A stretch of DNA of 64,000 nt, taken from positions 4,402,001 to 4,466,000 of the forward strand of contig NZ_CP007139.1 in NCBI RefSeq assembly GCF_000724625.1, written 5' to 3'. Shown piece after piece: positions 1 to 64,000 of this stretch. Numbering within the stretch: the first letter of the stretch is position 1; the number at the start of each line of letters is the position of its first letter. Origin of the DNA: Fimbriimonas ginsengisoli Gsoil 348. Lineage in GTDB: Bacteria; Armatimonadota; Fimbriimonadia; Fimbriimonadales; Fimbriimonadaceae. Under the pieces are notes generated by a model. The model did not search any database. It saw nothing but the letters and a program-made list of their open reading frames with translations, and had not been told where the DNA came from. The translations under genes were made by a program, and so were the position numbers.

Positions 1-134
1 GGGTTGAGACCAATGATTAGGTCCATCATGTCTACGAATACGTCCATCCTCTCGGGCTTGGAAAGGGACTGAAACCACTCCGCCTTAGCCCGCGCGGACT
101 CTTGCTCACGATCGTGGCTAATGGATTCGTTCAT
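1..134 (-). CDS. hypothetical protein, 5' part only
   Basis: A minus-strand reading frame opens with ATG at 134 and runs off the window edge without a stop. The visible 44 residues begin MNESISHDREQESARAKAEW and continue with an acidic, methionine-rich stretch (DVFVDMMDLIIGLNP). There is no signal peptide. I do not recognise the family. It lies in the same direction as rimM, 69 bp downstream of the rimM stop, so it may be the last gene of that cluster. The function is unknown. Confidence 0.5.
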   Translation of the reverse strand, partial: MNESISHDREQESARAKAEWFQSLSKPERMDVFVDMMDLIIGLN

Positions 135-203
135 AGGCGGCCGACTGCTGGGGTCTAACTTAGGGTAGCACACGGTTTGAGGGTGGTAGGCGGCCCTGTC
201 CTG

Positions 204-704
204 CTAGCTTTCTTCCCCGGGTAGCATGCCCGGAATCAGTTCGACCGTAATCGCCCCACCCTGAATGTCGATCTTCTTCACGAACTGCTTGACCACCGGG
301 ATCAGGACCTCGCCTACGACTAGAACGTCATGCGTAGGCATCGGCATTACTTCGCTCACTATGCCGAGGTTCGTGCCGCCGACGGTCACCACTTGAAGGC
401 CGATCAGGTCCTTGGTTAGATACTCGTCGTCGTCGAGATCCGGGCGGTCGGCGATGATCGCCTCGAGATATTCCCATTGAAGGGCCTCGGCGGCGCTGAT
501 GTCGTCGACGCCGGTAACCTTGATGAGCGGGCGGTTCTTGTGCTCGCGGTATGACTTAACCGTCACCCACTCGCCTTTGAGTCGAAGCCGAGCCCCCTTC
601 TGGAACCGCTCCCAAAACTCAGTCAGCGGCTGAACCTTCATCTCGCCACGCAACCCGAAGGCGCCGACGATTTGACCGATTCGGGAGGGAGTAGCTTCGC
701 TCAT
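204..704 (-). CDS. rimM: ribosome maturation factor RimM
   Basis: RimM binds ribosomal protein S19 and assists late 30S assembly. The protein has the family layout: an N-terminal beta-barrel starting RIGQIVGAFGLRGEMKV, then a PRC-barrel half with DLIGLQVV and HDVLVVG, ending LIPGMLPGEES. An upstream in-frame ATG (728) would add eight residues (MLAGSFSF). I prefer the ATG at 704 because MSEATPSRIGQ is where the family begins, giving 166 aa, a normal length. Neither start has a clear ribosome-binding site. It follows rpsP and khpA in the same direction, the usual rpsP-KH-rimM order. Confidence 0.93.
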   Translation of the reverse strand: MSEATPSRIGQIVGAFGLRGEMKVQPLTEFWERFQKGARLRLKGEWVTVKSYREHKNRPLIKVTGVDDISAAEALQWEYLEAIIADRPDLDDDEYLTKDLIGLQVVTVGGTNLGIVSEVMPMPTHDVLVVGEVLIPVVKQFVKKIDIQGGAITVELIPGMLPGEES

Positions 705-769
705 AAAAGAAAACGAGCCCGCGAGCATCGGATCGGCTCGGAGGCTCGCAGGGAAGTCGGAATTAAAAA

Positions 770-1009
770 CTAATCGGTGACGATCTTGACGAACGCCTTT
801 TCTCGGGATTTGGCGGCAACGGCGCTAACCACGCAACGGATGGCGCTAACCACGCGGCCACTCTTCCCGATCACTTTGCCCACATCTTCGGGCGACACCC
901 GCACGTAGAAGGTCCGGGTCCCCATCTCGTGCTCTTCATCGATTTGGATCTCGTCCGGGTTCTCGACCACGGACCGCACCAGCGTCTCTACGAACGGGCG
1001 ATAGCTCAT
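770..1009 (-). CDS. khpA: KhpA-type KH-domain RNA-binding protein
   Basis: A 79-aa single KH-domain protein. The GxxG loop appears in VGKVIGKSGRVVSAIR (residues about 43-58). KhpA proteins bind RNA broadly, and in Gram-positive bacteria act with KhpB/Jag in cell-division control. The start ATG shares one base with the rpsP stop (TGATG), so translation is probably coupled. The position between rpsP and rimM is the classical one for this family, and the length is typical. Confidence 0.93.
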   Translation of the reverse strand: MSYRPFVETLVRSVVENPDEIQIDEEHEMGTRTFYVRVSPEDVGKVIGKSGRVVSAIRCVVSAVAAKSREKAFVKIVTD

Positions 1010-1350
1010 CAGGCGTTCTCGGCGGGGGTAGCGGCCACTGAGATAGCGGCGGTTCGCTTGTCGAGGAAGGCGTACTTCTTCTTCTGGTTGGGGCGTTGCT
1101 CCAGGAACTTGGGCAGAATGCCGACCTTGTTCAGGATGTATGCCGCGGTCTCCGTCGGCTCGGCGCCCTGAAGAAGCCAGTGGATCGCGCGATCCTCCTT
1201 TACTTCCATTAGCTTGGGCTGGGCCACGGGATCGTACGTGCCGATCGTCTCGACAAAAGCGCCGTTGCGGCCGGTGCTGCTCTCAGCCACCACTACGCGA
1301 TAAAACGGTCGCCCTTTGGCACCCATTCTCCGAAGTCGGATCTTTACCAT
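1009..1350 (-). CDS. rpsP: 30S ribosomal protein S16
   Basis: S16 is a small-subunit assembly protein. The N-terminus MVKIRLRRMGAKGRPFYRVV and the following VAESSTGRNGAFVETIGTYDP are the family signature. At 113 aa it is longer than the minimal 80-90 aa form because of a basic, alanine-rich C-terminal tail (NQKKKYAFLDKRTAAISVAA). First gene of the rpsP-khpA-rimM group. The 200 bp upstream contain a hairpin array that belongs to the 3' side of ffh. Confidence 0.95.
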   Translation of the reverse strand: MVKIRLRRMGAKGRPFYRVVVAESSTGRNGAFVETIGTYDPVAQPKLMEVKEDRAIHWLLQGAEPTETAAYILNKVGILPKFLEQRPNQKKKYAFLDKRTAAISVAATPAENA

Positions 1351-1427
1351 CTACTCTGTTTTCCTCTCCATAGCCGCGACAAACACGCAATGCGGCCGCT
1401 GCGAACCGCTTATTATACCAACCATCG

Positions 1428-1550
1428 TGGCATGGGCTTCTAGCCCATATGTATCCGGGGCATCTTGCCCGAGCAAAACCAGGTCGCTTTCCAAAACTCC
1501 CGCCAGACGCGAGCCGCGTCTGGTACCCACGGGCGGGCCGCCCGTGCCAC
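1428..1550. repeat. hairpin array behind ffh (3' hairpin family, copy 1)
   Basis: This stretch directly follows the ffh stop (minus strand) and holds tandem small hairpins. Visible are ATGGGCT-tct-AGCCCAT (1432-1448), CCAGACGCG-agc-CGCGTCTGG (1503-1523, perfect 9 bp) and CACGGGCG-ggc-CGCCCGTG (1528-1546, perfect 8 bp), plus a GGGCA/TGCCC hairpin near 1458. No run of T follows any of them, so simple Rho-independent termination is not obvious. The arrangement recurs behind six other genes in the window. Confidence 0.7.
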
Positions 1551-1553
1551 AGC

Positions 1554-2885
1554 CTATCTCTTTCGCCCTTTTTTCATGAACTGCTTCTGCATCTTTCCAA
1601 GCTGCTTCATGTTCCGACGCATCTCGTAAAGCTGCCGAATGAGGTGGTTCACCTCTTCGACGCTGGTCCCAGAGCCGGCGGCGATCCGTTTCCGGCGCGA
1701 GCTGTTGATAATGTCCGGATTCGACCGCTCTTTGGCGGTCATCGAGAAGATCACCGCTTCGATCCGGTTAACCCCTTTATCGTCGATCGCCTCCAGCGCC
1801 TCCTCCGGAATCTGCGCGCCGAGGCCGGGGATCATTTTGAGGACATTCTTGATCGGGCCCATCTTCCGCATCATGCGGAACTGATCGAGCATCGTATTGA
1901 AGTCGAAATCACCGCGCTTGAACTGGGCTTCCAGCCCGGTCATGTCTTCGCCTTCGAAGGCGAGCTCGGCTTTCTCGATGATTCCGAGCACGTCCCCCAT
2001 TCCGATAATCCGCTGGGCCATGCGGTCGGGATAGAACGGCTCCAGCGCGTCGACCTGTTCGCCGACGCCGGTAAACCGGACGGGGACTCCTGTCGCCTCA
2101 CGCACACTCAGGACGGCGCCGCCGCGGGTGTCGCCATCCAGCTTGGTGAAGATGACGCCCGTGATCGGAATCAAGTCGTGGAACGCCTTTGCGACGCTGA
2201 CTGCTTCCTGGCCGGTGGTGGAGTCCAGCACTAGGAACGCCTCGTTCGGGCGGACGGTGTCGTGGATCTGCTTCAGCTCCGCCATCAGCGCCTCGTCGAT
2301 GCTCAGGCGGCCGGCGGTGTCCACGATGAGCACATCGCGCATCAGGTACTTGCATCGCTCCAGCGCTTCGCGGGCGATCTGGACCGGGCTCGACCCGTCG
2401 GTTTTGGCAAAAACCGGCACGTCGACCTGCTCGCCGAGCACCTGAAGCTGTTTGATCGCCGCCGGCCGCTGAACGTCGCAAGCGGCAAGCATCGGCTTTT
2501 TCCCCTGGGCCACCAGCCATTTAGCCAGCTTCGCCGTAGTGGTCGTCTTTCCAGACCCCTGCAACCCGCACATCAACACGACGGTGGGCGGCTGCGATCC
2601 AAAGTCGAACCGGGTTTGCTCCGTGCCGAGCATCTCCGTGAGCTCGTCCCGGACGATCTTAATAATCGTTTGATCGGCGGTTAGGGAAGCGAAGACCTCC
2701 TCGCCGACCGCCTTCTCGCGAACCCGACCTATGAAGCTCTTGGCCACCGCGAAGTTGACGTCCGCTTCGAGCAGCGCCACGCGAACCTCGCGGAGCATCT
2801 CATTGACGTCGTCCTCGGTGAGCTTGCCTTGCTTTCTAAGGTTCGCGAGAATCCCCGCAAGGCGTCGGGTGAGCGTGTCTAGCAT
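1554..2885 (-). CDS. ffh: signal recognition particle protein Ffh
   Basis: GTPase of the signal recognition particle; it binds 4.5S RNA and signal sequences and docks nascent chains to FtsY at the membrane. The 443-aa protein has an N domain (1-95), a G domain with GLQGSGKTTTTAKLA (P-loop, about 107-121), DTAGR, and TKLDGD, then a methionine-rich M domain from about 300 ending GKMQKQFMKKGRKR. The M-domain RNA-binding helix RRKRIAAGSGTSVEEVN is intact. Length is normal. It reads toward a hairpin array, and an ffh-like remnant lies 13 bp upstream. Confidence 0.97.
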   Translation of the reverse strand: MLDTLTRRLAGILANLRKQGKLTEDDVNEMLREVRVALLEADVNFAVAKSFIGRVREKAVGEEVFASLTADQTIIKIVRDELTEMLGTEQTRFDFGSQPPTVVLMCGLQGSGKTTTTAKLAKWLVAQGKKPMLAACDVQRPAAIKQLQVLGEQVDVPVFAKTDGSSPVQIAREALERCKYLMRDVLIVDTAGRLSIDEALMAELKQIHDTVRPNEAFLVLDSTTGQEAVSVAKAFHDLIPITGVIFTKLDGDTRGGAVLSVREATGVPVRFTGVGEQVDALEPFYPDRMAQRIIGMGDVLGIIEKAELAFEGEDMTGLEAQFKRGDFDFNTMLDQFRMMRKMGPIKNVLKMIPGLGAQIPEEALEAIDDKGVNRIEAVIFSMTAKERSNPDIINSSRRKRIAAGSGTSVEEVNHLIRQLYEMRRNMKQLGKMQKQFMKKGRKR

Positions 2886-2897
2886 GCGGGGATGAGT

Positions 2898-2981
2898 TTA
2901 CCGGTGCGTTTCGGTATTACGGCGCATCGCGAAGAGCTTCGCGATCAGCTCGCTCACCTCGACTTCGGTAGCACCTGAGCC
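2898..2981 (-). pseudogene. remnant of an ffh M-domain duplicate
   Basis: Minus-strand reading of 2981-2898 gives GSGATEVEVSELIAKLFAMR followed by RNTETHR and a TAA stop. Aligned without gaps to the M domain of the adjacent ffh (GSGTSVEEVNHLIRQLYEMR then RN), 12 of 22 residues are identical and several others are conservative. The similarity fades upstream of GSG, and no start codon or long frame precedes it. I read it as the decayed 3' end of a tandem ffh copy. A chance match or an unrelated small gene cannot be excluded. Confidence 0.5.
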
Positions 2982-3077
2982 TTTAAGGCATTTTTCTTCA
3001 CAATAGGCCCAAATTATTGCGATGACCGACCTCGGGAAGCAACGAATCGCGCCCGAAACTTGTCTACACAACTAGAA

Positions 3078-3275
3078 ATGTTTTTCAGGAAAACATCACC
3101 GTCGAGCAGCTCCGGGATTGTGGCCGCATGCGTTGCCGCCATCGGAGCCGCCGTCGCCATTACGTTCTTTGTGAAGAAAACCCGCTCCCGCCGCCCGAGC
3201 GCCGTCGTCGACCGTTGCCTCCGCGCCGTCGACGAGCTAGAGAGCCGCATCATCACCTCGGCCGCTCGGGCATAG
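3078..3275 (+). CDS. small single-pass membrane protein, hypothetical
   Basis: A 65-aa frame from ATG 3078 (a TTG at 3060 would add six residues). It has one hydrophobic helix, GIVAACVAAIGAAVAITFFV (about residues 13-32), followed at once by a basic stretch KKTRSRRPS and a short amphipathic tail ending DELESRIITSAARA. The arrangement fits a small inner-membrane protein with a cytoplasmic tail. There is no clear ribosome-binding site and no recognised family. A frame on the opposite strand (3014-3256) covers the same DNA but looks less protein-like. Confidence 0.45.
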   Translation: MFFRKTSPSSSSGIVAACVAAIGAAVAITFFVKKTRSRRPSAVVDRCLRAVDELESRIITSAARA

Positions 3276-3351
3276 GAGGCCGAATTCGTTAAAAGCTCAG
3301 CCCCCGGGGATGCTTACATCGTGAGAAGATTGTCTTCTGATAATCATTATT

Positions 3352-3519
3352 ATGAAGTTCGCAAACTCCCCCGGCCTGGTCGCTTCGATTGAACTGGCCG
3401 CTACTTTGTGCTCATGCTCGACCTTCTTCCCGATGACGGTTGCGGCAAACGGCGAAAATCGCGATGTGGTCCAAGAGGGCGGCCGGCGGAGGCGGACGGT
3501 CCTTTTTCCGTGGCGTTGA
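3352..3519 (+). CDS. possible 55-aa ORF, doubtful
   Basis: ATG at 3352 opens MKFANSPGLVASIELAATLC and closes with TGA at 3517 after an arginine-rich end (GGRRRRTVLFPWR). It lies in a 450-bp stretch (3276-3726) with no other convincing gene. The upstream sequence is AT-rich (TGATAATCATTATT), which could hold a promoter. No ribosome-binding site or family is recognisable. It is listed because nothing else explains the stretch; it may be non-coding. The rest of the gap, 3520-3660, shows nothing I can name. Confidence 0.22.
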   Translation: MKFANSPGLVASIELAATLCSCSTFFPMTVAANGENRDVVQEGGRRRRTVLFPWR

Positions 3520-3664
3520 CTCTGAACTCCGCATTCAACCCGATCTGGGCCTGAAGGACCGACAAAAAGGTGTTTGCGACCCTATGAGGTTTTCACAGGT
3601 TGACGTGCCCGAAAAGAACCGTGTTGAATCTAGACCGCACGTAAAATTACTGGTTACAGGGAGC

Positions 3665-3691
3665 TTACACGGTCTACCATTGCACTATAAA
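3665..3691 (+). promoter_or_regulatory. candidate promoter for the gene at 3727
   Basis: TTACAC at 3665-3670 and TATAAA at 3686-3691 are separated by 15 bp, or 16 bp if CTTACA is used as the -35. Transcription would begin near 3698, about 28 nt before the ATG at 3727. The -10 match is good and the -35 and spacing are imperfect. Confidence 0.4.
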
Positions 3692-3726
3692 TGTTTCTAG
3701 GCGAGATTTGCAGTAGGATGGTTTGC

Positions 3727-4002
3727 ATGAAACCGCTCGTTGCGGAACAGGCTGGCTATTATCTGGCTGAGCCGACCGTATATCACCTTGCGCTCTCCGA
3801 GGATGAGATGGAGCAGTTGCTGAATTGCATCGGCTATGCGGTCCGTTGCATCCGTAAGGAGGAGCTGCAGACCCCGATGGCGGATACCGTCCTGGGTCGC
3901 TCTCTCTCAGAGGAGCTCGTGCAAATCCGAGACTCGATCCAAGCGGTCGTCGCAAAGGTTAACGAGGCTGCGCTGCAATCGAACGAAGTGGTGATGCTCT
4001 AG
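3727..4002 (+). CDS. hypothetical protein, 91 aa
   Basis: The ATG at 3727 (MKPLVAEQAGYYLAEPTVYH) is chosen because AGGA sits about 9 nt upstream; an earlier ATG at 3691 lies inside the likely -10 element. The protein is soluble, acidic and mostly helical by composition (SEDEMEQLLNCIGYAVRCIR, then LSEELVQIRDSIQAVVAKVN). I do not recognise the family. It has its own promoter candidate upstream and a strong terminator at 4026-4063, so it is probably monocistronic. Confidence 0.65.
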   Translation: MKPLVAEQAGYYLAEPTVYHLALSEDEMEQLLNCIGYAVRCIRKEELQTPMADTVLGRSLSEELVQIRDSIQAVVAKVNEAALQSNEVVML

Positions 4003-4025
4003 ACCGAGACGCTCACGAGGCGCGT

Positions 4026-4063
4026 AAAAGGCGGCGGCTTCCGGATGGAAGGCGCCGCCTTTT
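4026..4063. terminator. bidirectional Rho-independent terminator
   Basis: AAAAGGCGGCG (4026-4036) pairs perfectly with CGCCGCCTTTT (4053-4063). The stem has A-tract/T-tract ends on both strands and lies between convergent genes ending at 4002 (+) and 4075 (-), so it can serve both. Confidence 0.85.
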
Positions 4064-4074
4064 CAGTTCGCTCT

Positions 4075-4236
4075 TTAGTGGCTATGGCCCGTTTCGGAAG
4101 CACGGCGATAGAAACGGCCGAAAAACTGCTTCGCGGAATTAGCCAACGCTTGAGTGCCCAGTACGAGGCCCAGCAGCATCAAAGTGATGATTTGGACAAC
4201 CAGAGCTACAAATACGAAACTTGTCAAATAGTGCAT
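4075..4236 (-). CDS. small membrane protein, 53 aa
   Basis: ATG at 4236 gives MHYLTSFVFVALVVQIITLM, continuing LLGLVLGTQALANSAKQFFG and ending RFYRRASETGHSH. It has one or two tightly packed hydrophobic segments (about residues 5-30) and a basic, histidine-ended tail. TAGGCGG lies about 6 nt upstream of this ATG, supporting the start; the longer frame to 4548 overlaps the next gene and lacks protein-like character. Family unknown. It is convergent with the gene at 3727 and uses the shared terminator. Confidence 0.55.
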   Translation of the reverse strand: MHYLTSFVFVALVVQIITLMLLGLVLGTQALANSAKQFFGRFYRRASETGHSH

Positions 4237-4388
4237 ATGATTCCGCCTAGTCGCGGTGTCTTGTCTTGTCCTGTCGTTCGGCCGGAGTTGCCAGAAACAT
4301 TGGTTATCCTGGTCTCTCCTCACAAATGGTGGTCCATTGGCGGGCCAAGTGGCAGCCCCGGTTTCGGTGTAACCTGAAAGGGTTACCC

Positions 4389-4976
4389 TTATTTGACGGT
4401 CACGACAACTCCGGAAGGGACGATGAGCAGAACCTGCTTGACCGCATTTTGTTCCGCCTCCCTCTCGATTCCCTGCCGGATGGCGGCTTGTCGCAATCGA
4501 ATCTGGGCGTCTCGCTCCGCGTCGAGGCCGATGTTCTCGTCTCTCCACAAAAGTCCGCGCCGGACGTCGTGAACCCGAGCATCCACCTGGGGGCGGTAAA
4601 CGTGAGCGCGTGGAAGAATCAGATGGTCCGGCTGTCCCGTCCGGTGCTCCAGGGTCGCTTTGGACAGGTCCACTCCCGCCTCGACCTCTGCGCTTACTTC
4701 AACCAGCGCCGTGTTTCGGGTTGCCGCCCGAACCAAGCTTGCCGCGCCAGGCACGTAACTCGCCCACTCCGCCGGCTGCCTCGCCGTGGCGTGCTCGAAT
4801 ACGTTCTGATAAGTGAACCGGGCGCTGTGAAGGTCTCCCAACGCCTGAACCTTTTGCAGTATGGGAGCCGAGGGAACGGGACGTAGCGCTTCGAGCGAGG
4901 ATCCGCGACCCATCAGAAAGGCGACTGCGCCAACCGCAGAAAGCGCACCGACCCAAATCTTCACTGGTCTTGTCAT
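4389..4976 (-). CDS. DUF4230-like membrane-anchored protein
   Basis: 195 aa. The N-terminus VKIWVGALSAVGAVAFLMG is an uncleaved signal/anchor. The rest is extracytoplasmic: QALGDLHSARFTYQNVFEHA, a second strand pair VEVSAEVEAGVDLSKAT, DHLILPRAHVY, and a C-terminal helix ending VKQVLLIVPSGVVVTVK. This order, with an early LxxxxY/F strand and a 'V.G.DL' strand, fits DUF4230, a family of unknown function. The assignment rests on pattern memory and is moderate. A weak GTAACC/GGTTAC hairpin downstream (about 4366-4386) may end the transcript. Confidence 0.6.
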   Translation of the reverse strand: MTRPVKIWVGALSAVGAVAFLMGRGSSLEALRPVPSAPILQKVQALGDLHSARFTYQNVFEHATARQPAEWASYVPGAASLVRAATRNTALVEVSAEVEAGVDLSKATLEHRTGQPDHLILPRAHVYRPQVDARVHDVRRGLLWRDENIGLDAERDAQIRLRQAAIRQGIEREAEQNAVKQVLLIVPSGVVVTVK

Positions 4977-5063
4977 GTGTATAGTTCAACCCCGCGCGGT
5001 TCCCAACAGTTCGTGGGACCCAGGACCTGGTCTCTTTACTCCGATCAACCGGTCTGCAACGCA

Positions 5064-5726
5064 CTAGGCGACCCGAATGACCCGCTCCTGGGTCACGACA
5101 AAGACGCGGTCGCGCTCTTCCGGCTGGATCATCGCCAATCCGGTGAATTCACCGAAGGCCGGCAGAATCGCGCCTTCGGCTCCAAATAGGAAGCATGCGA
5201 GGCGCAACGACTGCTTTCCTCTCCCTTCCAACAGAACGCCCGGGTGGAGATGACCGGCAAGTCGGTACCCATTCTCCACCGTCGTTTCGGGATAGTGGCA
5301 GAGGGAAAACGGACCTAGGGTAGTCGGCTCTGCTACCTCCCGAATATCCCATTCGGGCGCAAGCTTCCCCGAGCGCAGATCGTGGTTTCCTTCGACCAAG
5401 GTCATTTCGACCTCCTCATGGGCGGCTCGCCACCGAGCAAACTTCCCTGTCACGTCCTCCGTACGCCCGGCCTTGGCATGCCAAAGGTCGCCCAAGACGA
5501 CGAGGCGACGAGCTTCCGTGCGCACCAGGAGCTCAGAGAGCCGACCCAGGGTGACGTCGGTTGATCCGGCGGGGATCGGAACGCCGAAAGATCGAAAGCT
5601 TGCAGCTTTCCCCAGATGAACGTCGGCGACAAAAAGGGTCGACTGGCTTGGCCAAAACAGTGCCCGGTCCGGGAGCAACCGGAGGCATTCCCCCCGAACG
5701 GTTATTTCCAACTCCCGACGCACCAC
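5064..5726 (-). CDS. pdeM: ligase-associated metallophosphoesterase PdeM
   Basis: A calcineurin-like phosphoesterase. Metal-binding motifs are present in order: FVADVHLGK (D-x-H, about residue 34), VVLGDLWH (GD), VEGNHD (GNHD, about 113) and AGHLHPG (GH-x-H, about 157). PdeM proteins are DNA-end or nuclease partners encoded next to Lhr-type helicases in a predicted DNA-damage module. The start is GTG at 5726 (or the next GTG), 4 bp after the helicase stop, so the two are probably co-translated. The usual third and fourth members (exonuclease, ATP-dependent ligase) are not beside it. Confidence 0.88.
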   Translation of the reverse strand: MVRRELEITVRGECLRLLPDRALFWPSQSTLFVADVHLGKAASFRSFGVPIPAGSTDVTLGRLSELLVRTEARRLVVLGDLWHAKAGRTEDVTGKFARWRAAHEEVEMTLVEGNHDLRSGKLAPEWDIREVAEPTTLGPFSLCHYPETTVENGYRLAGHLHPGVLLEGRGKQSLRLACFLFGAEGAILPAFGEFTGLAMIQPEERDRVFVVTQERVIRVA

Positions 5727-5730
5727 TCGT

Positions 5731-8217
5731 TTATACGCCGTCCGGCGCTCCTATTTTGTCGCCGGCTTCGAGCTCGAGCTGGCTTGCCATCTTCTCGATC
5801 CGGTCATGAATGTTCTCGCTGGTGACCGTCTCGCGAAGCCGGTCGACGAGGATCGGAAAACACATCGGCGATGGGCGCTTTGGGTGGGTTATCAGCAAGT
5901 TTGACTGGCTCAGCCGTCCCAGAGACCGGGACAGTCGGCTCTGCTCCAACTGGCGCTCCAAGACTTCACGGTCGGCTTGTCTCAGCAAAAGGTTATTGGG
6001 ATCGTAGCGGGCGAACACGTCGTAGAAGAGCCCGCTCGAAGCCTGAAGCTGCTTGGCGCTCTTGTTCATTCCGGGAAAGCCTTGGAAAACCAGTCCCGCG
6101 ATGCGGGCGATTTCCCGGAACTGCCGCCGAGCCAGCTCGGCCGAATTCAGACTCGCCACGATGTCGGCTCCCAGGTTCTCCGGTGATAGCAGGCCCTTCG
6201 CAATCGCTTCCTCCAGCGGCGCCTCCTCCGGCGCCAAGAGCTCGAATCCGTAGTCGTTTGCCGCAAACGTAAACGTGATCGGCACGAGCTGCGAGATCCG
6301 GTATCCAAAGAGCGCGGCCATCCCTTGGTGCACCAGTCGCCCTTCGAACGGATAGAAGAAAAGGTGGTGTCCTTCCCTCGTTTCCACCCGCTCGATCAAC
6401 AGGTCCGAGAGGGCGGGAATCGCCGACCACCGGGCCTGCAGTTCCAGAATCGGACCCAGCGTCTTCATCTCCGGGCTCGCGAGCTCACCGTTTCCGGCCC
6501 GCTCCAGTTCCTCGCGAATTGCGAGCGCTAACTCACTCGAAAGCGGCAGTCGGCCGCCCATCCACCGTGGAACGGCGCCACTGACACTGCTCGCCCGCCT
6601 TACCCAAGCCGTCATGTCCTTGATTCGGACAAACTCCAGCGGACGCCCGGCGAAGATGAACCGGTCGCCGGGCCGCAACCGGGCGAGGAACGACTCTTCC
6701 ACCGTGCCCAACTTGCCCCCTTTCAAATACTGAACGTTGAGCGCCTCGTCGCTTACGATGGTGCCGACCGACATTCGGTGCCGTTTCGCGATATCGGCAT
6801 CCTCGACGCGATACACGCCGTCGGTCCCCAAGACGACCCGGTGATATTCAGGATACGCTCGTAAACTCTCACCGCCTCGGACTACGAAGTCGAGGGTCCA
6901 GTCCCATTCCTCCTGGGACAACGTCTTGTACGCCTGGGTGCACTGCACCTCTCGAAACAGATCTTGGGCTCGAAATCCGGTGCCGGTCGCGATGGTTACG
7001 AGATGTTGAGCCAACACGTCCAGTGGCTTGTTCACCCCTTCCCTTGCCTCGATCTTCCCCGCTAAAGCGGCGTTCCGCGCCGCCGCGATGTCGAGCAGTT
7101 CGAAGGCATGGGTCGGCACGCAGGTCACGCGACTCGGCACCCCAGGCTGGTGGCCGCTTCGCCCGGCGCGTTGAAGTAGGCGAGCCACCCCCTTGGGCGT
7201 ACCGACTTGAAGGACCCGATCGACCGGCGTGAAATCGACTCCGAGGTCGAGACTGGAGGTACACACGACGGCGCGTAACCGGCCCGATTTCAGCCCAAGC
7301 TCGACCTCGTCGCGCACTTCTCGAGAGAGCGAGCCGTGGTGAAGCGCGATGACATCCTTCCACTGCGCCTTGACCTGCAGGATCGACTGATACCAAATCT
7401 CCGCCTGTGCCCTCGTGTTGGTGAAGATCAGGCAGGTTCCCCCTTCGTCGATCGCCTCGATAACACGCGGGATCATCTGTGTGCCGAAGTGGCCGGCCCA
7501 CGGAAAGCGGTCGATGTTCGTCGGGAGGATCGTGTCGATGACGACTGGCTTCCCCACCACGCCCTGCACGAGTTCCCCTTCCCTGCCGAGGCCAAGCAAG
7601 GTTTCCATCGCATCCCGGAGGTTCCCCAGCGTGGCGGAGATTCCCCACACGCGCAGCTCCGGCTTGAACGCGCGAATCCGCGCCAGCGCGAGCTCGGTCT
7701 GCACCCCGCGCTTGGTCGACATGAGCTCATGCCATTCGTCGACGACGACCAGCCGCAGATCGCTAAAAAGCTCGGTGGCATCCTCGCGCGTAAGCATCAG
7801 CGTGAGGCTCTCGGGAGTCGTGACGAGCGCGGTAGGAAGCTGCTTCTTTTGCTTCGCCCGGACGCTTTGGGTGGTGTCTCCGGTCCGAAGCTCGACGCTC
7901 CACGGAAGGTGAAACGACTCCGCCGGCCACTGAAGCGAGGCCGCCGTGTCGGCGGCAAGCGCTCGCAATGGGGTGATCCACAGCACCCGCAAAGGTGGCG
8001 CGTCTTCCCGGTCGACCGGGCCAGTCGCTTCTCCCGCCGCGAGCGCCTCCGCGACTGGCCCCATCCACGCGGCGAGGGTCTTACCGGTACCCGTCGCCGA
8101 GTGGATCAGCCCGCTCTTCCCCTCCAGATAGGCGTTCCAAACCGCCTCCTGAAACGGAAATGCCTCCCACCCCTGGCGCTCAAACCAGTCCCTGACTTCC
8201 GTGATCCCAGGGTGCAT
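5731..8217 (-). CDS. ligase-associated DEXH-box helicase (Lhr family)
   Basis: 828-aa superfamily 2 ATP-dependent DNA helicase. Motifs: Q-like FPFQEAVWNAYLEGKSGLIH, Walker A SATGTGKTLAAW (about 39-50), motif Ia PLRALAAD, DEWH (motif II, about 165), SATLGN (motif III), CTSSLDLGVDF (motif V) and LLQRAGRSGHQPG (motif VI). The C-terminal 400 residues fit the winged-helix and DUF4921-like region of Lhr. The length suits the short, ligase-associated Lhr class rather than the long Lhr. AGAGGGA seven bases upstream supports the ATG at 8217. It forms a two-gene unit with pdeM. Confidence 0.92.
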   Translation of the reverse strand: MHPGITEVRDWFERQGWEAFPFQEAVWNAYLEGKSGLIHSATGTGKTLAAWMGPVAEALAAGEATGPVDREDAPPLRVLWITPLRALAADTAASLQWPAESFHLPWSVELRTGDTTQSVRAKQKKQLPTALVTTPESLTLMLTREDATELFSDLRLVVVDEWHELMSTKRGVQTELALARIRAFKPELRVWGISATLGNLRDAMETLLGLGREGELVQGVVGKPVVIDTILPTNIDRFPWAGHFGTQMIPRVIEAIDEGGTCLIFTNTRAQAEIWYQSILQVKAQWKDVIALHHGSLSREVRDEVELGLKSGRLRAVVCTSSLDLGVDFTPVDRVLQVGTPKGVARLLQRAGRSGHQPGVPSRVTCVPTHAFELLDIAAARNAALAGKIEAREGVNKPLDVLAQHLVTIATGTGFRAQDLFREVQCTQAYKTLSQEEWDWTLDFVVRGGESLRAYPEYHRVVLGTDGVYRVEDADIAKRHRMSVGTIVSDEALNVQYLKGGKLGTVEESFLARLRPGDRFIFAGRPLEFVRIKDMTAWVRRASSVSGAVPRWMGGRLPLSSELALAIREELERAGNGELASPEMKTLGPILELQARWSAIPALSDLLIERVETREGHHLFFYPFEGRLVHQGMAALFGYRISQLVPITFTFAANDYGFELLAPEEAPLEEAIAKGLLSPENLGADIVASLNSAELARRQFREIARIAGLVFQGFPGMNKSAKQLQASSGLFYDVFARYDPNNLLLRQADREVLERQLEQSRLSRSLGRLSQSNLLITHPKRPSPMCFPILVDRLRETVTSENIHDRIEKMASQLELEAGDKIGAPDGV

Positions 8218-8289
8218 GAAATCGTCCCTCTATCTACGACGGCCCATAACCCGCCATCGTCTACCGATAGACGTTATTCTACTACTTGC

Positions 8290-8440
8290 TCGTGCGGCAT
8301 GGCCAAGTAGCATCGTCGTCCCCGCCGACGATCCCGCACGTAGCATCGGCGCCCCCGCCCATGATTCTGGTGTACCGAAGGTACACCGGGCGCAGGTACG
8401 AGCCAACCTGCGGCTACACGTCCTTCGGACGTAGGGAAGC
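8290..8440. repeat. hairpin array behind sdhC (copy 2)
   Basis: Lies directly after the sdhC stop (minus strand) and before the helicase start. It contains TGGTGTAC-cgaag-GTACACC (8368-8387), GCAGGT...ACCTGC (8392-8411), CTACACGTCC-ttc-GGACGTAG (8414-8434), and two tandem units beginning GTAGCATCG. The reverse complement of about 8341-8366 matches the 27-nt module AATCATCGGCGAGGGCGCCG... seen at 18898 and 51083. No coding frame fits. Confidence 0.7.
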
Positions 8441-8443
8441 CAG

Positions 8444-9160
8444 CTACTGCGTGCCTTGGGGCATCGGCGGGATCGGGGCGTCTCTGACCGCGGCCGGTGG
8501 CGTTAGCGGTTTGTTCATCAAGAAGCCGGCGAGGGCGCCCCAGCCGAGGAGGGTGATCGCGATGGTGAAAACCAACGAGAACTTCTGGACCTGGCGTTGC
8601 GCCTTATCGCTGATCGTGATGCCCCACCGGATGCAGAAATTCCAGATCCCGTAGCCGAGATGGTACGACGCGGCGGCCACGCCCAGCACATAAAAGATCA
8701 GCCAAATGTAGCCGTAACTGGTCAGCTTGGTGTACCAGGCTTGGTACAGGAGCGGCTCGGCGGAGTTGTTGAGGTACTTCTGCCCGGTCGTCGTTGCCAC
8801 ATGGATGGCGAGGAAGAAGAACAGGAATAGCCCCGACCAACGCTGGAAAACGAACATCCGGTTTTGCGACCAGTTGTATTTCGTTCCGATGAAGTTCGGT
8901 TGCGCACGGAAGCTGATGAAGACTCCGTAAATCGCATGAAAAAGCAGCGGAATCCAAATCGCGACCAGCTCGATCGCCAGCAAGAAAAACTTCGGCATGC
9001 TTTCGAAGAAGCCGATCACGCCGTTGAATTTCTCCGGCCCCGCCAGGCTGAACGAGTTCAACGCCAGGTGCTGAACCATGTAGTAGCCCACCGGAATCAC
9101 GCCGGTTAGCGAGTGCAGCTTGTGCAGCAGGTAGTTCTCTCGGTTCAGGGCAACCGCCAT
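8444..9160 (-). CDS. sdhC: succinate dehydrogenase cytochrome b558 subunit
   Basis: Membrane anchor of succinate dehydrogenase/fumarate reductase that binds heme b and quinone. The ATG at 9160 gives MAVALNRENYLLHKLHSLTG, the start of the b558 family; the longer frame to 9325 overlaps galE. Five transmembrane segments are visible: IPVGYYMVQHL, FLLAIELVAIWIPLLFHAIY, WSGLFLFFFLAIHVATTT, WLIFYVLGVAAASYHLGYG and FSLVFTIAITLLGWGALAG. Candidate heme histidines lie in HKLHS, MVQH, LLFHAIYG, AIHV and SYHLG. 238 aa. The flavoprotein and iron-sulfur subunits normally follow this gene but are absent here. Confidence 0.88.
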   Translation of the reverse strand: MAVALNRENYLLHKLHSLTGVIPVGYYMVQHLALNSFSLAGPEKFNGVIGFFESMPKFFLLAIELVAIWIPLLFHAIYGVFISFRAQPNFIGTKYNWSQNRMFVFQRWSGLFLFFFLAIHVATTTGQKYLNNSAEPLLYQAWYTKLTSYGYIWLIFYVLGVAAASYHLGYGIWNFCIRWGITISDKAQRQVQKFSLVFTIAITLLGWGALAGFLMNKPLTPPAAVRDAPIPPMPQGTQ

Positions 9161-9217
9161 CGAAACCAAGATTACCCCTGCGGCATCCCCGTTAGGACAC
9201 CGGGTAGCCTCCAAGAC

Positions 9218-10201
9218 ATGATTCTGGTGCTGGGAGGGGCCGGGTACATCGGCTCGCACATGCTCAAGCTGCTGCGAGAAACGGGTGAGTCCCACCTCGT
9301 TTTCGATAATTTCGAGGAAGGACACCGGGAGGCACTGTTAGGCAGCCCGTACGTGCAGGGCGACCTGCGGAACCGAGACGATCTGCGAAAGCTGTTTGCC
9401 GACCACCCCGACATCGACGTCGTCATGCATTTCGCCGCCTACATCGCGGTTGGCGAAAGCGTGGAGCAGCCGGGGAAATACTTCACCAATAACACCACCG
9501 CGGTCATCGGGCTGTTAGAGGAGATGCGGGCCGCCGGCATTGGCAAGTTCGTCTTCTCGTCTACCGCCGCTATCTTCGGCGAACCGCATTACGTGCCGAT
9601 CGACGAGGCGCACCCGAAAGATCCCACCAGCCCTTACGGCGACAGCAAGCTGATGGTCGAGCGCATCCTAAAGGCGTTCGACGTGGCGCACGGCTTCAAG
9701 TCGGTCTGTCTCCGCTATTTCAACGCCGCCGGGGCCGATCCGGAGAATCGGATCGGCGAAGACCACCACCCGGAAACCCACCTCATCCCGGTCGCGATCC
9801 TGGCCGCGATGGGTAAGAAGCCGAGTCTGAAGGTCTTTGGGACTGACTACGACACTCCCGACGGAACCTGCGTCCGCGACTACATCCACGTTCTCGACCT
9901 CGCCCAAGCGCATCTCCTGGCGGTTAAGCACTTGAGGGCCGGGGGAGATTCGCGCCAATACAATCTCGGCAATGGGCAAGGGTTCACCGTTCGGCAAGTC
10001 ATTGACGCGGTCGAGCACGCCACCGGTCTCAAAGTTCCGAACGAGGAAGCCCCCCGCCGCGCCGGCGACCCGGCGAAATTGATCGCCAGCTCCGATCGGA
10101 TCCGCGCCGACTGGGGTTGGAATCCACAATACGGCGACTTAAAAGTCATCGTAGAGCACGCTTGGAATTGGCACAAGACCCATCCTGAAGGTTACGCGTA
10201 A
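9218..10201 (+). CDS. galE: UDP-glucose 4-epimerase
   Basis: Interconverts UDP-glucose and UDP-galactose using bound NAD. The ATG at 9218 gives MILVLGGAGYIGSHMLKLLR with the Rossmann GGAGYIGSH at the very N-terminus; the longer frame from 9113 runs into divergent sdhC. Further signatures: FDNFEEGHREA, MHFAAYIAVGESV, SSTAAIFGEP, the catalytic YGDSK (Y-x3-K), and RYFNAAGADPENRIGEDH. 327 aa, full length. It is followed by a terminator hairpin at 10304-10335, so probably transcribed alone. Confidence 0.95.
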   Translation: MILVLGGAGYIGSHMLKLLRETGESHLVFDNFEEGHREALLGSPYVQGDLRNRDDLRKLFADHPDIDVVMHFAAYIAVGESVEQPGKYFTNNTTAVIGLLEEMRAAGIGKFVFSSTAAIFGEPHYVPIDEAHPKDPTSPYGDSKLMVERILKAFDVAHGFKSVCLRYFNAAGADPENRIGEDHHPETHLIPVAILAAMGKKPSLKVFGTDYDTPDGTCVRDYIHVLDLAQAHLLAVKHLRAGGDSRQYNLGNGQGFTVRQVIDAVEHATGLKVPNEEAPRRAGDPAKLIASSDRIRADWGWNPQYGDLKVIVEHAWNWHKTHPEGYA

Positions 10202-10221
10202 ATCTGGAGTCCGCCCTTTAT

Positions 10222-10455
10222 CCCGAAGGGATTCCGTCCCCAAGCGAAGGGTTGCCCGCTCCCGCGGGCAACCCTTGTATGGGTGCCCACAAATCCCAAA
10301 CCCAAAGGGGTTGTGTCCGGCCGAAACCCCTTTTTGGGGTAGGAATGCGGTGCGCCGTACACCAGGAGCTCGTGCCTCGCAACCCTTCGCTAGGGGGCGC
10401 AATCTCTTCGAGGTTGGGGACAGGTTTCAGCCACCTTATCCGTTTAAGCGGGATA
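10222..10455. repeat. nested inverted-repeat region behind galE
   Basis: A perfect 13-bp hairpin, AAGGGTTGCCCGC (10247-10259) with GCGGGCAACCCTT (10264-10276), sits inside a larger imperfect inverted repeat. CCCAAGCGAAGGGTTGC (about 10239-10255) is nearly complementary to GCAACCCTTCGCTAGGG (10379-10395), and TTTATCCC (10218) recurs inverted as GGGATAAA (10450). Together with the terminator at 10304 this fills the 318-bp gap before the next gene; the only other feature seen there is a TATAAT box at 10497. Confidence 0.7.
10304..10335 (+). terminator. Rho-independent terminator of galE
   Basis: AAAGGGGTT (10304-10312) pairs with AACCCCTTT (10325-10333) over a 12-nt loop and is followed by further T residues to 10335. 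It lies 100 bp after galE, inside the nested repeat. Confidence 0.65.
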
Positions 10456-10496
10456 AACCGCTCTTGTGCGAACGGCTCCCGCGACTCGCGTGTTCG

Positions 10497-10502
10497 TATA
10501 AT
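10497..10502 (+). promoter_or_regulatory. -10 box for the ubiA-dprE cluster
   Basis: A perfect TATAAT at 10497-10502 lies 17 bp before the ATG at 10520. No good -35 is visible 16-18 bp upstream (CTCCCG/GCGACT). The transcript would have a leader of about 10 nt and no Shine-Dalgarno. Confidence 0.45.
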
Positions 10503-10519
10503 CGGGCCGGAACGAACCA

Positions 10520-11479
10520 ATGTCAGTGTTAACGCCCGAGCCATCCGCCCACGAAGAGCCGCCGATGGCCCCGCGCTCTTCGGGCGTGGCGTTGATCAAG
10601 AGCGTTGTCAAGCTGATCCGTCCGAAGCAGTGGGCGAAAAACCTCCTGGTCTTCGCAGCGCTCCTGTTCACCGCGGGTTACCACCACCCGGATCTGATTC
10701 TCCGCTCGGTTGCCGCGTTTTTCGCGATGTCGATGCTGAGCTCGTGCACCTATGTGTTTAACGACCTCATCGACATCAAACGCGACCGGATGCATCCCAA
10801 GAAAAGGTTTCGCCCCTTAGCCTCCGGCGCTCTGTCGAAAGAATCGGGGGTGGCGCTAGGAACCGGACTGCTCTTTGCGGGGGTTCTTGTCGCGTTCGGT
10901 CTCGGCAAGGGTCCGATCGTCATCGCGATCGTTTACTTGGGGATGCAGGTCCTGTACAATTGGCGACTCAAGCACACGCCGATCGCCGATGTTTTCACGA
11001 TCGCGGTCGGATTTGTGCTTAGGGCAGTCTTGGGGGCGGCCGCGATCAAGGTCCTCATTTCGGGATGGCTCCTCTTCTGCACGGGCGCGCTCGCCCTCAT
11101 GCTCGGCTTCGCCAAGCGCCGCAACGAATTTATCTTGCAAGGCGAAGACCGATCCAGCAGCCGAGAAAGCCTTGTCCACTACAACCGGGCCGCTCTCGAT
11201 GCGATCGTCATCATGTTCGCGGCGGGCGCCGCTATGTGTTACGGCATCTACACCCTCCAAAGCCAAACCGCCCACAAATACCCGGCGTTGATCCTCACCT
11301 CGATCTTCGTCTTTTATGGGATCACACGCTACATCTTGCTGATCTTCACCATAGACGAAGGGGGCGAACCTGCCGATGTACTCTTCAAGGACCGCCACAT
11401 CATCGCTTGCGTCATCCTCTTCGTCATCTCCGCCGTCCTGGCTATGAGCGGACTCAGACTACCGATTTTGGAGCAGTGA
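10520..11479 (+). CDS. UbiA-family transferase, decaprenyl-phosphate phosphoribosyltransferase-like
   Basis: Integral membrane prenyltransferase, 319 aa with about nine hydrophobic helices. The first Asp-rich motif NDLIDIKRDRMHPKKRFRP matches the NDx2Dx3DxxHPxKxxRP form typical of decaprenyl-phosphate phosphoribosyltransferase (Rv3806c/UbiA), rather than the NDxxDxxxD of quinone enzymes. LIRPKQWAKNLLVFA at the N-terminus is also typical of that group. It would move phosphoribose onto a polyprenyl phosphate. The next two genes resemble the DprE2/DprE1 epimerase pair, which supports this role. Lipid chain length cannot be told from sequence. Confidence 0.8.
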   Translation: MSVLTPEPSAHEEPPMAPRSSGVALIKSVVKLIRPKQWAKNLLVFAALLFTAGYHHPDLILRSVAAFFAMSMLSSCTYVFNDLIDIKRDRMHPKKRFRPLASGALSKESGVALGTGLLFAGVLVAFGLGKGPIVIAIVYLGMQVLYNWRLKHTPIADVFTIAVGFVLRAVLGAAAIKVLISGWLLFCTGALALMLGFAKRRNEFILQGEDRSSSRESLVHYNRAALDAIVIMFAAGAAMCYGIYTLQSQTAHKYPALILTSIFVFYGITRYILLIFTIDEGGEPADVLFKDRHIIACVILFVISAVLAMSGLRLPILEQ

Positions 11480-11483
11480 GGGC

Positions 11484-11630
11484 GTTGAGGGGATGTGGAC
11501 TGTAGCTTGTGGATTGTGGCTTGATGGGACGAATGGGACATATGAGACTCATCGGACCCATGGGACCCATCCGTCCCATCAAACAAGGTAAAGCCGCACA
11601 CTAAAACGCCCAACGCCCAACACCCGAATC
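11484..11630. repeat. imperfect inverted repeat between ubiA-like and dprE2-like genes
   Basis: The arm at 11521-11548 (TTGATGGGACGAATGGGACA...) pairs with 11555-11582 (...CCATCCGTCCCATCAA), about 22 of 28 positions, over a 6-nt loop. Outside it, GGCGTTGAGG (about 11480) faces CGCCCAACGCCCAAC (11607-11621). The region is built from short repeated words (GATGGGAC, TTGTGG, GCCCAAC). It separates two genes that otherwise read as one cluster. Confidence 0.6.
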
Positions 11631-11635
11631 TACAC

Positions 11636-12364
11636 ATGCACGACTACAAGTTCGCCATCGTTATCGGAGCTTCCTCGGGGATCGGGGCGGAGTTGGTTCG
11701 GCAGCTCGCCCAGGAGGGCGCCCGGGTAGCGGCGGTGGCTAGGCGGGGGGATCGGTTGGAGGCTCTCGCGTCCGAATTCCCGGGCAAGATCATCCCCGTT
11801 GAGCATGACGTTACCGACTTCGACGCCGTCCCCGCGCTGTTTCAAGAGATCACCGGCAAGCTGGGCGGACTCGATCTGATCGTTTACGCCGCCGGTGTGA
11901 TGCCCGAAGTTGGAGCCCACGAATACGACTTCCAAAAAGACCGCCAGATGATCGAGGTGAACCTTCTCGGCGCGATGGCATGGCTGAACCAAGCCGCGAT
12001 CCGGTTCGAGAATACAAAGAGCGGAACCATTGTGGGGATCGGCAGCGTGGCGGGTGACCGGGGGCGCTCCGGACAGCCGGTCTACAACACCAGCAAAGCC
12101 GCTCTGACCACCTACCTGGAGGCGCTCCGAAACCGGCTCTGCAAGCACGGGGTTCGGGTGGTTACGATCAAACCGGGTCCCACGGCCACCGAAATGACGT
12201 CCCGCCTGCACATGAAAGGGATGATGGACCCGGCGAAAGTGGCCGAAATTACTCTTGAGAAGAGCCAGCGGACCGGTGAACACTACATCAAACTGACGCA
12301 CCGAATCGCTTTCGCCATTATCCGGCGTATTCCAAGTGGGATCTTCCGAAAACTGAGCATATGA
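11636..12364 (+). CDS. SDR oxidoreductase, DprE2-like
   Basis: 242-aa short-chain dehydrogenase/reductase. NAD(P)-binding VIGASSGIGAELVRQLAQEG (about 8-27), AAGVMPE, a catalytic YNTSKAA (Y-x3-K, about 147-153) and KPGPTATEM are present. DprE2 reduces the 2-keto intermediate made by DprE1 to finish epimerising polyprenylphosphoryl ribose to arabinose. As a generic SDR its substrate is unclear from sequence; the assignment rests on the UbiA-type gene upstream and the DprE1-like gene, whose start overlaps this stop by 4 nt (ATGA). Confidence 0.65.
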   Translation: MHDYKFAIVIGASSGIGAELVRQLAQEGARVAAVARRGDRLEALASEFPGKIIPVEHDVTDFDAVPALFQEITGKLGGLDLIVYAAGVMPEVGAHEYDFQKDRQMIEVNLLGAMAWLNQAAIRFENTKSGTIVGIGSVAGDRGRSGQPVYNTSKAALTTYLEALRNRLCKHGVRVVTIKPGPTATEMTSRLHMKGMMDPAKVAEITLEKSQRTGEHYIKLTHRIAFAIIRRIPSGIFRKLSI

Positions 12365-13812
12365 GTCTCGCCACCCTTTCTGAACCCACCGAGGTCGAAC
12401 TGGCTCACGCGCCGCTTCTTGCGTCTGAGCGGATCGCACGTCAGGCAGGATACGGCATGCGGTCGGCGGCGGACGGCTATCTTTTCCGTCCGACTTCGGT
12501 CGACGAGATCAGAGCGATTCTTTTGTTGGCGAAGGAGACGGGGAGGCAAATCACCTTGCGAGGGGCCGGGCGAAGCTACGGCGACGCCAACATCGGCAGC
12601 GAGACATTGGTGGTCGACATCGGCCGCATGCGTCGCATCCTCTCCTGGGATCCGTCGACTGGCCATATCGACTGCGAAGGGGGCGTCACCATCGAAGGTT
12701 TGTGGCGGCACACGATCGAGGACGGCTATTGGCCGCCGGTCGTGAGCGGCACCATGTACCCGACCCTCGCCGGCGCCCTCGCCATGAACATCCACGGGAA
12801 AAACAACTTCCGGGTGGGCACATTGGGCGAGCAGGTCGTCGATATGGACGTCCTGTTCCCCACCGGCGAGCTTCGCACCCTAACGCCGGCGGACGATCTT
12901 TTCTATTGCGTGATCAGCGGCGCGGGTCTTCTTGGAGTCATCGTCCGAGTGAAGCTCAAGATGAAGCGGATCCACAGTGGCGACCTTCGGGTCTTGGCCA
13001 CCGCGCCTCGAAACTGGGACGAACAGTTCGCCGAATTCGAACGGCACGAGCCGAATGCCGACTACATGGTGAGCTGGGTCGACTGTTTCGGACGGGGCAC
13101 AGAATCGGGCCGTGGCCAGTTCCACGCCGCCTGGTACATGGACGATGGGCACGAGTTCTCCTCCTCGTTCCGTCCTGAGCATCAAGATCTTCCGGACACC
13201 ATCATGGGGTTGGTACCCAAGTCGGTGGTTTGGCGTTTCTTGAAGATCCTCAATAACCGCTGGGGCATGCGCTTCATCAACTGGGGCAAGGATTTTGCCA
13301 GCAAGACGATTGGCAACAACAAGGTCCACCCGCAGAGCCTCGTCGGCTTCTCTTTCCTGCTCGACTACGTTCCGAATTGGCGTAATGCCTACCTACCGGG
13401 CGGGTTCATCCAGTACCAAACCTTCGTTCCGAAGGAGCACGCGAAGGAGGTCTTCGCCCGTCAGGTCGCCATGCAGCAGGAAGCGGGATTAGAGTCGTTC
13501 CTCGGCGTGCTCAAACGGCACCGCCCGGACAAATTCCTGTTCAGCCACGCCGTCGACGGTTACTCGCTGGCCCTCGACTTCAAAGTCACACGGGAGAACT
13601 GGTCACGGCTGGAGAACCTTTGCCACCGGATGAACGACGTCGTCCTCGCCGCCGGCGGTCGCTTCTATTTCGCCAAAGACAGCACCCTCCGACCGTCGGA
13701 TGTCGACGCGTATCTCGGCGGTGACACCCTCTCCCGCTACCGCCGCTTAAAATCCGAGCTCGATCCCGATGCGCTTCTGACTCACAACTTAGCGAAGCGC
13801 TTGGGGCTCTAG
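12361..13812 (+). CDS. FAD-dependent oxidoreductase, DprE1-like
   Basis: 483-aa oxidoreductase with an N-terminal FAD-binding PCMH domain (ITLRGAGRSYGDANIGSETL, about 60-80; SGTMYPTLAGALAMNIHGKN, about 130-150) and a C-terminal cap. Near the end, GYSLALDF (400-407) and GGRFYFAKDS align with GWNICVDF and GGRLYTAKDS of Mycobacterium DprE1 as I recall it. The catalytic lysine is kept (Lys439), but the inhibitor-reactive Cys387 is Ala404 here. DprE1 oxidises polyprenylphosphoryl ribose to the 2-keto form. Other FAD sugar oxidases are possible, but the cluster context favours DprE1. Confidence 0.7.
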   Translation: MSLATLSEPTEVELAHAPLLASERIARQAGYGMRSAADGYLFRPTSVDEIRAILLLAKETGRQITLRGAGRSYGDANIGSETLVVDIGRMRRILSWDPSTGHIDCEGGVTIEGLWRHTIEDGYWPPVVSGTMYPTLAGALAMNIHGKNNFRVGTLGEQVVDMDVLFPTGELRTLTPADDLFYCVISGAGLLGVIVRVKLKMKRIHSGDLRVLATAPRNWDEQFAEFERHEPNADYMVSWVDCFGRGTESGRGQFHAAWYMDDGHEFSSSFRPEHQDLPDTIMGLVPKSVVWRFLKILNNRWGMRFINWGKDFASKTIGNNKVHPQSLVGFSFLLDYVPNWRNAYLPGGFIQYQTFVPKEHAKEVFARQVAMQQEAGLESFLGVLKRHRPDKFLFSHAVDGYSLALDFKVTRENWSRLENLCHRMNDVVLAAGGRFYFAKDSTLRPSDVDAYLGGDTLSRYRRLKSELDPDALLTHNLAKRLGL

Positions 13813-13814
13813 CT

Positions 13815-13890
13815 CCGGCGGACCGCTGGTCTCCAGACCGGCGCCCCTCGGTACTCCGGATCATCGGCGAGGGCACCGACGCTATGGGCC
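13815..13890. repeat. hairpin array behind dprE1-like gene (copy 3)
   Basis: Begins three bases after the stop at 13812. It contains GGTCT-cc-AGACC (about 13828-13839) and the module ATCATCGGCGAGGGCACCGA (from about 13860), a near copy of the modules at 18898 and 51083. No T-run follows. The next gene starts about 85 bp further on. Confidence 0.65.
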
Positions 13891-13964
13891 GGATTTCTCC
13901 AGCCCCAACCCCCTCCTCATCGCACAAACATCGACGAGGAGGAGGCTCCGGACGTGCGGAGTGA

Positions 13965-13970
13965 TACGAT
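13965..13970 (+). promoter_or_regulatory. extended -10 box just before pepC
   Basis: TGATACGAT reads as TGn + TACGAT, an extended -10 (hexamer 13965-13970). Only AACGGT separates it from the pepC ATG at 13977. Transcription would start at or next to the A of the start codon. The sequence GAGGAGGAGG lies 24 bases further up and is too far to act as a ribosome-binding site. Confidence 0.45.
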
Positions 13971-13976
13971 AACGGT

Positions 13977-15338
13977 ATGGATCTCGTCCAGACCTCGTCG
14001 TCTGCCGGAGCGCTTTCGCCGGACGACCTTCGCGGGTTTCAATCCGCTTTCGACAACGACCCCGCCTATCGCGCGGCGATGAATGCGGTGACCACGACGA
14101 CGGTCACCCAGGTCGCTTTGAACCGCCGGAAGGCGGCGTTGGTGAATCATTCGTTCAGCGTCCATCTTCCCGAAAACCCCGCGACCTCTCAAAAATCGAG
14201 CGGGAGATGCTGGATGTTCGCCGCCTTGAATACGTTCCGCACGAAGGCCCAGCAGGTGATGAACATGGAGGCCGGATTCGAGTTCAGCCAGAACTACATC
14301 TTGTTCTGGGACAAGCTGGAGAAGGCGAACTACTTCCTGGAAAACATCCTCGCTACGCTCGATGAACCGGAAGGGAGCCGTCTGCTCGATTGGCTGATGG
14401 TCGCTCCGCAGAACGACGGCGGGCAGTGGGACATGTTCGTGAACCTGATCCAGAAGTACGGGGTCGTTCCCAAGTCGGTGATGCCGGAAACCGAAAGTTC
14501 GTCGTCTACCGGCCGCATGGCCGACTTTGTGACGACAAAGCTTCGAGAATATGCCTGCCGGTTGCGCGGCGCTCACCGAAGCGGAGCCTCGGAAGGCGAC
14601 CTTCGCGAGCAAAAACAGGGCTACATGACCGAGGTGTATCGGATGCTCTGCATCCACCTCGGCGAGCCCCCTTCCCGCTTTCAGTGGCAATGGCGCGATA
14701 AAGACCGCGTCTTCCACCGCGCCGGGGCGCTTACTCCTCAGGAGTTCTACGCAAAGTACGTCGGCGTCGACCTCTCAGAGATGGTCTGCCTAATCCACGA
14801 TCCTCGTCCCGGGCATGACTTCAACCGCGCGTTCACGGTCAAGTTCCTGGGCAACGTCGTGGGCGGCCGTCCCACCGAGTATCTGAACGTGGAGCTCGAT
14901 GTAATCAAGCAGGCGGCGATCAAGCAGTTGCAGGCCGGCGATTCCGTCTGGTTCGGCTGCGACGTCGGCAAGCACCTCCACAAGGACCTAGGCGTTATGG
15001 ACCTCGACCTGTACGACTTCGACCTGGTGTACGGAACGACGCCCGCCATGTCGAAGGCCGAGCGGCTGATGTACGGCCAGTCGCTCATGACGCACGCGAT
15101 GGTCTTCACCGGCGTCGATCTGAGCGACGAGGGCAGGCCTTCGAAGTGGCGGGTCGAAAACTCGTGGAGCGCCGAACCCGGAGACAAGGGTTTCTTCCAG
15201 ATGACCGACCGTTGGTTCGACGAATACACCTACGAGGTCGTCGTGAGCAAGAATCACGTTCCCGGGGACTCGCTACGAGCCCTCGAAGCGGCTCCCGTCG
15301 AGCTGGAACCGTGGGATCCGATGGGAAGCCTCGCGTAG
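13977..15338 (+). CDS. pepC: aminopeptidase C / bleomycin hydrolase-type C1 peptidase
   Basis: 453-aa cytosolic cysteine aminopeptidase (papain superfamily, family C1B). Catalytic cysteine in KSSGRCWMFAALN (about residue 79), catalytic histidine in LMTHAMVFTGV (about 370), and asparagine in WRVENSWS (about 390). The N-terminal NHSFSVHLPENPATSQK is also typical. Length matches the family (about 450). A TACGAT box lies 6 nt before the ATG with TG one base upstream of it (extended -10), so the mRNA may be leaderless. Confidence 0.93.
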   Translation: MDLVQTSSSAGALSPDDLRGFQSAFDNDPAYRAAMNAVTTTTVTQVALNRRKAALVNHSFSVHLPENPATSQKSSGRCWMFAALNTFRTKAQQVMNMEAGFEFSQNYILFWDKLEKANYFLENILATLDEPEGSRLLDWLMVAPQNDGGQWDMFVNLIQKYGVVPKSVMPETESSSSTGRMADFVTTKLREYACRLRGAHRSGASEGDLREQKQGYMTEVYRMLCIHLGEPPSRFQWQWRDKDRVFHRAGALTPQEFYAKYVGVDLSEMVCLIHDPRPGHDFNRAFTVKFLGNVVGGRPTEYLNVELDVIKQAAIKQLQAGDSVWFGCDVGKHLHKDLGVMDLDLYDFDLVYGTTPAMSKAERLMYGQSLMTHAMVFTGVDLSDEGRPSKWRVENSWSAEPGDKGFFQMTDRWFDEYTYEVVVSKNHVPGDSLRALEAAPVELEPWDPMGSLA

Positions 15339-15339
15339 T

Positions 15340-15412
15340 GCCGGCATCCTTGCCGGCATCTTCTCCAGTGTCCCCCCGGCATCCCTGCCGGGAAGCGCCG
15401 GTACGCCCAGCG
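15340..15412. repeat. hairpin array behind pepC (copy 4)
   Basis: Directly after the pepC stop: GCCGGCATCCTTGCCGGC (about 15341-15358) and CCCGGCATCCCTGCCGGG (about 15378-15395) are two hairpins of the same design (GCCGGCA/TGCCGGC-type arms with a 2-4 nt loop). No gene frame fits. Confidence 0.65.
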
Positions 15413-15471
15413 ATGGCGGGCGAGTACAATCTCCATTCATTGAGACCCTCCACCATGCATTGGGGGATGGC

Positions 15472-16449
15472 GTGAGCGTCGCACCCGAGCTCGCGTCGGC
15501 CTTTCGGCAAGAGCTGGCGAATGCTTCGTCGGTGCTGATCGGTACCCACCTGAATCCTGACGGCGACGCGCTCGGCAGCGCGCTCGCCATGTCGATGTAT
15601 TTGGATTCCATCGGGGTCGAGAACGAGGTGATCTGCCATCACCCGGCGCCGCGCAACCTCCGCTTTCTCCCCAAGGTGCAGTCGGTGCTGCAGGAGCCGA
15701 CGAGGGAATCGTACGATCTCGGAATCGTCCTCGACCTCGACTCGCTCGAACGACTGGGGCGAACCGAGCCGTATTTCGCGAGGTGCAAACGGCTTGTAGT
15801 GATCGATCACCACATTCCCCACACCGCGCCGGGGGACTTGAGGATCGTCGACACGTCGGCGGCGGCCACCGCCGTAATCCTCACCCAGCTTCTCATCGAG
15901 CTGAAAGCGGTGATCTCGCCCGAAATGGCCACTTCCCTGCTTACCGGCATCGTTACCGACACAGGCTCTTTTCGATTCCGGAACACGACTCCCGAGGCGC
16001 TCGCTCTATCCGCTTTCCTGCTCGAGCACGGCGGCAGTATCACCCAGATCAGCGAAGAGGTCTTCCAAAGCAAGACGCTTAGCTCGGTGAAGCTGCTCGG
16101 CCACACACTGGAAGTGATGCGGCTCGCATGCGACAACAAAATCGCGTGGAGCGCACTCAGCGCCGGCGATTTTGAGATGGCCCATGCGGAGGATGAGGAC
16201 ACCGAAGGGTTCGTCAATGAAATGCTCTTCGTCACTTCGGTACAGATCGCGGCCCTCATGCGGGAACCCAAGCCAGGCAAGATCCGGTGCTCGCTACGCT
16301 CGCGAGGCGACTTCGACGTGGCCGAGGTCGCGCGCTACTTCGGGGGCGGGGGGCATCGAAACGCCGCGGGATGCACGCTAGAAATGCCGCTCGAAGAAGC
16401 AGAAGCACGACTCGTCGAGAGGCTCAAGATTTGCTTGGCATCCTGCTAG
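15472..16449 (+). CDS. nrnA: DHH-family phosphoesterase, NrnA-like
   Basis: Bifunctional oligoribonuclease / pAp phosphatase family. Motifs: THLNPDGDALGSALA (motif I, D-x-D, about 27-41), VLDLDSLERLG (motif II), VIDHHIPH (DHH, about 108), VTDTGSFRF, and the DHHA1 glycine-rich GGGGHRNAAGC near the C-terminus. I choose GTG at 15472 because GGGGGAT lies 5-9 nt upstream; an in-frame TTG at 15460 would add four residues. 325 aa, the normal size. It overlaps truB by 19 nt, so the two are probably co-translated. Confidence 0.88.
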   Translation: MSVAPELASAFRQELANASSVLIGTHLNPDGDALGSALAMSMYLDSIGVENEVICHHPAPRNLRFLPKVQSVLQEPTRESYDLGIVLDLDSLERLGRTEPYFARCKRLVVIDHHIPHTAPGDLRIVDTSAAATAVILTQLLIELKAVISPEMATSLLTGIVTDTGSFRFRNTTPEALALSAFLLEHGGSITQISEEVFQSKTLSSVKLLGHTLEVMRLACDNKIAWSALSAGDFEMAHAEDEDTEGFVNEMLFVTSVQIAALMREPKPGKIRCSLRSRGDFDVAEVARYFGGGGHRNAAGCTLEMPLEEAEARLVERLKICLASC

Positions 16450-17306
16450 TTCGAAAGCCGCCGGGGCTGACGTCGCACGACGTCGTCAACGATATTCGCC
16501 GTCGGTTTCACACCCGCCGCGTCGGCCACGCCGGTACCCTCGACCCGCTTGCGACCGGATTGCTCGTGGTTGCGGTTGGTCCGGCCACCCGATTTTTGCA
16601 ATACCTGCCGCTAGAGCCCAAGGTGTACGAAGGGGTTGTCCGATTCGGATACTCCACGAACACCTACGACGCGGAGGGCGATCCAAGCCCTAGCCGACCG
16701 CTGCCCGAGGACCTCCCGGCCGCTATTACCGAGGCATTGCCGGCATTCACGGGGCTGATCCAGCAGTTGCCGCCGATGTTCAGCGCCGTCAAGGTGAATG
16801 GCAAGCCGCTCTACAAATACGCCCGTGGCGGGCAAGAAGCGCCGCGGCGGGAGCCCCGGACCGTCCACATCTCCGAATTCACGCCGCTATCGTTCGACGG
16901 CGCCGAGGTGACATTTCGGATCGTTTGCTCCGGTGGAACCTATATCCGCTCATTGGCCAACGATCTTGGCGAGGCGATCGGCTGCGGGGCCTACCTCAGC
17001 GGCTTGGTCCGGACCGGGGTCGGTAGGTTCTCCCTTGATCAAGCCGTCGATCTCGCGGAAGCGCGTCCGAGCGACCTTATGCCACTTCACGAGGCGCTGC
17101 CGCCGATGCCGTTGCTGCAACTCGACTCGGGGCAGACTCAGCACGTGCGGGAAGGGCGAACCATCGGGATGGGCGAGCCACCGGACAATTTTCTCGTAGG
17201 GTTATTAGAGCCTGGAGGAACCGTGTTTAGCGTGGCACGGGTCCAAGGAAACCTCCTTCAGCCGGAATGCGTTATTCCTGCCGAGGTGCTCGATGAAGCT
17301 GTATAG
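16431..17306 (+). CDS. truB: tRNA pseudouridine(55) synthase TruB
   Basis: Makes pseudouridine at position 55 in the T-loop of tRNA. GHAGTLDPLATGLLVV carries the catalytic Asp (about residue 39), and KPPGLTSHDVVN, VYEGVVRFGYSTNTYDAEGD and CSGGTYIRSLANDLG follow in family order. The frame extends upstream to 16287, but that part is the shadow of nrnA. TTG at 16431, with GAGAGG seven bases before it, gives MLGILLVRKPPGLTSHDVVN, where the family starts. 291 aa. It overlaps nrnA by 19 nt and the next gene by 14 nt. Confidence 0.92.
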   Translation: MLGILLVRKPPGLTSHDVVNDIRRRFHTRRVGHAGTLDPLATGLLVVAVGPATRFLQYLPLEPKVYEGVVRFGYSTNTYDAEGDPSPSRPLPEDLPAAITEALPAFTGLIQQLPPMFSAVKVNGKPLYKYARGGQEAPRREPRTVHISEFTPLSFDGAEVTFRIVCSGGTYIRSLANDLGEAIGCGAYLSGLVRTGVGRFSLDQAVDLAEARPSDLMPLHEALPPMPLLQLDSGQTQHVREGRTIGMGEPPDNFLVGLLEPGGTVFSVARVQGNLLQPECVIPAEVLDEAV

Positions 17307-17781
17307 ACCGGAGTCGAATCCCCGGCGTCTTCTGGGCCAGCTCCTGTGGTTCGGAGCATGGGCCGCGGTGACCGTGATCGCCGCGCTGCTTCACCCCGAC
17401 AAGCATGGCCACGGCACCCATCAACAACTCGGCCTGCCGCCCTGTCCCAGCGTCCTCCTTTTCGATCGTCCCTGCCCCGGATGCGGGTTGACGACGAGCT
17501 GGACGGCCCTTATGCATGGTGATTTCGCGCATGCATTCGCCGCCCACCCGCTCGGTCCACTCCTCTACCTCGCGTTTACGATCAGTGCCTTCCTTTGCCT
17601 TTACGGATGGCGCAAGGGCCTGCTGTTGGAAACCGACACGCCGAGCTTCAACTGGCGATTCGGCGTCGCTTTGACCATCTTCCTTGGTTTCGGCTTCTTC
17701 CGAATGGCCACCACCCCCCACTTCGCCTCCCCCCAAGAGCGCTTTATGGTGAGCTTCGATCGCGAAATGCGATCCAGGTGA
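17293..17781 (+). CDS. DUF2752 membrane protein
   Basis: 162-aa protein with three hydrophobic helices (LWFGAWAAVTVIAALL, LGPLLYLAFTISAFLCLYG, FGVALTIFLGFGFFRM). The DUF2752 core is clear: LFDRPCPGCGLTTSWTALMH followed by GDFAHAFAAHPLG. The CPGCG cysteines and HPL motif are the conserved part of this family; its function is not known. The ATG lies inside the end of truB (14-nt overlap) with GAGGTG just upstream, so it is part of the nrnA-truB unit. Confidence 0.85.
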   Translation: MKLYRPESNPRRLLGQLLWFGAWAAVTVIAALLHPDKHGHGTHQQLGLPPCPSVLLFDRPCPGCGLTTSWTALMHGDFAHAFAAHPLGPLLYLAFTISAFLCLYGWRKGLLLETDTPSFNWRFGVALTIFLGFGFFRMATTPHFASPQERFMVSFDREMRSR

Positions 17782-17800
17782 TCCAGAGCGGCTTCATTCC

Positions 17801-18760
17801 CTAGGCAAAGAGCGCGGGAGTTCCGCCGGTATGCCAGAACAGAACTCGACCGCCAACCCGCTTCTCCTCGGCCAACTGAATCAATCCTGCGAACGCCTTT
17901 CCGGAGTAGATCGGATCGAGGAAGATCCCCTCCGCCTGGGCTAATCGCCGGATAGCGGCCTCACCGGCTTCGCTCGGCACGCCGTAACCGGCGCCGACGA
18001 ACCGAAAATCAAGGTGGAAGTCCTTGGCGGCAAGCCGGACTCCCTGACCAGCCAGGTCATCTACACCGCCGGCAAGGCGGGCGAAATCTTCCGCGATCTC
18101 GGGCTCCGGGTCGCAAGCGATGCCGATAACCTCGGTCGCACTGCCAAAGTGTCGATAGGCGAGGCCGGTATGCGTGCTGCCGCTCGAGCTGGCGAACACG
18201 ATCTGGTCGAAGGCGGGCGCTTGCTTCTCAACCTCGATCGCGGCTTGGTAGAAGGCATACGCGCCGAGAGGCGAAGAGCCGCCGATCGGAATTCGGTAGA
18301 CCCGCTTTCCGCTTGCTTCGTATTCCCGCGCCAGTTCCTCGGCCAACTCATAGAGCTCCTCCCAGGTGCCGTTCGGATGAACGCGTAAGTCGATCCCGAG
18401 CAAACGGTCCAGAATCACATTTCCGCCTTCGGCCTTCACGGCGTCCGCCGGAGGAGGAATATCTTCGTACGGCAGCGCCATCGTGGCAGCCGCGCAGACC
18501 TTGTGAAAGCGCGAACAGGCCGCCCCCAGTTGCCGAATGAAGTTCGACTGCGTGGAGCCGCAAGAGACGACCACGTCGGCGTCTTGGTCCAGCACATCCG
18601 CCATAAGGTATTCGAGCTTGCGCCCTTTATTCCCCCCAAACGCGAACCCGGTCAGGTCGTCGCGCTTGATCCAAAGATCTAAGCCCAACTCCTCCGACAT
18701 CCGGTCGAGCCGGTGAAGCGGCGTCGGGCTGAGAATCAAAGGGACCTTAGCGGGGCTCAC
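17801..18760 (-). CDS. dcyD: D-cysteine desulfhydrase / ACC deaminase-type PLP enzyme
   Basis: PLP fold-type II enzyme, 319 aa. The PLP lysine is in FAFGGNKGRKLEYL (about residue 45), with CGSTQSNFIRQLGAACSRF and IPIGGSSPLGAYAF for phosphate and substrate contacts, and FWHTGGTPALF at the end. Members degrade D-cysteine to pyruvate, H2S and ammonia or open 1-aminocyclopropane-1-carboxylate; the sequence alone does not decide. The start is GTG at 18760. CATACT lies 7 nt before it on the minus strand, so the mRNA may be leaderless. Confidence 0.85.
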   Translation of the reverse strand: MSPAKVPLILSPTPLHRLDRMSEELGLDLWIKRDDLTGFAFGGNKGRKLEYLMADVLDQDADVVVSCGSTQSNFIRQLGAACSRFHKVCAAATMALPYEDIPPPADAVKAEGGNVILDRLLGIDLRVHPNGTWEELYELAEELAREYEASGKRVYRIPIGGSSPLGAYAFYQAAIEVEKQAPAFDQIVFASSSGSTHTGLAYRHFGSATEVIGIACDPEPEIAEDFARLAGGVDDLAGQGVRLAAKDFHLDFRFVGAGYGVPSEAGEAAIRRLAQAEGIFLDPIYSGKAFAGLIQLAEEKRVGGRVLFWHTGGTPALFA

Positions 18761-18767
18761 GTTACGA

Positions 18768-18930
18768 AGTATGGAGTCTCCCTACGTCCGAAGCCTACGG
18801 ACCGCCGGTCTCCAGACCGGCCTCCCCGTCCTCGACGCCGGGGGGCATCGGCCCGCGGGACGCCCCGGCCGATTCCGGTGTACGGAAGGTACACCGGAAT
18901 CATCGGCGAGGGCGCCGACGCTACGGGGGC
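18768..18930. repeat. hairpin array behind ilvA-like gene (copy 5)
   Basis: Fills the space between the stop of the threonine deaminase gene (minus strand) and dcyD. It includes CCGGTCT-cc-AGACCGG (18805-18820) and a perfect 12-bp stem ATTCCGGTGTAC (872-883 in this kb) with GTACACCGGAAT (18889-18900) over GGAAG. The module AATCATCGGCGAGGGCGCCG (from 18898) follows. This is the fullest copy in the window. Confidence 0.75.
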
Positions 18931-18937
18931 GGCGAGG

Positions 18938-20149
18938 CTACTTGACGACGATCCCGCGTTCTCGTAGCTTTTTCCGGAGCCGGGCGAAATGCTCGTTGTC
19001 GCGTGTCTCGACGACTACCGTCACCTCGACCTTCGAGACGTCCGCGCTGGCGAAGGCGCGCTCGTGGGTGATTTGCTGGACGCTCGCGCCGGTATCGGCG
19101 ATCGTCTCCGCAAGGAGCGCCAGTCCCCCGGGGCGATCCGAAATCACCGCTCGGAATTGGGCCAGCCGCCCTCCCTGCACCAGACCGCGCTCGATTACCC
19201 GACCCAGGACCGTGGGGTCGATGTTTCCTCCGCAGAGAACGATCACGACCTTCTTCCCCTTAAGGTCCGCCAGTTTGCTCGACATCAGCGCGGCGAGGGG
19301 AGTCGCCCCGGCCCCTTCCACCACCCCTTTCTCCAGCTCGACTAGCCGCAGGATCGCCAAGGCGATCCTGCCTTCGTCGACGGTAACGGTTCGGTCTACC
19401 ACCTTCCGGGCGATCTCGAAAGCTCTCGGCCCCACCGTGGGCACCGCCAAGCCATCGCCGAGGGTCGGCTCCATGTGCGTCAGGATCGGATGGCCCACTT
19501 CCAGGGCCGCCTTGTACGAGGCCGCATTCTCCGGTTCAACGCCGATGATTTCCGTATCCGGCCGGAGAGTCTTCACCGCCAGACCAAGCCCGGCGATAAG
19601 TCCCCCGCCCCCGATGGGCACAACGATCGCATCGACGTCGGAGACCTGTTCCAAGATCTCGAGGCCAAGCGTTCCCTGCCCGGCGATCACATCGGCGCCG
19701 TCGAAGCCGTGGATGTAGGTTAGGCCCTCGTCGACGACGAGCTCGTCCGCCCGCACCTTCGCCTCGCCGATATTAGAGCCGTGAAGCAAGACCCTGGCTC
19801 CAAATGAAGCCGCCCGCATCTGCTTCACGAGCGGAGCGAACACCGGCATCACGACGGTCACCGGAATGCCCAAATCCCGGCCGTGATAGGCGAGCGCCAG
19901 GGCGTGGTTCCCCGCCGATGCTGCGGTAACCCCCTTACGGCGCTGTTCTTCCGACAGGAGTAACAGCGCGTTCCGGGCCCCGCGTTCCTTGAACGAGCCG
20001 GTGCGCTGCAGATACTCCAGCTTCGGAAACACCCGGCACCCACACAATTCGGAGAGCAGCGGCGATTCCGAACACGGGGTTTTCAGAACGCCGCTGGCGA
20101 TTCGCTCGCGCGCAGCGACTATTTCCTCGAACGTAACGTCGTTCGGCAC
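18938..20149 (-). CDS. ilvA: threonine ammonia-lyase with C-terminal ACT domain
   Basis: Deaminates threonine to 2-oxobutanoate using PLP. Lys in RTGSFKERGARNALL (about residue 53), AASAGNHALALAYHG, the glycine loop VPIGGGGLIAGLGLAVK (about 175), and LCGGNIDP. The last 75 residues (QFRAVISDRPGGLALLAETI and on) form an ACT domain. 403 aa fits the short, TdcB-like class with one ACT domain; it could serve isoleucine synthesis or threonine breakdown. GTG start at 20149 with TAACCT 6 nt before it. Confidence 0.88.
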   Translation of the reverse strand: MPNDVTFEEIVAARERIASGVLKTPCSESPLLSELCGCRVFPKLEYLQRTGSFKERGARNALLLLSEEQRRKGVTAASAGNHALALAYHGRDLGIPVTVVMPVFAPLVKQMRAASFGARVLLHGSNIGEAKVRADELVVDEGLTYIHGFDGADVIAGQGTLGLEILEQVSDVDAIVVPIGGGGLIAGLGLAVKTLRPDTEIIGVEPENAASYKAALEVGHPILTHMEPTLGDGLAVPTVGPRAFEIARKVVDRTVTVDEGRIALAILRLVELEKGVVEGAGATPLAALMSSKLADLKGKKVVIVLCGGNIDPTVLGRVIERGLVQGGRLAQFRAVISDRPGGLALLAETIADTGASVQQITHERAFASADVSKVEVTVVVETRDNEHFARLRKKLRERGIVVK

Positions 20150-20178
20150 CCTTATAGGTTACTCGGCCCGGTCCGCTC

Positions 20179-20652
20179 TCACTTCTTGGTCAGTACGAGG
20201 TTGCCGTTACCGAGAAACTGCGCGTTGTCGGGACCCAGCAGCCGGTAGCTCGAACTCAGCGGGTCGGTTAGGGGCTTCCCTCTCCTGTGCGTGCCGGAAA
20301 GAGTTCGGTTCCCTTCCCCAGTGAATTGAAAGTTTGCCTCGAGGACCGTTGCGTCCGTTCCGCAAGGATGAGACCAGTCGATCACCGTTCCGCTGACCGC
20401 CGCGCTACGAGCCGTCGAGGCTTCGGTCACCGTTCCGGACACCTTGCCCAATATATCCACCGACAGGTCGAACGTTAGGTTCTTCCCGGGAGCGCCCACC
20501 GACGTGATCGTAAAGGCGCCGTTATAGTCGCCTACATATGTCGCGTTGGATGTGCCGGAGTCGGCGCCCCCGCACGGCTCGAGCCCTCCACAGCCGATGA
20601 GCAGGCACTGGACCGCGAACAGCAATGTAAACCGGGCTTGAAAGTGCCTCAT
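20179..20652 (-). CDS. predicted lipoprotein, hypothetical
   Basis: ATG at 20652 gives MRHFQARFTLLFAVQCLLIG followed by CGG: a signal peptide with lipobox LLIGC (Cys about 21). A frame start 13 codons earlier would bury this signal. The mature part is beta-rich with repeated 'G.V.G' turns (ILGKVSGTVTEASTARSAAV, EGNRTLSGTHRRG), as in small exported beta-sandwich proteins. No family recognised. It is close to the threonine deaminase gene but separated by 30 bp and probably unrelated in function. Confidence 0.7.
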   Translation of the reverse strand: MRHFQARFTLLFAVQCLLIGCGGLEPCGGADSGTSNATYVGDYNGAFTITSVGAPGKNLTFDLSVDILGKVSGTVTEASTARSAAVSGTVIDWSHPCGTDATVLEANFQFTGEGNRTLSGTHRRGKPLTDPLSSSYRLLGPDNAQFLGNGNLVLTKK

Positions 20653-20749
20653 GACGTTTGTCGATAGTGTCGCATTAGCGGCTTCTTGCACAGGTACGGA
20701 GCGCGAAATAGCAATTACCGGCCCACGGTCCCTCCGGCACGTCCACGGC

Positions 20750-20755
20750 TATAAT
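20750..20755 (+). promoter_or_regulatory. -10 box adjoining the MutL/GlmL-type gene
   Basis: Perfect TATAAT at 20750-20755, seven bases before the ATG at 20763 and with no Shine-Dalgarno between. This predicts a leaderless transcript. Confidence 0.5.
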
Positions 20756-20762
20756 TCGAGCC

Positions 20763-22628
20763 ATGTCCAACGACATCCGCCGCATCGTCGCCACCGACTG
20801 CGGCTCGACCACCACCAAAGCGATCCTGATCGAGCGAAACGATACGACTGGCGAGTACCGCCTGGTTGCCCGCGGAGAAGCACCGACGACCGTCGAGCGT
20901 CCGTTCGAAGACGTGACCCTCGGCGTCATGAACTCGATCACCGAGCTCGAGGAAATCACCGAGACGACGGTCCCCGCGGGATTCAGCGCGGGCCGTCGAG
21001 TTCTTCTGCGTGATGGTCGCGTGTGGCGACAGCTAAAGCAGGGGAATCGGGACACGAGCAATGTTGGCGGACCGCTGGACAGCTCGGATCTATATGTCTC
21101 CACCTCTTCCGCCGGAGGCGGCCTGCAGATGATGGTCGCCGGGGTCGTTAAGGCGATGTCGGCCGAATCGGCCGAGCGGGCCGCGCTCGGCGCCGGCGCC
21201 ATCCTGATGGACACCCTCTCGGTCGACGACGGCCGTCGCGACTACCAAAAAGTCGAGCGGCTTCGGCAGCTCCGCCCGGACATCATCCTCATGTCCGGCG
21301 GCACCGACGGCGGAACCAAGGCTCACCTTATCGAAATGGCGGAAGTCGTCCGGCGCGCCGACCCTAAGCCTCGATTCGGCGACATGAAGCTTCCGATCAT
21401 CTACGCGGGTAACAAGGACGCCGCCGAGGATGTCGGCAAGGTGCTCGGCGAGTCAATCCAGCTACAAGTGGTCGCAAATCTCCGCCCCACGCTCGACCGG
21501 GAGAACCTCGGGCCGGCGCGCGAGGAAATCCACGAGATGTTCCTCGAGCACGTCATGCAGCAAGCCCCCGGCTACTCCAAGTTGCTGGAATGGACGAGCG
21601 AGGAGGTCATGGCCACCCCCAACGCCGTCGGGAAGCTCCTCAAGGAGTACGCGGAGAACGAGAAGATCAACGTTCTCGGCGTCGACATCGGCGGCGCCAC
21701 CACCGACGTCTTCTCCGTCTTCCTCGCCCCCACCGGTGAGCGGATCTATAACCGCACCGTCTCGGCGAACCTCGGGATGTCGTACTCGATCTGCAACGTC
21801 CTCAAGGAGGCCGGAGTCGAGAACATCGCCCGGTGGCTGCCATTCGAGATCGACCCCGCGGAAGTGCGAAACCGTCTGCGGAACAAGATGATCCGCCCGA
21901 CGACGATTCCGCAGACCTACGAGGATCTGCTTATCGAGCACGCTGTCTCTCGCGAGGCGCTCCGCCTCGCGTTCGAGCACCATAAGTCGCTTGCCCGCGG
22001 CCTCACCGGCTCGGCTCAGCAACGCGACGTCGGCCAGATCTTCGACCAGCAGGCGAGCGGTCAGACGCTTGTCAAGATGATGGAGCTCGACATGGTCATT
22101 GGCTCCGGAGGCGTTCTCTCGCACGCTCCGCGGCGCGCTCAGTCGGCGCTGATGATGATGGATGCCTACCAGCCCGAAGGCGTAACGATGCTGACCGTCG
22201 ACAGCATCTTCATGATGCCCCACCTCGGCGTGCTTAGCGAGCACCTGTACGAGGCGGCCAAGCAGGTCTTCGAGCGCGACTGCATCGTCAAATGCGGCCA
22301 CTGCGTAGCCCCGGTCGGAGCCGGCAAGGAAGGCGAGCCGATGGTAACGATCACCGGCGACGGGATCAATGAAACCGCGAACGTAGGGGATCTCAAGGTG
22401 ATCCCGTGCGGAGTCGGCGAGTTCAAGAACGTGACGATCACCCCGACCAAGAACTTCGACGTCGGCGAGGGCAAGGGCAAAGCCCGAACTGCTCGCCTGG
22501 AAGGGGGAACCGTCGGCATCATCATCGACGCCCGCGGCCGCCCGTTCAGTGTCGATCTCAGCACCCCGAACCGCGTTCAAAAGCTGCGAAGCTGGCTGCA
22601 GGCGTTCGGCCTACCGTTGCCCAAGTAG
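20763..22628 (+). CDS. glutamate mutase L (MutL/GlmL)-type ATPase
   Basis: 621-aa ASKHA-fold ATPase. The N-terminal phosphate-1 loop is TDCGSTTTKAILIE (about 10-23); a second loop, LGVDIGGATTDVFSVF, lies about 305-320; SGGTDGG and IGSGGVLSHAPRRAQ are family features. MutL proteins are thought to reactivate or chaperone B12-dependent aminomutases such as glutamate mutase. No mutase subunit (MutE/MutS) is in the window, so the partner is unknown. Full length. The downstream gene begins 6 bp after the stop. Confidence 0.85.
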   Translation: MSNDIRRIVATDCGSTTTKAILIERNDTTGEYRLVARGEAPTTVERPFEDVTLGVMNSITELEEITETTVPAGFSAGRRVLLRDGRVWRQLKQGNRDTSNVGGPLDSSDLYVSTSSAGGGLQMMVAGVVKAMSAESAERAALGAGAILMDTLSVDDGRRDYQKVERLRQLRPDIILMSGGTDGGTKAHLIEMAEVVRRADPKPRFGDMKLPIIYAGNKDAAEDVGKVLGESIQLQVVANLRPTLDRENLGPAREEIHEMFLEHVMQQAPGYSKLLEWTSEEVMATPNAVGKLLKEYAENEKINVLGVDIGGATTDVFSVFLAPTGERIYNRTVSANLGMSYSICNVLKEAGVENIARWLPFEIDPAEVRNRLRNKMIRPTTIPQTYEDLLIEHAVSREALRLAFEHHKSLARGLTGSAQQRDVGQIFDQQASGQTLVKMMELDMVIGSGGVLSHAPRRAQSALMMMDAYQPEGVTMLTVDSIFMMPHLGVLSEHLYEAAKQVFERDCIVKCGHCVAPVGAGKEGEPMVTITGDGINETANVGDLKVIPCGVGEFKNVTITPTKNFDVGEGKGKARTARLEGGTVGIIIDARGRPFSVDLSTPNRVQKLRSWLQAFGLPLPK

Positions 22629-22634
22629 GGGAGA

Positions 22635-24203
22635 GTGGCAGCCCGTCGGTTCATCTGTTTCGGACTTTGCCTGGCCGCAACCGCATGCGGCCCAAAGTTT
22701 TCGGCAAAGTCCGGGTCACCGGCCGACACTCTGACGTGGGCCATCCCCTTCGAGCTGACCACCCTCGATCCGGCCACCGCGACCGAGGGCCGCGCCTTCG
22801 ATGTGCTTCGCCAAGTGTACGAGGGGTTGCTTGCGATCGACGAGCGGGGCCAAGTCGTGCCCGCCCTCGCCGACCGATGGGAAATTAGCGACGACGGGAG
22901 GACGTATCTCTTTCACCTCCACCCCAGAGTCCGGTTTGGGGATGGCCGACCGTTTACCTCCGCCGACGTCGTAGGAAGCTACGAACGGGCCTGCCTCCCG
23001 GAGATGCGATCCCCCCTCGCTCCGGACTATCTCAAAGATATCGTCGGCGTCGACGAAGTGGTGAAAGGCGCCGCTCGTCACCTTGCCGGTTTACGAGCGG
23101 TCGACCCTCTAACTGTAGAAATTAAGCTGCGCGAGCCGAGACCATCCTTCCTGAGCCGCCTCGCTTATCCGGTTTGCGCCATCGTACCGGCTGGATCCCC
23201 CGAGATCCGAGATGCGGCGCAGATGATCGGCACCGGTCCCTTCATCCCGGTGAGCCGTACTACGACCGGGTTGGAGATGAAGGCAAACCTCGCCTACTGG
23301 GGAGGCACTCCCAAACTCTCCCACCTTTCGATCCGGTTCGTTCCCGATTCCGGCACGCGGCTCAACTTATTTAGAACGGGTGAAGTCGATCTAACTTCGG
23401 TGCCATCCGGTGACGTGCCCGGCGTCCGCCGAGAACCAAGCCTTGCCAAGGCGCTCGTCGTCACACCGCGTGCGGATGTCTCTTATCTTCAGTTCAACGC
23501 CATCTCCGAACCGGTTCTCAAGGATCCGCGGGTCCGCCGCGCCTTGGCGTTATGCATCGACCGAAAGCGGATCGCTACCGATATCTCAGGCGGAGTTCCA
23601 ATCCCCGCCGCCACCCTTATCCCTCCTGGAGTGCCCGGGCATGAAGAAGCCGACGTACCACCAGCCGACCCTGCAGCCGCCAGGCGTCTGCTAGCGGAAG
23701 CCGGATATCCCGGAGGGAAACGGTTTCCTCCTATTCAAATCGCCTACCAAGACACGCAACGTGAGAATCCCGCCGTCGAGGCGATCGTAACCATGTGGCG
23801 TAAGGAGCTGGGGATCGAGGCGACGGGGCGCGGAATCCCCGCTCCGGCGCTTCGCGAAGCGAATCTGGCTCGCCGTCTTCCCTGCTTCTTTACCGCCTGG
23901 GTGGGGGACTATCCGGACCCGGACGACTTCGCCTCGATGCTCCTCCGCACCGGAAGTTCCGCCAACGGATCTTCCTACTCGAACCCTCGAGTGGACCAGA
24001 TGCTCGACGCCGCCGACCGAATGCCTCTCGGACCGGCGCGGCTCGAACGGTACCGCGCCGCCGAGACGGCTGCACTGGCGGATGCTCCCATCGTGCCGCT
24101 TCTTTTCTTAAGGGATGCCGAACTAGTAAGCGGTCGCGTGCAAGGCTTAAAGCACGGCGCGTTCGGACATTCATCGTTCTCGACCGTTTCGGTGCGACCA
24201 TAA
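22635..24203 (+). CDS. ABC transporter peptide-binding lipoprotein (SBP family 5)
   Basis: 522-aa extracytoplasmic solute-binding protein. A short signal peptide ends at the lipobox LAATACG (Cys about 17). The mature part starts DTLTWAIPFELTTLDPATAT and runs FDVLRQVYEGLLAIDERGQV, RTYLFHLHPRVRFGDGRPFT, IGTGPFI and RVRRALALCIDRKRIA, the family 5 (oligopeptide/nickel) order. GTG start at 22635, six bases after the previous stop, with AGGGGAGA upstream. No permease or ATPase genes follow, so transport partners must be encoded elsewhere. Confidence 0.88.
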   Translation: MAARRFICFGLCLAATACGPKFSAKSGSPADTLTWAIPFELTTLDPATATEGRAFDVLRQVYEGLLAIDERGQVVPALADRWEISDDGRTYLFHLHPRVRFGDGRPFTSADVVGSYERACLPEMRSPLAPDYLKDIVGVDEVVKGAARHLAGLRAVDPLTVEIKLREPRPSFLSRLAYPVCAIVPAGSPEIRDAAQMIGTGPFIPVSRTTTGLEMKANLAYWGGTPKLSHLSIRFVPDSGTRLNLFRTGEVDLTSVPSGDVPGVRREPSLAKALVVTPRADVSYLQFNAISEPVLKDPRVRRALALCIDRKRIATDISGGVPIPAATLIPPGVPGHEEADVPPADPAAARRLLAEAGYPGGKRFPPIQIAYQDTQRENPAVEAIVTMWRKELGIEATGRGIPAPALREANLARRLPCFFTAWVGDYPDPDDFASMLLRTGSSANGSSYSNPRVDQMLDAADRMPLGPARLERYRAAETAALADAPIVPLLFLRDAELVSGRVQGLKHGAFGHSSFSTVSVRP

Positions 24204-24312
24204 GACGCAGGCCGAACGGCCTAACTCGCTATGGAAATCGACCTCCAATCCCTCGGATGTAGCGATCCCGGTTCAGATCATGTTAGGATGTTCGCAAAGT
24301 GAACGCCTTATC

Positions 24313-24327
24313 TAGCAGTAACTGCTA
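24313..24327. promoter_or_regulatory. short perfect dyad upstream of the 24412 gene
   Basis: TAGCAGT-a-ACTGCTA (24313-24327) is a perfect 7-bp dyad with one central base. TATATT at 24349-24354 could be a -10 box, placing the dyad near the -35 region, as expected for an operator. No good -35 hexamer is visible. The rest of the 208-bp gap holds nothing clear. Confidence 0.35.
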
Positions 24328-24411
24328 AGAGTGCTAGCTTCCATTTGGTATATTAGGTTGCTCCGGTTAGGGCTAAAGAAGACCCGGGGCAAAAGGTTGG
24401 GAGGAATTGCG

Positions 24412-25197
24412 ATGAGTGTTTGGAGAAAGAAGATCGGCGGTCTATTACTCGCCAGCGTTGTTACGGCTGGACTGGCTGGCTGTGGTGGTAACACAGGCGG
24501 AATTCCGTCCACACCAACGAACAATACGGTCACCGTCGACGGTGGCATCGAGAGCCAGGAAGGAACAAGCCCGAACGCGGTGCCCAGTTCCGACGACGGC
24601 GGCCTTGTCGAGTTGACGCCGGCGGGCGAGACCGCTCCGATTCAGGCGGCGGTGCCCCCCGGAGTGTCCATCGCCGCTGGAGAGTCGGTGGCGATCATTC
24701 CCAGCGACACGACCCTTCTGGAGGGTCTTGAGGGCGGAGCCGATCGAAATGCGGGCGACATTACGATAAACGGCCATTTTTGGAAAGGGGTCCGGGTCGT
24801 CAAGGGCAGAATTCGGCCTGCCGTGGTTCTGCCGGCCGGTACCTACAATGTTCGGCTCGACGGGCCATTCGTCGTTCGACAAGGCGCTAACCGCCTCGAC
24901 GTTCAGGCGTTCGTGTTCCATTTCCGATCCGACGGTCACCACATCTCGCTGCCGAGAAAGCTAAAGGGTCAGATTCCGGCGAACGGTTCGAACAACTGGA
25001 CGAACTCGATCACCGCGACGTTCTACCCGGCGTTCGCTTCGGGAACGGCCAACCTGCACATCACCCACTTGAACGGCACGCTTAACAAGACGGTCGCGCT
25101 TGTTGGCAACACGGCAACGTTCACCGACATTCAGAACGACACGCAGTCGCACATCCCGTCTCAGGGCGTGCAGGTCGTTGAGTTCACCCACCTCTAA
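24412..25197 (+). CDS. predicted lipoprotein, hypothetical
   Basis: ATG at 24412 preceded by GGGAGGA at 7 nt spacing, the strongest ribosome-binding site in this part of the window. MSVWRKKIGGLLLASVVTAG then LAGCGG is a lipoprotein signal (Cys about 23). The mature 235 residues are low in charge and rich in G, T, V and N (TPTNNTVTVDGGIESQEGTS), beta-rich, and end with LNGTLNKTVALVGNTATFTD. No catalytic motif or family is recognised. A strong terminator follows at 25224. Confidence 0.75.
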   Translation: MSVWRKKIGGLLLASVVTAGLAGCGGNTGGIPSTPTNNTVTVDGGIESQEGTSPNAVPSSDDGGLVELTPAGETAPIQAAVPPGVSIAAGESVAIIPSDTTLLEGLEGGADRNAGDITINGHFWKGVRVVKGRIRPAVVLPAGTYNVRLDGPFVVRQGANRLDVQAFVFHFRSDGHHISLPRKLKGQIPANGSNNWTNSITATFYPAFASGTANLHITHLNGTLNKTVALVGNTATFTDIQNDTQSHIPSQGVQVVEFTHL

Positions 25198-25223
25198 GCC
25201 AATAGGTTTAGATGGCGGAACGC

Positions 25224-25257
25224 AATCGGGGCCCCGTTGGGGTCCCGATTCTTTTTT
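25224..25257 (+). terminator. Rho-independent terminator
   Basis: AATCGGGGCCCC (25224-25235) pairs with GGGGTCCCGATT (25239-25250), one G-U pair, loop GTT, followed by CTTTTTT. Ends the transcript of the lipoprotein gene. Confidence 0.9.
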
Positions 25258-25310
25258 GTCAGGAAGGTCGATGGTGTATGATCGTTGCGACCTTGCGTCT
25301 GTCCATCATC

Positions 25311-26222
25311 ATGAAATTCTCCCTTTCCACCGTTGCGGTGCTCGCTATTGCCTCTTTCGCGACTCTCGGGTTAGCTTCCGAGTCGCGGCGTCAAGGAGGC
25401 TCCGATTTCTACCTGCCGACAGAAGGCATTCGGTGGACAAGTCCGATGGCAATCGACGCTCGGCCCGTCGCGCGCGGCGCTTTCGCATCCGTCTCGGAGT
25501 ATTTCTCTTCTTATAAGGGCCGCAAGTTAGAGATGAGCGAGATCGTGGTTGGAGCCGCGGTCGACGAGCGAATCTCGTTCTGGGTTTCTCGCCAGAGCTA
25601 TCTCGTGAAGGGTCGAAGCTCCACGAGCCGTTTCCGAGTCAACGCCAACTCTTACGGCGCCAAGTGGGTGGTGCGTCCGCCGAACGAATTCGACCGCAGT
25701 TCGATTGCGTTGGAATTCGAAACCGTGAAGCCCGAAACTGCCGTGGCGGTCACCAACTCGGCGTCGGCAACCTTCGGCGCCACCCGGAACAATCGCTTTG
25801 CCGTCGATTACGGATTTGGTAATGGCCTCCAAACGCAGCTTGGGTTTAGCTCCATCAAGGGGGCCGGAACCGGCGATGCCCGGATCTTCACCCTCGGCGT
25901 CGGAAAAGACTTGTCCCTGAAACCGAATCTGGACCTTCGCCTCCAGGGCGAGATCGCCGGGCAGTGGTACACGGACACAGTAGAAACCGTAAACGGCCAA
26001 TTTAAGCCGGTTCTGTACGCCGCGCTGGGATACCAGACGTCCAAGGCGATACGAATCGAACTGGACGGCTCCCTCTTCCCAAGTGGCATGCCGCTCGAAA
26101 GCGGCCGGTTCACCGGCCTCAGCAGCTTCCAGATCTACCGCCCCGGCGGTGTGGCGGAAGGACTGCGAACCGACGCCATCGGCTTCGGCTCCCTCCGGTT
26201 GGTCCTAAGCGGGAAGTTTTAA
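25311..26222 (+). CDS. secreted beta-rich protein, hypothetical
   Basis: ATG at 25311 gives MKFSLSTVAVLAIASFATLG and then LASES, a Sec signal with likely cleavage after LAS. Upstream in-frame starts (25278, 25212) would hide the signal. The mature part has long alternating strands (NRFAVDYGFGNGLQTQLGFS, LDLRLQGEIAGQWYTDTVET, FGSLRLVLSGKF) and ends in phenylalanine. This resembles an outer-membrane beta-barrel, as found in didermal bacteria. No family named. The sequence is 303 aa. Confidence 0.72.
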   Translation: MKFSLSTVAVLAIASFATLGLASESRRQGGSDFYLPTEGIRWTSPMAIDARPVARGAFASVSEYFSSYKGRKLEMSEIVVGAAVDERISFWVSRQSYLVKGRSSTSRFRVNANSYGAKWVVRPPNEFDRSSIALEFETVKPETAVAVTNSASATFGATRNNRFAVDYGFGNGLQTQLGFSSIKGAGTGDARIFTLGVGKDLSLKPNLDLRLQGEIAGQWYTDTVETVNGQFKPVLYAALGYQTSKAIRIELDGSLFPSGMPLESGRFTGLSSFQIYRPGGVAEGLRTDAIGFGSLRLVLSGKF

Positions 26223-26227
26223 GGGGA

Positions 26228-26315
26228 AGGCGTTGGGCGCTAAGGCGTTGGGCGTTAAACGCTACGAACCTTTGTTCTGAAAGCGAAACGCTGGCCCAAC
26301 GCCCAGCGCCCAAGA
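26228..26315. repeat. GCGTTGGGCG-type inverted repeat
   Basis: Left arm GGCGTTGGGCGCTAAGGCGT then TGGGCGTTAAACGC (about 26228-26261) faces CGTTT-like and GGCCCAACGCCCAGCGCCCAA (about 26287-26311), pairing with a few gaps over a 25-nt loop. It starts immediately after the stop at 26222. The same words occur near 11610, 40600 and 54050. Confidence 0.6.
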
Positions 26316-26341
26316 AAAATATGCCATACTCTCCCCGACTC

Positions 26342-26487
26342 TGAAGACAGCCGGTGGCATCCGCCATAACGACCGAAAGGTCGGCCAGCCGAGGGGGCGA
26401 AAACTGGAAACGGATTTATACGCGCCGGGATGCCAGCGTGCCGGGACCTCCGCCACTTCGACCTGGGCGGAGGTCCCGATTGTTTTT
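26342..26487 (+). ncRNA. L10-leader-like 5' region with attenuator hairpin
   Basis: The 165 nt before rplJ contain CCGGTGGCATCCGCC, a GACC-gaaa-GGTC hairpin (about 26379-26390), and GGGATGCCAGCG that can pair back to GGTGGCATCC, as in ribosomal protein L10 leaders where L10(L12)4 binds its own mRNA. They are followed by a very strong hairpin, CGGGACCTCCGCC (26442-26454) with GGCGGAGGTCCCG (26466-26478), then ATTGTTTTT. That hairpin is a terminator in form, so premature termination is likely the regulatory output. A covariance-model search would decide. Confidence 0.6.
26442..26487 (+). terminator. attenuator terminator ahead of rplJ
   Basis: Perfect 13-bp stem (26442-26454 with 26466-26478) and a T-rich tail to 26487, only 19 bp before the rplJ ATG. 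A terminator in front of an essential gene implies attenuation rather than simple ending. Confidence 0.75.
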
Positions 26488-26506
26488 GGGGGCAGGTGTC
26501 AACACC

Positions 26507-27184
26507 ATGCCAACCGCAGAAAAATCACGCACGATAGAGCAAACCAAGGAGTGGTACTCCAAGGCCAGCGGCGTGGTCTTCACAGACTATCGCGGTCTGA
26601 AAGTGAAGGAGATCCAGCAGCTTCGCGCCGACCTTCGAAAGAAGGGCGGAGAGCTGCATGTGGTCAAGAACACTCTCTTCCGCATCGCCGCCGGCGAGGA
26701 CGCCGCCAAATTGCCCGCCGATCTTCACAACGGCACGACCGCATTCGCGTTCGTGTTCGAAAATGAGCCGGACGTCGCAAAGGCGCTCCTCGACTATGCG
26801 AGGACCAGCCGCAAGCTCGTCGTCAAAGGCGGATTCTTCGGCGGTAGGGCGCTTACGACCAAGGAAGTGGAGACTCTCTCCGAACTTCCGCCACGAGATG
26901 TGCTCATCGCACAGGTTATCGGAGCGATCGCCGCGCCGCTGACTACCCTCGTCGGTACGATCGAGGCGCTTTACGCCGACCCCATCCGCGTCATTGGCGC
27001 GGTCGCCGACAAGGTCGGCGAGGGTGCCCAGCCCGCTGCTGGCGACTCGAATTCCCCCGAGGCTTCCGCCTCGCCCGACCCCGCCGAGCCGGAAGCCGAA
27101 TCCGCGCCGGAGGCTGAAGCTGCGCCAGAAGCGCCCGCTGAGCCGGAAACCCCGGCCGAAACCGAATCCACGGAGAACGCATAA
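26507..27184 (+). CDS. rplJ: 50S ribosomal protein L10 with long acidic tail
   Basis: L10 anchors the L7/L12 stalk on 23S rRNA. ATG at 26507 gives [20 protein letters not shown], then [20 protein letters not shown] and [11 protein letters not shown], the family core, up to about residue 170. The remaining roughly 50 residues are almost only A, P, E, S and T ([20 protein letters not shown]), an unusual extension; typical L10 is 165-180 aa and this is 225. Longer upstream frames run through the leader RNA. rplL follows 2 bp after the stop codon. Confidence 0.93.
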
Positions 27185-27186
27185 TC

Positions 27187-27582
<396 letters not shown>

Positions 27583-27598
27583 GACCCCTTACTACACA

Positions 27599-27645
27599 AA
27601 AGAGCGCCCGTTCCGTAAAACCGGAACGGGCGCTCTTTGCTTTTA
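27599..27645 (+). terminator. Rho-independent terminator of rplJL
   Basis: A perfect 17-bp stem (27599-27615 with 27622-27638; arm core AGAGCGCCCGTTCCG) with loop TAAAAC and a TTTGCTTTT tail. A-rich on the other side too, so it may also end the minus-strand gene that stops at 27643. Confidence 0.92.
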
Positions 27646-28023
27646 TCGCGAGGAAGGCCGGACTTCTTCCATCTGCTCGGCTTCCGGCACCACCTGAGCC
27701 AAGGCGCTCACGAACGGTTCCACCGGCACCGAGTGGCTCCAACCGTCGTCTCCGTTCGACGAGAGAAACTCGGCCGTCACGTTCCCTTCGTGCCGCTCGA
27801 CGAGAACCGATCCTTCGTCGGTCTCGGTCCGAAACGATCGATTGCGTAACACGTTCACCAGATTGTGAGGAGCACACGGAAACGAATACTCCTCCTCGCT
27901 GTCGCGGCTGAACCGATTAACGACTAGGTTAAGGCTGGTGTCGGGATATGCCCAAAGCTCGAGGCATCGCGACGAATTGTCGCCACCTCGTTCGCAAAAG
28001 GCACCCAGCAGTACGCCTGTCAT
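27643..28023 (-). CDS. hypothetical protein, 126 aa
   Basis: ATG at 28023. Soluble, acidic protein (MTGVLLGAFCERGGDNSSRC; LNLVVNRFSRDSEEEYSFPC; ETDEGSVLVERHEGNVTAEF) with no signal peptide or membrane segment. Composition and codon use look like a real gene. I do not recognise a family. It ends on the terminator shared with rplL and starts in a 140-bp gap that shows no clear signals. Confidence 0.6.
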   Translation of the reverse strand: MTGVLLGAFCERGGDNSSRCLELWAYPDTSLNLVVNRFSRDSEEEYSFPCAPHNLVNVLRNRSFRTETDEGSVLVERHEGNVTAEFLSSNGDDGWSHSVPVEPFVSALAQVVPEAEQMEEVRPSSR

Positions 28024-28164
28024 TTATTTGCTCATTCCGGAGGATCGATTAATTTATCCGGTTCTTATGCGCGCTAACGTTTGAAGCGGTCCCGCGTTCA
28101 TCAATCTAACGAAGCGATGGGCCAATAGTCCCGTTTTATTTGCTTCTCTCGACAAATCCATGGT

Positions 28165-30048
28165 TCACAACAGGGTAATTCCCCGAACATGCGCCTCGAC
28201 TTGCGACGTTAACGGCCGAATCGTTATCGACATGAGTTTAAACGATTCCGGCAGTCCCAAGCTTACAGCCGAGCGACCTCCCGAACGCTCCGACCCTGGA
28301 AGCATTCGACGATCGCCGGAGGCTCGGACGTCTACTCCGTACTTCAGAGTTTTGGTGACCCGTTTGCCATTGGAAAGGGTCAGTAAAATTTCTGCGACCG
28401 GTTCCCCCTCCTTTCCAACCGTTAGGCAATCGATTGCGAAGAGCGCCCGATGGACCGTCGCTGGCTTATTCAGCAAAAGGACGTTGTCGGTTGCCGACGT
28501 CAAAGGCGTGCCGACCCGGAAGCGGAACGGACCGACCTGGGCAACTTGGGTGTCGTGATCCCAAGTGAGGGAGGCGCCGGAGACCCCCTTAACGGGAGCC
28601 GGTGCGCCGTAGTACATTTCCCGGAAAATTGCCGCCGGGTCGTAGCCCAAGTCGGCCGGCAGCTCGTCGCGCCCGCTCCACGCGTAATCCGCGCTCAAGA
28701 CGAAAGCCGCGAACTGCTCGGGGTTTTGCACCATGGCTGCCTCACTGCTGCTGTAGCCCGCCCAGGTCGTCTGAAGGGTCCCGGCGTGCTCAAAGGTAGC
28801 GGCAAGACTGAAGGCGCGGACGTTGTCCGGGAGATACCACGTCGAGGCGATCGGCGTGAAACCCTCCCGTCTCCAAAGCTGCAGCGTGGGATAGAAAAGT
28901 TCTGGCCCCGGATCGGCCTTGTAGTGCCAATCGGCGATGATCGTGCCGCTCGGGATCGCCGCCCGCCTCAGCCGGGCGTTCTCCTTGTCGTCGCCACTGG
29001 TCGCATCGGGCGCTTCGCCGGGAGCCAGCGCCTCGTCCCCCCAAATCATCATTTTCACGCCATGTCGTTTCGCAATCTCTCCAAGCATCGGTAGCTGCGC
29101 CTGCCAGAGCCGGGTCGTCAGGGCAGGGTCGTGCGGCTTCATTCCGTTCATATCCACCTCGTCGCAGCCGAAATGGACGCTCTTAGGTTGTAGCAGCGCG
29201 ATCGCCTCGTCCCATAGGGCGTTGAGTGCCACTTTCGTGCCGGGCTTTCGCGGGTCGATGGTGTATGGTTCGCTTTGGTTTACGGCAAGGTCGAGTCGCT
29301 TGCCGCCGGCAAAGAACCACTCCATGTGGCCAAAGCTCTGGATCAGCGGGATCGGCTCGATTCCCCGCTTCCGATAGTCGTTGAAGAGTCCGGCAAGCTC
29401 TTCCTTCGCCATCGGCTCCATCGAGGCACCGATCGGGGTGCTCGCCCAAGCCGTGCGTTCACACTGCAAGACAACGTTATTCAGGCCAAGCGGGAGCAGA
29501 ACCCGGTCCCACAGCCGCCGCTGAAAGTGACGCGCCTCCGGACCGACGAACAATTGCACCCCCCGGAAATCGACGCTCGGCTCATCCTCCATGGAGCCTG
29601 TAGGCAGCCACAGCTTTCCCCCTTTTGCGAAGACGAGCCGTCCCAGCCGGTACATGCCGTTCCGTAACCCCTCGTCTTCTTCTCCCAGAACGGACACCCG
29701 TTTGCCCGAAATCTTGATCGTGTAGCCGCCCGGCCGCATCGTCAGTTTGCTGACGCCGCCATCGACGGAAAGCGGCTTTGCCCCCTTTGCCGGCGGCGTG
29801 ACGACGAACCGGCGAGCAACCGTCTCCTTGAAGAGATCCCAGTAGCGGACCCGGCCGACCGGAAAGATGAAAAGGTTGGTTACCTCGACCGGCTTGCCAA
29901 AGTCGAGGGAGGCGTGCTTAGGCTTCGGTATGAGTGGTAGCGGCGACTCACTCGCCTCCCACGCGTGCGGGAGCGGCTCGGCGGCTACGGGCACCGGATC
30001 CGAACCGCGAAAGAATCCGAACAAGATAGAAAGCAGGGCAGGAACCAT
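28165..30048 (-). CDS. secreted glycoside hydrolase family 20 (beta-N-acetylhexosaminidase-like)
   Basis: 627 aa with an N-terminal signal-like segment (MVPALLSILFGFFRG). A TTG two codons earlier is also possible. The GH20b-like domain (about 40-160; LPLIPKPKHASLDFGKPVEV) precedes a TIM barrel. VDFRGVQLFVG opens the barrel, and KSVHFGCDEVDMNG carries the Asp-Glu pair of GH20 (H-x-G-x-D-E). MIWGDEAL and STWYLPD are later barrel strands. It would release terminal N-acetylhexosamine from glycans outside the cytoplasm. The C-terminal 130 residues look beta-rich. Confidence 0.82.
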   Translation of the reverse strand: MVPALLSILFGFFRGSDPVPVAAEPLPHAWEASESPLPLIPKPKHASLDFGKPVEVTNLFIFPVGRVRYWDLFKETVARRFVVTPPAKGAKPLSVDGGVSKLTMRPGGYTIKISGKRVSVLGEEDEGLRNGMYRLGRLVFAKGGKLWLPTGSMEDEPSVDFRGVQLFVGPEARHFQRRLWDRVLLPLGLNNVVLQCERTAWASTPIGASMEPMAKEELAGLFNDYRKRGIEPIPLIQSFGHMEWFFAGGKRLDLAVNQSEPYTIDPRKPGTKVALNALWDEAIALLQPKSVHFGCDEVDMNGMKPHDPALTTRLWQAQLPMLGEIAKRHGVKMMIWGDEALAPGEAPDATSGDDKENARLRRAAIPSGTIIADWHYKADPGPELFYPTLQLWRREGFTPIASTWYLPDNVRAFSLAATFEHAGTLQTTWAGYSSSEAAMVQNPEQFAAFVLSADYAWSGRDELPADLGYDPAAIFREMYYGAPAPVKGVSGASLTWDHDTQVAQVGPFRFRVGTPLTSATDNVLLLNKPATVHRALFAIDCLTVGKEGEPVAEILLTLSNGKRVTKTLKYGVDVRASGDRRMLPGSERSGGRSAVSLGLPESFKLMSITIRPLTSQVEAHVRGITLL

Positions 30049-30096
30049 TTGCAATGTTCAAGACCGGCATCGAGACCATCGCGGTTCTCTTAACTT

Positions 30097-30873
30097 CTAC
30101 TTGAGGACGATCTTTAGGGTGGTGCGAAGCTTCCGGTCGCTCTGCTTCTTACTCGCGAGGTCCACCGCATGGGCGAGAGCATCGGAGACGATGTCGACCT
30201 CTTTGAATAGCCCTCGCTTCCGGTCGAACGCCGCCGTTCCCTCTCCCGTCACCTCCGTGCCAACCCGTACCGACGCGGACGCTTCGTCCACTGGATTCCC
30301 GCTCTGGTCTTCGTAGGTCACGTAGGTCTGGCTCAGCTTGACCGCCAGCGTGATCTTGTCGTCCGCGATCTTGGTCGGCGTGGCTTCGAACTCCATTTCG
30401 GTGTCCCCGAGCGGCTTGCGAAACTTAAACGGCTTCCCTTCCTCAATTCCCGTCGCTGGGAACTCGATCGGCAGGTAGGTAATGTCCGGAAACCGTTTGG
30501 CGTCGAGACCGGGAAGTCGAACCGGCAGCTTCCTATTCGGCGCGTCCGTTTTCAGCATCTTCCCCTCGGGAGTGAGATCCACCGTGGTGCGAGGAAAGAA
30601 AAGGGCGACGTTCTTGGCCGTAAAGGAGGTCGGCGCTCCGTTCAGCGTCATCTTAAACTCTCGGATTTCGCTGGCTACCCGTGGCTTTCCATCGTCGGTT
30701 GGGTTGAGACCCTCTACGGCGACCCCCAGGTCTACGCCGATCTTCCCTTCTTTGCCCCCTAGAACCGGCAGGTAGCCGTCGAACCGGACCTCGACGCCAT
30801 AAGATGCCCGGAGTGCTGGTGTGAAGGCGTACCGAACGGGGACAGCGGCGAGGAGGACGATGATGGAAAGCAT
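30097..30873 (-). CDS. secreted protein, hypothetical
   Basis: 258 aa. Begins MLSIIVLLAAVPVRYAFTPA, a short signal peptide. The mature protein is beta-rich and lysine/aspartate-rich (KIGVDLGVAVEGLNPTDDGK; GDTEMEFEATPTKIADDKIT; GTEVTGEGTAAFDRKRGLFK) in the style of exported DUF proteins that carry an internal repeat; no family can be named with confidence. It lies 42 bp upstream of the GH20 gene in the same direction and may share its transcript. Confidence 0.65.
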   Translation of the reverse strand: MLSIIVLLAAVPVRYAFTPALRASYGVEVRFDGYLPVLGGKEGKIGVDLGVAVEGLNPTDDGKPRVASEIREFKMTLNGAPTSFTAKNVALFFPRTTVDLTPEGKMLKTDAPNRKLPVRLPGLDAKRFPDITYLPIEFPATGIEEGKPFKFRKPLGDTEMEFEATPTKIADDKITLAVKLSQTYVTYEDQSGNPVDEASASVRVGTEVTGEGTAAFDRKRGLFKEVDIVSDALAHAVDLASKKQSDRKLRTTLKIVLK

Positions 30874-30925
30874 CTCAGGTTTCGAGACGTGCGAAGCGCT
30901 ACGCGCGTTGCCGCTATAGTATGAA

Positions 30926-33052
30926 GTGATGTCGCCCGATCCTCCTCCGCTCTCCGCGGGCCGGGTATTGGCCGACCGCTTCGAAATTCAACGCGTCCTC
31001 GGCCGGGGCGGCTTCGGAATCGCCTACCTTGCCCGCGACGTCGCCAGATCCGATCTTGCGGTGGTGAAGGAGCTCGCCCCGCAAGGCGTGCGGCGAGACC
31101 GCGAGGGGGTGCTCGATCTCGACCGTGCCGCGACTCCCGGCCACATCTTGCGGCACCGGTTCCTGCAAGAGGCGGAAGTTCTGCGGAAGCTCCACCACCC
31201 GGGCGTCCCGTCTTTGCGAGCGACCTTCTCCGAGAACGGAACCGCCTACTACGTCACCGGCTTTCTGCCGGGAGCCCAGACGTTGGAGGATCGTCTCCGT
31301 CAGGCTGGCCCGCTTTCGGAAGATGACGCGAGGGAGGTCTTTTTCTCGCTTCTTGACGTGTTGGAGCGCGTGCACGCGGCCGGCGTGTTGCACCGCGACA
31401 TCAAGCCGTCGAACATCTTGCTCGGCCGCGAGGGCGAGGTGCTTCTGATCGACTTCGGAGCGGCACGCGAATGGGTGGCCGAAAACGCGCTCACGCACAC
31501 GGTCATGCATACGCCGGGTTATGCCCCACCCGAGCAATTGTCGGAGAAGGCCGCCCGAGGCCCCTATACCGACCTCTACGGGCTAAGCGCCACTATCTAC
31601 CACGCGCTGGCGGGCCGTCCCCCTGCGACGGCCAACGACCGTCTCGCCGGAGTTGACCTGACTCCGATCGCTGTCCTGCGACGTGAGATCGACCCAGTCT
31701 TTGCGAACGCTATTCAAGCTTGCCTCGAGGTCCGTCCCGCCGACCGGCCCGCATCCGTGGACGAGGTCAGGCAAATGTTTCACGCCGACCAGGAACCGCC
31801 ACCGAAGCCGACCGATCTGGAAAGCATCGACCGCGAGTTGGCGGCGGCCCGCCGGTTCCGGTTCGAGCGACGCGCCTGCCCCGCCTGCTCGGGGGTACTA
31901 GTGGAGGCTCGCCCATTACGGCGAGGGGCGTGCCCGGTTTGCCGGGAGGGGACGGTCCGCCGCCGCGAGCTGGACGAACGGAAATGCCCGATTTGCCGCG
32001 CGGGTTCGATGGAGACCCTGGAAAACTCCGGACCGCTTTCGATTTGCCCGGTCTGCGCCAAGGGCCGGTTGATTCAAAGGCGACGGTCGGTATTGGCTCG
32101 GGACCGTATCGCCGATTGTGCCGGGTGCGGCGCTCACTTCGAAGTCGTCGATGGGACGATGCGGCTTGGTGAGGAATCCGCGACGTTCGAGGAGTGGCGT
32201 GCCCGCTGCGGACGGGGGGCAAAGGTGCGTGCATGTTCAACCTGCGACGCCCAATTCGATCTACTCGTGGACGGCCGATGGCAGCGGTTCGGCGCTGGTC
32301 CGGCTTACTATGCCGAGGAGTGGACCCGGCTGGCGGCCGGACTATCTCCCGGCGCCGGCAACGCCTCCTGCGATCTATGCCATGCCGACTATTGGCTGGA
32401 AGACGATCGCCTGACCCTTCTCGATGCCGCCACCGACCCGTTCGACTTTGGCTCTCGCTACACCGGCCGGGCACTGCAGCTCGATGACGTTCGCTGGCTC
32501 GGCGTCGGCAAGTCGAGCGGCTCCCCCGGCCTGTACTGCGAGGAGTGCCCAACCGAATTCGACCGAGACGGCGAGTACTACCGGTTGGTGCGGTCTCAGC
32601 GAAGAGAGCTCAGTCGCCATTTGGGCGAACCGAGAACCTTGGAGGACTGGCATCGAATCGGCCAGAAAGTCCCCACCATCGACCGCCAAGGCGAACTAGA
32701 AAAGTTGCTCGTCCCGATGTTGCGTGAGGCGTACCGGAACGGCGACCTATCGTTCGACAACGTCGACACCGCCTGGCGCGGGCAGGCTACCCGCCTGTCC
32801 GACGAAACCGTCGGCACCCTGATCGTCTCCGCCGAAGAAGTCTCGTTCGGCGGCCGCTTCCGCCGCTGGAAGGTGCCAGTGGATGCCGTGTTACGGGCAT
32901 CGTTTGAAGAAGACGAACTAGAAATCACCCTCAGCGGACGAACGGAGTCAGTAGTTTTCGACCTCCAACCCATCGTCTTAACCGCTCATTTGGAATCCGG
33001 CAACTGGGATTTGGTTGTAACGGCTGAGGATCTGGCCAAACGTCTCTGCTAG
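30926..33052 (+). CDS. Hanks-type serine/threonine kinase with zinc-ribbon array
   Basis: 708 aa. Kinase domain (about 15-285): GRGGFGIAYLA (glycine loop), VVKEL (Lys48), LHRDIKPSNIL (Asp158), LIDFGAAR (DFG 176-178), TPGYAPPEQL. After a short linker, eight CxxC pairs follow at about 318, 336, 354, 374, 398, 437, 482 and 538, consistent with four or so zinc ribbons. The last 90 residues (GTLIVSAEEVSFGGRFRRWK...) resemble a PH/GRAM-like beta domain. There is no membrane helix, so it is cytosolic, unlike PASTA kinases. Start GTG 30926 or ATG 30929; TATAGT lies 5 nt before the GTG. Confidence 0.85.
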   Translation: MMSPDPPPLSAGRVLADRFEIQRVLGRGGFGIAYLARDVARSDLAVVKELAPQGVRRDREGVLDLDRAATPGHILRHRFLQEAEVLRKLHHPGVPSLRATFSENGTAYYVTGFLPGAQTLEDRLRQAGPLSEDDAREVFFSLLDVLERVHAAGVLHRDIKPSNILLGREGEVLLIDFGAAREWVAENALTHTVMHTPGYAPPEQLSEKAARGPYTDLYGLSATIYHALAGRPPATANDRLAGVDLTPIAVLRREIDPVFANAIQACLEVRPADRPASVDEVRQMFHADQEPPPKPTDLESIDRELAAARRFRFERRACPACSGVLVEARPLRRGACPVCREGTVRRRELDERKCPICRAGSMETLENSGPLSICPVCAKGRLIQRRRSVLARDRIADCAGCGAHFEVVDGTMRLGEESATFEEWRARCGRGAKVRACSTCDAQFDLLVDGRWQRFGAGPAYYAEEWTRLAAGLSPGAGNASCDLCHADYWLEDDRLTLLDAATDPFDFGSRYTGRALQLDDVRWLGVGKSSGSPGLYCEECPTEFDRDGEYYRLVRSQRRELSRHLGEPRTLEDWHRIGQKVPTIDRQGELEKLLVPMLREAYRNGDLSFDNVDTAWRGQATRLSDETVGTLIVSAEEVSFGGRFRRWKVPVDAVLRASFEEDELEITLSGRTESVVFDLQPIVLTAHLESGNWDLVVTAEDLAKRLC

Positions 33053-33061
33053 GTCGAGCAA

Positions 33062-33305
33062 GGGTGCCACGGGTGCAGGGGATGCATGTGCCCCGTAACC
33101 CGTGTCCAACTAGCGTTGACTGGCGACGAAGGCACTATTCCCTGTTAGCCACATCGGGCGATGGAGTAACCGCCGCTTAACGCGAGGGGCCGGCTCCAAT
33201 CCAGGCTGATTTGTGTCCGTGGGGCTCGGAATTGGTGCCCGGAGACGTATCGCTCTGGGACACGGGTTACGGGGGCACGAACATCCCCCTGCACCCGTGG
33301 CACCC
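33062..33305. mobile_element. 244-bp element bounded by 46-bp inverted repeats
   Basis: The left arm 33062-33107 (GGGTGCCACGGGTGCAGGGG...) and right arm 33258-33305 (GGACACGGGTTACGGGGGCA...) are inverted copies, about 41 of 46 positions matching with two 1-nt indels. The 150-bp interior has no ORF. It fills the space between two convergent genes almost exactly. The form is that of a MITE-like element or a giant hairpin; no target-site duplication is obvious (flanks GAGCAA and AACTAA), so the mobile reading is tentative. Confidence 0.5.
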
Positions 33306-33307
33306 AA

Positions 33308-34504
33308 CTAAGTCCGATGACGGAGCGGGACGGCAGGCAATTTCAGACCTTCGTGGCTGGTCGAGGTGATCCGAATCAGGCGATCGAGGATGACCTTGAC
33401 CGCCCCGGCGAGCGGGAACGCGATGATCATGCCGACGAGACCGAAAAGCGCGCCGCCGCTGAAGATCACGAACATGCTCACCACCGGGTCCAACCCGACC
33501 GCCCGTCCAACGAAGCGCGGGTAGACGAGCGTGTCGAAGGCGAAATGGCACACGACGTAGATGGCGAGCAGAATCGCGCCGAATGCCCAGGGCGACGACG
33601 CGGAGAACAGTAGATCGCCCGTCCGGCCGCTCAGTCCGGTTACCAAAAACAGAAGGCTGCCGCTAATGGCGACATTCAGGTACGGCACGAGATAGAGCGC
33701 GCCAAAGAGAACGCCGAGCAGGACCGAATATGGGGCTCCCAGCAGCGTCAACAGCATCCCCATGAATGCCATGTAACCGACCACCGCGATGGTGACTCCG
33801 CGCAGATAACTGGCGAATACTTCGCCGATGTCCTGCATGATCGCCAGGGTATTGGCGCGAATCGCGGGCGGAATCCAGGTAACCCCCCGGCGCTTGAACT
33901 GCTCCATGTTCGAGAGCATCAGGATCACCAGCAACGGGACGAACAAGAGGACGAGCACATTCGACACGAACCCGCTGGCGACGCCGAGGAACCCTTGCAA
34001 GAAACGCTGGATCGACTTCCCTACTTGCGGGCGCTGAGGCTCGATGTAGTCGTTGTAGATCCGTTCCTTCGTCGTCGGGAGCCCGAGCCGGCCAAGTAGG
34101 TCCTTGTTCTGCTCCAGGAGCTTGTCGAACGGGTCGGGTGTCGTCGGATGCTGGGCCTGAATCGCCGGATCCCACCGTTTGAAGAAATTGGCGTTGTCGT
34201 TGGGACGGGTGAGCTGGACGGTGAGCTCGTCGATCCGGTCGCGGAACCCGGAGACCTGCTGCGTGACGACCGGCGTCAGCCATACCCCCAAGGCGATAAT
34301 GACGTTGAGAGATACCAAGACCAGCGACCAGATCGCCAGCCATTTAGGCCAACCTCGCCGCCGCAGCTTCTGAATCGTCGGATCGATCAGAGCGCAAATG
34401 GCGCCGGCAATCACGAACGGAAGAAGAATCCCCCGGACGAGATAAAGAAAAATGAGGGCGGTCAAAACAAGGACCGCCCACAGTGCAATTCTCCAACCGG
34501 GCAT
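33308..34504 (-). CDS. AI-2E family transporter (PerM-type permease)
   Basis: 398-aa polytopic membrane protein. Eight hydrophobic segments, with the family N-terminus RGILLPFVIAGAICALIDPT, the central soluble part (about 80-150), GVASGFVSNVLVLLFVPLLV, and the conserved C-terminal DPVVSMFVIFSGGALFGLVG. Family members export small molecules such as AI-2 or act in sodium/proton exchange; the substrate cannot be told here. It is convergent with the kinase and separated from it by the inverted-repeat element. Confidence 0.85.
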   Translation of the reverse strand: MPGWRIALWAVLVLTALIFLYLVRGILLPFVIAGAICALIDPTIQKLRRRGWPKWLAIWSLVLVSLNVIIALGVWLTPVVTQQVSGFRDRIDELTVQLTRPNDNANFFKRWDPAIQAQHPTTPDPFDKLLEQNKDLLGRLGLPTTKERIYNDYIEPQRPQVGKSIQRFLQGFLGVASGFVSNVLVLLFVPLLVILMLSNMEQFKRRGVTWIPPAIRANTLAIMQDIGEVFASYLRGVTIAVVGYMAFMGMLLTLLGAPYSVLLGVLFGALYLVPYLNVAISGSLLFLVTGLSGRTGDLLFSASSPWAFGAILLAIYVVCHFAFDTLVYPRFVGRAVGLDPVVSMFVIFSGGALFGLVGMIIAFPLAGAVKVILDRLIRITSTSHEGLKLPAVPLRHRT

Positions 34505-34517
34505 CTTAATGATTACT

Positions 34518-34567
34518 GTGGCACGTGAATTGCAAACCGTGGATATTTATCCACGATCACGTGCCAC
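34518..34567. repeat. stacked inverted repeat between YtxH-like and AI-2E genes
   Basis: GTGGCACGTGA (34518-34528) pairs perfectly with TCACGTGCCAC (34557-34567). Inside, GTGGATA faces TATCCAC around TTTA. It occupies the 68 bp between two minus-strand genes; no T-run follows, so it may be a processing or regulatory hairpin rather than a terminator. Confidence 0.6.
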
Positions 34568-34572
34568 TTTGA

Positions 34573-34806
34573 TTAGACTCCGAGCTCTTCGGCGGCGCCA
34601 TCGACCGCGCGCTTCGCGCGCTGCTCGCTGACCCACTCCTCGGTCTTGCCCTTCATCTCTTTGAACCGGTCGGCGAGATCCTCTCGCAGCTCGGTTCCCG
34701 CCTTCGGCGCGAAGAGCAGGCCGGCGGCGGCGCCGATAATGGCGCCAAGGCCAACACCGGCAAGCATGTAAATCAGCACATTGTTATCATCGTCGTGTCG
34801 CGACAA
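34573..34806 (-). CDS. YtxH-like small membrane protein
   Basis: 77 aa beginning at TTG 34806, chosen because a perfect AGGAGG sits 6 nt upstream (TCAGGAGGTTTCCC-TTG). The frame's earlier ATGs lie before that site. MSRHDDDNNVLIYMLAGVGL then GAIIGAAAGLLFAPKAGTEL is the YtxH/gas-vesicle-type pattern: one glycine-rich helix, then the APK-x-G-x-E motif and an amphipathic tail (EDLADRFKEMKGKTEEWVSE). Such proteins are stress-linked in Bacillus; role here unknown. The acidic N-terminus is unusual. Confidence 0.75.
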   Translation of the reverse strand: MSRHDDDNNVLIYMLAGVGLGAIIGAAAGLLFAPKAGTELREDLADRFKEMKGKTEEWVSEQRAKRAVDGAAEELGV

Positions 34807-34924
34807 GGGAAACCTCCTGATATCGATCATAGATTGTACGCTCCGGAACGTGGTAATTGGGTGGAGTTCGGTCGAACCTTCCAACAAACCCCAGACGACG
34901 CCCGAGGCCGTTGGGTTCTAATCC

Positions 34925-36001
34925 TTAGGAGATAGTCCCACCGGCCGCCACCGTTTTGCCCCGATAAGCGACGGCGATCTGCCCCGGAGTGACCGCTCTA
35001 ACCGGACGGTCGAACACCAAACGTGGCCTCGCACCGCCGTGCAACGTGGCCGGCTGAGGCTCCATGTTGTAGCGAATCTTCGCTTCCACCCGCATCGGCG
35101 GAGCGTTGGAGCTCATCGCTCCCCAGTGCAGATCCTCTAGAACGACCTCGGATTTCAGCAAGTCGTCCGCCTCTCCGACGACCACTCGGTTCTGCCCGGG
35201 ACTGATGCCGAGGACGTAGAGCGGCTTCCTCGCAGAAACGCCCAACCCCTTACGCTGGCCGATAGTGAACCCCGCCACCCCCGCGTGCTCGCCGACGACG
35301 TTGCCGTCGGTATCGACGACCTCGCCAGGGGCAAACACCTCCGGGCGCTGCTTTCGCAAGAACTCCGCGTAGCCACCGGCCTCGCTCACGAAGCAAATCT
35401 CTTGAGAGTCCGGTTTATCCGCCAGATGCAGCCCCAGCTCTCGCGCCAAATCGCGCACCTGCGCTTTACTTGGCATTTCTCCCATCGGGAACCACGCCTT
35501 GGAAAGCTGCTCCTGCCCCAGCATGTAGAGCACGTAGCTCTGGTCCTTGTCGGCCGCCCGAGAGCGCAGCAGCCGATACCGTCCCGTCGCCGAGTCGCGG
35601 CGGATGCGTGCGTAATGCCCGGTTACCAGCCGGTCGCATCCGAGCTCGCGCATCTTCCCCATCAGCACTTCGAACTTCACGTGCCGGTTGCACTGCACGC
35701 ACGGGTTGGGGGTGCGGCCAGCCGCGTACTCGTCGATGAAGTTCTCGATCACGGAGGCGCGAAACTCGTCGCGCAGGTTCATCACGTAGTGGGGGATGCC
35801 GAGCACCCGAGCGACACGCCGGGCATCCTCGACCGCGCCGAGCGAGCAGCACCCGGCGTGCCGCGGGTCGGTCTGGCTCTCCTGCCAGATCTGCATCGTC
35901 AGCCCGACAACGTCGTAGCCGCGGCGCACCAAAAGCGCCGCGGCAACCGAGCTGTCGACGCCGCCGGACATGGCGACGAGAACGGTGGGCTTAGCCGCCA
36001 T
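34925..36001 (-). CDS. mnmA: tRNA-specific 2-thiouridylase MnmA
   Basis: Thiolates U34 of tRNA Lys, Glu and Gln with sulfur relayed from a cysteine desulfurase. The P-loop is [16 protein letters not shown] (about 8-23); the catalytic cysteines are in [14 protein letters not shown] (about 100) and [15 protein letters not shown] (about 197); GQRKGLGV is the tRNA-binding region. 358 aa, full length. Its start overlaps the upstream VKOR-DsbA gene by 11 nt, so the two are in one transcript. A NifS-like gene lies 7 kb away at 43310. Confidence 0.95.
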
Positions 36002-37166
36002 GCCCGTTGATGATGTCCTGGTACTTGGCGCTCGCGAGACCTTCCATAACCTGGGTCGGCCCGTAGGTATCGAGCACTTTGTCGCCGCTCATCATGAAGA
36101 AGGTCGGCGTGCTGGTGATGCCCAGTTCCTTCACCGTCTTCAGGTCGCGACTGACCCGGTCGTACGCCGGGTCGTTCGGATCTTGGAGGCGGGTCCGCAC
36201 CTTATCCTCGCTGACCCCGTTCGACTTCGCGATCTGGATCAGCTCCTCGATGTCGTTGGGCTGGCGCTGGAGGGAGAGTACGCCCATGGCGTACTCCCAG
36301 AACCGATTTTCGTCCGCCGCGATCTCAGCGATCGCCGCGGCCGCGTTCGCCAACGGATGGATCTGGCTGAGCGGGTAGTGCCGGTAAACGAGCTGGATCT
36401 TGCCGGGATGGTTGTGGACATACTCCTTCACCTGCGGCGAAGTACGCTGGCAAGCGGGGCAGCAAAGGTCGGCGAACTCGACGATCGTCAACGGCGCATG
36501 CTCCGGCCCCATCATGTGGGCGCCGGGAGGAACCAGCGTCGCATAGCTCACCTTCGACATCTTGATCCCTTGGAGGCCGCCGGCGTCTTTCATGGTAGAG
36601 CCCATGATGACGATTCCGACCGTCAATGCCGCCGGAAGCACCCAGAGCAAGGTGGCGTCCAGTCGCTGGCCGCTGCGAGCCACTACCGGCGTCGCATCTG
36701 CCTCGTCCGCAACGGTGGTTTCCACCGGAGCCGGCATATTCTCGAGCTCTTGCGCCAGCAAGGCGTAGACGATGAGCGTCACGACCATCGTAGCCGCCGA
36801 AGTCAGACACCAAAGGCAGGTGGCGTGGATGACGAAAAACGACTTGTATTGCAGATAGAGGCTGAATACCGTCCCGATCGTCGTGACGATGTAGCCGACA
36901 GTGACATATTTCCGCCAGTCGGCAACCGGAATCAGGGTGCGCATCACCGCGAGTCCGGCCAAGATCAAATAGCCAAGCGCTCCGAGGTACGCCACCGGAA
37001 TCCCGGCCAGCTTCGAGCTCGGATCGGCGGCGACGATGGCACAGCCACTGCCGGCGCCGCAAGGCACAGCAAGGTTAAGGCCGGCTTCCAAGCTAAGGAC
37101 GCCGGCGACGAATAGCCCGACGAACGCGAGCACTAAGAGAACACGATTGAGAAGGATTGCCTTCAC
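35991..37166 (-). CDS. VKOR-DsbA fusion, disulfide-forming membrane protein
   Basis: 391 aa. N-terminal vitamin K epoxide reductase domain (1-150; four or five helices) with [13 protein letters not shown] (CxxC, about 118) and loop cysteines CGAGSGC near 36-42. Linker helix about 178-196 ([16 protein letters not shown]). C-terminal DsbA-like thioredoxin domain with the active site [12 protein letters not shown] (CPAC) and the cis-Pro loop [13 protein letters not shown] passes electrons to quinone and reoxidises DsbA, so the fusion is a self-contained oxidative folding unit. GTG start, with TATACT 6 nt before it. Overlaps mnmA. Confidence 0.9.
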
Positions 37167-37172
37167 GGTATG

Positions 37173-37178
37173 AGTATA
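37173..37178 (-). promoter_or_regulatory. -10 box adjoining the VKOR-DsbA gene
   Basis: On the minus strand TATACT (37178-37173) lies 6 nt before the GTG start at 37166, with no ribosome-binding site between. TTACAT about 15 bp upstream could be a weak -35. Predicts a leaderless mRNA for the VKOR-DsbA/mnmA unit. Confidence 0.45.
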
Positions 37179-37278
37179 GTTCGCGCCTCACCAATGTAAC
37201 CGCCCGGCACGATGCCGAACGGCACAGCTTGCGCCGAACACGGCGTAATTAACCTCGCGCGGTATCCTGTTGGTTCCA

Positions 37279-38679
37279 ATGATCCCGATTTCGCAGCCCG
37301 GAAACGTCGCGTTTGCCGAGCGTCCCGTTCGCCTGAGCGACGAGACGCGACGCGGAACGTACTTCGTTCAAACCTGGGGCTGTCAAATGAACGAGGAAGA
37401 CAGCGAGCAGATGTCTCTGTACTTGGAGGATCTCGGGTTCGAGCGGGCCGCTTCCATCCTGGAGGCTCAGGTGATAATTCTCAACACCTGCTCCGTCCGC
37501 AAAAAGCCGGAAGACAAGGCGTTTTCCCTCCTCGGAGAGTTGATTCCACTCAAGGCGGCCAGGCGAGACACGATCATCGGCGTCTGCGGATGCATGGCCC
37601 AAGCCAGGGCCGACGAAATTCGCCGGCGTGCTCCGCACGTCGACTTTGTCCTCGGAACCGGCGACCTCGGCCAGCTTCCCGGCCTCGTGGAGCAAGCCGC
37701 CCAGACGCGAAAATTTGCGAAGCGGGTCGAGCTCCCCGAGCGGAAAGGACGCGTCGTCGAGGACGTTCCCCAGCGACACCTCGGACGCGCGCCGAAACTG
37801 AAGGCGTTCGTCCCGATCCAGTACGGCTGCGACAAATTCTGCACCTACTGTATCGTCCCCAACACCCGCGGCCGCGAGCGCTCACGCCCGACCGAGGATA
37901 TCTTGGAGGAGGTCACCCGACTTGCCGAAGGGGGAACCAAGGAGATCACGCTCCTCGGACAGACGGTGAACTCGTACGGCAAGAACCTGCTCGAAGGCCG
38001 GGTCCCGTTTAGCGAGCTCCTTTGGAAGCTGGCGGAGATCCCCGGGCTGGAACGGATCCGTTACACCTCTCCCTACCCCCGCGATTTCACCCGAGATCTG
38101 ATCGAGTGCATCCGCGACTGTCCCAAAGTCATGGAGCACGTCCACCTTCCGATCCAGTCGGGCGACAACGACGTGTTGCGCGAGATGAAACGGGTCTACA
38201 CCCTCGAGAGCTACGGAGAGATCGTGGCCGAGCTCCGCGCCACCGTACCGGGAATCACCCTGACCACCGACGTCATCGTCGGGTTTCCCGGCGAGACCGA
38301 CGAACAGTTCGAACATTCGCTCGACGCTTTTCGATCGCTTCGCTTCGACGGCGCCTATATGTTCGCCTATTCCACCCGCCCGGGGACCCCGGCGGGGGAC
38401 CGCGAGGACCAAGTCCCGGCTGCCCTCAAGAAAGAACGCCTCAACCGGATCATCGCCCTCCAAAACGAAATCACGTGTGAGATCAACGCAACCTATCTCG
38501 GCCGTGAGCTCGAGGTCCTCGTCGAGGGTCCATCGCCAAAGAAGCCGGAGCTGCTGCAGGGCTACAGTCGGGAGTGCAAAATGATCCACTTCGCCGGCGC
38601 CTCCACTCGAGCGGGACGGCTCGCGAAGGTCCGCGTCACCGGCTCCGCTCAGTGGGGGCTGTCGGCGGAGCTTATTTAG
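37279..38679 (+). CDS. miaB: tRNA methylthiotransferase MiaB
   Basis: Radical SAM enzyme adding a methylthio group to i6A37 in tRNA. N-terminal UPF0004 domain with three cluster cysteines (TWGCQMN, NTCSVRK, VCGCMAQ), the radical SAM CxxxCxxC in YGCDKFCTYCIVPNTRGRERSR (three Cys), and a C-terminal TRAM domain ending VRVTGSAQWGLSAELI. 466 aa from ATG 37279; an in-frame TTG at 37270 is less likely. The stop overlaps the convergent anti-sigma gene by 8 nt. Confidence 0.93.
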   Translation: MIPISQPGNVAFAERPVRLSDETRRGTYFVQTWGCQMNEEDSEQMSLYLEDLGFERAASILEAQVIILNTCSVRKKPEDKAFSLLGELIPLKAARRDTIIGVCGCMAQARADEIRRRAPHVDFVLGTGDLGQLPGLVEQAAQTRKFAKRVELPERKGRVVEDVPQRHLGRAPKLKAFVPIQYGCDKFCTYCIVPNTRGRERSRPTEDILEEVTRLAEGGTKEITLLGQTVNSYGKNLLEGRVPFSELLWKLAEIPGLERIRYTSPYPRDFTRDLIECIRDCPKVMEHVHLPIQSGDNDVLREMKRVYTLESYGEIVAELRATVPGITLTTDVIVGFPGETDEQFEHSLDAFRSLRFDGAYMFAYSTRPGTPAGDREDQVPAALKKERLNRIIALQNEITCEINATYLGRELEVLVEGPSPKKPELLQGYSRECKMIHFAGASTRAGRLAKVRVTGSAQWGLSAELI

Positions 38680-40000
38680 CCGGCGGGGCGCGCCTGATTC
38701 CCAGCTCGTCGGCAAACGACCACAGGTCGGGAATCTGCAGCGGCTTCACGTTTCGAAGCGTGTCGTAGCCGACGAACCGGCTCCGATACCCGACCGTCTT
38801 CCCTGCCTTATTTCGGATCGGCGTCTTATGGTCTTCTGTAAAGACGGGGATCTCAATATCGATCCCCTCTCGGGGCGCCTCTTTAAGGGTCTGCGACATC
38901 CCCCCAAGGTGGTCGGCAACGACGGTGGATGGGAGATGAGAATACGGTTCTAACCCCCGGCCCGTCGTAAACTCCCGCAAGCCGAAAGGCCTCGACTCAA
39001 AACGAATGCCCGGAATCCGAAGCGGCTGAGCAAGGTCGCCGTTTGGGCTAGCTCCCGTCCAAAGGACGGTGAGGGAATTTCGGCGATCGAGCAGCACCGC
39101 GCGTACGGTGGCTTTCGCGCCTTTGACCGAGAGCGTGCCGATTCCGGTCTTCATCATGGAAGCAAGCCGCTGGCGTTCCCAATCGATATCGTACAGCCGT
39201 GTCCCAGCCGAAGCTCTACCTTCGAAAATGCCCGCGCTGACTTCGGACGGATATTCGACGACTCCGCGTGCCGCGACTTCCCCACCTCGGATCAACTGCT
39301 CCCACCTCACGATACGAGCCGTACCAGAATCCACGTAGACGTACAAATGGGAGCGCTTGGCGGGCCATTCTTTGTACGGCGCGCCGAAGAGGATATCGTA
39401 GCGAGTTGCCAGCTTTCCATCGGGGAGCGAGGTCTCTTTTTTCTCGAGCACCTCGGCCTTGTCCACCTTCAGAAAGTCGTCGATGGAAGTCGCCGAGGTC
39501 CACATCACGCCCAGATCACGACCCATCGCCGCCTTGCCGTCTCGTGGAGTCGCAACCGTTGCGTACCTTTCACCGACCATGTTTCGGAAGACGCGGCGTC
39601 CATCGAAACGCGTGTCCATCACCGTGATTCCCTGAACCGCGAGCCTTATCGCATATTTATCGCCGTCGGCCCACCTCTCCAAATAGGTTTGCCATCCCCG
39701 GTTCTTGCTAAAGAACTGTGTCGTCTCGTGTATTCTTGGCGCTCGCTTCGCGCCAGCTACAACTTGAGCCCAGGCCAGCCCTTGGCCGGGTCTAGGCCAG
39801 ACGGCAATTGCAACCGCTGCGCTGGTTCCGGCGAGTCCGGCAAGCCGCACCGCTATTGGTCGGAGCGAATGTCTGCGAACCCGGGGACGCAGGAGCGCGG
39901 CATGCGCGGCCGATCCCGCCTGAGGTGGCGCGGTCTCGGCGCGCATGGCGCGCACCGCTTCGTCGATTTTTGCATCAAGATTCGTAGGCTTCGGTAGCAT
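38672..40000 (-). CDS. anti-sigma factor with large extracytoplasmic domain
   Basis: The ATG at 40000 (MLPKPTNLDAKIDEAVRAMR) has GAGGTG upstream; the frame extends to 40159 but that part is the shadow of the sigma gene. A short cytoplasmic part (about 1-55) is followed by a single helix (AVRLAGLAGTSAAVAIAVWP) and about 365 residues outside the membrane that look like a sensor domain. No HxxxCxxC zinc anti-sigma motif is visible, so the sigma-binding mode differs from the ZAS class. It overlaps the ECF sigma gene by 26 nt. 442 aa. Confidence 0.7.
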   Translation of the reverse strand: MLPKPTNLDAKIDEAVRAMRAETAPPQAGSAAHAALLRPRVRRHSLRPIAVRLAGLAGTSAAVAIAVWPRPGQGLAWAQVVAGAKRAPRIHETTQFFSKNRGWQTYLERWADGDKYAIRLAVQGITVMDTRFDGRRVFRNMVGERYATVATPRDGKAAMGRDLGVMWTSATSIDDFLKVDKAEVLEKKETSLPDGKLATRYDILFGAPYKEWPAKRSHLYVYVDSGTARIVRWEQLIRGGEVAARGVVEYPSEVSAGIFEGRASAGTRLYDIDWERQRLASMMKTGIGTLSVKGAKATVRAVLLDRRNSLTVLWTGASPNGDLAQPLRIPGIRFESRPFGLREFTTGRGLEPYSHLPSTVVADHLGGMSQTLKEAPREGIDIEIPVFTEDHKTPIRNKAGKTVGYRSRFVGYDTLRNVKPLQIPDLWSFADELGIRRAPPAK

Positions 40001-40520
40001 GCAGCACCTCCCGTCGATCTCCGAGTCGAGCCCGCAGCTTCTCGCGGGCATTGAATAGCCGGGACTTAACTGTCCCCACCGGCACGCCGAGCACCGCCGC
40101 GACTTCCGCGAGCGGCATCTGCTCGATCTCGTGCAGCAGGAATACCGCTCGCATTCCATCTGGCAGCGAACCGAGCGCTTCTTCCAGCCATTCCGCTTCC
40201 AGCACCGCCTCGAATCGACGGTCCTCGATCGGAGGAGCCTGGGCTAGCCCAAGGTGCCACCGTTGGCGTCGCCGCCACCGAGTGAACTCGTGAAAAGCGA
40301 TGCTGTGCAGCCAAGTCTTCATCGAGGCGCGGGCGTCGAACCGCCCTGCCCCGTCCCGGGCTCGGATCAGCGTTTGCTGAGCCAAATCCTCCGCATCCTC
40401 TCGGCTTCGAGTGAGCTGCCGAAGAAATCGGTAGAGCCCGGCATGGTAAAGGCGAATCATCTCCCCCATCGCATCGGCATCGCCGTCGGCGATTCGTCTG
40501 GCAAGCTCGGTATCCGTCAA
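39975..40520 (-). CDS. ECF-type RNA polymerase sigma factor
   Basis: 181 aa. Region 2: YRFLRQLTRSREDAEDLAQQ with the DAEDL core helix, then RFDARASMKTWLHSIAFHEF. Region 4: LPDGMRAVFLLHEIEQMPLA then EVAAVLGVPVGTVKSRLFNA, the helix-turn-helix. Typical ECF size, with no sigma1/3 regions. Its gene overlaps the anti-sigma gene by 26 nt, so both are made together and the pair forms an extracytoplasmic signal relay. The signal is unknown. Confidence 0.9.
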   Translation of the reverse strand: MTDTELARRIADGDADAMGEMIRLYHAGLYRFLRQLTRSREDAEDLAQQTLIRARDGAGRFDARASMKTWLHSIAFHEFTRWRRRQRWHLGLAQAPPIEDRRFEAVLEAEWLEEALGSLPDGMRAVFLLHEIEQMPLAEVAAVLGVPVGTVKSRLFNAREKLRARLGDRREVLHATEAYES

Positions 40521-40597
40521 GTCAGTTTCCCAATCGACCCGGAGTCGATCACCCTCCTATAACCGGTTGCCGGGCAAAAGGTTCATTGGACGGGCAA

Positions 40598-40664
40598 GGC
40601 GTTGGGCGTTGGGCGTTTGGAATAGGGTAATGCCCAGAAGCTAGTCAACGCCTCAACGCCTCAA
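40598..40664. repeat. GCGTTGGGCG-type inverted repeat upstream of sucD
   Basis: AGGCGTTGGGCGTTGGGCG (about 40597-40615) faces CAACGCCTCAACGCCTCAA (about 40646-40664), forming an imperfect inverted repeat over about 30 nt. Unlike the copies near 11.6, 26.3 and 54.1 kb, it lies between divergent genes (ECF sigma and sucD). Apart from the -10 listed separately, the gap contains nothing else I can name. Confidence 0.5.
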
Positions 40665-40687
40665 TACCGTAACACCCTCCCCCCCGG

Positions 40688-40693
40688 TATCCT
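40688..40693 (+). promoter_or_regulatory. -10-like box adjoining sucD
   Basis: TATCCT lies seven bases before the sucD ATG and no ribosome-binding site is present, the same arrangement as before pepC, the MutL-type gene and the VKOR-DsbA gene. Confidence 0.35.
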
Positions 40694-40700
40694 TCTCCGC

Positions 40701-41573
40701 ATGGCAATCCTGGTCGACAAGGACACGCGGGTTATTGTGTGCGGCATGACGGGCCGCGAAGGTGGCTTTCACACTCAGCAGATGATTGAGTACGGGACTC
40801 AGATCGTGGGAGGCGTGACGCCGGGCAAGGGAGGCACGGAATTCCTTGGCAAACCGGTCTTCGACACCGTCCAAGAAGCGGTCGATGCGACCGGGGCCAA
40901 CTCCAGCATCATCTTCGTCCCGCCCCCCTTCGCCGCCGACTCGGTGCTCGAATGCGAAGCCGCCGGAATCCCGTTCGCCTCGCTGATCACGGAGGGTATC
41001 CCCACGCAAGACATGGTCCGTGTCGTAAACCGGCTCAGGACGAACGGAACGACCCGCTTACTCGGCGGCAATTGCGCCGGAATCATCACCCCCGGCGAGT
41101 GCAAGATGGGGATCATGCCGGGACACATCTTCTGCGAGGGTCCCATCGGCCTCGTTTCCCGTTCCGGCACCCTCACCTACGAGATCGTTTGGGAGATGAC
41201 CCGCGCCAAGCTCGGTCAGACCACCTGCGTCGGTATCGGCGGCGACCCTCTACCCGGCACCCGGTTCATCGAAGTGATGGAGATGTTCGAGAACGACCCC
41301 AAAACGACCGCCGTGGTGATGATCGGTGAAATCGGAGGAAGCGACGAAGAGACCGCCTGCGAATTCATTAAGACCATGAAGAAGCCGGTCGTCGGCTTCA
41401 TCTCGGGCCGCACCGCTCCTCCCGGTAAGCGAATGGGCCACGCCGGCGCTATCATCTCCGGCAATAGCGGCACCGCCCAAAGCAAAGTCGACGCCTTTCT
41501 CGCCGCCGGCGCGGCCGTCGCCGATCGCACGAGCGACGTTCCCAGATTGCTCCGCGAGAAAATGTCCTCCTAA
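40701..41573 (+). CDS. sucD: succinyl-CoA synthetase subunit alpha
   Basis: Forms succinate and a nucleoside triphosphate from succinyl-CoA in the TCA cycle, with SucC. N-terminal CoA-binding Rossmann domain ([35 protein letters not shown]) and ligase domain with the phosphohistidine in [18 protein letters not shown] (about residue 246). Also [20 protein letters not shown] and [14 protein letters not shown]. 290 aa, full. sucC is not adjacent, unlike the common sucCD operon. The next gene starts 4 bp after the stop. Confidence 0.95.
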
Positions 41574-41576
41574 GCG

Positions 41577-42044
41577 ATGCCCTTCCGAATCGTTGAAGGC
41601 GACCTCCTCGACCAATCGGTAGAGGTGATCGTGAACGCGTGGAATCGAAACACCATCCCTTGGTGGCTCCTTCTTCCGCAGGGCGTCAGTGGAGCGATCA
41701 AGAAGCGCGGTGGTACCGCGCCCTTCCGCGAGCTTGCCAAGCATGGCCGGCTCCGGTTGGGGCAGGCGGTTGCGACGTCCGCCGGGCGACTGCCATACAA
41801 GGCGATCATTCACGTGGCCGGCATCGACGATTTCTGGCGCGGAAGCGAAAAGTCGATCCGTGAGTCGGTGCGAAACGCACTGGCGTTGGCGAACAGCCGC
41901 GGTTGGAACAGCTTCGCTTTCCCGATTCTCGGCGCCGGCTCGGGCGGTTTCGATGCCGAAACCGCCGAGCGGATCATGAGCGAAGAGTTGGAGAGAGCCC
42001 CCGCCGAACTCGATATCGTCCTTGTTCGGTACAGGAAGCCCTGA
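41577..42044 (+). CDS. macrodomain (ADP-ribose-binding) protein
   Basis: 155-aa protein that is a single macrodomain. Motifs: VEVIVNAWNRNTIPWWLLLP (V-NA region; the usual NAAN is NAWN here), GVSGAIKKRGG, LRLGQAVATSAGRLPYKAII and HVAGID, and SFAFPILGAGSGGFDAE (phosphate loop, about 113-129). Macrodomains bind or hydrolyse ADP-ribose derivatives. The WW insertion and NAWN variant suggest a diverged binding pocket. Four bases separate it from sucD, so they may share a transcript. It is convergent with the thioredoxin gene. Confidence 0.8.
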   Translation: MPFRIVEGDLLDQSVEVIVNAWNRNTIPWWLLLPQGVSGAIKKRGGTAPFRELAKHGRLRLGQAVATSAGRLPYKAIIHVAGIDDFWRGSEKSIRESVRNALALANSRGWNSFAFPILGAGSGGFDAETAERIMSEELERAPAELDIVLVRYRKP

Positions 42045-42048
42045 GACT

Positions 42049-42543
42049 TTATTTCGCTGCCAGCGCCTCCTTCACGGCTTTGTCGAGATTGGGCGGCTCG
42101 ACCGCGCGGATGAACCCTTTTCGGTCGATGACGATGACCGTGGGATAGAACTCGACGTGATACGCCTTGAGCGTCGCCATATCCTTGTCCTCACAGATAG
42201 GATAGGGGAGCTTGTTCTCCTTCACGCACTGGTCGCGCTTGGCGACGTCTTTGTCCGAATGAATTCCGATAAGGACCAAGCCTTGGCCCTTGTAGCTTCC
42301 ATAAACCTTTTTTAGTTCAGGCATGGAAGCCTTGCAAGGCCCTCACCAGAAGGCCCAGAAATCGAGAACGACGACTTTGCCTTTGAGCTTGTCGAGGGAG
42401 AGGGGGGCGCCCTTGGTATTCAACCAATGGCCAACTTGGAGCGCCGGTGCGGGCTTTCCAACCGGCGACGGCCCCTTCTGCTGCCCCGCAGCCAAGCTCA
42501 AGGAAGCCAGGAGCAGAATAAGCGATGCGATTTTTGTGCGCAT
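42049..42543 (-). CDS. TlpA-like thioredoxin with in-frame UGA, probable selenoprotein
   Basis: Reading from ATG 42543 the frame is open except for TGA at 42343-42345 and then continues in the same frame to a stop at 42049. The protein would be 164 aa: signal peptide MRTKIASLILLLASLSLAAG, AhpC/TSA-type core (SLDKLKGKVVVLDFWAFW), then [UGA]GPC (position 67-70), KASMPELKKVYG and VEFYPTVIVIDRKG (cis-Pro). TlpA/ResA proteins have WCGPC here, so the UGA replaces exactly the first active-site cysteine. Recoding as selenocysteine is the best reading. A nonsense mutation or sequencing error is the alternative. No clear SECIS is visible. 26 bp from vapC. Confidence 0.7.
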
Positions 42544-42569
42544 CCAGATAGTGTACGTCCTTCGCGAGT

Positions 42570-42998
42570 TTATTCGTCTGCCGGCGCCGAGCGGCGAAGT
42601 TGAGGAAAGCGGGCGAAGTCGGCGTCGAAGGTTACGAACAAACCGTCTTGATCGATGGCAAGTGCCGCGAGCATAACGTCGCTTACGCCCTTTCCAAGCA
42701 CCCCAGATTCCATTAGACTTTCGAACACGCCCCAAAACCTCTTGCTTGGTGCAATCGAGGTCGCAGATGGAGCTGACCGGAGAGTCTCGATGTAGTTGAG
42801 GGCATCCTGCACCTTGGCCGGAGGTTTGAATATTCGCGGGTCAGTTGAAATTCGGACTACCGATACGAGAACTGGCTCCCATAGAGCCACGGGCTCCGAT
42901 CCCTGGAGCACCCTTGTAAGCCACCGGCTTGCAACTTCGTAGTCGGCCATGCCCGGAGACATCGCTTGGAGAAGAACGTTGACGTCCGGGAAGATCAT
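42570..42998 (-). CDS. PIN-domain toxin, VapC family
   Basis: 142-aa PIN-domain ribonuclease. The acidic metal site: Asp5 in MIFPDVNVLLQAM, Glu41 in ALWEPVLVSVVR, Asp about 106 in GVSDVMLAALAI, and Asp about 124 in FVTFDADFARF. The C-terminal half has the family 'FDADFARF' strand. Such toxins cleave tRNA or rRNA and are neutralised by a co-encoded antitoxin. The start overlaps the stop of the upstream antitoxin by 4 nt (ATGA). Both acidic motifs look intact. Confidence 0.85.
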   Translation of the reverse strand: MIFPDVNVLLQAMSPGMADYEVASRWLTRVLQGSEPVALWEPVLVSVVRISTDPRIFKPPAKVQDALNYIETLRSAPSATSIAPSKRFWGVFESLMESGVLGKGVSDVMLAALAIDQDGLFVTFDADFARFPQLRRSAPADE

Positions 42999-43279
42999 CG
43001 GACTTTATTGATGTCCCCGTGTTCGTCCAACTCCAACCGGTCGAGGTAGTCGAGCACTTCGCTAGTTTTGTGGATATTGACGTTGGTGGGTAATACGCAC
43101 TTACCCATCTGGACAGACGGCAACTCAAACTTTTCTGACCGCACGCTGGGTCCGGTTAGGTAAGTGCGGGCAGCTTCCGCAACCACGTCCGAGATCGACG
43201 AGCGGCTCTCGGCGGCTCGTAGCCGGATTCGGTCGTAGAGCGATTCCTCGATCATCAACGTCGTCTTCTTTTTCGCCAC
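42995..43279 (-). CDS. ribbon-helix-helix antitoxin, VapB-type
   Basis: I choose GTG at 43279, giving MAKKKTTLMIEESLYDRIRL and 94 residues. The frame continues upstream through the palindrome (ATG at 43300 gives MACHNYGV), which would be coding in a perfectly symmetric control region. KTTLMIEESLYDRIRLRAAE then SRSSISDVVAEAARTYLTG is a ribbon-helix-helix. The C-terminus (SVQMGKCVLPTNVNIHKTSE) would bind the toxin. CATAAT lies 6 nt before the GTG, and the 36-bp palindrome over the start is a likely autoregulatory operator. Confidence 0.78.
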   Translation of the reverse strand: MAKKKTTLMIEESLYDRIRLRAAESRSSISDVVAEAARTYLTGPSVRSEKFELPSVQMGKCVLPTNVNIHKTSEVLDYLDRLELDEHGDINKVR

Positions 43280-43312
43280 GCCGTAATTATGGCATGCCAT
43301 AATTACGGCGTG
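43277..43312. promoter_or_regulatory. perfect 36-bp palindrome over two divergent starts
   Basis: CACGCCGTAATTATGGCA (43277-43294) and TGCCATAATTACGGCGTG (43295-43312) are exact reverse complements. The ends are the GTG start codons of vapB (minus) and the NifS-like gene (plus). CATAAT occurs once per strand, 6 nt before each GTG, so two leaderless promoters share one dyad. A ribbon-helix-helix antitoxin bound here could shut both. Confidence 0.85.
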
Positions 43313-44374
43313 TGGGAACGTTATTTCGACAACGCAGCTACGACCCCCGTCGATCCCCGCGTGCTTGACGAGATGCTTCCCTACCTGCGCGACGATTTCG
43401 GTAACGCCAATTCGATCCATGGATTCGGTCAGCGAGCTATGGCGGCGGTCGACCTGGCGCGAGAGCGTGTCAGCAACTTGATTGGTGCAGAGGACCCTGG
43501 CCAAATCGTCTTTACCTCCGGCGCCACGGAGGCGAATAACTGGGTAATTTCCGCCTTCTCCAACGGGGCAATCTCACCATTCGAGCACAGCGCCGTTCGC
43601 GAACCTGCCCTCCGTAAGGGCATGAAGCTGCTTGCCAACGATGATTTCGTTTTGTTTCCTCCTACCGAAACCCTCGAATTGATTTCGGTGATGTGCGTGA
43701 ACAACGAGATCGGAACGACTTGGAACGCGGCCGACTTCCGATCCTATGCCACCCACATTCACAGCGACATGACCCAGCAACTGGGTAAGACGCCGATTCT
43801 CCTCGACGGCATCGACTACGCCTCGTTCAGCAGCCATAAAGCCTATGGCCCAAAGGGGGTTGGCGCCCTCTACTTCGAAACGGCCCCTCCTTACCCATTT
43901 CAAATCGGCGGCGAACAAGAGCACGGCTATCGGGCAGGCACCCTAAACGTGCCGGGCATCGTGGGCTTCGGCGCGGCGTGTGCGATCGCGGCAGATGAAC
44001 AGGAACAGAATTTTCACCATGCGGCGCGGCTTCGCTCCGTCCTGTTGGAGGAACTGGGGAACGGCGGTCGGTGGCAAATCAACGGCGAAGGGGCTCCCGG
44101 CGTGCCCCACATCCTGAGCATCTCGTTTGACGGCATCGAAGGCGAGACCTTGGTGGTAGAAGCCGACCAAGCGGGGTTCGCGATTAGCGCGGGAGCTGCT
44201 TGTAGCTCCCGGTCGACGGAACCAAGCCATGTGCTCACGGCGTTAGGCTTTGAGGAATCTCGGCTAAGGGGAACAGTCAGAATTTCCTTCGGTAAATTCA
44301 ATTCTGTGGACTCTGTAACCGAACTTGCCAAAACGTTGAGGCATTCCGTAGAAAAGCTTCGTAGAATGATGTAG
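43310..44374 (+). CDS. cysteine desulfurase family protein (NifS/IscS-like)
   Basis: PLP-dependent enzyme, 354 aa from GTG 43310 (MWERYFDNAATTPVDPRVLD). An ATG at 43289 would add seven residues that are encoded by the palindrome. Motifs: IVFTSGATEANNWVI, SSHKAYGPKGVGALYF (PLP lysine, about 190), GGEQEHGYRAGTLNVPGIVG, and GAACSSRSTEPSHVLTALG, whose Cys (about 305) is the sulfur carrier. The catalytic loop is of the IscS/NifS type. The gene shares its control region with vapBC, which is unusual. Possible sulfur donor for MnmA, MiaB or iron-sulfur assembly. Confidence 0.85.
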   Translation: MWERYFDNAATTPVDPRVLDEMLPYLRDDFGNANSIHGFGQRAMAAVDLARERVSNLIGAEDPGQIVFTSGATEANNWVISAFSNGAISPFEHSAVREPALRKGMKLLANDDFVLFPPTETLELISVMCVNNEIGTTWNAADFRSYATHIHSDMTQQLGKTPILLDGIDYASFSSHKAYGPKGVGALYFETAPPYPFQIGGEQEHGYRAGTLNVPGIVGFGAACAIAADEQEQNFHHAARLRSVLLEELGNGGRWQINGEGAPGVPHILSISFDGIEGETLVVEADQAGFAISAGAACSSRSTEPSHVLTALGFEESRLRGTVRISFGKFNSVDSVTELAKTLRHSVEKLRRMM

Positions 44375-44495
44375 TTGGGGTAAAGGGCGCAACGTTTTGG
44401 GTCCTTTCCCTCGTCTAATGCTCTTAGTTGACTCGATTTGGTCCCGAAAAGGGCGTTCTCTGCCGAACGCTCACCCGTCTCTTGGAATTTACTCC

Positions 44496-44524
44496 TTGAC
44501 GGCGGGCTCGAATCGTGTTAAGGT
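44496..44524 (+). promoter_or_regulatory. candidate promoter for the primary sigma gene
   Basis: TTGACG (44496-44501), 17-bp spacer, TAAGGT (44519-44524). The -35 matches 5 of 6 and the -10 is weak. Transcription would begin near 44531, giving a leader of about 95 nt to the ATG at 44627. The rest of this 252-bp gap shows nothing clear. Confidence 0.4.
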
Positions 44525-44626
44525 GCCGTCTTGGAAGGGTCCTCGATGACGCTACAAATACCAGTTTTCGACACTCAGGCGTTTTCGGGACAGTTCGAGA
44601 AAGAACGTTAGGAAGGGCCTCACGAC

Positions 44627-45712
44627 ATGGAAGTTCTCCGGGAACTTCGGAGGTTAAGACACAGCATGCCAGCAGACAACGGGTTAGCCACACAGCCAAG
44701 ACGCGGACGCGCCATTACGGTGCGCACTCCGGGTCGTCACTCCTATGTGGAGGCTGGGGCGGCCCCCGTCACGGACGATCCAGCGGCAGAACCGGCGGAT
44801 GACGATCTTCTTGAATTAGACGCCGCGGAAGAAGAGGCCGAAGAGTCCGAAGAAACCCCCAGGGTTCACGACGACTCCGAGGAGCTCGAGATGTGGATGC
44901 GGCAGACCCGCCGCGCCCAGCTCCTTACTCCCGAACAGGAAGTCGACCTCGCCCGAAAGGTGCAGGCCGGCGACATGTACGCGAAGAAGGTGCTCATCGA
45001 GAGCAACCTCCGGCTCGTGGTGTCGATCGCCAAGAAGTACAACGCCCGCGGTATTCCGCTCGCGGACCTGATCCAAGAGGGGAATCTCGGCCTTATTCGC
45101 GCCGTCGAGAAGTTCGACTGGCGCAAGGGGTTCCGCTTCAGCACCTACGCAACGTGGTGGATTCGCCGCGCCATCGCCCGCGCCATCATCAACCAGGGAC
45201 GCACCATCCGCATCCCGGTTTATGTGGCCGAGCTGATCAATAAGGTCGTTAAAACCGCCAGCCGCCTCCAACAGGAGCTGCAGCGGGAGCCGACCGAAGA
45301 CGAGATCAGCCGCGAGGTTGGGCTGTCGGTAGACCGTGTACGCGAAATGATGCGCGTGGCAGTGGAGCCGATTTCGCTCGAAACCCCGGTCGGTGAGAAA
45401 GACAATTCGTCCATCGGAGACTTCGTCCAGTCGCAGAACATGCCCAGCCCGGGCGACGTGACTTGGACGCTGATCCGGCGGGAAGAGATCGATGGCATCC
45501 TCGGTCGGCTCACGAGCCGCGAGCGAGACGTCGTTCGCCTTCGCTTCGGTCTCGACGACGGCCGCAGCCGCACCTTGGAAGAGGTCGGCAGCGAGTTGAA
45601 CGTCACCCGTGAGCGCGTTCGGCAAATCGAGCTCCGAGCGATGAAGAAGCTTCGCCACATCGGCCAGGAGCTAACTTCGCAAGGATTCACCATCACGCCC
45701 ACCCCCACGTAA
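44627..45712 (+). CDS. rpoD: primary RNA polymerase sigma factor (RpoD/SigA)
   Basis: 361-aa sigma-70. An acidic N-terminal region (about 45-85: [20 protein letters not shown]) takes the place of region 1.1. Region 1.2 follows ([20 protein letters not shown]), then region 2 ([40 protein letters not shown]), region 3 ([20 protein letters not shown]) and region 4 ([37 protein letters not shown]). ATG 44627 has AGGAAGGG at 9 nt. Likely the housekeeping sigma factor; the short form could also be a group 2 sigma. A terminator follows at 45737. Confidence 0.9.
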
Positions 45713-45736
45713 TCGCATCGTCGATCGTGGCTACCG

Positions 45737-45770
45737 CGGCCCGGCATCCATTCGGATGCCGGGCCGTTTA
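45737..45770 (+). terminator. Rho-independent terminator of the sigma factor gene
   Basis: CGGCCCGGCATCC (45737-45749) pairs perfectly with GGATGCCGGGCCG (45754-45766), loop ATTC, then TTTAACG. The 240 bp from here to the subtilase start contain AT-rich sequence (GGTTAAGTAAAAAATCCTG) that may hold the next promoter; no other gene is seen. Confidence 0.85.
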
Positions 45771-46013
45771 ACGTTTCCCTTCTCCGGGTGGCGATCCGGC
45801 CTATCGGTCGAAAATCTGAAATCTTTAGGAGGATTCTCGATAACTAACTCGGTTAAGTAAAAAATCCTGTTAGTTTAACTAGCTACCTAAAGGGGGACAA
45901 ACTGCCTAGCTTGTCCAAACCGATAATAAGAACGGGTCTGTAACCGAACCGTCGATCCGTTCGATTTATCCCCTTGAGAATTTATGGAGCTTCAAATTCG
46001 GAGAGAATTTTCA

Positions 46014-47744
46014 ATGGTGAGAATGCCCGCCGCACGTTTGGCTTGCCTCGTCGTCGCTTTCGGATGCGCCGGTGCGGCCTCCGCCCAGTCCGCAACCACT
46101 GACTCGGTTATCGCGAAGGCGCTAAACGGACAGCGTCCGGGGCGGATTAACGTAATCGTTAAAGCTGGCCACGAGCTCACGGCCAAGGAAGAGGCGGCGA
46201 TTCGCCGGCTAGGCGGGTATGTCTATCGCCACTTAACCGTGATCGACTCCTCCGCCGTTTCCATCCCTCACCGCAAACTCCGGAAGCTCGTCTCCCTGCC
46301 GTTCGTGAAGCATGTCTCGTCCGACGAAACCGTTCGGAAGAACGATCTGTTCACCGTCGGATCGACCTACGCGAGCACGGCATGGACTAAGTACGGCGCC
46401 AACGGAGCCGGTGTCGGAGTGGCGGTGCTCGATAGCGGAATTGCCGCAAGCAACGACTTCAACGGATCGGCCGGCAGCCGGATATCGGCTGCCGTGAACT
46501 TCTCTACCGAAACCGGCCCGTACGACATGTACGGTCACGGCACTCACGTCGCGGGAATCATTGCCGGTAACGGCGCCAATTCTTCCGGACCCGGGGCGTT
46601 CCAAACCTACTTCGGAATCGCACCCCAATCCGGGCTGGTGAATGTCCGCGTGCTCGACTCAGTCGGCAACGGTTCGGTTAGCCAGGTCTGCGCGGGCATC
46701 CAGTGGGTGATTAACCAGCGGACGAAATACAACATCCGGGTGATGAATCTTTCGTTGGGCCATGCGGTCGGCGAGAGCTACCTTACCGACCCCCTTTGTC
46801 AAGCACTGGAGCGAGCTTGGAAAAGCGGGATCGTGGTCGTATGTGCCGCCGGTAATCGGGGACGGTTGCACGAAACGCCCACCGACGGCGACGCGAACGA
46901 AGGTTACGGCACGGGCTACGGGACAATCGACTCGCCGGGGAACGATCCTTACGTCATCACGGTGGGCGCTACGAAGTCGATCGACGGTAACCGGGCCAAC
47001 GATCAGATTGCGACCTATTCGAGTCGCGGTCCAACCCGGCTCGACTTCATTGCCAAGCCGGACATCGTCGCTCCGGGCAACCGGATCGTATCCGTCTTAG
47101 CGAATGGTGGATCGATCGATCAAGCATTTGGCGATATCGTCGACGTCCCTTGGACGAGCTACACGACCCAGGCGCCCGCCGATTACACGCCGCGATACAT
47201 GCAGATGTCGGGGACCTCGATGGCGACGCCGGTCGTCGCCGGCGCCGCCGCCCTAATGCTTCAGCGCGACCCAACCTTATCGCCCGATACGGTTAAAGCA
47301 AGGCTGATGGCCAGCGCTACCAAGTGGGCTTTCCCCGATGGCCAAGGAAGCATCGTAACATTCGGCGCGGGCTACCTCGACATCGTTGGGGCTCTCAAGA
47401 GTAGCGTCGTCGCTACCAAATCCGCCAAGAGCCCCTATCTGGTTTGGTCTCCATCGGGAACCATCAATATCGTGACCGACCCCGATTTCTGGGGAACCGG
47501 TTTGAATGGAATCGTAAACGGAATCCTCGACCTTCTACTCAACCCGACTTACCGCGGCGACCGCGCCATGTGGGGCGATAGCGCCATCGGCAGCCCTCGG
47601 GCGATGTGGGGAGACGGCGTCGGCCCCATCGCTTCGGATCGAGCCCTCTGGGGAGAGCGAGCGATGTGGGGCGACACAACGACAACCGACCAACCCGTGG
47701 CTAGCGCCGGAGTCGGACCAACAATGTTGAAAGGAGATAAGTAA
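46014..47744 (+). CDS. secreted subtilisin-like protease with RAMWGD repeats
   Basis: 576-aa S8 peptidase. ATG 46014 has GGAGAG 8 nt upstream; an in-frame ATG at 45984 is poorer. Signal peptide (MVRMPAARLACLVVAFGCAG then AASAQ), inhibitor-I9-like propeptide (about 40-105), catalytic Asp140 (VAVLDSGIA), His175 (YGHGTHVAGIIAG), Asn in VVCAAGN, and Ser402 (QMSGTSMATPVVAG). After about residue 510 comes a tail with RGDRAMWGD, SPRAMWGD, SDRALWGE and RAMWGD, four copies of one short motif. The tail may be a sorting or processing signal; I know no defined role. A 16-codon ORF starts directly after the stop. Confidence 0.9.
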   Translation: MVRMPAARLACLVVAFGCAGAASAQSATTDSVIAKALNGQRPGRINVIVKAGHELTAKEEAAIRRLGGYVYRHLTVIDSSAVSIPHRKLRKLVSLPFVKHVSSDETVRKNDLFTVGSTYASTAWTKYGANGAGVGVAVLDSGIAASNDFNGSAGSRISAAVNFSTETGPYDMYGHGTHVAGIIAGNGANSSGPGAFQTYFGIAPQSGLVNVRVLDSVGNGSVSQVCAGIQWVINQRTKYNIRVMNLSLGHAVGESYLTDPLCQALERAWKSGIVVVCAAGNRGRLHETPTDGDANEGYGTGYGTIDSPGNDPYVITVGATKSIDGNRANDQIATYSSRGPTRLDFIAKPDIVAPGNRIVSVLANGGSIDQAFGDIVDVPWTSYTTQAPADYTPRYMQMSGTSMATPVVAGAAALMLQRDPTLSPDTVKARLMASATKWAFPDGQGSIVTFGAGYLDIVGALKSSVVATKSAKSPYLVWSPSGTINIVTDPDFWGTGLNGIVNGILDLLLNPTYRGDRAMWGDSAIGSPRAMWGDGVGPIASDRALWGERAMWGDTTTTDQPVASAGVGPTMLKGDK

Positions 47745-47795
47745 TTGTTTAAAGCGTTATTTCGAATCCTATGGGGAGATCTGTTTGGCTGCTAA
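47745..47795 (+). CDS. 16-aa micro-ORF directly behind the subtilase
   Basis: TTG at 47745 follows the TAA stop of the protease with no gap. AAAGGAG (47730-47736), inside the last protease codons, sits 8 nt before it, the best-placed ribosome-binding site in this gene pair. The product would be MFKALFRILWGDLFGC, hydrophobic and basic with a C-terminal cysteine. It shares LWGD with the RAMWGD/RALWGE repeats of the protease tail. It is in frame with the protease, so read-through would append it instead. It could be a peptide signal or a remnant of the repeat tail. Not proven coding. Confidence 0.4.
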   Translation: MFKALFRILWGDLFGC

Positions 47796-47934
47796 GGCCT
47801 TGCCTTGGTCGCTGGCCACTACCTCTCCATTTCCCTTTTCTAACCTGCACCGTAACCCGCGACCCAAGCCGCAGTTCAAGGCAGCCCCAGGGATAAACCC
47901 CAGGGTTGCTGGCACGCGAAGATCTCCGGCCCCG

Positions 47935-49026
47935 CTATGCCGCCCGACGAGGGAGGAGCGGTGAAATTCGAGTCGTTACCTCGTAGTTGATGGTGCCGAT
48001 CCGGATCGCGATCTCCTCGGCGGAAATCCGATCCTCACCTTGCGCCCCCAAGAGTACGACCTCGTCTTCCGCCCGAGCTCCGTCGGCGTCCGATAGATCG
48101 ACGGCAAACATGTTCATTGCCACCCGCCCCAAGACGCGACACCGGCGACCCCGCACCAGGACCTCGCCGACGTTGCTCAGGCCCCGGTCGTACCCGTCCC
48201 CGTATCCCTGGGGAACGATGCCGATCGTGATTTCCCGGGGCGCGATGTAAGTTAAGCCGTAGCCGACCGGATGGCGGGCCGGTAACGTTTTTACTTGGGC
48301 TAGACGACTGACCCAACGCAGCGCCGGCCTCAATCCCAGCCCTGCGTGCTGCCGCTCCAAGGCGGATGATGGATACATCCCGTACGTTCCAATTCCGAGC
48401 CTGACCAGGTCGTTCCCCGCCTCTAGCGTCATAACCCCCGACGTAGCCGAGATATGCCGGCCAAGGCCGGGATACCGGTTTCGAATCGCGACGAAAGCGC
48501 AGTCGAACAGCTCCATCTGGTCGATTGCGTGAACCAGGTCGGTCGTGTCCTCGATATTCGCGAAATGCGCGTAAGCGGTAAGCACCTCGATCGACGGATA
48601 GGCGGCCAATGCATCCAACATCTCCGGTAGATCCCTCGGAAGCACCCCTTGCCGGCCCAGTAAAGCGTCGATCTTCAGATGAACCTTCGCCCCGGCCTCC
48701 GCCATCGCTGGGAGCCGCTCTGCATCGTAAAGCGTCAGCTCTCCGCCGAGTGACGCGGCTTCGGCGATATCTTCCCGCGCGACATAGCCGAGGACGAGTA
48801 CCCGCCTATCAGTGACCTGCCGGATCTCCCTCAATTCCTCGATGTCGTCGACCTGAAAGCCGTCGACTTCACCATTGAGCGCTTCGACCACCGTCGCAAG
48901 GCCGTGGCCGTACGCGTTCGCCTTGACCACGGCGATCAACTTGACTCCCGAACCCACCAACGATCGCAACGACCGAACGTTATAACGCAAGGCGTCGCTA
49001 TCTATTTGAATCTCCGACAGGCTCAT
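47935..49026 (-). CDS. alr: alanine racemase
   Basis: Makes D-alanine for peptidoglycan. PLP lysine in LIAVVKANAYGHG (about residue 35), catalytic tyrosine in HPVGYGLTYIA (about 260), and VPQGYGDGYDRGL. The 'K.D.GM.R.G' region reads VHLKIDALLGRQGVLP, a slight variant. 363 aa, normal. Its start overlaps the murI stop by 4 nt (ATGA), so the two D-amino-acid racemases are co-translated. Confidence 0.93.
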   Translation of the reverse strand: MSLSEIQIDSDALRYNVRSLRSLVGSGVKLIAVVKANAYGHGLATVVEALNGEVDGFQVDDIEELREIRQVTDRRVLVLGYVAREDIAEAASLGGELTLYDAERLPAMAEAGAKVHLKIDALLGRQGVLPRDLPEMLDALAAYPSIEVLTAYAHFANIEDTTDLVHAIDQMELFDCAFVAIRNRYPGLGRHISATSGVMTLEAGNDLVRLGIGTYGMYPSSALERQHAGLGLRPALRWVSRLAQVKTLPARHPVGYGLTYIAPREITIGIVPQGYGDGYDRGLSNVGEVLVRGRRCRVLGRVAMNMFAVDLSDADGARAEDEVVLLGAQGEDRISAEEIAIRIGTINYEVTTRISPLLPRRAA

Positions 49027-49814
49027 CCGAGGGTCACCCGCTCCAATCGAATCTCATCGCCCGCCAACTTCCGCGCCCACTTTTCATGGGCGGCGGTGAC
49101 GTCCGTTACCACGTAACGCCGCTCTCCCGATTGGCCAAGACGCGTCTCAATCTCCGGATGGCGCACCAGATAATCTGCCAGTTTTTCCGGGACGACTTCA
49201 TCCTGGGAGACGACTCGGACCTTCGTTCGCGACCGGATTTCGTCTTTCAAAAGGCAATAGTGGGTGCAGCCCAAAACGAGCGCGTCCACGTCTTCAAGTC
49301 CGGCTAAGTAGTCGTCCATTACCGGCCCGGCGTACCGCAGACCGTCGTTTTCGATCAGCGGTACCAGGAGCGGCGCGGCTCGGGAAACGACCTTCGCTTC
49401 TGGGTTTTGCCGAATAAGCTCTCGCTCGTAAGCTCCCGATTCAACCGTGCTATTCGTCGCCAAAACCCCCACCCGCTTGGCCGTCCCCCGTTCAAAGACC
49501 GCTTCCGCGGTCGGAATGATGACTCCGAGGACCCTCCGATCCGGATAGTGGGCCGGCAGGTACTCCTGCTGGCTCTTCCTCAGCGCCTCCGCGGAGGCCG
49601 TGTTACACGCGACGATGATCAGCTCACAGTCGTTCTCGAACAGATAAGTCAACGCCTGGGAAGTGAATTCGTGGATCGTCTCCTGCGACCTTCCTCCGTA
49701 CGGCACCCGCTTAGTGTCGCCAAGATACAAGTAATCGTACTCCGGCAACCGCGAGGCGATTGCCTGGGAAATCGCAAGCCCCCCTAGTCCCGAGTCGAAA
49801 ACCCCGATCCGCAT
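49023..49814 (-). CDS. murI: glutamate racemase
   Basis: Makes D-glutamate for peptidoglycan without a cofactor. Substrate motif FDSGLGGLAISQAI (Asp-Ser, about 7), PYGGRSQETI, the first catalytic cysteine in IVACNTASAEALR (about 70) and the second in LVLGCTHYCLLKDEI (about 180). 263 aa, full length. The minus-strand sequence has CAAAAT seven bases before the ATG and no ribosome-binding site. Forms a two-gene unit with alr. Confidence 0.95.
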   Translation of the reverse strand: MRIGVFDSGLGGLAISQAIASRLPEYDYLYLGDTKRVPYGGRSQETIHEFTSQALTYLFENDCELIIVACNTASAEALRKSQQEYLPAHYPDRRVLGVIIPTAEAVFERGTAKRVGVLATNSTVESGAYERELIRQNPEAKVVSRAAPLLVPLIENDGLRYAGPVMDDYLAGLEDVDALVLGCTHYCLLKDEIRSRTKVRVVSQDEVVPEKLADYLVRHPEIETRLGQSGERRYVVTDVTAAHEKWARKLAGDEIRLERVTLG

Positions 49815-49849
49815 CCTAACGATTTTGACGCAAGCCGCCGATCCACGCC

Positions 49850-50326
49850 TTATTCAGGGAAAGGGATTCCTAGCACCTCGGCGTGCTCGCGTAGATCGGC
49901 GAAGATCACCGCCCGATCTTCGGGTTCGGTAATCCCCTTGGCGGTGGACCAAGCCTGATCGTAGTGTCGGCGCGCCAAATCGAAGTGGCATGCAACGCGG
50001 TAAGCCCTCACCAGGGCTTCGTGCGCCGCCGCCTTATCGAACGTCGAAAGATCGTTCTTCTCGGCGTATTCCAGGCAACGGCGAGCATGGAACATGGCCG
50101 GTTCGCCCCGTTCGAGAGCCGCATAAACTCGCGAAATCTGCCACTCCCCACGTGCCCAGTGGACCGGTTGGCCTACGAGGCCCCAGTGGTAACGCGAAGC
50201 ATGCGCCATGTGGATCATCGCAAGATCCTCTTCTGCCGACCGTCCCGACTTCTCTAGCAGGCGCCAAGTCTGGTTAAACGCATCGACGGCAATCTGTCGA
50301 TAGAGCGGCAACTCGACGGATGGCAT
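49850..50326 (-). CDS. TPR-like hypothetical protein
   Basis: 158 aa. Mostly helical with tandem amphipathic pairs (YRQIAVDAFNQTWRLLEKSG; EEDLAMIHMAHASRYHWGLV; PAMFHARRCLEYAEKNDLST; HEALVRAYRVACHFDLARRH), the spacing of tetratricopeptide repeats. The central HxxHASRYHWGxVGxxxxWARGEW motif recurs, as I recall, in a family of unknown function found in several phyla. No catalytic residues are evident. Start ATG 50326; the gene lies 36 bp from murI and may be in the same unit. Confidence 0.65.
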   Translation of the reverse strand: MPSVELPLYRQIAVDAFNQTWRLLEKSGRSAEEDLAMIHMAHASRYHWGLVGQPVHWARGEWQISRVYAALERGEPAMFHARRCLEYAEKNDLSTFDKAAAHEALVRAYRVACHFDLARRHYDQAWSTAKGITEPEDRAVIFADLREHAEVLGIPFPE

Positions 50327-50376
50327 GGGCCAGTTTAATACGAATCATGTTAAGAGATGATGAGGTCGGCCCAGGA

Positions 50377-51009
50377 TTAGTGCAGTTTTTTAAGATTATC
50401 TAACCCCTCCTGAAGCGTTTCAGCAAACTTAGAACGGTTAAGGGCGACCGGTTTGATCGCGACGCCTCCCCGGATCACGGAAGCCGGGTCAATACCGGCA
50501 TCTCTCACAGGAATGCTCGCCTGGATCAACACCGCATCCCGCGTCCTCCGGAGCGCGCACCCGCATACCTTTGCCCCTGACCGAGGATCCACAATGTCGT
50601 TCGAAGAGCTTCCTGCGAAGCAGTCGATCCGCCGAGGATCTCCGTCGTCAGCCCCGATCGATTCCGCCAGCACCGCCGGAACGCCGCCCGCGTGCAAGGC
50701 GGCGATCAGAGGTTCGGTTCCGATGCGATAGCTGTCCCGCACCGAACGACGCAACGGAAACGCCAAACCGACGGTGAGGTCGTGCCCATGCAGCACCGCC
50801 GCCCCTCCGGTTGGACGCACGATCCACGGGATGCGAGACGGATCGACAAGGGTTCGCTCCGCCTCCTGCCCCCGCCCCAATGTCACCCAGACGGTGGACC
50901 AGGAGTAAATCCGCCCCCCCGCCTCGCCTTCGGCGGCGCGCGAAAGCAGCTCCAAATCCGCCGCCATGTTCGCCGGCCCGTCGCCGGGCGGGTCAAGCGA
51001 GAGTCTCAT
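50377..51009 (-). CDS. lipoyl/octanoyl transferase of the BPL/LplA/LipM fold
   Basis: 210 aa. Family order: MAADLELLSRAAEGEAGGRI (substrate helix), YSWSTVWVTLGRGQ, WIVRPTGGAAVLHGHDLTVG (RxTGG-x2-x-H-x2-D), and RIDCFAGSSSNDIVDPRSG, where the Cys corresponds to the acyl-thioester cysteine of octanoyltransferase LipM. KVCGCALRRTRDAVLIQASI follows. It could move octanoate from ACP or use free lipoate. The next genes encode glycine cleavage proteins, whose H protein needs lipoylation. Start ATG 51009. Confidence 0.75.
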   Translation of the reverse strand: MRLSLDPPGDGPANMAADLELLSRAAEGEAGGRIYSWSTVWVTLGRGQEAERTLVDPSRIPWIVRPTGGAAVLHGHDLTVGLAFPLRRSVRDSYRIGTEPLIAALHAGGVPAVLAESIGADDGDPRRIDCFAGSSSNDIVDPRSGAKVCGCALRRTRDAVLIQASIPVRDAGIDPASVIRGGVAIKPVALNRSKFAETLQEGLDNLKKLH

Positions 51010-51012
51010 ACC

Positions 51013-51145
51013 CGCCCCCTACGGCGAAGCCGTGTAGCCGCAGGTTGGCTCGTACCTGCGTCCCGTGCGGGGGTTGTACCGGAATCATCGGCGAGGGCGC
51101 CGACGCTACGAGTGCGAGCGCGCCGACGCTACGAATCGCGAGGCA
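51013..51145. repeat. hairpin array behind gcvPB (copy 6)
   Basis: CTACGGC-gaa-GCCGTGTAG (about 51018-51037), GCAGGT...ACCTGC (51042-51060), CCCGTGCGGG, then AATCATCGGCGAGGGCGCCG (from 51083) and two further degenerate units beginning GCGCGCCGACGCTACG and ending with CGCGAGGCACCG. The last unit overlaps the 3' end of gcvPB, so its final codons are part of the array. Confidence 0.7.
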
Positions 51146-52700
51146 CCGTGTCGCTACGAACCCCCTCGAGCCCCTCACCCTTCGCGAACTCGCGTTTTGG
51201 GCCACCGTCGATCACCACGTCTCCCCCCGTCCGCCACCGGACGTCCAGGTTCTTCACCGCCATCGTCTCGTCCAACCGGCCTACGATCTGGCTGGTCGGC
51301 GCCTCGTGCAATAGGTCAGGAGCGACCTCAGATTCACGGCAGATTGAAATGAGCGCGTCGCAGAAGCTGTCCAAAGTCTCCTTCGACTCCGTCTCCGTCG
51401 GCTCGATCATGAGACACTCCGGAACGATCAATGGGAAGTAGTTGGTGGGTGGGTGAAATCCGTAATCGATCAGCCGCTTGCTGATATCGAGCGCCCTTAC
51501 CCCATGCTGCTTCTTATACTTCTCGGCAGTGACCACGACCTCATGCATGCAGGGCCGCTCGTGGGCCGGCGGCAGCACATCCTTGATTCGAGCTCGCACG
51601 TAGTTGGCGTTGAGCACCGCATGACGGCTGATGTCGCTCATGTACTGCTTGCCAAACGCCCGCAGGTACGTGTACGCCCTTACCTCCATGAGGAACTGGC
51701 CGTAGAACGCCGAGACACGTCCAATGCTCTGCGGACGGTCGTAATCCGCGACGATCGCCGTGCCCGACCGGCGAATCACCGGCTTCGGCAAGAACGGCTC
51801 CAAATGATGCTTGAGCCCGATCGCTCCGCAGCCGGGCCCACCGCCTCCGTGCGGGGTGCTGAACGTCTTATGGAGGTTCAGGTGCATGCAGTCAAATCCG
51901 TGATCGCCCGGCCGGGTCGTACCGACCATCGCGTTCATGTTCGCGCCGTCGCAGAACACCTGGCCGCCGACCCCGTGAACCAGCTCACAGATCCGTTCGA
52001 TGTTCGGCTCGAACAGACCCAGCGTCGAAGGATTGGTCAGCATCAGCGCCGCGATCTGCGGACCATGCTTGTCCAGCACCTTCTGGAGGTCATCCAGATC
52101 CGTGTTGCCATCCTCGTTGGTGCCGATCGAAACGACGTCGTATCCGCATCGAGCGGCCGACGCCGGATTGGTGCCGTGGGCGGTATTCGGAATGACGACG
52201 AGGTTTCGCTCCCCTTCCCCCCGGCTCGTGTGGTATGCCTTGATCAGCATCAAGCACGTCATTTCGCCGTGGGCGCCCGCCAGCGGCTGGAGCGTGATCT
52301 CGGAGAACCCGGTGATTTCCACCAACATCTCCTGGACCCCCATCAAGATATCCATCGCGCCCGGAATCGTCTCTACCGGCTGCATCGGGTGAAGCTTCGC
52401 GAATCCCGGCATCGCCGCCGTCATCTCGTTGACCCGCGGGTTGTACTTCATCGTGCACGAGCCGAGCGGGTAGAAGCCGGTCTCGATCCCGTAGTTGATG
52501 TGGCTCAGATTGACGAAGTGCCGCATCACGTCGAGCTCCCCGATTTCCGGCAAATGCAGCTCCGTCCGGGTCTCCCCGACCGTCGCCGCCAAGTCGACCT
52601 CGGGAGTTTCGCAAACCGGAACGTTGCACCCGATCCGACCCGGGCGAGACTTGTCGAAGATGAGCTCCGGCTCCGGCATCCGCTTTTGAATATCTTTCAT
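51129..52700 (-). CDS. gcvPB: glycine dehydrogenase (decarboxylating) subunit 2
   Basis: C-terminal subunit of the split P protein of the glycine cleavage system. The PLP lysine is in MHLNLHKTFSTPHGGGGPGC (about residue 272); the N-terminal GIETGFYPLGSCTMKYNPRV and TGFSEITLQPLAGAHGEMTC are strongly conserved. 523 aa. The family usually ends near residue 490-500; here the end GLEGVRSDTVPRDS is encoded by the intergenic repeat. Its start shares one base with the gcvPA stop. Confidence 0.95.
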   Translation of the reverse strand: MKDIQKRMPEPELIFDKSRPGRIGCNVPVCETPEVDLAATVGETRTELHLPEIGELDVMRHFVNLSHINYGIETGFYPLGSCTMKYNPRVNEMTAAMPGFAKLHPMQPVETIPGAMDILMGVQEMLVEITGFSEITLQPLAGAHGEMTCLMLIKAYHTSRGEGERNLVVIPNTAHGTNPASAARCGYDVVSIGTNEDGNTDLDDLQKVLDKHGPQIAALMLTNPSTLGLFEPNIERICELVHGVGGQVFCDGANMNAMVGTTRPGDHGFDCMHLNLHKTFSTPHGGGGPGCGAIGLKHHLEPFLPKPVIRRSGTAIVADYDRPQSIGRVSAFYGQFLMEVRAYTYLRAFGKQYMSDISRHAVLNANYVRARIKDVLPPAHERPCMHEVVVTAEKYKKQHGVRALDISKRLIDYGFHPPTNYFPLIVPECLMIEPTETESKETLDSFCDALISICRESEVAPDLLHEAPTSQIVGRLDETMAVKNLDVRWRTGGDVVIDGGPKREFAKGEGLEGVRSDTVPRDS

Positions 52701-54037
52701 TAACCGATCACCTCTCGAAGGGACTGCGCGTAGGAGTCGATTTCCGCCTTCGTGCGGAGCTCGGTCACCGCCACGAGCATCGAGTCCGCAAGCGCCGGGT
52801 AGTAATCCGCCAGCGGTAAGCCGGCGAGAATCCCCTTCCCTAACAACGCATCCCTAACCGCCGCCGGATCTTTCGGCAACTGCAAGACAAACTCCCCGAA
52901 TACCTTGCCGCCGAATCGCACCTTCGCGCCGGCTTCCGTCAGCTTCGAGATCGCGTATTGGGTGTTGCGAACCGACGACTCGGCGACTTGTCGCATCCCG
53001 TTCTTCCCGAGCGCAGTCATGTACACCGTCGTCGCGAGCGCCATCAGAGCCTCGTTGGTGCAGATGTTCGAGGTCGCCTTCTCGCGGCGGATATCTTGCT
53101 CCCGGGTTCGGAGCGTCATGACGTATCCCATCCGCTCGCCGTGAGCCTCTCTCGTTCGCCCCACAATCCGGCCGGGGATCTGGCGGACGAACTCTTGTTT
53201 GCAGGCGAAGAGGCCGACCAGCGGTCCGCCCAGGCCCATGGCGACTCCCATCGGCTGCCCTTCTCCCACGACGATGTCGGCCCCGTATTCGCCGGGCGGC
53301 TTCAGTAACGCGCATGCAACCGGATCGGCACTCACGATCAGCAGGCCACCAATCCGGTCGGCCGCTTCGCGAGCCGCCGCCAGGTCTTCGATCGTTCCGA
53401 AGAAATTCGGGTACTGAACCAAGACGCACGCCGCGCCTTCGGCAGCCGAGTAATCGGTCGTCGCCCCCTCGGCCAGTGCGGGAAGCGTAACCACTTCGAT
53501 TCCCATCGACCAGCAGTAGGTGTCGATTACCTGCCGGTAATGCGGGTGAACCGCCTCGCTGACGGCCACTTTTTGCCGCTTCTTGACGCCGGTCGCCATG
53601 ATCGCCGCCTCGGCCAGCGAGGTCGCACCGTCGTACATGGAGGCGTTCGCCAAGTCCATCCCGTACAACTCGGCGATCATCGACTGAAATTCGTAGATCG
53701 TCTGCAGATACCCCTGCGAGGCTTCCGGCTGGTACGGCGTGTAAGCGGTCAGGAATTCGCCACGGGAGATAACGGCGCCGACCGTCGCCGGGATATACCG
53801 ATCGTAGATTCCCGCTCCCAGGAAGCAGGTCACGTCGGCCAGATTCACGTTTCGGCTGGCCAGCTCATGCAAGTGGGCCATGAGGCGCGGCTCGTCGAGA
53901 GCCGGCGGAAGATCCAAGCTGCCGGGGGCAACTCTCAGGTTCGCGGGAATTTCACGGAATAGCTCGTCGATCGTCTCGACGCCGATCACCGCAAGCATGT
54001 CTTGGCGATCTTGTTCGGTATGGGGAATGTAAGGCAT
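52700..54037 (-). CDS. gcvPA: glycine dehydrogenase (decarboxylating) subunit 1
   Basis: N-terminal subunit of the split glycine decarboxylase; with GcvPB it decarboxylates glycine and loads aminomethyl onto lipoyl-GcvH. MPYIPHTEQDRQDMLAVIGV and SFLGAG-like VTCFLGAGIYDRYIPATVGA, TAYTPYQPEASQGYLQTIYE and MGLGGPLVGLFACKQEFVRQ are family signatures. 445 aa, full. One-base overlap with gcvPB (TAATG). An inverted repeat separates it from gcvH. gcvT is not in the window. Confidence 0.95.
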   Translation of the reverse strand: MPYIPHTEQDRQDMLAVIGVETIDELFREIPANLRVAPGSLDLPPALDEPRLMAHLHELASRNVNLADVTCFLGAGIYDRYIPATVGAVISRGEFLTAYTPYQPEASQGYLQTIYEFQSMIAELYGMDLANASMYDGATSLAEAAIMATGVKKRQKVAVSEAVHPHYRQVIDTYCWSMGIEVVTLPALAEGATTDYSAAEGAACVLVQYPNFFGTIEDLAAAREAADRIGGLLIVSADPVACALLKPPGEYGADIVVGEGQPMGVAMGLGGPLVGLFACKQEFVRQIPGRIVGRTREAHGERMGYVMTLRTREQDIRREKATSNICTNEALMALATTVYMTALGKNGMRQVAESSVRNTQYAISKLTEAGAKVRFGGKVFGEFVLQLPKDPAAVRDALLGKGILAGLPLADYYPALADSMLVAVTELRTKAEIDSYAQSLREVIG

Positions 54038-54042
54038 TTTTT

Positions 54043-54113
54043 AGGCGTGAAGCGTTGGGCGCGAGGCACGAAGGGTGGCTGAGGTCTTTCCTCGCGCTTC
54101 ACGCTTCACGCCT
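54043..54113. repeat. inverted repeat between gcvH and gcvPA
   Basis: AGGCGTGAAGCGTTGGGCGC + GAGG (54043-54066) pairs with CCTCGCGCTTCACGCTTCAC + GCCT (54090-54113), 21 of 24 positions, over a 23-nt loop. It lies directly after the gcvH stop on the minus strand and before gcvPA, so it may trim or partly end the gcvH transcript and set the H:P ratio. Confidence 0.7.
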
Positions 54114-54124
54114 CATACCCGTTC

Positions 54125-54505
54125 CTAGCCCGCCACCTCGGAGTAGCCGGCGGCGTCCAGAAGTCCGCCAACCTCGCTCGGGTCGGCGACTCGGATCTTG
54201 ATCATGTACCCCTTCCCGTAAGGGTCGGTGTTGATCAGCTCGCTCTGCGCGCCCAGCGCCTCGTTCGCATCGACCACTTCCCCACCCACCGGGGCGTACA
54301 CGTCGCTTACCGTCTTAACCGATTCGACGCTACCGAACGAATCGCCCGCGGCGAGCACTCGGCCAACGGTCGGAAGGTCCACGTAAACGACGTCACCCAA
54401 CTCGGACTGGGCGAAATCGGTGATCCCGATGGTGGCGACGTCGCCTTCTAAACGGACCCATTCGTGGGTCTTGGCGTACTTGAGGTCGGCTGGAATGTTG
54501 GACAT
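54125..54505 (-). CDS. gcvH: glycine cleavage system H protein
   Basis: Lipoyl carrier protein. The lipoyl lysine lies in SFGSVESVKTVSDVYAPVGG (about residue 62), and TIGITDFAQSELGDVVYVDL is conserved. 126 aa, full length. GAGGAG is 10 nt upstream. First gene of gcvH-gcvPA-gcvPB. The 75 bp upstream contain no recognisable glycine riboswitch. Confidence 0.95.
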   Translation of the reverse strand: MSNIPADLKYAKTHEWVRLEGDVATIGITDFAQSELGDVVYVDLPTVGRVLAAGDSFGSVESVKTVSDVYAPVGGEVVDANEALGAQSELINTDPYGKGYMIKIRVADPSEVGGLLDAAGYSEVAG

Positions 54506-54579
54506 AGACGTATCACTCCTCAGACGGATGGATGGACGATTCTACCGCCGAGAGCCCCGCTTCATGGCAAAATCATGGC

Positions 54580-55206
54580 GTGTCGCAACGCTACGACTAC
54601 GTTCGCGGAGTTCTCATCGAAAGCTCCCTCAATCCGTCCCCGTTCGCCGAACTCGAGGGGTGGATCGAGATTGCCCGACGAGTCGATGTCGTTGAACCCA
54701 CCGCCATGTGCGTGTCGACCGTGGGCGCCGACGGTCGCCCCAGCGCTCGCTTCGTCCTGCTTCGAGACCTCGATGAGCGAGGACTGACGTTCTTCACCAA
54801 TTACGAGAGTCGAAAGGGCCGGGAGCTTGCCCAGAACCCGTTCGCCTGCGCCACCTTCTGGTGGGGCTCGCTCGAACGGCAGGTAAGGGTCGAAGGGAGG
54901 GTCGAGAAAGTATCTCCTGACGAAAGCGACGCCTACTTCCACAGCCGCCCGCGACAAAGCCAGTTCGCCTCTGCCGCTAGCCCCCAGAGCCAAGTCGTTC
55001 AGAGCCGCGAAGAGCTGGAGTCCGCCGTCGCCAACCTCGCCGCCCGGTACCCCGAAGGCGATATGCCAAGGCCAGAATCTTGGGGCGGCTACCGCCTTAT
55101 TCCCGACCGCTTCGAGTTCTGGCAAGGCCGCCCCGCCCGCCTCCACGATCGTCTCGTCTACACCCTAGGAGGCGATCAATGGATCATCCACCGCCTAGCC
55201 CCGTAG
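54580..55206 (+). CDS. pdxH: pyridoxamine 5'-phosphate oxidase
   Basis: FMN enzyme that completes pyridoxal phosphate synthesis or salvage. GTG at 54580 gives MSQRYDYVRGVLIESSLNPS, 208 aa, matching the family; the ATG-like upstream frame to 54532 lies in the divergent gcvH region. Motifs: PTAMCVSTVGADGRPSARFV, RDLDERGLTFFTNYESRKGR, SLERQVRVEGRVEKVS, FHSRPRQSQFASAASPQSQV, and the C-terminal RLHDRLVYTLGGDQWIIHRL. CAAAAT lies 6 nt before the GTG. PLP made here is used by gcvP, alr and the other PLP enzymes. Confidence 0.92.
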   Translation: MSQRYDYVRGVLIESSLNPSPFAELEGWIEIARRVDVVEPTAMCVSTVGADGRPSARFVLLRDLDERGLTFFTNYESRKGRELAQNPFACATFWWGSLERQVRVEGRVEKVSPDESDAYFHSRPRQSQFASAASPQSQVVQSREELESAVANLAARYPEGDMPRPESWGGYRLIPDRFEFWQGRPARLHDRLVYTLGGDQWIIHRLAP

Positions 55207-55353
55207 ATGTTCCTCGGATAAATCGCCCGTAGCCCGGGGATCATGCCCAGTGACAAATTAGGTTCACATTTCCCTTGTCTGATTTCACCCGTAGCCCGTG
55301 GCTAAATGCAGCGCACATGCGCGTAAAAACGACGTGCTGGCCTTCCCATTCAA

Positions 55354-55827
55354 TCACGAGCGTCCGGCAACCGGAAGCAACGCCCGAATGGCTCCGAGGT
55401 GATATGCGGCGTGAGCCAGGTTGGCGATGGCGTAGATCGCCTGCTCGTCGTCCACGTAGGTCGGCTCAGACCGATACCAATCGACGGCGAAATCGTACTC
55501 CTCGCGCAGCTCTTCTCGCAATCGTTGCCACGACTCCTCGTCGAACTCTTGGACGGCCCAGCTTCCCTCCCAGTCGGAATCCGGGTTCTCTTCCCGCAGA
55601 TTCGCATTGAATAGCTGTAGGTAGTAGCACAAGTGGCGGACGTGGGCGCCGATACTCGCCGACATCCCGCACTTGCGAACCGAGGCATCGGCCGCTGGCA
55701 ACTGTTGCACGGCGTCGAAAATCGCCTCCTTCCCCTGGACGAACCAGGTCCCGGAAGCTTCGGGCGCGACCCCCTCGAATACCTCCCGAAACAGCTCCGA
55801 CAAACCCATCTGCAACTGGTTGCTCAC
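55354..55827 (-). CDS. DinB-like (YfiT/DinB superfamily) protein
   Basis: 157-aa four-helix-bundle protein. Metal-binding histidines are suggested by SIGAHVRHLCYYLQLFNANL (His 60-64 region) and the last helix NLAHAAYHLGAIRALLPVAG (His about 138 and 143), the placement typical of DinB. The superfamily includes thiol-dependent S-transferases and damage-induced proteins. The function here is not known. ATG start at 55827. The 147 bp downstream (55207-55353) contain two CCCGTAGCCCG words but no gene. Confidence 0.72.
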   Translation of the reverse strand: MSNQLQMGLSELFREVFEGVAPEASGTWFVQGKEAIFDAVQQLPAADASVRKCGMSASIGAHVRHLCYYLQLFNANLREENPDSDWEGSWAVQEFDEESWQRLREELREEYDFAVDWYRSEPTYVDDEQAIYAIANLAHAAYHLGAIRALLPVAGRS

Positions 55828-55961
55828 CGATCAAGATTACATCCAGGTTAGAAACGGGCGGTAGGCTTCGCTCCAATCTTTATGGCGAAGATTCCGTTTC
55901 GACCTTCCCAAACTCCCTCGATGAGAACAACGCCGCCCCCCCTCCCCCAAACGAAACAAGC

Positions 55962-55988
55962 CCCGCCCGGAAGAAGCCTCCGGGCGGG
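55962..55988 (-). terminator. Rho-independent terminator of the 56013 gene
   Basis: CCCGCCCGGA (55962-55971) pairs perfectly with TCCGGGCGGG (55979-55988). On the minus strand it is followed by GCTTGTTTCGTTT. It lies 25 bp after the minus-strand stop at 56013. Confidence 0.75.
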
Positions 55989-56012
55989 AAGATCTCCTAG
56001 ATCGACGCTAGA

Positions 56013-57191
56013 TCAAGGATTGTCCGGCAACCGGACCGTGACGTCGTTCGTAAGGCGAACGCCGAACTGGGTGCCCGGATCGAGCCGGACGTTGCTAGGG
56101 TTCCCACGATCCTTCTGAACCTGGCCAGCCACGTAGCCGAGCACGCCGCCAAGGATGGTCCCTTCTAACGGTTTCTTGGTCAAAAGTCCGACGAGAAGAC
56201 CGGCGCCCGCGCCGTATCCGGCGTAGACGGTCCGATTATCCCGCGAGCTTCCCGTTGCGCGGATGCGCCCGCTGTCGTCGCGAACGACGCCGTTCGCGTC
56301 GAGCGAGATCAAGTTTCCGTTGATCGGGTAGGAGCTGCCGTTCGGCAATCGAATGCGCCGGAAGTCTAACTCGAGCAGACCCGGATCGTTGCCGGACCTC
56401 GGGCGAGCGGTAAGCACCCGGCCTTCTACCTTCGTTCCCTCCGGCAGCATGCCGTAGTAGTCGTCGCCCGTCGATCGTACCGTCGCGGTGAACTTATCCC
56501 CACGAAGTGATCCGTCTGAGCTCAAGGGGGTGTCGAGGGTGACCGGAAGCACGGTGTCTCGAGCGATGGTTTGCGCCCGGCCGTAACTGCCGTCGTTGAT
56601 GTTCCCGTTCGATACTCCGTGCCAGTTGCCGTTGCTGTCTTGCCATCGGCCGCGCGGCATGTGCCACCGGCCGTTAGCATCTTGCCAACGCCCCTGGGCG
56701 TCTCGTAGCCGGCCTTGCCGGTCGGTCCACGTTCTTGGCGTTTGGTCGATCGATTGCCCACGCCCTTCGCCGGACGTCTGGATCATAACCAGTCGCTCGG
56801 CCTCTCGCCAGCGCACTTCGGCCCCCAGCGATTCGCTTAGGAATCTGATCGGAACCATGGTGGCGCCGTTGATGATCATCGCCGGGACGTCGAGGGTGAC
56901 TTCGTGTCCGTCGACCGTTGCCGTTCGATCTCCAATTCGGAGACGCACGTCGCTGTCGCCCCGGGTGGCTACCACCGATCTGCTATTCGGTCGCCACTGA
57001 ACGTAAGCGCCCATTTCCTCGAAGACGCCCCGGAGTGGCACGAGCACGCGTCCATTGACGCTGCGTGGGCTTGCGCCGTTAAAGTTGACCGGTTGTCCGT
57101 CGACGGTCACAGAGATTCCCTGCGCTCCGGCGACCGACGCGATCATTACGATCGCGGCCAATGCGGCGCCTTTGTGAATCTTGTTAGTCAT
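56013..57191 (-). CDS. exported protein with copper-amine-oxidase N-terminal domains
   Basis: 392 aa. Signal peptide (MTNKIHKGAALAAIVMIASV, AGAQ). Then a Cu_amine_oxidN1-like module (about 27-135): VTVDGQPVNFNGASPRSVNG, RVLVPLRGVFEEMGAYVQWR and TMVPIRFLSESLGAEVRW, a stalk-like surface domain and not an oxidase. A tryptophan/arginine repeat follows (RLRDAQGRWQDANGRWHMPR, GRWQDSNGNWHG), then a beta-rich part and a glycine-zipper-like YAGYGAGAGLLVGLLTKKP segment. Probably bound at the envelope. Strong terminator downstream. Confidence 0.82.
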   Translation of the reverse strand: MTNKIHKGAALAAIVMIASVAGAQGISVTVDGQPVNFNGASPRSVNGRVLVPLRGVFEEMGAYVQWRPNSRSVVATRGDSDVRLRIGDRTATVDGHEVTLDVPAMIINGATMVPIRFLSESLGAEVRWREAERLVMIQTSGEGRGQSIDQTPRTWTDRQGRLRDAQGRWQDANGRWHMPRGRWQDSNGNWHGVSNGNINDGSYGRAQTIARDTVLPVTLDTPLSSDGSLRGDKFTATVRSTGDDYYGMLPEGTKVEGRVLTARPRSGNDPGLLELDFRRIRLPNGSSYPINGNLISLDANGVVRDDSGRIRATGSSRDNRTVYAGYGAGAGLLVGLLTKKPLEGTILGGVLGYVAGQVQKDRGNPSNVRLDPGTQFGVRLTNDVTVRLPDNP

Positions 57192-57338
57192 GTCTTGCTC
57201 TCCTTTCGGTGCCTCCTACCTTGGAGTATTTGCTCGCGCACCTCAGGAAACGTGACGGTTGCGCGGCGGCACCAGAAAGATTGACGACGACGCGACCGAT
57301 CGTGATCGTTTTGCTTCCTCTGCCGGGGCCTTTGGGGC

Positions 57339-58664
57339 CTAGGATGTAGCCTGGATCGTGTCGTTCAACGCATCGCCCTGACGCCCCGACAGGCGCGTTA
57401 CGCAGGCGGCAATCGCCATATCGCCCGTTACGTTCAGCACCGTCCGGCACATGTCGAGAATGCGGTCGACGCCCAGAATCACCCCGATCGCCTCCGCCGG
57501 AATCTTGAACATCACGAGCACGCTGGCAATCATCGGCAGCGACCCGCCCGGAACTCCCGCCGTGCCGACCCCTGCGAGGATGGCCAGCACCATCACCTGA
57601 AGCTGCTGCGCCAGGTCGAGATGCACTCCGAACAACTGGGCGAGAAAAACGATCGTGACCCCCTCGAATAAGGCGGTTCCGTTTTGGTTGGCGGTCGCGC
57701 CGACCGTGAGCACGAAGGTGCTCACGTCGCGCGGTAAACCGATTTCTTCTTCTGCGGTCTGCAGGGCCAGCGGTAGGGTTGCATTGCTCGAGCTCGTGGC
57801 GAAGGCGGTCAACATAACCGCCCGCATCTTCCGGAAGAATATCGCCGGGCTTATCTTCGCCACAAACTTCAAAGCCAGCGAATAGGTGCCGAACTGGTGC
57901 AGCAAAAGCGCCGAGAGCACCACCGCCATGTACATTCCGAGCGCGACGAACAGGTGCGCCCCGACGCTCGAGGCGGTACGGAAAACGAGGAAGAACACCC
58001 CGAACGGAGCAATCTTCATCGCATACTCGACCACTTTTTGGCTCACTGCAAAGAGGGAGTCGAAAAACGCCTTCAACGGCGCCGCTTGCTCCGCATGCAC
58101 CGAGGCAAGCGCGAGGCCGAAAACCAACGCGAAGAACATAACCGGCAGCAACCCACCGTCGAGCGCCCGCACGATCTCCTTGAACGGGTTCTTGGGAATA
58201 AAGCCGATGAGGGGCGGATCCTCTGGCTCTTTCTTCGCCGCTTCGAGCTGCTTTTCCCCCTGCGCCTTATTGGAATACTGGCTGATCAGCTCTTGCCGTT
58301 GGGCCGCCGGAATGTGATCTCCGGGCGCGATAAGGTTGACCGCGCCAAGGCCGATCATCACCGCCGTCCCGCTGAGCACCACGGTCATGATCAGCGAAAG
58401 AATGCCGATCCGCCCCACCTTCGCGGCGTTTCCGAGCTCTCCCACTCCAAGCACCAAGGCCGAGAAAAGGAGTGGCACCACGATCATAAAGATCATGTAA
58501 AGGAAGATGTTCCCCACCGGCTTGGCAAGCGTGTCGTTGAACCACGCCAGGTTGGGATTCTTCGCTCCCAAGATCGCCTGGGCAACGCCGCCGCAAACGG
58601 CTCCGAGGATTAACCCGGTAAGAACCTTCGTGTGAAGGGGCATTCCCTTGCCACTCGTGTGCAT
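57339..58664 (-). CDS. dicarboxylate/amino acid:cation symporter (DAACS family)
   Basis: 441-aa membrane carrier for glutamate/aspartate or C4-dicarboxylates. MPLHTKVLTGLILGAVCGGV and MIFMIVVPLLFSALVLGVGE start the eight-helix fold. Re-entrant loop 1 reads FATSSSNATLPLALQTAEEE (the SSSxxTLP signature, about 290), and LTVGATANQNGTALFEGVTI contains the NxNGT motif. GSLPMIASVLVMFKIPAEAI and RILDMCRTVLNVTGDMAIA complete it. A long loop (about 130-165) rich in K and E is unusual. Full length; the substrate is unknown. Confidence 0.9.
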   Translation of the reverse strand: MHTSGKGMPLHTKVLTGLILGAVCGGVAQAILGAKNPNLAWFNDTLAKPVGNIFLYMIFMIVVPLLFSALVLGVGELGNAAKVGRIGILSLIMTVVLSGTAVMIGLGAVNLIAPGDHIPAAQRQELISQYSNKAQGEKQLEAAKKEPEDPPLIGFIPKNPFKEIVRALDGGLLPVMFFALVFGLALASVHAEQAAPLKAFFDSLFAVSQKVVEYAMKIAPFGVFFLVFRTASSVGAHLFVALGMYMAVVLSALLLHQFGTYSLALKFVAKISPAIFFRKMRAVMLTAFATSSSNATLPLALQTAEEEIGLPRDVSTFVLTVGATANQNGTALFEGVTIVFLAQLFGVHLDLAQQLQVMVLAILAGVGTAGVPGGSLPMIASVLVMFKIPAEAIGVILGVDRILDMCRTVLNVTGDMAIAACVTRLSGRQGDALNDTIQATS

Positions 58665-58733
58665 TCGCGCAGATTAGCACTTTGGCTTGGCGGGCGAACT
58701 GGCCCCTGGCACTACACGTTATAAACAATAGCT

Positions 58734-59267
58734 ATGCTCGCCGCCCTTTTGACCTTTCCCCAACTCGCTCCGGGGCTGGCGACGCTTGGTTTTCAAAACG
58801 AGAACGGACGCTGGGTTGCCCCGTTAGCCTCGAAACGACCGACCGTGTTTTTCTTCATCCTCGCCGACTGCCCGATCGCTCGGCAGTATTCCGAGGAATT
58901 CAAGCGCCTCGTTCACGACTACCCCAGCGTGTCGTTTTATGCGGTCCATGCCGATCCATCGGCGACCCTGAAAGTGGCCAAAACTCACCGTCGCGAGTAC
59001 CGTCTTCCCTGCCCGGAGCTTCTGGACCCTCGGCAGCGGCTAGTCCGCATGGCCCAAGCGACCGCCGTCCCCACCGCCGCCCTCTTCTCGGCCGAAGGAA
59101 GGGTGAAGTATTCCGGTCGAATCGACGACCGCTTCCCCGCCCTCGGCATCCAACGCCCCAAACCGGGCCGGCGAGACCTCCGCGTAGCGCTCGATGAGTA
59201 CCTCGCCGGAAAACCGATCTCCGTCCCCCGAACCCCGGTCGTCGGCTGCGTCATCCCAAAGCCCTAA
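58734..59267 (+). CDS. redoxin-fold protein with ADCP active site
   Basis: 177 aa. The thioredoxin-like strand FFFILADCPIARQYSEEFKR carries a single cysteine where Trx has CxxC; AVHADPSATLKVAKTHRREY and TAAVPTAAL-like TAVPTAALFSAEGRVKYSGR (cis-Pro) follow. The end RDLRVALDEYLAGKPISVPR then TPVVGCVIPKP is typical of an AhpC/TSA-like group in which the C-terminal GCxIxK cysteine is conserved. Probably exported or anchored by its hydrophobic N-terminus (MLAALLTFPQLAPG). TATAAA lies 8 nt before the ATG. Confidence 0.75.
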   Translation: MLAALLTFPQLAPGLATLGFQNENGRWVAPLASKRPTVFFFILADCPIARQYSEEFKRLVHDYPSVSFYAVHADPSATLKVAKTHRREYRLPCPELLDPRQRLVRMAQATAVPTAALFSAEGRVKYSGRIDDRFPALGIQRPKPGRRDLRVALDEYLAGKPISVPRTPVVGCVIPKP

Positions 59268-59280
59268 CCCCATACGGACC

Positions 59281-59340
59281 GCAGAGCTCCAGCTCTGCCC
59301 TCTCTACGGCGAAGCCGTGTAGCCGGCACCTACGCGTGCC
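59281..59340. repeat. hairpin array at a convergent gene end (copy 7)
   Basis: GCAGAGCT-cc-AGCTCTGC (59281-59298, perfect 8 bp), CTACGGC-gaa-GCCGTGTAG (59304-59322) and GGCAC-ctacgc-GTGCC (59325-59340). It sits between the redoxin stop at 59267 (+) and the rtcA stop at 59370 (-). The CTACGGC hairpin is the same as the one at 51018. Confidence 0.7.
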
Positions 59341-59369
59341 GCCACCTGCAGCGCAGCCAAAACGACCCG

Positions 59370-60401
59370 TTACCTGACGGGATCGCCATGCACCGTGACC
59401 CACCCGGTTTCCTCATCGATTTCAATCTCACGGTCGAGAAATTGACTCACTACCCAAGCCACCGTTGTAAGGTGCTCCGTCACGGAATTCGTCCGCCACC
59501 TGCTGCGGCCCGAAGCCAGAGCCGCGGGCAGCACGAGCTGGTCCGCAAGGTGCTCGTCCACGGTAGACGACCCTTGCTTCCACTCGGCGTAAGGCTGTCC
59601 CGCTTCCTCGGATACGACTTCCATCCGCTTGCCGCGAGCGCCGATGCCGGTGTACCCGGCGAACCCGTTCTCATATTGAGCGGCCACGAACGCCGCCGCC
59701 CCCGGGCTTAAAGCCATTCGCTCGCGGACCTCGATTGAAACCCGCTCATCGACGAACGAGCGAAGCCGCTCCGCTCCACGCCGGCCCACTTCTTCTGGAA
59801 GCGACGCCAAATCGATCCACCCGATCTCCGCAACCAGCTTTCCGCGCTCTTCCAGAAGAATCGGCTGCAGTCCACCCGAGCCACTAAGCTCTAAGCTCAC
59901 CTCCCCGCCTCCCTTGGGGAAGAAACCGAACCGCGGAACGTTCAACGTTGACTCCACGCCCATCCGTCGCATCGCCGGCAAAAACACGTGCTCCAGATAG
60001 TCGGCGGGCGGTGCCGACGGATTGTGGGTCCCGCCCGTTACCGTCACTCGTGACACTCCTCCGGCAAGCGCGAGCGGGACGAAGACCGTCTGCAACACCA
60101 GAGTCGTCGCCCCCGCTGTGCCGATGTCGAAGCGAAAATCTCCTGCCTCGACCTTTCTCGCCGGTGCAAACCGGAGGTAGCCGGACTGAACCTCCGCCCC
60201 CTTCAGCTCGGCCCCGCAGATCTCCGCCGCCGCCTTTGCCGCCATCAGGTGCTGCGGTTGGAGGCCCGGCTTAGCCCGCTTACCGCGAATGCTGTGTATC
60301 TCCAGGGGTCGCCCGGTAATCGCCGCCAAGGCGAGAGAGGTGCGGAGCACCTGCCCCCCGCCCTCCCCATACGACCCGTCGATCACGACCAAATCGTTCA
60401 T
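59370..60401 (-). CDS. rtcA: RNA 3'-terminal phosphate cyclase
   Basis: Converts RNA 3'-phosphate to 2',3'-cyclic phosphate with ATP, through a covalent His-AMP. ATG 60401 gives MNDLVVIDGSYGEGGGQVLR, the family N-terminus; the frame continuing to 60599 is the shadow of the next gene. RFDIGTAGATTLVLQTVFVP, RFGFFPKGGGEVSLELSGSG and STVDEHLADQLVLPAALASG (catalytic His about residue 303) are present. 343 aa, full length. No rtcB or rtcR beside it; it overlaps the DUF1080 gene by 4 nt. Confidence 0.92.
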   Translation of the reverse strand: MNDLVVIDGSYGEGGGQVLRTSLALAAITGRPLEIHSIRGKRAKPGLQPQHLMAAKAAAEICGAELKGAEVQSGYLRFAPARKVEAGDFRFDIGTAGATTLVLQTVFVPLALAGGVSRVTVTGGTHNPSAPPADYLEHVFLPAMRRMGVESTLNVPRFGFFPKGGGEVSLELSGSGGLQPILLEERGKLVAEIGWIDLASLPEEVGRRGAERLRSFVDERVSIEVRERMALSPGAAAFVAAQYENGFAGYTGIGARGKRMEVVSEEAGQPYAEWKQGSSTVDEHLADQLVLPAALASGRSRWRTNSVTEHLTTVAWVVSQFLDREIEIDEETGWVTVHGDPVR

Positions 60402-61258
60402 GTTGCTGGGTACAAGGTCAGGCGACGGAAGGTGACCGGCCCGTGGTCTCCCTGAACGAGTATCGGTCCCGGCTCCCCTTCGGCCGAGTCGAGCGCTCCG
60501 CCCGTGATGCCGGGAATTTCCTGGCGGTCGATAATCGTTACCACATTCAAAACGACGGTAATCCAGCGGCCGAGCAGGGTGATTTCGGCCGTGTTCCAAG
60601 CCTCGGGTGGGTTGATCGAGTTCGTCGTCGGAGCGAGGAAACCGTAGATCGCCCCGCTATTCCCCACCCCGTTCGGAGCTCCTTCGTAATCGTCCAGAAT
60701 CTGGAGCTCGTACCGGCCCCGCAAATAGATCCCGCTATTGCTCCCCTTTGGATATCGATACTCGGCGACGAGTCGGAAGTCGCTGAATTTCTCAGTCGTG
60801 ACGAGGTCGGTACCCGCCGCGGAATTCACGAGCATCCCGTCCTCGATCGACCATTTGTTGGCCAGATCGTCCCACCGAGCCGTCCATCCGCTGAGATCGG
60901 AGCCAATCAGTTCGATCGGCTCTCCGAAAGTCGGCGTGAAGCTCGGGAGCTCCGGCGCGCGAACCCCCACCCAAGCCCCTTCCGTGCCGTCGTCCAATAC
61001 CGTCGTCCCAACCAATCGGCCATCGACGAGGGTCCCCTCAAAGGTGAGTTCAGTCTCCCTCCTCTCATACTGCTTGGGTAACCGGAAAGCGACGTAGTCT
61101 CCCTCGATGGAGGCCGAAGCAAGCGGCCGGGCGCTGCCGAACCGCCCCACAAACCGGCCGCCTCCCTGGGTCAGCTCGACCCAAGAAGGAAACTGATCCT
61201 CCGCCGGTCCAACCATCAAATCCCACCTACCCAGCAACTCGCTTTCCATAGGCTGCAC
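60398..61258 (-). CDS. DUF1080 / 3-keto-disaccharide hydrolase family protein
   Basis: 286 aa. The second half (about 115-286) is a DUF1080 fold (concanavalin-like): EPIELIGSDLSGWTARWDDL, ANKWSIEDGMLVNSAAGTDL, FSDFRLVAEYRYPKGSNSGI, YLRGRYELQILDDYEG, WNTAEITLLGRWITVVLNVV and GPILVQGDHGPVTFRRLTLY. The first 110 residues are a smaller beta domain (LLGRWDLMVGPAEDQFPSWV). Recent members hydrolyse 3-ketoglycosides. There is no clear signal peptide. The stop overlaps the rtcA start by 4 nt (ATGA). Confidence 0.85.
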   Translation of the reverse strand: MQPMESELLGRWDLMVGPAEDQFPSWVELTQGGGRFVGRFGSARPLASASIEGDYVAFRLPKQYERRETELTFEGTLVDGRLVGTTVLDDGTEGAWVGVRAPELPSFTPTFGEPIELIGSDLSGWTARWDDLANKWSIEDGMLVNSAAGTDLVTTEKFSDFRLVAEYRYPKGSNSGIYLRGRYELQILDDYEGAPNGVGNSGAIYGFLAPTTNSINPPEAWNTAEITLLGRWITVVLNVVTIIDRQEIPGITGGALDSAEGEPGPILVQGDHGPVTFRRLTLYPAT

Positions 61259-61316
61259 ATGTTTGCGTACCCGCTAACGTTGTGTCAAGCAGCCCCCGCG
61301 AAGAGGGCGATTCCCG

Positions 61317-61322
61317 TACAAT
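61317..61322 (+). promoter_or_regulatory. -10-like box adjoining the zinc protein gene
   Basis: TACAAT at 61317-61322, seven bases before the ATG at 61330, without a ribosome-binding site. Fits the leaderless pattern seen elsewhere in the window. Confidence 0.4.
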
Positions 61323-61329
61323 TAAGCTC

Positions 61330-61704
61330 ATGCCGCGTTGCGATGCGTGTGGGGTGGAAGCCGAGGCGCCCGGCAAATTCTGCGCCAACTGTGGCGTCAA
61401 ATTCGTCGCCCGCAAAGATCCGGTTTCCGCGGGCGAGGACGGCGCCTATTTCTGTCCGAAACACCCAAAGGAAGTGACCCGGGTTACCTGTGGACGGTGC
61501 GAAAAGCCGATTTGCCATCGCTGCATCGTCATGAGCCCGGCCGGTGTGCGCTGCCGCGATTGCGCCCGGAACAAACGCCCGGTACGAGTGCGGGGCGTCC
61601 TCCACAATGCCGCCCACGCCATCGGCCCAATGGACCAAAAGAAGGTTTGGTACCTCTACATCCTGGCCATGATCGCCCGCCTGTTCGGTGGATGGTGGCG
61701 ATAG
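61330..61704 (+). CDS. zinc-ribbon plus B-box-like zinc protein with membrane tail
   Basis: ATG 61330 gives MPRCDACGVEAEAPGKFCAN (CxxC...CxxC zinc ribbon, Cys 4, 7, 18, 21), 124 aa. A second cluster follows, CPKHPKEVTRVTCGRCEKPI then CHRCIV and CRDCARNKRP, the B-box-like domain seen at the N-terminus of bacterial rhomboid and membrane proteins. The C-terminus (KKVWYLYILAMIARLFGGWW) is short and hydrophobic. The rhomboid domain itself is absent. TACAAT lies 7 nt before the ATG. Function unknown. Confidence 0.75.
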   Translation: MPRCDACGVEAEAPGKFCANCGVKFVARKDPVSAGEDGAYFCPKHPKEVTRVTCGRCEKPICHRCIVMSPAGVRCRDCARNKRPVRVRGVLHNAAHAIGPMDQKKVWYLYILAMIARLFGGWWR

Positions 61705-61728
61705 CCCTCGAAAAGGTAAGGTCCGAGC

Positions 61729-62196
61729 ATGAAAATCGCGCTCGGGGCCGACCACGCCGGATTCGAACTCAAGCAGCTCCTCGTTAAGGAGATCACCGAT
61801 CTCGGTCACGATGTGATCGACCTCGGAGCGACCTGCTACGACGCGCTCGACGACTATCCCGACTTCGCCCAGAGCGTCGGCGAAACCGTGGCCGCCGGCA
61901 AAGCCGACCGCGGAGTGGTCGTCTGCGGCAGCGGCATCGGCGCAAATATCGCGGCGAACAAGATTCCTGGCGTGCGAGCCGGAATATGTCCCGATACCTA
62001 TTCCGCCCACCAAGGCGTAGAACACGACGACATGAACGTGCTCATCCTCGGCTCCCGAGTTATGGGAGTGGAGGTGGTACGCGAAGTCCTGCGCAGTTAC
62101 TTACAGGCCGAATTCAGTGGCGAAGAGCGGCATGTCCGACGGTTGAACAAGGTGCTCGCGATCGAATCGCACTACACCCATATCCACAAACCATGA
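61729..62196 (+). CDS. rpiB: ribose-5-phosphate isomerase B
   Basis: Interconverts ribose 5-phosphate and ribulose 5-phosphate. MKIALGADHAGFELKQLLVK (phosphate-binding start), VIDLGATCYDALDDYPDFAQ, RGVVVCGSGIGANIAANKIP (catalytic Cys about 66, GSGIG) and HDDMNVLILGSRVMG. 155 aa. Overlaps the pgi start by 4 nt (ATGA), so the two are co-translated. First gene of rpiB-pgi-gnd. Confidence 0.95.
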   Translation: MKIALGADHAGFELKQLLVKEITDLGHDVIDLGATCYDALDDYPDFAQSVGETVAAGKADRGVVVCGSGIGANIAANKIPGVRAGICPDTYSAHQGVEHDDMNVLILGSRVMGVEVVREVLRSYLQAEFSGEERHVRRLNKVLAIESHYTHIHKP

Positions 62197-63869
62197 GCCA
62201 AGAAAAGATCGACCCGCAGAACCTCGCCTTGGGCGAATACGAGGCGGCTGTAAAAGAGCGCCTCGAGCAGCTTCGACAGTCCGACTTCAGCAACCGCTTT
62301 TGGAAGAAAGATCCAACCCTCTGGGGTGGCGACGCTCAGCGGCAACAGGCGGTCGCCTCCATGCTTGGCTGGATCGACGTGCTACCGAAGATCGAAGCCC
62401 GCCTCGCTGAGATCGACGACTTCGTAGCCGACGTTCGGCAAGCCGGTTTCGAGCGGGTAATCCTCGCTGGAATGGGTGGCAGCTCGCTCGCTCCGCTCGT
62501 CTTTTCGGAATGCATCCTCCGCGGCGAGAATGGTCTACGCGTCGACGTGCTCGATTCAACCGATCCCGCGACCGTGCTTCGGATCGAGCGAGCCGGCTCG
62601 CTCGATAAGACGCTGGTCGTAATCGCCAGCAAGTCGGGCTCCACCGCCGAGCCGACCGCCTTCGATACCTACTTCTTCGACAAGATCGGAAATCCCGCCA
62701 ACTTCGTGGCGATCACCGATCCGGGATCGCCGTTCGAGAAGTCGGCGCGCGACCGAAACTTCCGAAAGATTTTCCTCAACTACGCCGACATCGGCGGCCG
62801 CTTCTCCGCCCTCAGCTTCTTCGGCCTCGTCCCGGCCGCCCTGATGGGCTTGGACGTGCGCGAAATGCTCCAGCAAGCGATGGCGCTGCAAAACGCGAGC
62901 GAACCGGCCTTTGAGCTTGGCGCAGCCCTCGGTGAATTGGCGAAGGGAGGGCGAGACAAGCTCACGTTCCTCACCACCCCCGAATTGTCTCCGCTGGGGC
63001 TCTGGATGGAGCAACTCGTCGCCGAGAGCACCGGCAAGCAAGGAACCGGAATCCTTCCGATTGCCGGCGAGGAGCCCGGACCGCCCAGCGTATACGGGGT
63101 TGACCGCGTATTCGTCGTGTTCCGCTCATTCGGCACGGACTGCACCAGCGTAGATATCGCCGCGGCCCCGCTCCGGAGCGCCGGCCACCCGGTGGTTACC
63201 CTCGACCTGCAAGGTCCCTATGCGATCGCCCAGGAGATGTTTCGGTTCGAGATCGCAACGGCCGTGGTCGGCGCGATTCTCGATATCAACCCGTTCGACC
63301 AGCCGAATGTCCAAGAGAGTAAGGACATCACCAAGAAGCTTCTCGAAACGGTGGAGCGCGATGGCCATCTCCCCGAGAGCCCTGTCAGCATCAATGAAAC
63401 GCCGCTGAAGATGTTCGGCGATACCTGCGCCGATACGATCTCGGAAGCCGTCCAGATATTCCTCAGCGGCCACCAGCCCGACGACTACGTCGCAATCATG
63501 GCATACCTTCCGGAGAGCGAGGAGCTGACCAAAGCGCTTCATCATCTTCAACGCGACATCCGCGACCACACCCGTTTGGCCACGACATTCGGCTACGGCC
63601 CCCGCTTCCTCCATTCCACCGGCCAGTACCACAAGGGCGGCCCTTCGAACGGCTACTACCTACAATTGACCGGTGGCCACTCCGCAGATGCCCCGATCCC
63701 CGCCCGCCGCGCCTCCTGGGGTCAATTTATCGATGGCCAGGCGATGGGCGACTTGGAAGCGTTGCGAAGTAAAGGACGCCGGGTACTGAGAATCGATTTG
63801 GGAACCGACCCGGTCGCCGCCTTGCCGGCGTTGGCCAAGTCGTTCGCCGAGGGACTGAAGCAGATCTAG
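62193..63869 (+). CDS. pgi: glucose-6-phosphate isomerase, stand-alone form of the Tal-Pgi type
   Basis: 558 aa from ATG 62193, overlapping rpiB by ATGA; the frame to 61986 is a shadow. RVILAGMGGSSLAPLVFSEC, VIASKSGSTAEPTAFDTYFF and NFVAITDPGSPFEKSA form the SIS sugar-phosphate domain; TGILPIAGEEPGPPSVYG and FRFEIATAVVGAILDINPFD follow, and HSTGQYHKGGPSNGYYLQLT is the C-terminal signature. This version resembles the isomerase half of bifunctional transaldolase/isomerase proteins, without the transaldolase part. Part of rpiB-pgi-gnd. Confidence 0.9.
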   Translation: MSQEKIDPQNLALGEYEAAVKERLEQLRQSDFSNRFWKKDPTLWGGDAQRQQAVASMLGWIDVLPKIEARLAEIDDFVADVRQAGFERVILAGMGGSSLAPLVFSECILRGENGLRVDVLDSTDPATVLRIERAGSLDKTLVVIASKSGSTAEPTAFDTYFFDKIGNPANFVAITDPGSPFEKSARDRNFRKIFLNYADIGGRFSALSFFGLVPAALMGLDVREMLQQAMALQNASEPAFELGAALGELAKGGRDKLTFLTTPELSPLGLWMEQLVAESTGKQGTGILPIAGEEPGPPSVYGVDRVFVVFRSFGTDCTSVDIAAAPLRSAGHPVVTLDLQGPYAIAQEMFRFEIATAVVGAILDINPFDQPNVQESKDITKKLLETVERDGHLPESPVSINETPLKMFGDTCADTISEAVQIFLSGHQPDDYVAIMAYLPESEELTKALHHLQRDIRDHTRLATTFGYGPRFLHSTGQYHKGGPSNGYYLQLTGGHSADAPIPARRASWGQFIDGQAMGDLEALRSKGRRVLRIDLGTDPVAALPALAKSFAEGLKQI

Positions 63870-63908
63870 ACCTTTCGCAGGCCGGACGCCTGTGCCACAA
63901 ATAGAAAA

Positions 63909-64000
63909 ATGAGCGAAAACACGAACGAGCCACAGTACGACTTCGGGATCATGGGCTTGGGCACGATGGGACGCGCCCTCCTGCTCAACATGGCCGACCA
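63909..64000 (+). CDS. gnd: 6-phosphogluconate dehydrogenase, 5' part
   Basis: ATG at 63909; 30 codons before the window edge. MSENTNEPQYDFGIMGLGTM then GRALLLNMAD shows the NADP-binding GxGxxG (GLGTMG) and the family's xLLLNMAD sequence, as in the decarboxylating enzyme that yields ribulose 5-phosphate. Lies 39 bp after pgi, behind a short CAGGC/GCCTG hairpin (63880-63894). With rpiB it makes the oxidative pentose-phosphate branch. Confidence 0.88.
   Translation, partial: MSENTNEPQYDFGIMGLGTMGRALLLNMAD

Follow-up and report, generated by a model that had tools for sequence, protein, structure and literature searches.

Thiol-disulfide oxidoreductases of the ResA, TlpA and DsbE/CcmG types are extracytoplasmic proteins with a thioredoxin fold that carry Cys at both positions of the active site (WCxxC). 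Selenium-containing thioredoxin (PF00085), a cytosolic protein of ~100 aa, bears a UxxC motif in the same general fold. The NF041054 family, named both ResA-like WAxxUGC motif protein and UGC-containing TlpA family selenoprotein, is ResA-like with selenocysteine (Sec) in the active-site loop; its motif is UGC and its length is ~350 aa. A further family from the Sargasso Sea, the TlpA-like (cd02966) UxxC 'Thiol-disulfide isomerase-like' selenoprotein, was found by PMC1088965 and is catalogued, with MGB1650493.1 as its reference protein, in a 2026 review (PMC13188914). This family combines a TlpA-like thioredoxin fold and a UxxC motif with a bacterial SECIS element straight after the UGA. For the Armatimonadota, no paper on selenoproteins was found in the open-access full-text literature, and in the genome paper of Fimbriimonas ginsengisoli the tRNA count covers 20 amino acids, with no mention of selenium (PMC4072686). 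Selenium use in this phylum seems to be undescribed.

The window analysed here is a stretch of 64,000 nucleotides from the soil bacterium F. ginsengisoli Gsoil 348T, a member of the little-studied phylum Armatimonadota, whose genome consists of one contig of 5,231,762 bp. In this window, MRTKIASLILLLASLSLAAGQQ opens a minus-strand frame that runs from 42543 to 42049 and is closed by TAA, and its sole internal stop is the TGA at 42345-42343 (Table 1). An earlier note on this DNA had described the frame as intact apart from that single codon, and inspection of the letters and of the translation confirmed this. The TGA lies in the context ...VVVLDFWAFW*GPCKASMPEL..., in which WAFW-U-GPC corresponds to residues 63-70. 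A signal peptide was recognised by eye from the positively charged start, the hydrophobic core and the Ala-rich end. A mechanical screen of the window for further in-frame TGA candidates, judged by composition and reading, gave none that was convincing. Based on the sel genes and tRNA-Sec of the host, the UGA/Cys pattern among orthologues and a covarying hairpin of the SECIS type, the gene is very probably a genuine selenoprotein gene in which the UGA at 42345-42343 is read as Sec, as the note had proposed; the insertion itself we infer from these sequence data.

Table 1. Features of the predicted selenoprotein gene, in window coordinates
Feature	Position	Strand	Details
TlpA/ResA-like selenoprotein gene (predicted)	42049..42543	-	164 residues, Sec at residue 67, MRTKI...WAFWUGPCKASMPEL..., stop TAA
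Predicted Sec67 codon UGA, encoding U of the WUGPC active site	42343..42345	-	TGA/TGC comparison among orthologues
Putative N-terminal signal peptide region and linker	42473..42543	-	Translation read by eye; residues 11-23 of low model confidence
Bacterial SECIS hairpin, predicted	42294..42331	-	13 bp, begins 12 nt after the UGA

Three Pfam families matched above cut-off across the UGA, over residues 28-155, namely AhpC-TSA (86 bits, E 2e-24), Redoxin (77 bits) and Thioredoxin_8 (57 bits). The AlphaFold2 model of the protein (pLDDT 84.7) showed a thioredoxin fold, and the closest PDB folds were the C-terminal domain of DipZ and ResA. With this fold, an AhpC-TSA/Redoxin domain and a WCxxC-type site in which UGA stands for the first Cys, the window protein is a TlpA/ResA-like thioredoxin-fold protein with a putative signal peptide and a WUGPC motif. 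The nearest NCBIfam models were ResA, StoA and TlpA, each of which scored under its own cut-off. The top match, ResA (NF002854, E 3.9e-25), reached 88.7 bits against a cut-off of 170 bits for ResA proper, and the window protein differs from the ResA, TlpA and DsbE/CcmG proteins in having Sec rather than Cys at the first active-site position. Against the NF041054 (WAxxUGC_long) model it scored 39.2 bits, where the cut-off is 300, and its motif (UGPC) and shorter chain also set it apart from that family. In contrast to the PF00085 selenium-containing thioredoxin, the window protein carries a putative signal peptide, and it clears the cut-offs of AhpC-TSA and Redoxin by a much wider margin than that of Thioredoxin. 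The Sargasso Sea family, which is likened to it by description and has no NCBIfam model that the window protein passes, came from marine metagenomes, whereas the present group comes from Armatimonadota. The kind of enzyme is thus already known, since UxxC TlpA-like proteins are catalogued, and the window protein is another such member. Judging from family knowledge and the visible signal peptide, it probably acts as an extracytoplasmic reductase; family knowledge likewise suggests that the replaced Cys would be the nucleophilic one. No cytochrome c maturation genes were seen beside the gene.

The presence of selA, selB, selD and tRNA-Sec in the genome had been put forward as a check on the Sec reading, and all four were found. 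The tRNA-Sec scored 73.7 bits against Rfam RF01852 and was called by ARAGORN as tRNA-SeC with the anticodon tca (UCA). The next RF01852 matches in the genome did not exceed 48 bits, and ARAGORN assigned the top three among them to tRNA-Ser. In the family searches, SelA scored 461 bits and SelD 352 bits, and SelB exceeded its cut-off when the pieces were joined. The formate dehydrogenase-like genes of the host genome contained no in-frame TGA; hence, retention of the Sec system in this organism is not due to the commonest selenoprotein.

Two further observations were made on these genes. The host SelD has an in-frame TGA of its own within SCAGUASKLG (L018 1531-1533, plus strand), followed by a 7-bp hairpin, and is itself predicted to be a selenoprotein. 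Sec within SelD is a known pattern. SelD is included among the bacterial selenoproteins (PMC1794560). The frame adjoining tRNA-Sec (L001 1682-2830, plus strand) resembles an IS3-type transposase by eye, an element by which the Sec system may have been acquired or lost.

The search for orthologues covered 113 genomes belonging to the order and 291 belonging to the phylum. The TGA recurred at the same codon in 12 orthologous genes, spread over 11 genomes of the order, the window included (the others being G028, G048, G036, G031, G042, G023 with two copies, G050, G062, G107 and G071), and these proteins shared 46-58% identity with the window protein over the aligned parts. In two orthologues, from G025 and G143, the Sec67 codon was TGC, which places the TGA at the first active-site Cys, as the earlier note had held. 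When named genome contigs were searched with the window query alone, just distant Cys thioredoxins from other phyla were returned.

Between the orthologues, codon position 3 was the most variable on both the 5' side of the TGA (0.60, compared to 0.25 at position 2) and the 3' side (0.52 compared to 0.17), indicating that protein-level selection acts on both halves. Together with the Pfam matches that span the TGA, this bears out the claim that both sides read as good protein. The downstream half was conserved as well as the upstream half, and the genes of the relatives were not decayed. These data bear directly on whether the TGA is a nonsense mutation in a dead gene with an ancestral Cys, or a wrong base in the assembly, both of which the earlier note had considered possible. 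A single change suffices to convert TGC to TGA, and the published genome was derived from 22-fold 454 pyrosequencing (PMC4072686); however, the recurrence of the identical codon in separately assembled genomes makes read error irrelevant, and the conserved downstream half, the third positions being the most variable on both sides and the complete Sec system of the genome also argue against a dead gene. A nonsense change or sequencing error is therefore effectively excluded, and we regard it as exceedingly improbable.

The decoding of the UGA as Sec agrees with the distribution of tRNA-Sec. A tRNA-Sec scoring above 60 bits was present in 16 of the 17 genomes with a TGA-type TlpA, the exception being a genome that is 73% complete (G054). 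Among the 61 relatives first searched, the TGA form was associated with tRNA-Sec (Fisher exact p = 0.0007, ignoring kinship), although the counts are inflated by sequences related through descent. Within a single genus (g7), the gene of G025, a genome of 99% completeness, is of the Cys form, and the top tRNA-Sec score there is 47 bits, comparable to that of tRNA-Ser in the host genome of the window. In the congener G062, the gene is of the TGA form and tRNA-Sec scores 72 bits. The tree nested the Cys form of G025 in the TGA clade as sister to G042 (support 92/84), and this points to a Sec-to-Cys change upon loss of tRNA-Sec and the machinery. The association is not absolute, because G143 has the Cys form and yet has kept tRNA-Sec; the tree gives this sequence no firm placement. 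In the window's own genus, tRNA-Sec was absent from 15 of 19 relatives, indicating that the trait is being gained or lost nearby.

The earlier note had named two stems as SECIS candidates and judged neither convincing. Both are present in the sequence, but a better hairpin just downstream, at 42331-42294, had been missed, and the doubt arose from the two weaker stems. The first of these (loop UGCA) is too near the UGA and was dropped when longer stretches were folded; the second (AGGC-uuccau-GCCU) was superseded by the longer hairpin. The predicted hairpin has a lower stem of 9 bp (42331-42323 with 42302-42294), a 2-nt bulge on the 3' side and an upper stem of 4 bp (42322-42319 with 42308-42305), capped by an apical loop of 10 nt (42318-42309) that starts with G and lies 24 nt from the UGA. 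The fold energy was -17.0 kcal/mol. In the bSECIS model, the distance from the UGA to the apical loop is 16-37 nt, the upper stem has 4-16 bp, the minimum free energy is -7.5 kcal/mol or lower, a G occupies one of the first two loop positions and the apical loop has 3-9 nt (PMC13188914). The window hairpin agrees with this model in spacing, G position, stem and energy, and departs from it in loop size, the predicted 10 nt being one above the range; some bSECIS elements are known to lie outside the model (PMC13188914). A search of positions 41900-42700 with the 4227 Rfam families gave no significant SECIS or other RNA.

Taken alone, the stability of the window hairpin was only moderate in codon-preserving shuffles (z -2.3); 8 of 500 such shuffles were equally stable. 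Across the family, the mean z in such shuffles was -2.5 for the 12 TGA genes compared to -0.07 for 31 Cys genes (p 8e-7). In a gapless alignment of nine orthologues, the lower nine pairs were formed in 91% of cells, compared to 77% for shuffled sequences and 28-47% when the register was slid. The lower stem held 11 double-changed cells in these nine sequences, a number reached by none of 500 shuffles, and compensatory exchanges were seen at columns 18-49 (G-C/U-A/C-G) and 21-46 (C-G/G-C). RNAalifold recovered the same stem unprompted, and the hairpin was missing from the Cys forms. In three orthologues (G107, G071a and G023b), the site of the long hairpin was occupied by a different, short stem (6-7 bp, 6-nt loop), so the SECIS element is not uniform across the family. 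The loops of these short stems (L068, L069 and L091) read CGUGCC or AGUUCC, with G second.

The hairpin also bears on two ways in which the UGA could be used with little or no Sec. Reading of the codon as Trp or Cys without selenium, by a reassigned code or natural suppression, is very unlikely. Low-level reading of UGA by a near-cognate tRNA is possible in principle, but the Cys forms have Cys and not Trp at the homologous residue, long frames in the window still end at TGA, the TGA form tracks tRNA-Sec, and the SelB-type hairpin that follows the codon is lost in the Cys forms. It is just as improbable that the UGA is regulated or mostly terminating, such that a truncated peptide is the main product, translation re-initiates at the ATG at 42324 and Sec readthrough is minor. 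That ATG (Met74) is in frame seven codons past the UGA, the downstream part forms a separate open reading frame (42324-42049), and Sec insertion is generally incomplete. Against this, the WxGPC site is incomplete in either half, the position at which the UGA has been retained is precisely the catalytic one, and conservation of the hairpin suggests that readthrough is selected for.

Assuming insertion of Sec at this codon, the following course can be proposed. SelA would make Sec-tRNA-Sec using selenophosphate supplied by SelD, and SelB would carry the charged tRNA, bind the hairpin that begins 12 nt past the UGA and allow Sec to be delivered at 42345-42343 without termination. The full-length protein would then be exported via its signal peptide and adopt the fold of a thioredoxin domain of the TlpA/ResA type, with a WUGPC site. 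The Sec67 selenolate at this site would attack disulfides, or else peroxides or sulfenic acids, Cys70 would serve as the resolving partner, and the protein would be re-reduced by a DsbD-like membrane protein. One DsbD-family gene was found in the host genome (C1:5134327-5134959). Export, the redox partner and the substrate, like Sec insertion, we infer from the features described above.

The main value of the locus is the evidence of Sec decoding in Armatimonadota together with a clean natural UGA/Cys pair. A complete Sec system is carried by F. ginsengisoli, which can be cultured, and by many Armatimonadota relatives, and standard annotation would miss or truncate the selenoprotein gene. As members of one genus, G025 and G062 offer a small natural experiment on the reasons for which bacteria retain or abandon Sec. 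A broader proposal, to which we give an even chance, is that a separate, uncatalogued clade of exported Sec-containing TlpA proteins arose and radiated in Armatimonadota, including a cultured strain. In that proposal, the SECIS element would have two geometries at the same site, one a long stem with a bulge and a large loop, the other a 7-bp stem with a 6-nt loop, and Sec would have been swapped back to Cys in one species on losing tRNA-Sec.

A second, longer TlpA group was also observed in Armatimonadota, with an N-terminal repeat-like region and a WGFWUGPC domain, and its active-site codon was TGA in eight genomes (L071, L072, L073, L074, L092, L093, L101 and L106). Shuffles revealed no excess hairpin stability after the UGA in this group (mean z +0.2). 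Its SECIS element, if any, would be of another type.

Several other features were noted in the window around the selenoprotein gene. A disulfide-handling protein is encoded at 35991-37166, in which a VKOR domain is fused to a DsbA-like thioredoxin domain; its matches to the Rcas_1661 thioredoxin-like (seleno)lipoprotein family and to a VKOR family model were weak. The region 42570-43504, immediately upstream, contains a toxin gene of the VapC family (TIGR00028, 96 bits) preceded by a likely antitoxin gene; the toxin gene lies on the same strand as the selenoprotein gene and ends 26 bp before the start of the latter. This tight spacing may be due to chance. A perfect 36-bp palindrome, CACGCCGTAATTATGGCATGCCATAATTACGGCGTG, with 18-nt arms and no spacer, is located at 43277-43312, between a divergent VapB-like gene on the minus strand and a class V aminotransferase/cysteine desulfurase-like gene on the plus strand. 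It occurs once in the genome, even when three mismatches are allowed, and is possibly the operator of the toxin-antitoxin pair.

Follow-up and report, generated by a model that had tools for sequence, protein, structure and literature searches.

The DNA analysed here, called the window throughout, is a 64,000-nucleotide stretch (C1:4402001-4466000) of the one-contig, 5,231,762-base genome of Fimbriimonas ginsengisoli Gsoil 348. It encodes an S8 subtilase (PF00082, E 2.9e-52; Peptidase_S8 domain with a D/H/S triad) that consists of a signal peptide, an I9-like prodomain, a catalytic domain and a disordered WG-repeat tail, followed by a 16-codon micro-ORF (Table 1). The positions of both frames and of the Shine-Dalgarno sequence between them are exactly those given in a preliminary description of this DNA. 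Upstream is a gene for a sigma-70-type sigma factor, downstream one for an alanine racemase, and the unit has no MASE9 neighbour. Elsewhere in the window, a PIN-domain protein and the small partner that overlaps it upstream resemble a VapBC toxin-antitoxin pair.

Table 1. Coordinates of the features at the window locus and at related loci
Feature	Position	Strand	Remarks
S8 subtilase frame	46014..47744	+	ATG start; longer ATG start possible at 45984
Subtilase stop TAA	47742-47744	+	
WG-repeat tail	47562..47675	+	RAMWGD, RAMWGD, RALWGE, RAMWGD; 103 distinct closed proteases, counting that of the window, have a tail of this kind
Protease C-terminal x-G-[ED] region	47721-47741		bases double as micro-ORF Shine-Dalgarno
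Shine-Dalgarno AAAGGAG	47730..47736	+	within final protease codons, 8 nt before TTG
Micro-ORF, 16 codons	47745..47795	+	WG peptide MFKALFRILWGDLFGC; TTG 47745-47747 abuts protease TAA
Micro-ORF stop TAA	47793-47795	+	
PIN-domain protein	42570-43504	-	small overlapping upstream partner
Paralog micro-ORF	G000:C1:1057302-1057349		TAAGGAAATG..., MNLFMRMVRRIIWGE; own ATG, purine-rich Shine-Dalgarno
MASE9 protein of F. ginsengisoli	L296:6934-9438		835 aa
Stand-alone MASE9	L226 4508-5200; L173 4533-5228; L193 4605-5306; L202 3305-4000; others		Acidobacteriota
Sigma-54 activator-PilZ fusion	L198 5255-6583; L195 15-2342; L335 1544-3022		adjoins peptide/protease unit
Peptide loci, Acidobacteriota	L185, L195, L198, L209, L212, L217, L226, L229, L241, L245, L326, L327, L329, L330, L331, L332, L335, L337		two peptides at L198

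The protease and the micro-ORF of the window

The catalytic residues of the window protease (D140, H175 and S402) are invariant in alignments of 14 and 41 rows. In the AF2 model, the tail (residues 499-576) has a pLDDT below 50, as would be expected for an array of short linear motifs, and the rest models as a pro-subtilisin, the closest PDB matches being pro-subtilisins. A folded repeat domain in the tail was considered and dropped, because the modelled tail has no confident structure. At the C-terminus of almost every WG-tail subtilase is a conserved x-G-[ED], frequently in the form [AI]-[IV]-x-G-E, with 0-3 further residues, and the glycine of this ending is invariant in two alignments. In some of these proteases (L040/G119 and L066/G210) the WG hexapeptide is repeated ~10-30 times almost perfectly, and one contig can carry proteases in tandem.

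The Shine-Dalgarno sequence of the micro-ORF is uncommon for its surroundings. In the window, matches of at least six letters accompany 27 of 4,758 start-like codons (0.57%). Among the 48 non-overlapping ORFs of at least 150 aa, two have such a match even with any ATG or GTG in the first quarter allowed as the start, and 27 have none of at least four letters, so the earlier statement that most neighbouring genes lack a Shine-Dalgarno sequence holds. The micro-ORF is very probably a real small gene, which, judging from its sequence, would be translated in F. ginsengisoli.

The window micro-ORF is in phase with the protease frame and carries on the LWGD of the tail. Its TTG start, its terminal cysteine and its LFGC extension are unique among the peptides that we found, and its tryptophan is seventh from the C-terminus. 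The preliminary description proposed to check conservation of the TTG and pointed to the cysteine; the TTG is not conserved, and an importance of the cysteine is not supported. By eye, the window peptide has no classical signal peptide.

Related peptides in Armatimonadota and Acidobacteriota

The sole close paralog of the protease in the genome (L002, 56% identity) carries RAMWG[DT] repeats, and after it, too, comes a micro-ORF, directly 3' of which is a terminator-like hairpin with a T-run. This micro-ORF is in a different frame from its protease, and therefore read-through cannot make it. The pattern R-I-x-W-G occurs at nine sites in the 5.23 Mb genome, two of which lie in the micro-ORFs that follow this protease and its paralog. 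A third case is found in another genus of the same family (G134), where a protease with WGS repeats precedes an out-of-frame MKTTSPPKTGMIIRPRIIWGS. The micro-ORF at L050/L086 is out of the protease frame and has its own ATG and Shine-Dalgarno sequence; together with the paralog it argues against read-through of the TAA, raised earlier, as a general mechanism.

With a tail search and a profile search we surveyed 291 Armatimonadota genomes, and 31 proved to encode close relatives of the protease. Among 32 distinct closed proteases, a micro-ORF directly follows at the window copy, L002 and L050. A doubtful version, MHHKICVSPKARPRILWDGGPAHRG after the protease of L073, has WDG in place of WGD and was excluded from the counts. 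The preliminary description expected a micro-ORF always to follow, and named a frame that is interrupted or not conserved in close relatives as evidence against its reading; this is seen in part, as two relatives from the family, G135 and G136, have the protease but no micro-ORF. Three genomes (G099, G100 and G101) encode ORFs of 64-91 aa that end ~270-390 nt downstream in HRVIWGN or YHVLWGV. The two short Armatimonadota peptides other than that of the window stop one residue after WG. None of the three short peptides has a clear signal peptide by eye, which leaves their export unexplained.

The comparison covered one genome per species. Same-genus relatives have no ortholog above ~37% identity. 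A single-protein contig search with the window protease gave no matches; the profile search did find relatives. The pattern R-I-x-W-G-x-stop had 24 matches in 85 family genomes, with no gene-like context seen beyond the two known micro-ORFs.

A profile scan of GTDB retrieved mostly Acidobacteriota among the best 80 of 445 confirmed loci. In this phylum we identified 19 small peptides at 18 loci, almost all ending in ASAVWG[SNA] and all 19 stopping one residue after WG. In most WG peptides the tryptophan is third from the C-terminus. Most have signal-peptide-like N-termini, and the adjacent subtilases have disordered, motif-repeating tails. The peptides have N-terminal regions of their own, and they either end up to ~340 nt after the protease or precede it (MKRFKKVSLVVLLLSAMVAGLSLLSAASAVWGN and MSSRVKKVALTVVLAAVAVAGISFSSQQFKHVVGILASAVWGA are examples). 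L245 and L329 encode an identical peptide, the L226 peptide ends in NAVWGD, and the ORF at L185 is longer, its start being uncertain. In the short class, an AxA-type site (ASA) is apparent by eye before VWG[SN]. A processed, secreted peptide, as proposed earlier, thus fits the Acidobacteriota members, but the window peptide lacks these features. An NCBIfam scan of four Acidobacteriota peptides returned no families, although peptides this short may escape HMMs.

The occurrence of these ORFs exceeds chance. Within 500 nt on each side of the 103 distinct closed WG-tail proteases, a set that includes L241, which was fetched by the peptide pattern, the coding strand has 14 small ORFs ending in [hydrophobic]WGx, or 13 without one that is a tandem protease's own tail, and the antisense strand has none. 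The expectation from 200 Markov shuffles is a mean of 0.65 and a maximum of 4. The LFGC end of the window peptide keeps it out of this count. No WG-ended peptide lies within 500 nt of most of the 103 proteases, and the peptide is an optional partner of WG-tail proteases.

In 42 genomes selected because they encode the protease, ASAVWGx-stop had 11 matches, compared with three for the reversed control, and 10 of the 11 have a subtilase no more than 1.5 kb away. Among 249 genomes belonging to a single order, 16 yielded a total of 18 matches, compared with three for the control. Five of these were already known, beside subtilases, and the other 13 comprise 12 new loci and L250. Of the 13, all examined, eight combine an ATG with S or N as the residue before the stop, and each of these adjoins a subtilase; the remaining five have neither these features nor a subtilase. 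In contrast, of the 10 matches in 396 genomes sampled across the whole phylum to which G291 belongs, only the two in G291 are known to be real; the other eight are L246-L253, from which L250 was examined.

The peptide genes of the relatives are under coding selection. Seventeen were read and 12 were compared within two classes, and every one of the 31 pairs (21 from the longer class, 10 from the shorter) has a pN/pS below 1, ranging from 0.10 to 0.72 as uncorrected values, many from pairs near saturation. The last six residues of a peptide are close to the repeat unit of the adjacent tail. The residue three positions before the tryptophan is the tail's commonest or tied-commonest in 15 of the 17 peptides with a readable tail, L073 among them; it is R in Armatimonadota and S in Acidobacteriota (exceptions are L096 and L226), so that the agreement is in effect mostly one contrast between two phyla. 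The micro-ORF therefore behaves like a gene that recurs beside related proteases, and the echo of the RAMWGD tail in its LWGD, already pointed out in the preliminary description, is what relatives conserve.

Genomic linkage to MASE9 proteins

The peptide belongs to a wider association, missed in the preliminary description, that also takes in MASE9 receptors and c-di-GMP enzymes. Among the proteins encoded next to WG-tail proteases are MASE9/HD/GAF/GGDEF proteins, a MASE9 hybrid kinase and sigma-54 activators that carry a PilZ domain. Using small models built from protease loci, we found MASE9 near the protease at 41 of 80 loci (37 of 76 without the four model seeds), compared with none of 40 random stretches from the genomes of the Acidobacteriota loci. 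Across Armatimonadota, MASE9 occurs in 44 of 291 genomes: 25 of 31 that encode the protease and 19 of 260 that do not (Fisher 8e-19). MASE9 frames of at least 530 aa, a cut-off set after the table was seen, occur in 24 of 31 and one of 260, respectively (Fisher 8e-28); both values overstate independence because genomes and loci are kin by descent. The F. ginsengisoli genome has a single MASE9 match, a MASE9-HD_5-GAF-GGDEF protein directly upstream of the paralog protease (PF20972, 37 bits against a curated cut-off of 24.3).

Several Acidobacteriota loci have a stand-alone MASE9 of ~230-260 aa, without an output domain, directly 3' of the WG-tail subtilase, as if it were a membrane anchor or partner. 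At other loci a fusion of a sigma-54 activator with PilZ adjoins the peptide/protease unit, and is possibly a c-di-GMP-controlled regulator of it.

Where a genome lacks the protease, no WG repeat is seen within ~1.5 kb of its MASE9 proteins of ~300-500 aa. WG is therefore not the ligand of all MASE9 domains, and a universal WG ligand was rejected on these grounds. Ten genomes of one genus (G178-G187; L297-L301, L303-L306 and L321) encode MASE9 proteins of ~440-510 aa with no close WG protease, and the ligand of these shorter proteins must differ.

The MASE9 fold is predicted to be ECF S-component-like. The model, which is of the Acidobacteriota stand-alone MASE9 of L226 and not of the F. ginsengisoli protein, has a pLDDT of 91.6 and aligns with the ECF S-components 4m5b (VIA Z 17.1, 188 aligned, 3.0 A) and RibU (VIA Z 14.3, 165 aligned, 3.4 A), although the best Foldseek E is only 0.016. 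S-components bind small, often aromatic ligands from outside, and an indole-containing motif is therefore reasonable as a MASE9 ligand.

A possible signalling role for the WG peptide

Taking the recurrence of the gene, the motif shared with the tail and the linkage to MASE9, all read from sequence, together with the predicted tail disorder and MASE9 fold, we infer a function to which we give about an even chance: the micro-ORF peptide may be a free, one-copy mimic of the protease tail that acts on a MASE9 receptor controlling c-di-GMP. The micro-ORF encodes a free single copy of [R/S]-x-[ILV]-W-G-[D/E/S/N], the hexapeptide repeated in the tail of the preceding protease. The WG-tail proteases have MASE9 membrane receptors as their partners, most of them fused either to HD-GYP, GAF and GGDEF or to a histidine kinase. 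In this reading MASE9 would bind the Trp-Gly motif. The many-copy tail could then hold or present the protease at the receptor. The one-copy peptide would be exported and trimmed, presumably by signal peptidase in Acidobacteriota, and could serve as a competing or signalling ligand that shifts receptor output and thereby c-di-GMP. The window peptide would act on the MASE9 receptor encoded at the paralog locus; without a MASE9 neighbour, the window copy would work in trans or be a diverging duplicate. More tentatively, and with a rather lower probability, WG peptides could be extracellular signals read by c-di-GMP-setting MASE9 proteins, the tail repeat tethering or delivering the protease, with the cell comparing free and protease-bound hexapeptide.

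The peptide could instead act on the protease, as a tail-mimicking substrate, a competitive inhibitor or an assembly factor for maturation or self-cleavage. We consider this unlikely, if far from negligible: the peptide is tightly paired with the protease and copies its tail, and in the window the two occur without a MASE9 neighbour, but the MASE9 linkage of the same proteases would be left unexplained and the tail is predicted to be disordered, apart from the catalytic domain. That the frame is a functionless remnant, either an old piece of the tail past a stop or frameshift or the residues added by TAA read-through, is improbable. The in-phase window frame that extends the LWGD of the tail, the short Armatimonadota peptides without a signal peptide and the many relatives in which the frame is missing would all suit a remnant. 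The frames at the paralog and L050/L086, with their own start signals and out of phase, would not, nor would the Acidobacteriota peptides with their own N-terminal regions lying away from or before the protease, their pN/pS values, or the complete absence of such ORFs from the antisense strand.

The position of the tryptophan, third from the C-terminus in most WG peptides, recalls a ComX-like pheromone with an isoprenylated tryptophan, and ComX of B. subtilis 168 itself ends in WGD. According to PMC5331326, the modified tryptophan of ComX is third or fourth from the C-terminus. A pheromone of this type is nevertheless very improbable here, given that a Pfam scan of neighbours at a sample of loci found no ComQ-like isoprenyl transferase or other prenyl transferase, that the tryptophan of the window peptide is seventh from the end, and that the linked receptors are MASE9 proteins. 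The WG unit shares with ComQXPA a small ribosomal peptide, a tryptophan near the C-terminus and a membrane receptor. It differs in including a subtilase with a repeat tail, in its MASE9 receptors with HD-GYP/GGDEF and in a peptide that copies the repeat of another protein.

Other known systems share single elements with the WG unit. In Phr/PapR-type signalling a peptide and a subtilisin-type protease belong to one pathway, but those peptides, which are matured by subtilisin-like proteases and act in the cytoplasm, copy no protease tail, unlike the WG peptide. LapD-LapG also ties a membrane c-di-GMP protein genetically to an exported protease. That system is defined by a LapG-type protease and a LapD receptor with HAMP-GGDEF-EAL, whereas here the protease is a PF00082 S8 subtilase with a repeat tail, the membrane protein is MASE9-HD-GAF-GGDEF, and a free peptide is added. 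Receptors with an S-component fold are known, such as the 5TMR sensor kinases, and resemble MASE9 proteins in fusing an ECF S-component-like membrane domain to GAF, GGDEF or kinase outputs (PMC11109136). MASE9 differs in being tied to a protease and a peptide, and it is not named in the main text of that paper.

The WG peptides are apparently a small family that has so far gone undescribed. Neither library searches nor the open-access literature yielded a description of this peptide, of the protease tail or of any ligand for MASE9, and none of the families tested pairs a repeat-tail protease with one free repeat; for these reasons we regard the pairing as new, although its function could still prove to be ordinary pheromone signalling. 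The association of peptide, protease and MASE9 hints at a new kind of bacterial signalling. If the proposed role is correct, it would provide a candidate ligand for MASE9, a sensor domain without a described ligand in the literature searched, and the signalling peptide would be a detached copy of the protease's own tail repeat. It would also connect c-di-GMP with the secreted proteolysis of Acidobacteriota and Armatimonadota. The case shows as well that a gene of 16 codons is recognisable across phyla from its motif and context.
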